From a virus: 20,856 nucleotides of DNA. Each line of letters opens with the position of its first letter. Position 1 is the first letter of the stretch. The stretch lies in the IMG/VR virus record IMGVR_UViG_3300027752_001137, positions 1-20,856 of that record. One strand, written 5' to 3'. The position numbers and the translations under genes were made by a program. This document shows, one piece after another, positions 1-20,856 of this stretch. Below the pieces are notes generated by a model. That model was given only the letters and a program-made list of their open reading frames with translations, was not told where the DNA came from and made no database searches.

Positions 1-1
1 A

Positions 2-373
2 ACACAGCCTACAGCAGACCACTACAATGCAATCAGAGAAATGTTTGCAGCATCAGTAGATGGCGAGTTATACGATCCTGCAAAATGGGGTAACTTCTAC
101 AAGCCATATGGCGTTGAAGTTCCTGCTAACGCACCAGCACCAGGATTACAAGCAACTGCGGCACCTGTACAAGCACAGGCTCCAGTAGCGGCACCAGTAG
201 CGGCACCAGTAGCGGCACCAGTAGCACCAGCTCCAGTAGCTGACACTACTATTCCGTTTGATGTTACACCGACTGCGGCACCTGTAGTACCAGTACCTGA
301 GGCGGCTCCGGCAGCTCCAGCTAGTACTGCTAGTGCAGATGATATTCTAAACATGATTAGAAACCGTTCTTAA
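2..373 (+). CDS. Possible gp32-like ssDNA-binding protein, C-terminal part (cut by left edge)
   Basis: The frame is open from the left edge, so the gene starts outside the window; about 123 residues are visible. A folded-looking stretch (about residues 1-38, rich in Tyr, Trp and Phe) is followed by a long Ala/Pro/Val linker of PVAA repeats and a short tail ending in DDILNMIRNRS. A core, a flexible linker and a short tail before uvsX would fit the ssDNA-binding protein gp32 of T4-like phages, whose C-terminus recruits replication and recombination partners. The zinc-binding and OB-fold parts lie outside the window, so this rests on position and architecture only. T4 gp32 ends in a strongly acidic tail; this one is mixed in charge. 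Another phage replication protein with a Pro/Ala linker is possible. uvsX follows 10 bases downstream. Confidence 0.45.
   Translation, partial: TQPTADHYNAIREMFAASVDGELYDPAKWGNFYKPYGVEVPANAPAPGLQATAAPVQAQAPVAAPVAAPVAAPVAPAPVADTTIPFDVTPTAAPVVPVPEAAPAAPASTASADDILNMIRNRS
182..223 (+). repeat. 12-bp in-frame tandem repeat (about 3.5 copies) coding PVAA units
   Basis: The unit CCAGTAGCGGCA is repeated exactly at 182-193, 194-205 and 206-217, followed by a degenerate partial copy. The period is four codons, so copy-number changes would lengthen or shorten the Pro/Ala linker without breaking the frame. Similar PVAA-coding sequence flanks the array. Confidence 0.85.
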
Positions 374-383
374 GGAGACTGTT

Positions 384-1490
384 ATGCAAAGACCATTTGA
401 CTTAACAAAGTTCAGGACGTCTGTTACTAAATCCATTAGTGGAATTAGTGCAGGCTTCCATGACCCGCAGGATTGGATTAGCACAGGAAACCTCACGCTA
501 AATTATCTTATCAGTGGAGACTTTAATAAAGGTATCCCATTAGGTAAAGTTAGTGTGTTTGCAGGTGAGTCTGGATCAGGTAAAAGTTTTATCTGTTCAG
601 GCAACATTGCAAAGGCAGCACAAGATCATGGCTGTCAGGTAGTACTGTTTGATTCAGAAAACGCACTAGACGAAGATTGGCTACAAGCATTAGATGTAGA
701 TACCACTCCTGAGAAACTTCTCAAGATAGGTGTTAGCATGATTGATGATGTTGCTAAAACTTTAAGTGACTTTATGAAAGACTATAAAACGAACTACAGC
801 GATCTTCCTTACGAAGAAATGCCTAAACTACTATTTGTTATAGATAGCTTGGGTATGTTGTTAACACCAACTGATGTGAATCAGTTTGAAAAAGGTGACA
901 TGAAAGGTGATATGGGTAGAAAGCCTAAAGCACTTACAGCACTTGTTCGTAATATGGTTAATCAGATTGCACCGTTCCCAGTAGGTATTGTTGCAACTAA
1001 TCACACTTATGCATCACAAGATATGTTTGACCCAGATGATAAAATCTCAGGTGGTCAGGGCTTTATCTATGCATCAAGTATTGTAGTTGCAATGCGTAAA
1101 CTTAAACTCAAGGAAGACTTAGATGGTAACAAAGTCTCAACTGTACAAGGCATCCGTGCCGCATGTAAAGTTGTGAAGTCACGTTACAGTAAGCCATTCG
1201 AGGGTGTACAGATTAAGATCCCTTACGAGAGCGGCATGGACCCATATAGCGGTTTAGTAGATATGCTAGAAGCTAAAGGTCTACTTGCAAAAGTAGGTAA
1301 CAAACTATCTTATGTATCACCGGTAACAGGCGAAGAGATCAAAGAGTTCAGGAAAGGTTGGACAAGTGATAAACTTCAAGTTGTTATTGATGAATGGGAG
1401 ATGAACCCAGAAGCAGAAGCAATAGACGTCGGAGATGTCGATGAAAACGATATGCTAGATCAAATGGAGGATATGGCAGATGAATCATGA
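384..1490 (+). CDS. uvsX: UvsX, RecA-like recombinase
   Basis: RecA-family strand-exchange protein of T4-like phages. It forms filaments on ssDNA with UvsY and starts recombination-dependent replication and repair. The sequence shows a Walker A motif GESGSGKS at residues 61-68 and a Walker B strand LLFVIDS at 149-155. A core for ATP-dependent strand exchange follows, with an SGGQG segment near residue 220. The C-terminal tail is acidic. Length is 368 residues, near the 391 of T4 UvsX. The start is supported by AAGGAG at 372-377, six bases before the ATG. The gene overlaps the next reading frame by 11 bases, indicating translational coupling. It lies between a possible gp32 gene and uvsY, a typical recombination cluster. 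Confidence is high. Confidence 0.95.
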   Translation: MQRPFDLTKFRTSVTKSISGISAGFHDPQDWISTGNLTLNYLISGDFNKGIPLGKVSVFAGESGSGKSFICSGNIAKAAQDHGCQVVLFDSENALDEDWLQALDVDTTPEKLLKIGVSMIDDVAKTLSDFMKDYKTNYSDLPYEEMPKLLFVIDSLGMLLTPTDVNQFEKGDMKGDMGRKPKALTALVRNMVNQIAPFPVGIVATNHTYASQDMFDPDDKISGGQGFIYASSIVVAMRKLKLKEDLDGNKVSTVQGIRAACKVVKSRYSKPFEGVQIKIPYESGMDPYSGLVDMLEAKGLLAKVGNKLSYVSPVTGEEIKEFRKGWTSDKLQVVIDEWEMNPEAEAIDVGDVDENDMLDQMEDMADES

Positions 1491-1722
1491 TGTTAGTTTT
1501 TTACATGAGTTATGGGATAGTGCAAAACACTTTATTCCTAAGAAAGACAAGTTGCAAGCCGCAGAAGTACTAGTTAGAGTATTCGACGATAACGCTGATA
1601 TTGGCGAAATTGAAGAAAGCATTAATGAGTTTGATGGCCTAATGAAAGCCGCTATTGTATCTCATTTTGAAATTAGTTCACATGACGGTGAAGACGAAGA
1701 CGAAGACGGGGATTGGGATTAA
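1480..1722 (+). CDS. Small acidic protein between uvsX and uvsY, unknown function
   Basis: An 80-residue protein whose start overlaps the end of uvsX by 11 bases and whose stop directly abuts the uvsY start, so it is translated as part of that cluster. The N-terminal part looks helical (HELWDSAKHFIPKKDKLQAAEVLV). The C-terminal end is a run of Asp and Glu (about 12 of the last 16 residues). I recall small proteins of this shape at this position in marine T4-like phages, but know no assigned role. Position suggests a recombination accessory factor. The acidic tail could mimic DNA or bind the basic surface of UvsX, UvsY or a helicase; this is inference only. Confidence 0.85.
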   Translation: MNHDVSFLHELWDSAKHFIPKKDKLQAAEVLVRVFDDNADIGEIEESINEFDGLMKAAIVSHFEISSHDGEDEDEDGDWD

Positions 1723-2184
1723 ATGAGTACTTGGTATAACAAAGTTACTTCGAACCTAAGTGATATAGTTGGCGCTATTGGTCATTTTGAGAATGAACTT
1801 GAAGGTGCCAAGTACGAATGCCGAATCAAAGGAAGCCTAGAAAAAGCTAGTGCTTCCTTACCCGGTATCACCGAACACCGTTTTAATCAACTTCAAGAGA
1901 TCGAAGCCATTCTAGAACACTTAAACATTGCACTCCGAAAGGAACGCAGTAGTGTATTTAGAAAGTTCTTTGAGACATATAACAGACAACTTACTAGTAG
2001 AGATGCTGAAAAGTATGTTGACGGTGAGCAATCTGTTATAGACCTCTCACATCTATGCAACCAATTCGCTTTAATTCGTAATAGATATCTAGGCATTATG
2101 AAAGGCCTGGATACTAAGCAATGGCAGATTGGACATATTACTAAACTCAGAACAGCAGGCATGGAAGATATTACAATAGACTAG
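1723..2184 (+). CDS. uvsY: UvsY, recombination mediator
   Basis: UvsY helps UvsX load on ssDNA covered by gp32, forming an oligomer that holds the single strand. The protein is 153 residues (T4 UvsY: 137). It shows the helical N-terminus and the conserved central and C-terminal pattern of the family: a TYNRQLTSRDAEKYVDGE segment (about 85-102), then LxxLxN and an RNRYLGIMKGLDTKQWQIG stretch near the end, closing with KLRTAGMED. It starts immediately after the stop of the small acidic gene, without a strong ribosome site of its own, suggesting coupled translation. Order and family signature agree. Confidence 0.9.
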   Translation: MSTWYNKVTSNLSDIVGAIGHFENELEGAKYECRIKGSLEKASASLPGITEHRFNQLQEIEAILEHLNIALRKERSSVFRKFFETYNRQLTSRDAEKYVDGEQSVIDLSHLCNQFALIRNRYLGIMKGLDTKQWQIGHITKLRTAGMEDITID

Positions 2185-2219
2185 ACGTAAGTCATTGATT
2201 TATTTGTGATATCTTTCAC

Positions 2220-2248
2220 TTGACTTCCTACCCTTTTAACTGTATAAT
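2220..2248 (+). promoter_or_regulatory. Consensus sigma-70 promoter P1 (TTGACT-17-TATAAT)
   Basis: The -35 TTGACT is at 2220-2225 and the -10 TATAAT at 2243-2248, with exactly 17 bases between. The expected start is near 2255, just before a ribosome site (AAGGAG, 2265-2270). It drives the 49-residue membrane protein and separates it from the uvsXY cluster. The -10 sits in the string ACTGTATAAT, shared with two other promoters of this window. Confidence 0.85.
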
Positions 2249-2279
2249 ATACATATAAAGCAAAAAGGAGTAAGATAAT

Positions 2280-2429
2280 ATGTTAACGTTTATAGCCGCA
2301 CTAATACCACTATACTTTGTATGGTCTATTATACAGCAAATTGCTGGGGCAGACGACGGAGCAGAATTATTAGGCTCATTGCTTGGATTAGGATTAGTTA
2401 TTTGGGTGTTTAGCCTTTTATTAGGTTGA
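2280..2429 (+). CDS. Small membrane protein (49 aa), unknown function
   Basis: A short gene with its own consensus promoter and an AAGGAG site (2265-2270) nine bases before the ATG, so expression is well supported despite its size. The product MLTFIAALIPLYFVWSIIQQ... has two predicted membrane segments, about residues 2-20 and 30-48, separated by a short polar turn containing ADDGAE. There is no cleavable signal. The stop codon lies inside the -35 of the next promoter. Small, separately promoted inner-membrane proteins in T-even phages include superinfection-immunity proteins such as Imm; small two-segment proteins can also be holins or accessory lysis proteins. Nothing in the sequence decides between these. 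It has no lysis genes nearby, which slightly favours an early host-interaction role. Confidence 0.75.
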   Translation: MLTFIAALIPLYFVWSIIQQIAGADDGAELLGSLLGLGLVIWVFSLLLG

Positions 2430-2454
2430 CACTGACTGACTAATACTGTATAAT
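2426..2454 (+). promoter_or_regulatory. Perfect sigma-70 promoter P2 (TTGACA-17-TATAAT)
   Basis: The -35 TTGACA is at 2426-2431 and overlaps the stop codon of the small membrane protein. The -10 TATAAT is at 2449-2454, with a 17-base spacer: a full match to the sigma-70 consensus. The predicted start is near 2461, leaving a leader of about 34 bases with a ribosome site before the AAA+ ATPase. Confidence 0.88.
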
Positions 2455-2494
2455 AACTGTATTGTTTAAATTAATGCCTGTGGGAGGGCTAGAT

Positions 2495-3526
2495 ATGAGT
2501 AACTTTGTAAAGATAGAAAACGGTATATACCGTAACCAACCGATTGAAGGGGTATTCCCTTTAGTTAAACCAACTCAGCAAGGAAAGAAAGGATACTTTG
2601 TGACTATAGATGCATCAGCATTATTAGGATCAGAGCGTAATTCAATCCGTGTTGTAGTACCAACACTAGCAAGTGTTGAACCTTTAACAGATGTTGAAGG
2701 CGAGAAACTTGTTGAAACTGCTCCAGAGTCTAAGGCTAAGCCTAAAGAAACTGACGAGCAGGCAATGACTAGAATTAGAGAGCGTTTTGCTATTCTAGAC
2801 CAAATGACTGATGCTGTAGCAAACGGTGTTGTTAGAGGTCTTATAGTAAGTGGTCCTCCAGGAGTTGGTAAGTCATTCGGTGTTGAAAGTATAATTGACA
2901 TGTACGATGCAGAAACTAAACTTGCTGGTCGTCCACCTAGAACTGAAGTAGTTAAAGGGTCAATGACACCAATTGGATTGTACCAGACACTGTACAACAA
3001 TTCAGCTAAAGGCGACATCCTTGTGTTTGATGACTGTGACAGTATCTTGTTTGATGAAGTATGTTTGAACATGTTGAAGGCAGTACTTGACTCAGGTAAG
3101 AAGCGTACAATTAGTTGGAAGTCAGAAAGTGTTGCATTACGAAGAGAAGGCATTCCGGATAGGTTTGAGTTCTCAGGTGGTGTAATTTTTATTACTAACG
3201 TGAACTTTGAAAACGTTCGTAGTAAGAAGATACAAGACCACTTAGCGGCACTTATGTCAAGATGTCATTACATGGACTTAGAGATGAATAGTGTACATGA
3301 TCGTTTTTTAAGAATCAATCAGATTGTTGGAGACGGTATGCTAAACGACTATAAGTTTGGTGATGAAGGCAATGCAGAAGTAGTAAACTTTATGCATGAG
3401 AAACAAGCAAGGCTTAGGGAGATTTCGTTGAGAATGGTTCTTAAGATTGCTGACTTGAAACAAATGAGCCCGGACACCTGGAAAGGATTGGCCGAGAGCA
3501 CTTGTATGAAGCGTATGGGATTATAA
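2495..3526 (+). CDS. AAA+ family ATPase, phage type, unknown target
   Basis: A 343-residue P-loop ATPase. Residues 1-90 form a separate N-terminal domain of mixed strands followed by a charged Lys/Glu linker. The ATPase core shows Walker A GPPGVGKS at 120-127, Walker B ILVFDDCD at 175-182 and a sensor-like VIFITNVNF strand near 230. The start is placed at the ATG at 2495, because GGGAGG lies just ahead at 2482-2487 and promoter P2 would start transcription near 2461; upstream in-frame TTG and ATG codons have no such site. It is not obviously gp44, since the clamp-loader pattern is not clear. It may be a remodelling ATPase acting on replication or host proteins. It has its own promoter and a terminator right behind it, so it is a one-gene unit. 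Confidence 0.85.
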   Translation: MSNFVKIENGIYRNQPIEGVFPLVKPTQQGKKGYFVTIDASALLGSERNSIRVVVPTLASVEPLTDVEGEKLVETAPESKAKPKETDEQAMTRIRERFAILDQMTDAVANGVVRGLIVSGPPGVGKSFGVESIIDMYDAETKLAGRPPRTEVVKGSMTPIGLYQTLYNNSAKGDILVFDDCDSILFDEVCLNMLKAVLDSGKKRTISWKSESVALRREGIPDRFEFSGGVIFITNVNFENVRSKKIQDHLAALMSRCHYMDLEMNSVHDRFLRINQIVGDGMLNDYKFGDEGNAEVVNFMHEKQARLREISLRMVLKIADLKQMSPDTWKGLAESTCMKRMGL

Positions 3527-3565
3527 AATACTCCCACAGTAATAGTAGTCTATTCGCTTCAGATG

Positions 3566-3600
3566 GTACACTCCTCAGTAATGGGGAGTGTGCTTTTTTT
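3566..3600 (+). terminator. Intrinsic (rho-independent) terminator after the AAA+ ATPase
   Basis: Bases 3566-3576 pair with 3583-3593 to form an 11-bp stem that includes two G-T pairs. The loop has six bases (3577-3582), and a run of seven T follows at 3594-3600. This is the strongest terminator in the window and sits 40 bases after the ATPase stop and 22 bases before the receptor gene. Confidence 0.9.
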
Positions 3601-3621
3601 AATTATAAAATAGGAGAAGAA

Positions 3622-5223
3622 ATGAAGAACGTAGTAAATAACTTAGTCGCAGTGATAGCATTATCAACAATGATATCGACTAATGTAAATGCTGATGATT
3701 CGAATTACATTGAAGAGATTCTTGTTGTAGGTGCCGTCACCACAGAAGATATCACAGATGTTACTTTAGATTTTACAATCAGCGAAACCTTGATGCCAGC
3801 GGTATCTTATATCCCTGGAGGCTATGGCGGCTTTGCAGGATACAGTGAACGCGGAACACAGACGATACACACTACAGTGTATAAGAATGGTGTGCCAGCA
3901 AATGATGCAGGGAACGGTTGGTATGACTTTTCACATGATGTTGTAACAGGAACAGAAAGTGTTAAAGTAGTAAACGGACCAAACAGTGTATTGTATGGCT
4001 CAGGTAGTTTAGGTGGAACAGTATTTATAACAGACCAAATGAAAGACATGTCTGTGTTAAGAATAGGAGAACAGCACACACTAGCAAGTGTATCGCTATT
4101 TGAAAGTCTTAGTATATCTCACTTTAATGTGAACAACGGAAGTGTTAAAAATGATAACACAGAAGATGATTGGTATAAAAATAACACAGTTAAATTTGTA
4201 AAGAGTTTTGATGATCTAACCGTAGCCGCTGTTCGCACAGACTACGAATATGATTATGACAACTGTTATACTCCAGCGTTCTCAACATCAAACGATTGTC
4301 AACAGGACGGACAGAAAACAGATCTTAGTATTCGTAACAATAACTTTACGTTAGGTTACAGCAGAACTGACTCAGAGTTTTTTACTGAAGGTGCAAGCAC
4401 CTACACTAGTAAAGCCGAGCGTTACTATGCAGATGCTAAAAAGGAAATGTCACTAAGTGATGCAGTAACATATATCACAGGTGTAACACTTCAGCAGGAT
4501 AAGTATTCCGGAGATAGTAGAAATGACTTTAGTACTTACTCTACTCTTACTGTTAATGAAAAACTGCAAGGTGGACTTAGAGTTTCACAAGATGCAATAG
4601 TCGGACGTTTAGGCTATACAACAGACAATTACTTTGTTAGTATAGGTAACACCTACCGTAACCCTACAATGTATCAAGAGAAAGGTGACGCATGGGTTCA
4701 AGAGAATCCTAATCTAGATCCAGAAAAGGGCATGGGCATCGAAGCTGGCTACAAAGCATTTAGTGTATTCAAGTTCAAGTTTGACGAGAACATTGACTAC
4801 AGTTATGCAAGCTCGCAGTATGTAAACACAGGTGAGTATGATACACAAGGTATTAGATTCATGGACATGTTTGCTGTTCCTTATGGTTCATTCAATGTAA
4901 TGGTTGGATATACAGATAGCGATCAGCCGAGAGTACCGAAGTGGAAAACTAGGCTTTCATATTTTGCAAGTGTAGGTAACTACTCTGGTGAACTTGTTTA
5001 TACAGCACAGTTCGACCGCGGTATGGATATTGCTCCATATGGACAAGAAGCCACAGAGTTAGTTGACCTAGAGTCAGTTGATTTAGTGTTTGGTCTTAAA
5101 GAATTTGACAACGGGTTGAAACTTGACCTAACTGTACAGAATCTATTCGACAAAGAAGTAGAAGTTATTTCCGGCTATGATGCTGGTGGACGAAATATCT
5201 TCTTGACATTAACCTACAAGTAG
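3622..5223 (+). CDS. Phage-encoded TonB-dependent outer-membrane receptor
   Basis: TonB-dependent receptors are gated 22-strand barrels that import scarce ligands such as cobalamin, iron chelates or sugars. The start at 3622 follows AGGAG (3612-3616) and gives a signal peptide (residues 1-24, cleavage after VNA). A TonB-box-like EEILVVGA lies at 31-38. A plug domain follows, with KNGVPAND (88-95) and ESVKVVNGPNSVLYGSGSLGG (112-132). The barrel has alternating strands, a two-cysteine acidic loop (NCYTPAFSTSNDC), and an NPNLDPEKGMGIEAGYK segment typical of the family. It ends in VQNLFDKEVEV...GRNIFLTLTYK. At 533 residues it is short for the family (BtuB about 614), and its last residue is Lys rather than the usual Phe. 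The style recalls BtuB, but the ligand cannot be read. It follows a terminator, has no clear promoter, and its 3' end holds the uvsW promoter. Phage genes flank it on both sides. Confidence 0.92.
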   Translation: MKNVVNNLVAVIALSTMISTNVNADDSNYIEEILVVGAVTTEDITDVTLDFTISETLMPAVSYIPGGYGGFAGYSERGTQTIHTTVYKNGVPANDAGNGWYDFSHDVVTGTESVKVVNGPNSVLYGSGSLGGTVFITDQMKDMSVLRIGEQHTLASVSLFESLSISHFNVNNGSVKNDNTEDDWYKNNTVKFVKSFDDLTVAAVRTDYEYDYDNCYTPAFSTSNDCQQDGQKTDLSIRNNNFTLGYSRTDSEFFTEGASTYTSKAERYYADAKKEMSLSDAVTYITGVTLQQDKYSGDSRNDFSTYSTLTVNEKLQGGLRVSQDAIVGRLGYTTDNYFVSIGNTYRNPTMYQEKGDAWVQENPNLDPEKGMGIEAGYKAFSVFKFKFDENIDYSYASSQYVNTGEYDTQGIRFMDMFAVPYGSFNVMVGYTDSDQPRVPKWKTRLSYFASVGNYSGELVYTAQFDRGMDIAPYGQEATELVDLESVDLVFGLKEFDNGLKLDLTVQNLFDKEVEVISGYDAGGRNIFLTLTYK

Positions 5224-5231
5224 ACTATAAT
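5203..5231 (+). promoter_or_regulatory. Perfect sigma-70 promoter P3 for uvsW (leaderless start)
   Basis: The -35 TTGACA is at 5203-5208 inside the receptor gene and the -10 TATAAT at 5226-5231, with a 17-base spacer. Only five bases separate the -10 from the uvsW ATG at 5237, so the expected transcription start falls on or beside the A of the start codon. There is no ribosome site upstream of that ATG, consistent with a leaderless message. Confidence 0.88.
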
Positions 5232-5236
5232 AGCGT

Positions 5237-6694
5237 ATGCCTAAAGTAACTTTAGAAATCAGAGATGAAGTAAACGTTAAGTTCGTAGGACTTGACGTAA
5301 AGACTCGCAGAAAGATATCAGAAGCAGCCAAGTATTTTTTACCCTATGCATTTCATATGCCGGCCTACAAGTTAGGCCGTTGGGATGGTTGTGTAAGATT
5401 CTGTGATGTCGGCGGAAGAACGTATCTAAATTTGCTTGATCGTTTATTGCCACTAGTAACCGAAGCTGGTTATGAAGTAGTAGTAGACGATCGCAGGCAA
5501 CCTATCCAATTATCATTTGATAATGTAACTGAAACTGATTACGAACATACAGCATGGCCTAAGAACCATCCAGCAGAAGGCATGCCGGTTATACTTCGAG
5601 ATTATCAGGTAACAGTTATTAATAAGTTCTTACAGAATCCACAATGCTTACAACAAGTAGCAACAGGAGCAGGTAAGACACTTATCACAGCCGTACTAAG
5701 TCACAAGTGTGAGAAGTATGGACGCACAATCGTAATCGTACCAAACAAAGACTTGGTAGTGCAGACAGAAAGAGATTACAAGAATTTAGGTTTAGATGTC
5801 GGTGTGCTATTTGGCGATAGAAAAGAATACACAAAGACACATACCATTTGTACTTGGCAAAGTTTATCCATGCTATCTAAGAAGTCAAAGAAAGGTGAAG
5901 CACCTATTGACATTGAAGAGTTCTTAGATGGTGTAGTATGCGTAATGGTAGACGAAGTACACAAAGCAAAAGCAGACGTACTTAGGGACCTTCTAAGTAG
6001 CGTGTTCTCTAACGTACCCGTACGTTGGGGACTAACAGGAACTATACCCAAAGACGAACACGAAGCAGTAGCGTGTACATGCTGTCTAGGACCTGTTGTA
6101 AGCGAACTAAGCAGTAAAGAATTACAAGATATGGGCGTACTAGCAGATTTAGATATTGATATATTTCAATTACAAGACGGCACACTAGGCTTCCAAGGAT
6201 ATGCACAAGAGCTCAAGTGGCTAGTTACCGATCCACAACGACTTGATCATATAAGTTCTATAATTAACGGACTTGCTGCAAACGGTAACACACTAGTATT
6301 AATTGACCGGATTGCAACAGGAGAAATGTTATCAGAAAGAAATCCTGATTGGGCATTTGTTAGTGGCAAGATGAAGACCACAGATAGGCAAGACGAGTAT
6401 GCAGAAGTTTCAGAAATGGATAACAAGGTAATTGTTGCTACATATGGTGTAGCATCGGTAGGTATTAACATACCCAGAATTTTTAACTTAGTTCTTTTAG
6501 AGCCAGGTAAGAGTTTTGTAAGGGTAATACAAAGTATCGGCAGAGGAATTCGTAAAGCAGAAGATAAAGATTATCTGAAAGTGATTGACTTAACGAGTAA
6601 TCTAAAGTATAGTAAGAGACACTTAACAAAAAGAAAGCAGTTTTATGCAGAACAAAAATTTAGGTACAATGTAACCAAGGTAGAATACAAATGA
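5237..6694 (+). CDS. uvsW: UvsW-type superfamily 2 DNA helicase
   Basis: UvsW unwinds branched DNA and R-loops and moves T4 from origin-dependent to recombination-dependent replication. The 485-residue product (T4 UvsW: about 503) has an N-terminal accessory domain (about 1-115). The two RecA-like helicase lobes follow: a Q-like ILRDYQ segment at 119-124, motif I ATGAGKT at 142-148, motif II DEVH at 239-242, motif III as GLTGT near 266, and motif VI as QSIGRGIRK near 434. The ATG at 5237 is the only good start, and it lies five bases after promoter P3 with no ribosome site. In T4, uvsW is a late gene; here it has a host-type promoter, implying earlier expression. The stop overlaps the next start (ATGA). 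Confidence 0.92.
   Translation: MPKVTLEIRDEVNVKFVGLDVKTRRKISEAAKYFLPYAFHMPAYKLGRWDGCVRFCDVGGRTYLNLLDRLLPLVTEAGYEVVVDDRRQPIQLSFDNVTETDYEHTAWPKNHPAEGMPVILRDYQVTVINKFLQNPQCLQQVATGAGKTLITAVLSHKCEKYGRTIVIVPNKDLVVQTERDYKNLGLDVGVLFGDRKEYTKTHTICTWQSLSMLSKKSKKGEAPIDIEEFLDGVVCVMVDEVHKAKADVLRDLLSSVFSNVPVRWGLTGTIPKDEHEAVACTCCLGPVVSELSSKELQDMGVLADLDIDIFQLQDGTLGFQGYAQELKWLVTDPQRLDHISSIINGLAANGNTLVLIDRIATGEMLSERNPDWAFVSGKMKTTDRQDEYAEVSEMDNKVIVATYGVASVGINIPRIFNLVLLEPGKSFVRVIQSIGRGIRKAEDKDYLKVIDLTSNLKYSKRHLTKRKQFYAEQKFRYNVTKVEYK
6585..6613 (+). promoter_or_regulatory. Candidate sigma-70 promoter inside the uvsW 3' end
   Basis: TTGACT at 6585-6590, a 17-base spacer and TATAGT at 6608-6613 each differ from consensus by one base. 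It would start transcription about 70 bases before the gene at 6691. It lies in coding sequence, so chance is possible. Confidence 0.4.
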
Positions 6695-7188
6695 AAATAT
6701 TAACAGTTGAGAATGACGTTTACGAATTAGATACAGTACCGGATGAAATTGATGACTTGCGTTATTGCGTGTTTGATACTAGTGACCCAGATTATAAGGA
6801 CTACTTTTTCTTACCCCTTATATTCTTAGAGAGCTTTCATGCTCCAGCAATATGTTTACAAATAGGCGAGTTTAAATTACAGATGCCTATGGATTGGAGC
6901 ATTCTAACTACAGACACTACGTTTGGTAGTTTAGAAGTGATTCCATTAGCAAGCCTAAACAATAGAGGCTTTGTTACACCAGTGTTTAACCCAATGCGTA
7001 ACGGCATTCCAGACACTGAAGAAATACAGATTACCAACGTATACCAAGATGTCAAATGGTATTTCCCAAGACTTAAAAACGGACATATATTGGTAATTCC
7101 TTTAGAGAATAAAAAGGAACCTAAATGTGCAATGTTTGTGAAAGAAGCAAATAAAATAAAAGATATAGATTTTGGAGAACTACTATGA
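6691..7188 (+). CDS. Phage protein of unknown function (165 aa)
   Basis: A 165-residue protein whose ATG overlaps the uvsW stop as ATGA, so translation is coupled. It looks globular and mostly beta, with no signal, membrane segment or nucleotide-binding motif. Central stretches such as ESFHAPAICLQIGEF and the WSILTTD-GSLEVIPLASLN region alternate hydrophobic strands and turns, followed by FVTPVFNPM and WYFPRLKNGHILVIPLE. I recall similar proteins beside uvsW in marine T4-like phages, always unnamed. Its neighbour suggests a replication or regulation role, but the sequence does not say which. It overlaps the next gene by four bases. Confidence 0.82.
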   Translation: MKILTVENDVYELDTVPDEIDDLRYCVFDTSDPDYKDYFFLPLIFLESFHAPAICLQIGEFKLQMPMDWSILTTDTTFGSLEVIPLASLNNRGFVTPVFNPMRNGIPDTEEIQITNVYQDVKWYFPRLKNGHILVIPLENKKEPKCAMFVKEANKIKDIDFGELL

Positions 7189-7985
7189 GTAAAAGATATT
7201 TTAGAATTAACACCGGACGTTATGGCGGTGAACTAGCAATTGGCGAATGCGCCAAAGACTTTGTTGACTATTGGAAACCAAAAGTTGAAGAGGATGGTGA
7301 CAGCGACCTAATTGAAACCCTGCAAGGCTATGAGTGGGAGGACGAAGATATGATAGATTCGGAATCACCTAAACCAAGCGAAGAGTTTTATTGCTGGAAT
7401 GAATGCGACGACTTTGAACATGCGAATGGTCCATTTGCAGATAGTGATTTCCTTGTTAATGAAATTACATTACATGAGGATGCTATTTACGAAGATGGAT
7501 TAATACAGTGGAAAGAAGGTGTTGATTACAACTACCCTATAACAATGTTTGAAGAAATAGAACCCGAAGGTGCATATCACAAATACCAATCATGTATTTA
7601 CAGTAGAGAATGTTATAGCAGTAACATGGATGAAGAAAGCGTTGAAGCTGACTACAAGCCAGGATTGTTTTTCTTTAGTTCAGAGAAAGGTACATTCGGC
7701 GAAGTTTATGTTGAAACTGACGGTGCAGACTTTGACCCAGAATTATTGCAAACAGGACAACTTGAATGCGATATGTGTGAGATAATTGAGTCATATTGGT
7801 ATGACCGTAAGCCTTTACAAGTTGATTTTGATTATTCAGAGTCTACTGGCAAAGGATATTATGCTGGCGTAGGAATGATTAATACTAAGTGGCACGACCT
7901 TGCAGAAAAATATGTCAGCTATGATATGGAAGAAACTGATAATGTAGAAATGGCATTTGAAGATTTTTACGAAGATAGAGAGTAA
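7185..7985 (+). CDS. Large acidic phage protein, unknown function (266 aa)
   Basis: A 266-residue protein, very rich in Asp, Glu and Tyr. Its ATG overlaps the previous stop (ATGA), with GGAG just upstream. It opens with RYFRINTGRYGGELAIGE, a compact beta-like start, and then becomes strongly acidic. Cysteines are scattered singly and in one close pair (ECDMCE), not in a clear zinc-binding set. There is no signal peptide or membrane segment. The phrase HANGPFADSDF is loosely like HETGPFKGQDIDF in the acidic protein at 13820-14242, so the two could be distantly related. Its charge suggests binding to a basic partner or DNA mimicry, but this is a guess. It ends the uvsW unit. Confidence 0.8.
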   Translation: MSKRYFRINTGRYGGELAIGECAKDFVDYWKPKVEEDGDSDLIETLQGYEWEDEDMIDSESPKPSEEFYCWNECDDFEHANGPFADSDFLVNEITLHEDAIYEDGLIQWKEGVDYNYPITMFEEIEPEGAYHKYQSCIYSRECYSSNMDEESVEADYKPGLFFFSSEKGTFGEVYVETDGADFDPELLQTGQLECDMCEIIESYWYDRKPLQVDFDYSESTGKGYYAGVGMINTKWHDLAEKYVSYDMEETDNVEMAFEDFYEDRE

Positions 7986-8056
7986 CCAAGAAACAATGTA
8001 TGCAGTGACTATAAACTGTAAATACATGATACACAATATAACAGGAGATAGAATAT

Positions 8057-9163
8057 ATGTCTTATCAATTTACTAGCGAAAGCGTTAGCGAAGGACACCC
8101 AGATAAAATTTCTGATTTAATTTCAGATACTATAGCTAATGCAATTATTGACGGTAATATAAATCATAGAGCGGCAGTAGAGACTTTAGTAACTACTAAT
8201 AGTGTTATTGTTGCAGGCGAATATAAAAGAGATATTCCAATTGATGACGACACCGTTGAATCCATAGTTAGACAAGTAGTTAAAAATATTGGCTACGAGC
8301 AAGATGGGTTCCATTGGGCTAACCTAACAGTAGTAAACAAACTCCATGGTCAAAGTGCAGATATTGCTTTGGGCACAGATGAGTTTGGTGCAGGCGACCA
8401 AGGACTTATGTTTGGTTATGCTTGTGACGAAACACCAGATTTAATGCCTAGTGCAATTTATTACAGTCACAAGATTCTAAAAAGGCTAGCGGCAGAAAGA
8501 CGTGGACCCGATGGAGAATGGATCGGGCCAGACAGTAAATCACAAGTAACAATGCAATACGATAGTATTGGTCAGCCAGTTGGTATTAAAACTATTGTAT
8601 GTAGTACTCAACACAGCGATGACGTAAGCACACAAATGGTGCGTGATAGAGTTGAGCAAATTATTACAGATGAATTAAGTGACCAAAATCTTATAGATAC
8701 AGAGTTTTTAATTAATCCTACAGGCAGATTTGTTATTGGTGGACCAGATGGAGACACAGGACTTACAGGGCGTAAGATTATTGTAGACACATACGGTGGC
8801 TATGCCCCACATGGCGGCGGAGCATTTAGTGGTAAAGACTGCACTAAGGTAGATAGAAGTGCGGCTTATATGGCACGTTACTTAGCAAAGAATATCGTAG
8901 GCTCAGGGAAAGCAAGCAACTGTACAGTACAACTAAGCTATGCTATTGGTGTAGTTGAACCTACTAGTGTTTATGTTTATGCTGACGGCAAAGTTAGAGA
9001 AGACTTAGTTGCAGAAATTATAAGTCTTGTTGATTTAACACCAAAGGGTATTATTGATAAGTTTGGATTGTTTAATATGGACTTAACAAAAACTACCAAC
9101 TACGGACACTTTGGCAAACCAGATCTACCATGGGAGCAATTAGATCTTTATGGACCTAACTAA
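8057..9163 (+). CDS. metK: S-adenosylmethionine synthetase (methionine adenosyltransferase)
   Basis: MetK joins methionine and ATP to make SAM, the methyl donor for nucleic-acid methylation. The 368-residue product (E. coli MetK: 384) has all three family blocks: TSESVSEGHPDKISD at residues 6-20 with the catalytic His and Asp, GAGDQGLMFGYA near 115, and GGPDGDTGLTGRKIIVDTYGG followed by HGGGAFSGKD and KVDRSAAYMARYLAKN in the C-terminal half. It therefore appears complete and active. AGGAGA at 8043-8048 supports the start. A TAAATAC string near 8020 may be a weak late-type promoter, but no clear promoter is seen. Its last 14 bases overlap apt, showing a coupled unit with apt and the nucleosidase. 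The signature is unambiguous. Confidence 0.96.
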   Translation: MSYQFTSESVSEGHPDKISDLISDTIANAIIDGNINHRAAVETLVTTNSVIVAGEYKRDIPIDDDTVESIVRQVVKNIGYEQDGFHWANLTVVNKLHGQSADIALGTDEFGAGDQGLMFGYACDETPDLMPSAIYYSHKILKRLAAERRGPDGEWIGPDSKSQVTMQYDSIGQPVGIKTIVCSTQHSDDVSTQMVRDRVEQIITDELSDQNLIDTEFLINPTGRFVIGGPDGDTGLTGRKIIVDTYGGYAPHGGGAFSGKDCTKVDRSAAYMARYLAKNIVGSGKASNCTVQLSYAIGVVEPTSVYVYADGKVREDLVAEIISLVDLTPKGIIDKFGLFNMDLTKTTNYGHFGKPDLPWEQLDLYGPN

Positions 9164-9680
9164 AATACTCCGTACTGTACCTGACTTCCCAATTGACGGA
9201 GTCATGTTTAAAGATATATCAAGCATACTTGAAGAACCTAAAGCGTTTCAATACACTGTAGATAAGATAGTCGCATATTGCAGGAGTGTTAAGGCAACAC
9301 AAATTGTTGCACCAGATGCACGTGGATTTTTATGGGGTGCTCCAGTTGCACTAGCACTAGGTATTCCATTACACATTGTTCGTAAGCCAGGTAAATTACC
9401 AGGCAAAGTAAAGACGTATTCGTATATATTAGAGTACGGTAGCGAAACACTTGAAATGTTAGACAGTGTTAAGTTTGAATACACTGATAGAATTTGCATC
9501 ATAGATGACGTGAGTGCTACAGGTGGAACTGCTAATGCTATGGTAGAGTTGATTAAACAAGCAGGCGGGTTTGATATAAATTATGCCTGCGTAATAGACT
9601 TGACTTTCCTGCAAGGAACTGCTAAACTAACAGACTATTGCGGCATAGACACATTTAGTGTCTTGGAAGTAAACGAATGA
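9150..9680 (+). CDS. apt: Adenine phosphoribosyltransferase
   Basis: APRT converts adenine and PRPP to AMP, salvaging free adenine. The 176-residue product matches the family in length and order: RTVPDFPIDGVMFKDIS at 8-24, DARGFLWGAPVA near 56-67, RKPGKLPG at 78-85, YILEYG at 92-97 and the PRPP-binding loop IDDVSATGG at 118-126. All are in the usual places, so the enzyme looks intact. It overlaps metK by 14 bases and mtnN by four bases, with no room for a separate promoter, so the three are made together. The partner nucleosidase downstream releases adenine, which is this enzyme's substrate. Confidence 0.93.
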   Translation: MDLTKILRTVPDFPIDGVMFKDISSILEEPKAFQYTVDKIVAYCRSVKATQIVAPDARGFLWGAPVALALGIPLHIVRKPGKLPGKVKTYSYILEYGSETLEMLDSVKFEYTDRICIIDDVSATGGTANAMVELIKQAGGFDINYACVIDLTFLQGTAKLTDYCGIDTFSVLEVNE

Positions 9681-10207
9681 AAGATTTAATATTAATTGCA
9701 CTTGAAAGTGAAGCACCTACTATGGCAAAGTGGGATAATGTATTCTTTACAGGTGTTGGAAAAATTAATGCGGCACTAACTGCTGCAAGACTTATTGAAA
9801 AACATAATCCACAAACTGTTTGGAACTTTGGTACAGCAGGCGGCATTAAGTTAGACAAGGGTTTGTTTGAGATGGTAAACTTTGTTGAACGAGATAAAGG
9901 CAAGTGCCCAGAAGCAATTGAATTATTTTTACCAAAAGATCCTATTACAATTTCGTGTGGAGTTGGCTATACATGTAGCACAGGCGATAACTTTGTTACA
10001 GATCCTAACTTAGAACACCCAGCTCATGTTGTAGATATGGAAGCATTTGCAATTGCTAAAGCATGTACTAACAGGAAGGTTAACTTTAAATGCTTTAAGT
10101 ATGTAAGTGACAGTGCAGATGAGTCAGCGGATACTACATGGCTAGAGAACGTTGCAAAGGGCGAAGAACATTACATTAATGTCTACAAGGAACACACAGA
10201 TGGCTAA
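9677..10207 (+). CDS. mtnN: MTA/SAH nucleosidase-like enzyme (short form)
   Basis: A purine-nucleoside phosphorylase superfamily member, best read as 5'-methylthioadenosine/S-adenosylhomocysteine nucleosidase, which splits these SAM by-products into adenine and a thio-sugar. The 176-residue protein is shorter than bacterial MTAN (about 230). Family marks remain: an early ALESEA with catalytic-type Glu (10-12), GVGKINAA at 26-33, NFGTAGG at 50-56, STGDNFV at 101-107, VVDMEAFAIAKAC at 118-130 with the substrate-binding Glu122, and SDSAD at 144-148 supplying the Asp. The missing sequence lies between the GTAGG and STGD blocks. A related nucleosidase with other purine specificity is possible, but the metK and apt neighbours favour MTA/SAH. 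The start overlaps apt as ATGA. Confidence 0.82.
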   Translation: MKDLILIALESEAPTMAKWDNVFFTGVGKINAALTAARLIEKHNPQTVWNFGTAGGIKLDKGLFEMVNFVERDKGKCPEAIELFLPKDPITISCGVGYTCSTGDNFVTDPNLEHPAHVVDMEAFAIAKACTNRKVNFKCFKYVSDSADESADTTWLENVAKGEEHYINVYKEHTDG

Positions 10208-10670
10208 AAAGGCACCAGCAATACCGCTAAAGGATATTATGGCCGCACTTGACAAACGTGACAGAGGATATTACAATAGGTTAACATCAGAACAAAAGAA
10301 AGCATTTAGCTCATGGATGATGATGCGTTATGCAAGTAGCGTACAAGGCAAGGATGCCGCCCACTACATTTATATGACTAATGAACTTGTTAATAGAGAT
10401 TACAGCGAAGTTAGCAAACATCCAGAACTACAATGGTTATTACTAAGTGCATGCGGTGTTGGTAAAATACAGTTTCACCCTTATCTAAAGCCACCAAATG
10501 CTAAGAAGAAAAAAGATAAAGTAAGCGAGTTTATTAGTAGTGTACATCCTCATATGAAAAGTGAAGAGATAGCATTGCTACAAGAAATAAACTCAAAAGA
10601 CGAATTAAAAGACTATGCAAGGTCACACGGATACGATGACAAATCAATTAAAGACATCTTCGGAAAATAA
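10200..10670 (+). CDS. Probable clamp-loader small subunit (gp62-like)
   Basis: A 156-residue basic, helical protein starting at 10200, where ATG overlaps the end of mtnN (ATGGCTAA). The pattern resembles gp62, the small subunit of the T4-like sliding-clamp loader: a region with MMMRYASSV and YMTNELVN, then a helical stretch around HPELQWLLLSACGVGK, and a basic IQFHPYLKPPNAKKKKDK patch. The loader places the clamp on primed DNA for the polymerase. The similarity is of pattern only; T4 gp62 (187 residues) is very divergent, and the partner gp44 is not in this window. It overlaps the next gene by 35 bases. Unknown basic replication protein is the alternative. Confidence 0.5.
   Translation: MAKKAPAIPLKDIMAALDKRDRGYYNRLTSEQKKAFSSWMMMRYASSVQGKDAAHYIYMTNELVNRDYSEVSKHPELQWLLLSACGVGKIQFHPYLKPPNAKKKKDKVSEFISSVHPHMKSEEIALLQEINSKDELKDYARSHGYDDKSIKDIFGK
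10249..10277 (+). promoter_or_regulatory. Candidate internal sigma-70 promoter (TTGACA-17-TACAAT)
   Basis: TTGACA at 10249-10254 matches consensus fully, the spacer is 17 bases, and TACAAT at 10272-10277 has one mismatch. It lies early in the gp62-like gene and could add transcripts for the zinc-finger gene and thyX, which have no other visible promoter. It overlaps codons for LDKRDRGYYN, so chance is possible. Confidence 0.4.
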
Positions 10671-11337
10671 CACCTGTCGTTGGTGTGGTAAGAACTTTAA
10701 GAGTGAACGTACTCTCGTGGTTCATATGTGTGTTAAAAAGCGTCGAAATGCTGATAAGGAAATGACGCATGTAAGACTTGGATACAGAGTTTTCCAAATG
10801 TTTTATGAGCTGAATACTACTGCTAGTAAAACTAAAAGCATAGAAGAGTTTATCAATAGTCAATACTACGAAGGCTTTGTAAAGTTTGGTAGAAGTTGCA
10901 TACGCAATGAATATCTAGAACCAGAAAAGTTTGCAGAGTGGCTAATCAAAGAAGGTAAGAAATTAAAAGACTGGTCAAGTGATGCAGTTTATGATGAATA
11001 CTTACTAGGGTATGTAAAGAAAGAAAGTGGCATGAGAGCATTAGAGCGTAACGTAATGTACTTGGCTAAATGGGCAGAAGAACATGAGTGTGTTTGGCAA
11101 ACATATTTTGCTGAAGTAAGTCCAAATAGAGCAGTACATGATATACGCAGTGCAAAGATATCACCATGGTTGTTGTACTTGTCAGGCACAGGTGATCAAC
11201 TACTAACTAGATTCAATGATGAGCAAGTAGTAATGATTGAACACATAATAGATGCGCCTTTTTGGATGCAACTGTTTAAGAAAAATAGAGAAGAAGTAAA
11301 AGAGATACAGCAAACTTGCCAATTGGCAGGAATTTAA
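10636..11337 (+). CDS. Zinc-finger phage protein, unknown function (233 aa)
   Basis: A 233-residue protein beginning with a zinc-finger motif: CRWCGKNFKSERTLVVHMC, with Cys14, Cys17, His30 and Cys32, a C2HC arrangement like a classic finger with Cys replacing the last His. A basic VKKRR patch follows. The rest is helical and has no enzyme motif, including GYRVFQMFYEL, YYEGFVKFGR and WLIKEGKKLKDW. I recall this finger plus helical layout in several marine T4-like phages, without a known role. DNA, RNA or host-protein binding is likely from the finger, and a regulator of host or phage transcription is possible. It overlaps the gp62-like gene by 35 bases. No later ATG would retain the finger, so this start is preferred despite a weak ribosome site. 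Confidence 0.8.
   Translation: MTNQLKTSSENNTCRWCGKNFKSERTLVVHMCVKKRRNADKEMTHVRLGYRVFQMFYELNTTASKTKSIEEFINSQYYEGFVKFGRSCIRNEYLEPEKFAEWLIKEGKKLKDWSSDAVYDEYLLGYVKKESGMRALERNVMYLAKWAEEHECVWQTYFAEVSPNRAVHDIRSAKISPWLLYLSGTGDQLLTRFNDEQVVMIEHIIDAPFWMQLFKKNREEVKEIQQTCQLAGI
11317..11328. repeat. 12-bp perfect palindrome TGCCAATTGGCA
   Basis: A gapless palindrome at the end of the zinc-finger gene, 22 bases before the thyX start, weakly extended by outer C/G and T/G pairs. It has the shape of a site for a dimeric DNA-binding protein, but no role is known and it lies within codons. Confidence 0.6.
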
Positions 11338-11350
11338 TCGAAGGAATGAA

Positions 11351-12046
11351 ATGAAAGCAAAAATAATTAGTTACAGTCAGGCCCCTACAGTAGGAACTCA
11401 GAATTCCAAAGTACCGCAGGATCTGTTAGATTTGGTCGCCTATTGTGCAAGAGTAAGTAATCCAGAAAATCAAAACAACACAGTAACAAACGAAAAACTT
11501 GTGAAGTATCTAATGAAACACAAACATTGGTCGCCGCTTGAAATGGTAAGTGTTTGTATGGAAGTAGAAACAACCAGAGACATTGGTAGACAATTGTTGA
11601 GACACAGAAGTTTTAGTTTCCAAGAGTTTAGTCAACGTTATGCTGACCCAGTTAAAGAACTAGAAATGGTCCCACGTGAAGCACGACTGCAAGATACTAA
11701 AAATCGTCAAAACAGTATTGCAATTAATATGCTAGATGAAGACCAAAGACGTATTCGCGAAGAGTGGAATATGAAACAGGTGAAACATATTCGAGCTACA
11801 GAAGAACTTTATAATTGGGCTATTAAGAAAGGTATTGCAAAAGAGCAAGCGAGAGCAGTACTACCAGAAGGTAACACACTAAGTCGTTTATATGTAAACG
11901 GCACATTGCGTAGTTGGATTCATTACATTGAATTACGGGGTGCTAATGGCACACAGTTAGAGCATATGGAGTTAGCATGGGCAGTAGCAGATGCTATTGT
12001 TAAGATATTCCCTATGGCAGAAGAATTTAAGGGTACCGACATATAA
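11351..12046 (+). CDS. thyX: Flavin-dependent thymidylate synthase ThyX
   Basis: ThyX makes dTMP from dUMP using methylene-tetrahydrofolate and FAD/NADPH. Unlike ThyA it releases tetrahydrofolate, so no dihydrofolate reductase is needed. The 231-residue product carries the ThyX signature RHRSFSFQEFSQRY at residues 84-97, which binds FAD and substrate. A conserved C-terminal block follows: ARAVLPEGN, then LRSWIHYIELRGANGTQLEHMELA. AAGGAA before the ATG serves as ribosome site. It stands at the end of the cluster that begins with metK; the glyA gene about 2.4 kb downstream encodes the enzyme that supplies its folate co-substrate. It is followed by a strong promoter for the lipoprotein rather than by a clear terminator. 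Assignment is firm. Confidence 0.96.
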   Translation: MKAKIISYSQAPTVGTQNSKVPQDLLDLVAYCARVSNPENQNNTVTNEKLVKYLMKHKHWSPLEMVSVCMEVETTRDIGRQLLRHRSFSFQEFSQRYADPVKELEMVPREARLQDTKNRQNSIAINMLDEDQRRIREEWNMKQVKHIRATEELYNWAIKKGIAKEQARAVLPEGNTLSRLYVNGTLRSWIHYIELRGANGTQLEHMELAWAVADAIVKIFPMAEEFKGTDI

Positions 12047-12074
12047 GTCACTGTTTTCTAAGTCAGTTTTTTAC

Positions 12075-12103
12075 TTGACTTTGGTGCAAATCCACTGTAT
12101 AAT
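12075..12103 (+). promoter_or_regulatory. Consensus sigma-70 promoter P4 (TTGACT-17-TATAAT) for the lipoprotein
   Basis: TTGACT at 12075-12080 and TATAAT at 12098-12103 lie 17 bases apart in the 89-base gap after thyX. The ACTGTATAAT string around the -10 is identical to P1 and P2. The leader of about 26 bases contains AGGTAGGA before the ATG at 12136. It probably also drives the following tightly packed genes up to glyA. Confidence 0.87.
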
Positions 12104-12135
12104 AACTACTGTATTAACATATAGGTAGGACTATT

Positions 12136-13818
12136 ATGCACATGAATTATTTAACATCATTACTTTGTACACTATTTTTAATAGGTTGTGGAGGCGGAGG
12201 AGGCTCTTCCGCTGAAGTCATTGTACCTATAGAATCACCACCCCCAGCAACTACACCACCGCCTCCAGCAACGCCGACGTTTGATATAGAGTACAATAGT
12301 GCACCAGATGCAACTATCTATGATGCTGTAAGTAAACTAGAAATACCTACTTGCACACTGTCTAGAATACAACATACCATGATAGTAGATCTTAATAACG
12401 ACAATCACAAAGATATATTAATGTTTGTGATGTGTGGACATTTAGATCATCCTAATCAAGGTATTAATGTAGTACATGATGATCCAACACCTAACACGAT
12501 GTTAGCATTGATTAGCGATGGTAGAGGGTCATATGAAGTAAACAACATAGACACATTTGGCAGTGACCACGTGCAACTCGGTGGAGAGAAAGGCGGAGTC
12601 GCAGGCTTCTTTACAATGCTAGAAGATACAACAAGTGGTATTGGATTACCACATATTACATATATGGTTTCACGTGATGATCACCAACGCAAACGAAGTG
12701 AAGATTGGACTAATCATTTCTCTCAGCAAGGTGTTTTTACAGCAGACTATAATAATACATACAACTTAGTAGACATAGGTGAGCCACTATGGGCACAAGG
12801 TGTTGCGGCATTGCCTAACATGAACTACGAATGGGACTTGCTATTTGGCTATTGGGATAATGATTATACAACTGAAAATATGCCACTAGCATATCGTAAC
12901 AGTGGACAAGATTGGTTTGATGTAAGTGACGAGTACAACAACGATACTGATAAACACAAAATGTCTCAACATGCATATCTTTTAACTTTTGATATTAACG
13001 ACCATAGGACGTTTGGTGAAGTTAAATCTGTAACATCAACTCATGCTATTGGTTCAGTTGGTCATGGATTTTCAATATATGACATAACACAAGGACAAGT
13101 AACAGAAACTCTTGTATACGATACTTGCGATGAATTAGGTTGCATTGAATGGGGTGACCCAGAAGCAGATACATGGTGTGGACGTAAAGAGATTGTAGAA
13201 ATAGATGGCGTTCATTACTTTGGCGGACTTGCATGGGACCATTTTGAACTATGGTGGCCAACACCTGACAGTGATCCATTACTACTTGCATTTGCAGCTA
13301 TGAATCGTCTACCGGACGGTGAGCAGTATGATGCAAACAAAGAGTATGACTGCAACACACAATTCGAGGGCGGAACAGTTAGAGTGTTATTTGAGTTACA
13401 AGGTAATAGTCTTGTAATGCTAGATAATCCATTCCCTGAAAACTATATTAACGGTGGTGGTGTGCATAAGCAAACTATAGATTTAAATGGTGACGGATAT
13501 ATGGATTACTGGTCATCAGGTGGTTCAGCACAAGACGGAGAACCTCAAATTTATATCAATGACAAAGAAGGTAACTTAGTATATCATCAACGTGGACAAT
13601 TGCCAACCTTGCCACAGCAAGATTTTTGCAACGAGGATGGGTGTATTGTTGCTACAGAAGAAAGTTTCCTAGGTGACTTGAATAGTGATGGTATAGTAGA
13701 TTTAATTCAATACCACGCCGGAAGCTATATACCTAACTTACCAGAACATGTACAAGGTGGAGACTTATCGGTGTTTGAAAACAAGTCAGGACAAATAAGC
13801 ATTTGGTACGGAGAATAA
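12136..13818 (+). CDS. Surface lipoprotein with FG-GAP/VCBS-like DxNxD repeats
   Basis: A 560-residue predicted lipoprotein. The N-terminus is a short hydrophobic signal with a lipobox LIGC (Cys18), so the mature protein would be lipid-anchored. The Cys is followed by Gly and Ser, not Asp, so an outer-membrane location is expected by the usual sorting rule. A flexible Pro/Thr linker (about 34-47) follows. The large C-terminal domain has three DxNxDxxxD calcium-type loops at 85-93 (DLNNDNHKD), 449-457 (DLNGDGYMD) and 514-522 (DLNSDGIVD). These recall FG-GAP/VCBS repeats, often beta-propellers for adhesion or ligand binding. Many Cys suggest disulfides, fitting export. The ligand and function are unknown. 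Its own promoter P4 and a ribosome site show it is expressed. Surface lipoproteins such as T5 Llp block phage receptors, so superinfection exclusion is one option; nutrient capture is another. Confidence 0.82.
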   Translation: MHMNYLTSLLCTLFLIGCGGGGGSSAEVIVPIESPPPATTPPPPATPTFDIEYNSAPDATIYDAVSKLEIPTCTLSRIQHTMIVDLNNDNHKDILMFVMCGHLDHPNQGINVVHDDPTPNTMLALISDGRGSYEVNNIDTFGSDHVQLGGEKGGVAGFFTMLEDTTSGIGLPHITYMVSRDDHQRKRSEDWTNHFSQQGVFTADYNNTYNLVDIGEPLWAQGVAALPNMNYEWDLLFGYWDNDYTTENMPLAYRNSGQDWFDVSDEYNNDTDKHKMSQHAYLLTFDINDHRTFGEVKSVTSTHAIGSVGHGFSIYDITQGQVTETLVYDTCDELGCIEWGDPEADTWCGRKEIVEIDGVHYFGGLAWDHFELWWPTPDSDPLLLAFAAMNRLPDGEQYDANKEYDCNTQFEGGTVRVLFELQGNSLVMLDNPFPENYINGGGVHKQTIDLNGDGYMDYWSSGGSAQDGEPQIYINDKEGNLVYHQRGQLPTLPQQDFCNEDGCIVATEESFLGDLNSDGIVDLIQYHAGSYIPNLPEHVQGGDLSVFENKSGQISIWYGE

Positions 13819-13819
13819 T

Positions 13820-14242
13820 ATGAACGGATTTAGAAAGTTACAAGAGCGTCTAACTGCTGAAGGTTGGTATGTTGGTTGGGCAGAACTATGCTGTCAGTCT
13901 TGCGCCTGGGATTGTCTCCCGTTGGAACATGAGACTGGACCATTTAAAGGACAAGACATCGACTTCACTAAAGTGTTATTCAACCACGAACAAGATTGTG
14001 AGAACGATGAGATGTTCGACGAGATGGATGACGAAGAGATGGATGACTACGAGTACGAAGGTGACGGCACTATGGACACATACACGCCTGAACAACAAGA
14101 CAGTAGTACATTTTGCTTTGATGGCAGCAAAGAGGGTATAAAGAATTTAAAAGCAATCATTCCTATTATTGAGGAGTGTGGTTGTGAAATACATTGGAAT
14201 GGTAAGGGCGACACTCGCCCGGACATCGATTGGGAATTATGA
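13820..14242 (+). CDS. Acidic, cysteine-rich protein of unknown function (140 aa)
   Basis: A 140-residue protein starting one base after the lipoprotein stop, with GGAG at 13810-13813 ahead. Three parts are visible: an N-terminal domain with clustered cysteines (AELCCQSCAWDCLP, about 21-34), a very acidic middle (FDEMDDEEMDDYEYEGD, 66-82), and a C-terminal part with FCFDGSKEGIKNLK and CGCEIHWNGKGDTRPDIDW. The cysteines may bind metal. No signal sequence is present, so it stays in the cytoplasm. The layout mildly recalls DUF6891-type proteins, but I cannot confirm that. The phrase HETGPFKGQDIDF resembles one in the acidic protein at 7185-7985. It is coupled to the next gene through an ATGA overlap. 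Confidence 0.8.
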   Translation: MNGFRKLQERLTAEGWYVGWAELCCQSCAWDCLPLEHETGPFKGQDIDFTKVLFNHEQDCENDEMFDEMDDEEMDDYEYEGDGTMDTYTPEQQDSSTFCFDGSKEGIKNLKAIIPIIEECGCEIHWNGKGDTRPDIDWEL

Positions 14243-14484
14243 ATAAGAAAGAAGAAATGTTAGTAATCACAATGGAAGAATGTGGAGAGCTAATACAAGC
14301 ATGTAGTAAGATGTTACGGTTTGGCGAAGAACAAGACTACACACAACTGCAAGAAGAAATAGGCGATGTTATGTGTATGATCGAAATTTTACGCGATGGT
14401 GGCTTCGTAAATGATAAACAAATAGCAGATAGAATAAAAGTTAAAAAAGAAAAACTAATGAAGTGGAGTTTACTGTACAAATGA
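14239..14484 (+). CDS. MazG-like nucleotide pyrophosphohydrolase
   Basis: An 81-residue all-alpha NTP-pyrophosphatase of the MazG/HisE type, which hydrolyses NTPs or dNTPs to monophosphates and pyrophosphate. The metal-binding pattern is clear: EECGE at 13-17 and EEIGD at 39-43, separated by the usual helix and turn. Such enzymes in phages are thought to adjust the nucleotide pool, or ppGpp levels, during infection; the actual substrate is unknown. The start ATG at 14239 overlaps the previous stop as ATGA; an upstream in-frame TTG is less likely. It again overlaps the next gene, glyA, as ATGA. Position between thymidylate-related genes fits nucleotide housekeeping. Confidence 0.85.
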   Translation: MNKKEEMLVITMEECGELIQACSKMLRFGEEQDYTQLQEEIGDVMCMIEILRDGGFVNDKQIADRIKVKKEKLMKWSLLYK

Positions 14485-15623
14485 ACATTGATTTTAAAAT
14501 AAAAGACATTCTCGATCGAGAATCAAAAAGACAAGATAATACCATCGAGCTTATAGCAAGTGAAAACTATGCCAGCAAAGCAGTAATGGAATTAAGCGGA
14601 AGTATATTTACAAATAAGTATGCTGAAGGTTATCCAGGCAAACGTTATTATAACGGTTGCAATCACATGGATGAAATTGAAACCATGGCAATCGAAGAAG
14701 TTACTAAACTGTTTGGTTGCAACTTTGCTAATGTACAACCGCATTGTGGTGCTAATGCCAATACAGCAGTATTCCAGGCATTTTTAAACCCAGGTGATAC
14801 TATACTTGGAATGGATTTAGCAAGTGGCGGACATTTAAGTCACGGAAGCCCTCCAAATATATCAGGCAAGATTTATGATGCACACTCTTATGGTGTTGAA
14901 GAGGATGGCTTAATTAACTATGATGAAGTTTTGATGTTAGCAGAACGTCATAAACCTAAAATGATCATTGCAGGTGCAAGTGCATATCCAAGACAAATCG
15001 ACTGGAAAGCGTTTAGAGAAATTGCTGACTCAGTCGGTGCATTGTTGTTGGTAGATATGGCACACTACTCAGGTCTTGTAGCAGGTAAGTGTTACGATAG
15101 TCCTATTCAGTATGCTGATGTTGTAACAAGTACAACACACAAGACCTTACGCGGTCCTAGGGGCGGTATTATACTGTGGAACAATGCGGAATACAGCAGA
15201 CGTATTAACAGTGGTATATTCCCTGGTACACAAGGTGGTCCGTTAATGAATCAGATTGCAGCAAAAGCTCAATGTTTTGTAGAAGCTAATACAAAAGAGT
15301 TTGAGGACTATGCTCACAATGTTTTACTTAATGCTAGAGCATTTGCAAATCAACTTACAGCAAACGGATTTAATTGCTTGACAGGAGGCACAGATTCGCA
15401 TATAATATTACTTGATTTAACAAATAGAGGAATTAGCGGAAAAGATGCAGCTGACCAATTAGAGGAGTCAGGCATTACTGTTAATAAAAATGGTATACCA
15501 GATGATCCTAGAAGTTTTACAGAAACAAGTGGTATTAGATTAGGTACTGCGGCTGAAACAACTAAAGGACATGACGCTAACTGGTTTATACAACTAGCAG
15601 ATAAGATTGCAGATATTATATAA
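14481..15623 (+). CDS. glyA: Serine hydroxymethyltransferase
   Basis: PLP enzyme that turns serine and tetrahydrofolate into glycine and methylene-THF, the one-carbon donor for ThyX. The 380-residue product (bacterial GlyA about 415) shows ELIASENY at 23-30, TNKYAEGYPGKRYYNGC at 44-60, QPHCGANAN at 86-94, and the PLP site STTHKTLRGPRGG with Lys221. GIFPGTQGGP and a C-terminal SGIRLGTAA segment follow. All core motifs remain, so it appears functional, with a somewhat trimmed length. The start is ATG 14481, overlapping the previous stop (ATGA); an upstream in-frame GTG is less likely. Its 3' third carries a perfect promoter (P5). The TAATG overlap links it to the next gene. Confidence 0.95.
   Translation: MNIDFKIKDILDRESKRQDNTIELIASENYASKAVMELSGSIFTNKYAEGYPGKRYYNGCNHMDEIETMAIEEVTKLFGCNFANVQPHCGANANTAVFQAFLNPGDTILGMDLASGGHLSHGSPPNISGKIYDAHSYGVEEDGLINYDEVLMLAERHKPKMIIAGASAYPRQIDWKAFREIADSVGALLLVDMAHYSGLVAGKCYDSPIQYADVVTSTTHKTLRGPRGGIILWNNAEYSRRINSGIFPGTQGGPLMNQIAAKAQCFVEANTKEFEDYAHNVLLNARAFANQLTANGFNCLTGGTDSHIILLDLTNRGISGKDAADQLEESGITVNKNGIPDDPRSFTETSGIRLGTAAETTKGHDANWFIQLADKIADII
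15378..15406 (+). promoter_or_regulatory. Perfect sigma-70 promoter P5 inside glyA (TTGACA-17-TATAAT)
   Basis: TTGACA at 15378-15383 and TATAAT at 15401-15406, 17 bases apart, match consensus fully although they lie inside glyA codons. The transcript would begin near 15413, about 210 bases before the gene at 15623, so it can serve that gene independently of P4. No ORF of note starts right behind it, so a small RNA or a long leader is also possible. Confidence 0.75.
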
Positions 15624-16192
15624 TGAAAATAAATTTTGATGTAGACATTGACATGGCGAATAGAGAAGACTTTCTCAGATTAGTCAAGCATACGCCTGCA
15701 AGTATTGAAAAGGATAGTAAGTTTACTAAACACAATACTGGTGTCTACTTTCAGAACATTCCTAAATTTCCATTAGAAGGCTATAGCACAATAGATCACA
15801 AACAAGCAGAACAAGAAGGTTGGTTTAAAGTTGACTATCTTAATAACAGTGTGTATTCTGATATTGTAGACGAAGCACATCTTAATAAACTACTTGCAAT
15901 GGCACCAATGTGGGAGTTACTACAACATAGCGAAGTAGTATCGAAACTGTATCATGTAAGTAACTATTTAAATGTGTTACAAGACTATAAACCTACTACT
16001 GTCAATGAACTAGCAATGATACTTGCTATTATTAGACCCGGTAAGAAACATCTGTTAGGTAAGAGTTTTGATGAGATAGAAAGGACTGTTTGGGTTAAAC
16101 CTGAATCAGGCGAATACTATTTTAAGAAGGCTCATGCTATTGCATTTTCTACAGCAATTGTAGTGCAATTAAATAGGCTTTGCGAAATCTAG
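15623..16192 (+). CDS. Phage protein of unknown function (189 aa)
   Basis: A 189-residue protein starting inside the glyA stop (TAATG), so its translation is coupled. It appears cytoplasmic, with no signal or membrane segment. The middle, with LAMAPMWELLQHSEVVSKLYH and then TVNELAMILAIIRPGKKHLLGKSF, has a helical look and a block that loosely resembles a conserved ALIRPG segment of bacterial DNA polymerase III alpha (DnaE). This is a hint of DNA-related function, not an assignment. I recall related proteins in other marine T4-like phages, always unnamed. P5 inside glyA may provide its own transcript. Its stop shares bases with the stop of the convergent minus-strand gene. Confidence 0.82.
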   Translation: MKINFDVDIDMANREDFLRLVKHTPASIEKDSKFTKHNTGVYFQNIPKFPLEGYSTIDHKQAEQEGWFKVDYLNNSVYSDIVDEAHLNKLLAMAPMWELLQHSEVVSKLYHVSNYLNVLQDYKPTTVNELAMILAIIRPGKKHLLGKSFDEIERTVWVKPESGEYYFKKAHAIAFSTAIVVQLNRLCEI

Positions 16193-16560
16193 TCTAAACG
16201 CTTGATGTTTTGCAACTGAATCCCTCTACGTTTAATACGTTTCTTTAACATATTTTGTAAAGTAGTCATTGGACCAAACATATGGTCTACATCTTTCATA
16301 ACCATTGTGGTTAGATACTTTTGAAAAGGTCTCATCTCATGATGTAGGAATACGTCAATTGGTAATATCCGATTAGACTCCCACCACCATGTTTCTCCCA
16401 AACTTATAAACAAAGCTCTAATGTCTTTGTTAGGCATCTTTGATAAATCATACATGGTTAAGATTGTATTATCATAATTCACAACAATCCCATAGTACTC
16501 TGACTTTGCGTAAGTTAATCCGGTAATAAAAGGAAATTGTTCTTGGTTGATTTCTTGCAT
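16189..16560 (-). CDS. Phage protein of unknown function on the minus strand (123 aa)
   Basis: The only convincing minus-strand gene. The 123-residue product has a globular N-terminal region (FITGLTYAKSEYYGIVVNY), a conserved-looking LGETWWWESNRILPIDVFLH centre, and a basic tail (MLKKRIKRRGIQLQNIKR), consistent with nucleic-acid contact. I recall proteins of this type, with GETWWWESNR, in marine T4-like phages; the role is unknown. Its stop overlaps that of the convergent gene. Upstream, on its own strand, no ribosome site is visible, but GGTAAATA (16573-16566) lies five bases before the ATG, the same spacing seen in front of uvsW; it may be a late-type leaderless start. Confidence 0.75.
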   Translation of the reverse strand: MQEINQEQFPFITGLTYAKSEYYGIVVNYDNTILTMYDLSKMPNKDIRALFISLGETWWWESNRILPIDVFLHHEMRPFQKYLTTMVMKDVDHMFGPMTTLQNMLKKRIKRRGIQLQNIKRLD

Positions 16561-16582
16561 AACGATATTTACCTAACAGATA

Positions 16583-16590
16583 GATAAATA
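16583..16590 (+). promoter_or_regulatory. Late-type promoter motif GATAAATA
   Basis: GATAAATA differs by one base from the T4 late -10 TATAAATA recognised by gp55-modified RNA polymerase. It lies 24 bases before the ATG at 16615, in the short divergent gap, and the same octamer precedes the gene at 19847. No -35 is expected for this type. Confidence 0.6.
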
Positions 16591-16614
16591 CTGTAACAGA
16601 AAGGTATATATTTT

Positions 16615-17403
16615 ATGAATCCTGCCAATAACAGATTATTTTTATACGAAGATTCAATAGATCTCGTAATTACTGCCGACAACTTATATGTGGACAACAA
16701 ACCAATGAACAATAAATCAATAATAGCACACAAAGGTTTAGCTAATACAATCAACTTTAATATTAGGAACCGTGATAGAAAATTACAACCTGTATTTACA
16801 GATGAGGTTGTTGCATACATGGTAAACCCTGCAACTCGTAAAAGATTACTTTCTAAAAGATTAGAAGTAACTAGCGACGCAGGAATGGTTAAACTACACC
16901 TAACAGCAGGCGACTTGCAAGATATTGATGCAGGCTTATACAGACTATATGTAACTAGGACCAATGCAGAAGGCACAGACCTTCCAGTTTATTCAAATCA
17001 AAATAATGATGTTGCTTTAGATATTGAAATATCAGAACAAGCAGTTTTAGATCCTATACCTACACAATTTAATGTAACAATGACAGAACCATCTAATAAT
17101 GTATTTGTTTCAAGTGCGTTCTTTGGTAACTTGGACAGCAACTTTAAGAATGCTCAACATAGTGTTGCAATATATCACTCAACTTACACAGGCAATATTA
17201 AAATACAAGCAAGCCTCATGCAAACATCTCCTCAAGGCGACGATAGACATGCTGACTGGTTTGATGTAGTTAGTAATATTGCTATTGCAGGAACATCAGA
17301 TATATTACATAAAACTTTTGCAGTTAATTGTAATTGGGTACGAGTAATAAGTTACCCAGCCGATGCCAACAGCACTATTTCCAATATTCACGTAAGAAAC
17401 TAA
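16615..17403 (+). CDS. Possible virion structural protein (262 aa)
   Basis: A 262-residue protein with a beta-rich look: many short alternating strands, few Cys, and repeated Asn/Thr/Ser turns. The first half (about 1-145) reads like a fibre or baseplate beta-domain, with DSIDLVITADNLYVDNK, NTINFNIRNRDRK and then DAGLYRLYVTRTNAEG; this recalls BppU-like N-terminal domains of tail-associated proteins. The second half (about 150-262) forms a further beta-sandwich-like region ending in CNWVRVISYPADANSTISNIHVRN. No signal peptide is present. The GATAAATA late-type motif 24 bases ahead supports expression with virion genes. AAAGG at 16600-16604 is a modest ribosome site. No database support is available, so the call is by pattern and promoter. 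Confidence 0.6.
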   Translation: MNPANNRLFLYEDSIDLVITADNLYVDNKPMNNKSIIAHKGLANTINFNIRNRDRKLQPVFTDEVVAYMVNPATRKRLLSKRLEVTSDAGMVKLHLTAGDLQDIDAGLYRLYVTRTNAEGTDLPVYSNQNNDVALDIEISEQAVLDPIPTQFNVTMTEPSNNVFVSSAFFGNLDSNFKNAQHSVAIYHSTYTGNIKIQASLMQTSPQGDDRHADWFDVVSNIAIAGTSDILHKTFAVNCNWVRVISYPADANSTISNIHVRN

Positions 17404-17410
17404 AAAACAA

Positions 17411-17439
17411 TTGACTTTGTAATATAACTCTGCTATAAT
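17411..17439 (+). promoter_or_regulatory. Consensus sigma-70 promoter P6 for primase (leaderless start)
   Basis: TTGACT at 17411-17416 and TATAAT at 17434-17439 have a 17-base spacer; TGC directly before the -10 is also an extended -10. The expected start is around 17446, which coincides with an in-frame ATG. The ATG at 17440 lies directly after the -10 and would not be transcribed. Confidence 0.87.
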
Positions 17440-17445
17440 ATGCCT

Positions 17446-18423
17446 ATGAGTGTGGATTCAGTAGTAGAGCAAGTACATAGATTATTAGTAGATAATCTCC
17501 CAGTGCGTAGTAGCAGTACTCCAAGTGGCTGGAAAACTTTTGATTGCCCTGTGTGCAGTGACAACCGCAAACGTGCAGGTGTTATAGCAAACGGTGCAAA
17601 GATTAGTTTCCATTGTTTTAACTGCGGACACAAGACAGGGTGGTCACCTAACCCTTACATGGGCAAGAAGTATAAAGACTTAGCAATGAAGTTAGGTGCA
17701 ACAACTGCTGACGTGCATGCGGTGCAAGTAGAGATGCTAAAGTTAGGCGACGAGTTAAATGTTGCAGAAGGTGACGAGTATGTATACAGTTTTAGTAAGT
17801 TTGATTCTGTTCCACTACCAGATAATGTGCAAACACTAGAAAGTTTAGCAGATGGACATGAGTTAAAAGAGTATGCAAGGCAACGTGGCGTACTAGGTGT
17901 TTATCCGTTACTACATTTCTCTGATATGGCAAACAAGAAACGTGTTATTATACCATTCATGTATAACAACGAACTCGTAGGATGGACCGGAAGACATATA
18001 AATCCACCTACAAAAGAAACACCTAAGTTCTTGAATAATATAAAAGCAGGCTATGTGTTTAACGTAGATGCATTTGCAGGTACAGAAAGAGAAATAGTTA
18101 TTGTGACAGAAGGTATATTTGATGCAATACTAGTAGACGGTGTTGCTGTACAAGGAAATGCAGTAAGTCCAGAGCAAGCACAATTGATAGACAAGTTAGG
18201 AAAACGTGTTATACTATGTCCAGACAGAGATAGTGCAGGTAAAGATTTAATCGAGCAAGCAATAACACTTGATTGGGAAATAAGTTTCCCGCCGTGGGAT
18301 AAAGATGTAAAAGATGCAGCCGATGCTGTATCCAAATATGGTAGACTTTTAACAGTTGCGAGTATAATTAAACATGCTACCAAAAATAAAATGAAATCAC
18401 AAGTTAAGATGAGGATGTTATGA
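17446..18423 (+). CDS. gp61: DnaG-type DNA primase (gp61-like)
   Basis: Makes RNA primers for lagging-strand synthesis and works with the gp41 helicase. The 325-residue product (T4 gp61: 342) has an N-terminal zinc ribbon with Cys34, Cys37, Cys57 and Cys60 (CPVC...CFNCGHK). A catalytic TOPRIM fold follows: VTEGIFDAI with Glu222 and CPDRDSAG with Asp260 and Asp262. It therefore looks complete. The start is taken as ATG 17446, because promoter P6 would start transcription there; the in-frame ATG at 17440 lies between the -10 and the predicted start. There is no ribosome site, in agreement with a leaderless message. The end overlaps the helicase start as ATGA, giving a coupled primase-helicase pair. 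Confidence 0.93.
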   Translation: MSVDSVVEQVHRLLVDNLPVRSSSTPSGWKTFDCPVCSDNRKRAGVIANGAKISFHCFNCGHKTGWSPNPYMGKKYKDLAMKLGATTADVHAVQVEMLKLGDELNVAEGDEYVYSFSKFDSVPLPDNVQTLESLADGHELKEYARQRGVLGVYPLLHFSDMANKKRVIIPFMYNNELVGWTGRHINPPTKETPKFLNNIKAGYVFNVDAFAGTEREIVIVTEGIFDAILVDGVAVQGNAVSPEQAQLIDKLGKRVILCPDRDSAGKDLIEQAITLDWEISFPPWDKDVKDAADAVSKYGRLLTVASIIKHATKNKMKSQVKMRML

Positions 18424-19805
18424 GTACAAGTATTAAAGAATATAACCAAGACATTGAGAGAATGTTTATTCAGTTCCTCATGAGCGACCATGATTTGTTT
18501 GCTAGATGTCAGGCTATTATAGCACCAGCATATTTTAGTAGAAAGTTTAGAGGCACTATTGAGTTAATGCTTCAGCACAGTAACGAGTACAACAGTGTTC
18601 CTACATTAGATCAATTAAATGCTGTAGGTGGACAAGGTATTACACTTATAGATAACGTTACTCCGGATCACCAGAACTGGTTTATGGATGAGTTTGAAAC
18701 TTTTTGCAGACACAAAGCACTTGAGATAGCAATTATTGAAAGCACAGACTTACTTGAAAACAAAGATTACGGTGCAGTAGAAAATAAGATTAAAGAGGCT
18801 GTACAAATAGGTTTAGTAAAAGACTTAGGACTAGAGTACTTTGAAAATCCCAAAGAAAGATTAGAATGGATTAAAGCACAGAGTGGTGCAACAAGCACAG
18901 GCTGGAAAGGCATTGATCAAAAGTTATACGGTGGCATGAATAGAGGTGAGATTAATATCTTTGCCGCACCAAGTGGCGGTGGTAAAAGTTTGTTCTTGCA
19001 GAACCTAGCAATTAATTGGGCATTAGCAGGACTTAATGTTGTATACATTAGTTTAGAACTTAGTGAGCAACTTATTAGTATGCGTTTAGATGCAATGGTT
19101 ACTGGATACAGCACTAGAGAAATAATGAAGAACATTGATGATGTTGATCTTCGTGTACAAATGAAGGCAAAGAGTGCTGGTAAGTTCCGTGTTAAGCAAA
19201 TGCCAAGTGGTATTAACGCAAATGACATTAGAGCATTCTTACGTGAATACGAAATACAGTGTGGTGAGAAAGTAGATGCATTGTTAGTAGACTACTTAGA
19301 CTTAATGATGCCTATCAGTGCTAAGATATCAGCAGAAAATATGTTTGTTAAAGACAAATACATATCAGAGGAGTTGCGTAACTTAGCAATGGAACGTGAT
19401 ATACTACATGCAACAGCATCGCAGTTAGGTAGAAGTGCAGTAGAAGAAGTAGAATACGATCACAGTCATATTGCAGGTGGTATTAGTAAGATCAACACAG
19501 CAGATAATGTAATTGGTATCTTTACAAGTAACGCAATGCGTGAAAGAGGTAGATATCAGGTACAGTTTATGAAAACACGTTCTAGTGCAGGTGTCGGTAG
19601 CAAAGTAGATCTCAAATTTAGCACAGATACTTTAAGAATTGAAGACTTAGAGGAAGGTGATGAGGATGCAATGACAGTTACTACAAGTAGTTTAGTTGAC
19701 CAACTAAAAAGAAACAATAGTATTAAAGCAGATGATAGTGGAAACAAAGATACTATTAAACAAGCAATGAATATGCGAGAGTTTTTATCCAAGAATGACG
19801 ACTAG
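18420..19805 (+). CDS. gp41: DnaB-like replicative helicase (gp41-like)
   Basis: A hexameric 5'-to-3' helicase that opens the replication fork and stimulates primase. The 461-residue product (T4 gp41: 475) has an N-terminal helical domain (about 1-140), then the RecA-like core: Walker A APSGGGKS at 183-190, a Walker B-type LLVDYLDLM near 295, and a later glutamine-containing ATASQLGRSAVEE segment like DnaB motif H3. A NVIGIFTSN region and a variable acidic tail follow. All core motifs are present, so it appears active. It overlaps the primase by four bases (ATGA) and is transcribed from P6. The pairing with primase strengthens both assignments. Confidence 0.94.
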   Translation: MSTSIKEYNQDIERMFIQFLMSDHDLFARCQAIIAPAYFSRKFRGTIELMLQHSNEYNSVPTLDQLNAVGGQGITLIDNVTPDHQNWFMDEFETFCRHKALEIAIIESTDLLENKDYGAVENKIKEAVQIGLVKDLGLEYFENPKERLEWIKAQSGATSTGWKGIDQKLYGGMNRGEINIFAAPSGGGKSLFLQNLAINWALAGLNVVYISLELSEQLISMRLDAMVTGYSTREIMKNIDDVDLRVQMKAKSAGKFRVKQMPSGINANDIRAFLREYEIQCGEKVDALLVDYLDLMMPISAKISAENMFVKDKYISEELRNLAMERDILHATASQLGRSAVEEVEYDHSHIAGGISKINTADNVIGIFTSNAMRERGRYQVQFMKTRSSAGVGSKVDLKFSTDTLRIEDLEEGDEDAMTVTTSSLVDQLKRNNSIKADDSGNKDTIKQAMNMREFLSKNDD

Positions 19806-19810
19806 CAAAT

Positions 19811-19818
19811 GATAAATA
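19811..19818 (+). promoter_or_regulatory. Late-type promoter motif GATAAATA (second copy)
   Basis: The identical octamer as at 16583-16590, six bases after the helicase stop and 28 bases before the GTG start at 19847. It marks a change from replication genes to genes likely expressed late. Confidence 0.6.
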
Positions 19819-19846
19819 GTGTTAAGCCTATTTACAGGAGCGTAAT

Positions 19847-20122
19847 GTGCGAAAAACTCGTAGCATAATTGAAGAACTAAATCTTATTTCAGTCGATCGA
19901 GACAGAAATCATGCGGTTGAGAACCGCGGCGAACACCTTATTGAAAGTGTAATACATTTAATTGAACGAATTGAAGCAAATTACAATGAGGACCAAGCCA
20001 AAGATTTAACTAATCGTATAGTCAATAGTATTCGTGCTAAAGATTCTTCCAAATTCGCCCGAGGCATTAAAAAAGTAATTAAAGAGAGCCAACGGGAAGA
20101 TAAGAATGAATCAAATTCGTAA
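19847..20122 (+). CDS. Small phage protein of unknown function (91 aa), GTG start
   Basis: A 91-residue, largely helical and charged protein. The start is GTG at 19847: AGGAG (19836-19840) lies ahead at good spacing, and the ATG two bases earlier opens only a seven-codon frame. The protein begins with RKTRSIIEELNLISVDRDRNH, continues with amphipathic helices that could form a coiled coil (HLIESVIHLIERIEANY), and ends in a basic, then acidic tail. It follows a late-type GATAAATA motif, so a virion or assembly role is plausible. I recall similarly sized proteins at this position in marine T4-like phages, with no known role. It overlaps the following gene by 17 bases. Confidence 0.75.
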   Translation: MRKTRSIIEELNLISVDRDRNHAVENRGEHLIESVIHLIERIEANYNEDQAKDLTNRIVNSIRAKDSSKFARGIKKVIKESQREDKNESNS

Positions 20123-20856
20123 AGATATAAATTTAATAACAGAAAGTATTAAGATAGATGAAGCCTGGCAAGAACTGCCTAGTTCTGTTAGAGAAGATTT
20201 AAATACGTTAGTTAGCGAATTAAGTAAACTTAATGAAGCAGCACTTGCCCCAGAACAAATACAAAGTGTATTTCAAAGCCTAGTTACTACAAGAGGCGAA
20301 GGTGGCAACACTGCTCAAATAGCAAAAAAAGCCCAACTTCAGTTAACACCATTATTTGCAAAAATAACTGGCAATCCTAAACTTAAAGCAATACTATCTA
20401 AAGTAGGTAACGCAGTACCTATTGAAAAATTAAAAGTACTGGTTGCAAAATTACCAGACCCTGCAGGCAAAAATGCATCAGCAGTTGTTGCTAGTATACA
20501 AAAAGGTGCCCAGTCAATTGAGAACGATGAAGACGTTGCAGCATTTAAGGGCTTGATGATGACAGTTATCACTATCGGAATGGGTGTTGCAGGCGCAGGC
20601 GGCCCAGCAATACTAGGTATTATCGGTACAACAGCAATATTTAGAACAGTAGTAGACAGTGCTATTAAAGCAGCCGCAGGCGGAACTGTAGCAGACATTG
20701 CTAAAGCAGCAGGTACAGGTTTAGCTAAAGGTGCTATTGCTGGCCTTGCAGGTAGCTTACTAGGTGGACTTGGAGATGTAGAAGTATCAGGCGATGAACA
20801 ACTAATGTCTGCATCTCTACCGACTCAGGCAATTGACGTTACTGCACCGTTAGAAG
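20106..20856 (+). CDS. Partial protein with Gly/Ala-rich hydrophobic centre (cut by right edge)
   Basis: The gene starts at ATG 20106 with GGGAAG at 20094-20099 ahead, overlaps the previous gene by 17 bases and runs open past the right edge; 250 residues are visible. The first 140 are helical and charged (MNQIRKDINLITESIKIDEAW..., then PLFAKITGNPKLKAILSKVGNAVP). From about 149 to 220 comes a Gly/Ala/Ile-rich region (GLMMTVITIGMGVAGAGGPAIL, later GLAKGAIAGLAGSLLGGLG) with segments long enough to span a membrane. There is no signal peptide. Candidates are a virion protein delivered with the genome or an internal head protein that contacts the membrane. It lies behind the second late-type motif. 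The end is unseen, so the family is open. Confidence 0.7.
   Translation, partial: MNQIRKDINLITESIKIDEAWQELPSSVREDLNTLVSELSKLNEAALAPEQIQSVFQSLVTTRGEGGNTAQIAKKAQLQLTPLFAKITGNPKLKAILSKVGNAVPIEKLKVLVAKLPDPAGKNASAVVASIQKGAQSIENDEDVAAFKGLMMTVITIGMGVAGAGGPAILGIIGTTAIFRTVVDSAIKAAAGGTVADIAKAAGTGLAKGAIAGLAGSLLGGLGDVEVSGDEQLMSASLPTQAIDVTAPLE

Follow-up and report, generated by a model that had tools for sequence, protein, structure and literature searches.

Why would a phage carry, in the midst of its replication genes, a complete gene for a TonB-dependent outer-membrane receptor (TBDR), and what would such a receptor bring into the infected cell? Viruses bring metabolic enzymes, while gated outer-membrane nutrient receptors are far less known from them. 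The question is raised here by a 20.9 kb virus contig, the whole of which (20,856 nucleotides, referred to below as the window) was analysed; the features that we discuss are collected in Table 1.

Receptor architecture and locus

By sequence and by model the receptor is complete, and all of the parts that the first-pass annotation had read from the letters are present: a predicted signal peptide stands in front of a TonB box in which, across 42 phage proteins, E31 is invariant and I30, E32 and V35 are each conserved in at least 90%; the Plug match to PF07715 at residues 39–133 (E 6e-12) scores 46.4 bits, the cut-off being 23.9; and the barrel has a C-terminus of LTLTYK. The AlphaFold2 model made with 42 homologues (pLDDT 85.2, pTM 0.84) contains the plug and about 22 barrel strands, and superposes on BtuB in the BtuB:TonB structure over 496 residues at 2.4 A (Z 37.6), which bears out the receptor fold proposed from the sequence. 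The impression of a short barrel holds relative to BtuB (533 vs. approximately 614 residues) and does not extend to the locus as such, where relatives reach 676 residues. We regard it as highly probable that this is a functional TBDR belonging to the phage.

Table 1. Positions of the receptor gene, its parts and the other features discussed, numbered from the first letter of the window.
Feature	Position	Strand	Basis or remark
AAA+ ATPase (phrog_1250)	2495..3526	+	upstream neighbour of the TBDR gene
Intrinsic-terminator-like hairpin with T tract	3565..3600	+	between the AAA and TBDR genes
TBDR gene, 533 aa	3622..5223	+	cobalamin (BtuB) type
Predicted signal peptide, residues 1-24 (VNA/DD)	3622..3693	+	sequence reading; low-confidence N-terminal helix in model
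TonB box IEEILVVGA, residues 30-38	3709..3735	+	conserved across 42 phage proteins
Plug (hatch) domain, residues 39-139	3736..4038	+	PF07715; model
Beta-barrel, about 22 strands, residues 140-533	4039..5220	+	AlphaFold2 model, structural alignment
Loop motif NDNTEDDWYKN, residues 177-187	4150..4182	+	E181, D183 align with BtuB D193, D195
Loop YEYDYDNCYTPAFSTSNDCQQDG, residues 208-230	4243..4311	+	D213 aligns with BtuB D230, Y212 with Y229
Consensus sigma-70 promoter of uvsW, TTGACA-17-TATAAT	5203..5231	+	12/12 positions
UvsW helicase	5237..6694	+	downstream neighbour of the TBDR gene
S-adenosylmethionine synthetase (MetK)	8057..9163	+
Adenine phosphoribosyltransferase (APRT)	9150..9680	+
MTA/SAH-nucleosidase-like (MTAN-like) protein	9677..10207	+	PNP_UDP_1; below NCBIfam cut-offs
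Serine hydroxymethyltransferase (SHMT)	14463..15623	+

The gene is flanked by phage genes for UvsX, UvsY, the AAA ATPase (phrog_1250), UvsW, a primase and a DnaB-like replicative helicase, and this synteny is conserved, in agreement with the earlier reading of a phage gene as opposed to contamination. The AAA neighbour was also considered as a CobS, and no CobS model matched it. The 3' end of the TBDR gene does carry the promoter of uvsW, as had been noticed: the TTGACA element starts within codons 528–529 (Leu528-Thr529), which supply the −35. Among 67 distinct sequences, those with the leucine codon TTG at this place have a TATAAT-like −10 in 45 cases and lack it in 2, compared to 6 with and 14 without for other codons (Fisher 4e-8, relatedness of the sequences not being corrected for), and TTG makes up only 12% of the leucine codons elsewhere in the TBDR genes. 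Since the TTG codon goes with the −10, the coding end of the TBDR has been shaped as a promoter for uvsW, and this overlap may help to lock the TBDR-uvsW pair together. As for signals in front of the TBDR, one hairpin such as that in Table 1 is expected by chance in a stretch of this size, yet it recurs in near relatives. Of the 22 lineage B TBDRs, 21 are preceded by a near-consensus sigma-70 promoter of their own that matches 11 or 12 of 12 positions, a sign of early expression for that lineage only; no sigma-70 promoter for the TBDR itself was found in the lineage of the window (13 sequences).

Distribution and evolution within the phage group

The arrangement of the window is repeated in a non-identical contig (L001) that differs from it by few substitutions, and a UvsW scan of IMG/VR returned 80 relatives, 72 of which have the TBDR, or its cut 3' end, directly upstream of uvsW. 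The TBDR is missing from L017, L026 and L027, with 103 bp between AAA and uvsW; both AAA and TBDR are missing at uvsW in L040–L042; a different protein takes the TBDR position in L015; and L025 is counted among the TBDR-missing contigs from the only 171 bp visible upstream of its uvsW. Within the tree of UvsW, contigs lacking the TBDR are nested among those that carry it and therefore look like losses. An independent scan with a TBDR profile yields 257 viral contigs that encode a relative, and in all of the best 80 of these 257 the TBDR lies in the uvsW locus, with uvsW right behind it in 77 and the contig ending before uvsW in 3. The profile matches include clade 2, whose UvsW is 56–57% identical to that of the window. 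TBDR-bearing records include lengths of 217–340 kb, and exactly one Plug domain is found in 20 of 21 long records. That the TBDR locus stands in a record of 339,794 bp (G395), which is on the whole collinear with one of 250 kb, identifies the carriers as jumbo phages. The closest cultured UvsW proteins among the matches listed are those of PA5oct-like phages, followed by Sinorhizobium phage Phosso and Atu_ph07. A tblastn search of the TBDR against phage isolates matched no true phage record, only misfiled pieces of Salmonella chromosome; AFYI01000005.1 and AGRM01000004.1 are such Salmonella chromosome contigs (btuB, 16S rRNA) filed in the phage collection.

Pairwise dN/dS values of 0.02–0.2 indicate purifying selection on the TBDR, a host-type gene maintained in a phage genome as is characteristic of auxiliary metabolic genes. 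The synonymous distances of the TBDR and of uvsW disagree, with a dS of 2.5 for the TBDR and 0.23 for uvsW between the window and L004 and the reverse relation in L071/L073 and L048/L067, so that TBDR alleles have evidently been swapped by recombination at one fixed locus. In a quick TBDR tree, which is subject to long-branch artefacts, the phage proteins form one clade (SH-aLRT 100, branch length 1.74) and clade 2 falls within the window-type lineage, which suggests that TBDRs have been exchanged between phage clades as well. The TBDR is a near-core, purifying-selected gene of uncultured, mostly marine jumbo phages related to PA5oct and Atu_ph07. The earlier description of the gene as unusual for a phage is thus correct for phages at large, among which it is rare, and has to be given up within this jumbo phage group; its conservation across the whole group and the exchange of its alleles at a fixed locus were not visible to the first-pass annotation. 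Since the same locus is found in scores of contigs, it is not an assembly chimera, and the conserved synteny across many contigs rules out contamination as well.

Kinship with BtuB and the candidate ligand

The best NCBIfam match of the TBDR is the BtuB equivalog TIGR01779 (55.9 bits, E 2.7e-15, over most of the length), whose equivalog cut-off of 599.7 bits is not reached; the protein is BtuB-like by anatomy, yet by this cut-off it falls outside the equivalog family. A phmmer search of the PDB with the single TBDR gave no match and a profile was needed: with 42 sequences in the profile, BtuB is the only family at E up to 0.01 (E about 1e-18), and hhalign of the phage TBDR to a BtuB alignment gives E 7.5e-42 over 499 columns. 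The 15 best structural matches of the model are all cobalamin transporters (Z 37.6 to 32.5), the ranking running from E. coli BtuB (Z 33–38) through the Bacteroides B12 transporters (about 33) to PirA and ChuA (about 31). On the bacterial side, 19 loci were taken from among the best-scoring TBDR kin, one being the known Salmonella BtuB, and searched for RNA families. A cobalamin riboswitch lies directly upstream and on the same strand in 17 of them, several of which are close relatives of one another, and in 0 of the 14 generic TBDR loci that the same scan had yielded. With riboswitch-controlled cobalamin TBDRs as its nearest cellular kin, the phage protein is of BtuB type in the broad sense. 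A still closer bacterial relative may exist beyond what was covered here, as bacterial contigs were scanned by means of short peptide patterns and whole genomes were searched in a single class (369 of them).

It is also important to consider the residues on the ligand side. BtuB positions 193, 195 and 230, which we take to belong to the calcium cage of BtuB, read E, D and D in all 44 phage proteins, and Y212, at the position of BtuB Y229, is conserved in 43 of them; BtuB position 179 has no clear phage counterpart, and 241 is off register with D225 nearby. A two-residue motif of the calcium site occurs in 19 of 21 rows of riboswitch-linked TBDRs (four of them repeats), in 1 of 14 controls and in 4 of 40 others. 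In BtuB, calcium raises the affinity for cobalamin about 1000-fold, and Y229/D230 contact cobalamin (PMC7360065). Unlike the usual variable surface loops, loops 2 and 3 of the phage proteins are conserved at 0.71–0.78, compared to 0.77 for the plug. Within the phage family C215 and C226 are invariant, and a disulfide between them is possible. Several observations nevertheless count against import of B12: the identity to BtuB is only approximately 20%, the long phage branch leaves the exact bacterial sister unsure, the RNA scan of the window itself gave no cobalamin riboswitch, Salmonella BtuB has no cysteine at the positions of C215 and C226 and no counterpart of the phage loop there, and TBDR ligands cannot be safely read from fold or kinship.

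In two of the longest records there is a gene for a protein that combines a B12-binding with a radical-SAM domain, and such a gene shares a record with the TBDR in G001, G002, G395 and G011, which represent two phage clades. The B12-binding match in G001 is weak (19.1 bits vs. a cut-off of 32.1), G002 and G395 hold an identical radical-SAM copy and may be one virus, and in the TBDR-bearing clade 2 record G011 the radical-SAM part of the B12-binding gene was read from a CxxxCxxC motif. The position of the gene is conserved among G395, G001 and G396. G396 and the TBDR contig G013, from one sample, correspond to complementary, different parts of G395, a relation which suggests that phages of the window type carry the B12-binding radical-SAM gene too; no radical-SAM gene was found in the window, and its own lineage (A) of clade 1 is linked to one only through these complementary contigs. 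No B12-binding domain was found in the complete PA5oct and Atu_ph07 genomes. A need of B12 for a class II ribonucleotide reductase is ruled out because the reductase genes, seen in 9 long phage records, are class I NrdA and NrdB. In the long phage records neither TonB nor a BtuF-like binding protein was found, which means no more than reliance on host parts for these steps; this absence and the class I reductase, like the lack of a radical-SAM gene in the window and of a TBDR promoter in its lineage, also count against B12 import. As to the surroundings of the radical-SAM genes, that of G011 (L335:835-4221) appears to adjoin an amidinotransferase-like gene and a DegT-like aminotransferase fragment, a second radical-SAM-like C-terminus lying 3 kb away, and that of G002 (L289:58-3206) stands near a putative NAD-synthetase-like gene, with which it may form a small biosynthetic cluster.

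The fold, the riboswitch-linked bacterial kin, the calcium-site residues and the B12-binding radical-SAM genes in the same phages together favor cobalamin import, one of the roles that the first-pass annotation had floated beside iron import, replacement of a receptor lost by the host and occupation of TbB against other phages, and we lean toward a corrinoid as the ligand. The best explanation, which we put forward with modest confidence, is a BtuB-type importer of cobalamin or a related corrinoid that serves the infected cell via host TonB. Expressed in the infected cell, the TBDR would be secreted after infection and reach the outer membrane by way of the host's Sec and BAM systems, where its TonB box would engage the host's own TonB-ExbBD and cobalamin or a related corrinoid would be taken up. 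The corrinoid would then serve the cobalamin-binding radical-SAM enzymes of the phage and possibly host methionine synthase. Radical-SAM enzymes consume SAM, MTAN enzymes also cleave 5'-deoxyadenosine, and the phage may also steer that metabolism with its MetK, MTAN, APRT and SHMT. A wider and more tentative proposal, which we find plausible though somewhat less likely than not, is a viral B12 import-and-use module, long maintained beside uvsW, in which the BtuB-type TBDR imports, the radical-SAM enzymes use, and MetK, MTAN and APRT supply SAM and clear by-products.

TBDRs often change ligand within one fold, PirA, ChuA, ZnuD and PqqU lie only a few Z units behind BtuB, and the loops differ from those of BtuB and hold two invariant cysteines, all of which would suit a TonB-dependent importer that takes up some other scarce substance, be it an iron chelate, haem, zinc, copper or a different cofactor, and has its BtuB-like body from ancestry alone; if iron, it would supply the di-iron class I ribonucleotide reductase, whose NrdA/NrdB genes are carried by the 9 long records. 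We consider this rather unlikely, given that cobalamin transporters make up all 15 of the best structural matches and are alone in matching by sequence in the PDB, that a cobalamin riboswitch accompanies most of the nearest bacterial kin and that the calcium-site residues are conserved. Import would be beside the point if the protein were a surface decoy or exclusion factor that competes for TonB, displaces the host TBDRs on which rival phages depend, or acts as a spread receptor (e.g., on vesicles). TBDRs, BtuB included, are common phage receptors, and the allele exchange at the locus (window/L004, with L071/L073 reversed) would be expected under shifting selection on specificity. Exclusion is also described for FhuA and T5 (PMC9586334). 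A decoy would not need the TonB box, plug and two ligand-side loops that are among the best conserved parts, and dN/dS stays low, so that we judge this reading improbable.

The architecture is that of a bacterial gene and bacterial TBDRs are abundant in seawater, as a recent neutral passenger of host origin or an assembly chimera would have it; such an origin is scarcely credible for a gene at the same locus in scores of contigs from many samples, with proteins on one long-branch clade, purifying selection and a uvsW promoter built into the TBDR codons. A virion or cell-binding component, the role suggested by gene order for the TBDR-like protein of Skadi-1, whose gene stands between those for tail tube and capsid (PMC10504331), is very improbable for the window, where a signal peptide is present, the gene lies among replication genes, structural genes are not adjacent and lineage B has a host-type promoter.

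If corrinoid import is the true role, TBDR-carrying phages may supply the infected cell with a vitamin that the phages need. B12 limits much marine microbial growth, and a B12-importing phage TBDR would therefore connect viral infection with vitamin cycling; with a B12-type TBDR throughout the group and B12-binding enzymes alongside, the effect of phages on host vitamin uptake becomes testable. A phage TBDR would also place new receptors on the surface of infected cells, which would bear on superinfection and on colicin-like bacterial toxins.

Comparison with known systems

The long record G001 holds further genes that we note in their own right. At 88.7–93.1 kb (L237:8694-13079) lies a curli-like cluster with CsgG (4e-48), CsgF (3e-11), a weak curlin repeat and a FecR-domain protein; Pelagimyophages and Melnitz are reported to have csgGF only, without csgA/B (PMC9004378). 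The same record encodes a plastocyanin/azurin-family copper protein with a signal peptide (L233:3741-4178, PF00127, 4e-18), a CHASE2 sensor fused to an adenylate/guanylate cyclase domain (L237:3346-5415) and an 811 aa FG-GAP lipoprotein.

Phage TBDRs have been noted before, in Mar_Mega_1 and Skadi-1, and this family has not. For the TBDR (SusC) of the uncultured marine megaphage Mar_Mega_1, reported as one annotation only, which LR745206 shares, a boost to uptake in the course of infection was proposed (PMC9723777); the SusC entry A0A8D9FQQ5 of BFVD, which is probably this protein or one like it, belongs to another TBDR family (805 aa, 11% identity to the TBDR of the window). In the cultured marine pelagiphage Skadi-1 the reported TBDR gene sits in the structural region of a small phage, whereas that of the window sits among replication genes. 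PA5oct (Arenbergviridae) and Atu_ph07 are among the isolates with the closest UvsW (50–55% identity) and, unlike the window, have no TBDR annotated or matched at uvsW.

Among cellular systems, Bacteroides thetaiotaomicron BtuB1-3 with the surface lipoprotein BtuG (8BLW, 8BMX, 8P98) share the common fold at Z 32.5–33. The window also encodes, at 12136-13818, a 560 aa FG-GAP-repeat lipoprotein with the lipobox LIGC, which is found in only 11 contigs, all close relatives, at 73–96% identity; a lipoprotein so rich in repeats, encoded near a TBDR of B12 type, brings BtuG to mind, but its own model, at a pLDDT of only 33, lends no support to that identity. Relative to E. coli BtuB (PDB 1NQH, 2GSK), the phage TBDR is approximately 20% identical, 80 aa shorter, phage-encoded, without a riboswitch and distinguished by the invariant cysteine pair in loop 3, and it shares with BtuB the plug and 22-strand barrel, the TonB box, the acidic residues of the calcium site, Y229/D230 and the GY..(G)GR end of loop 11.
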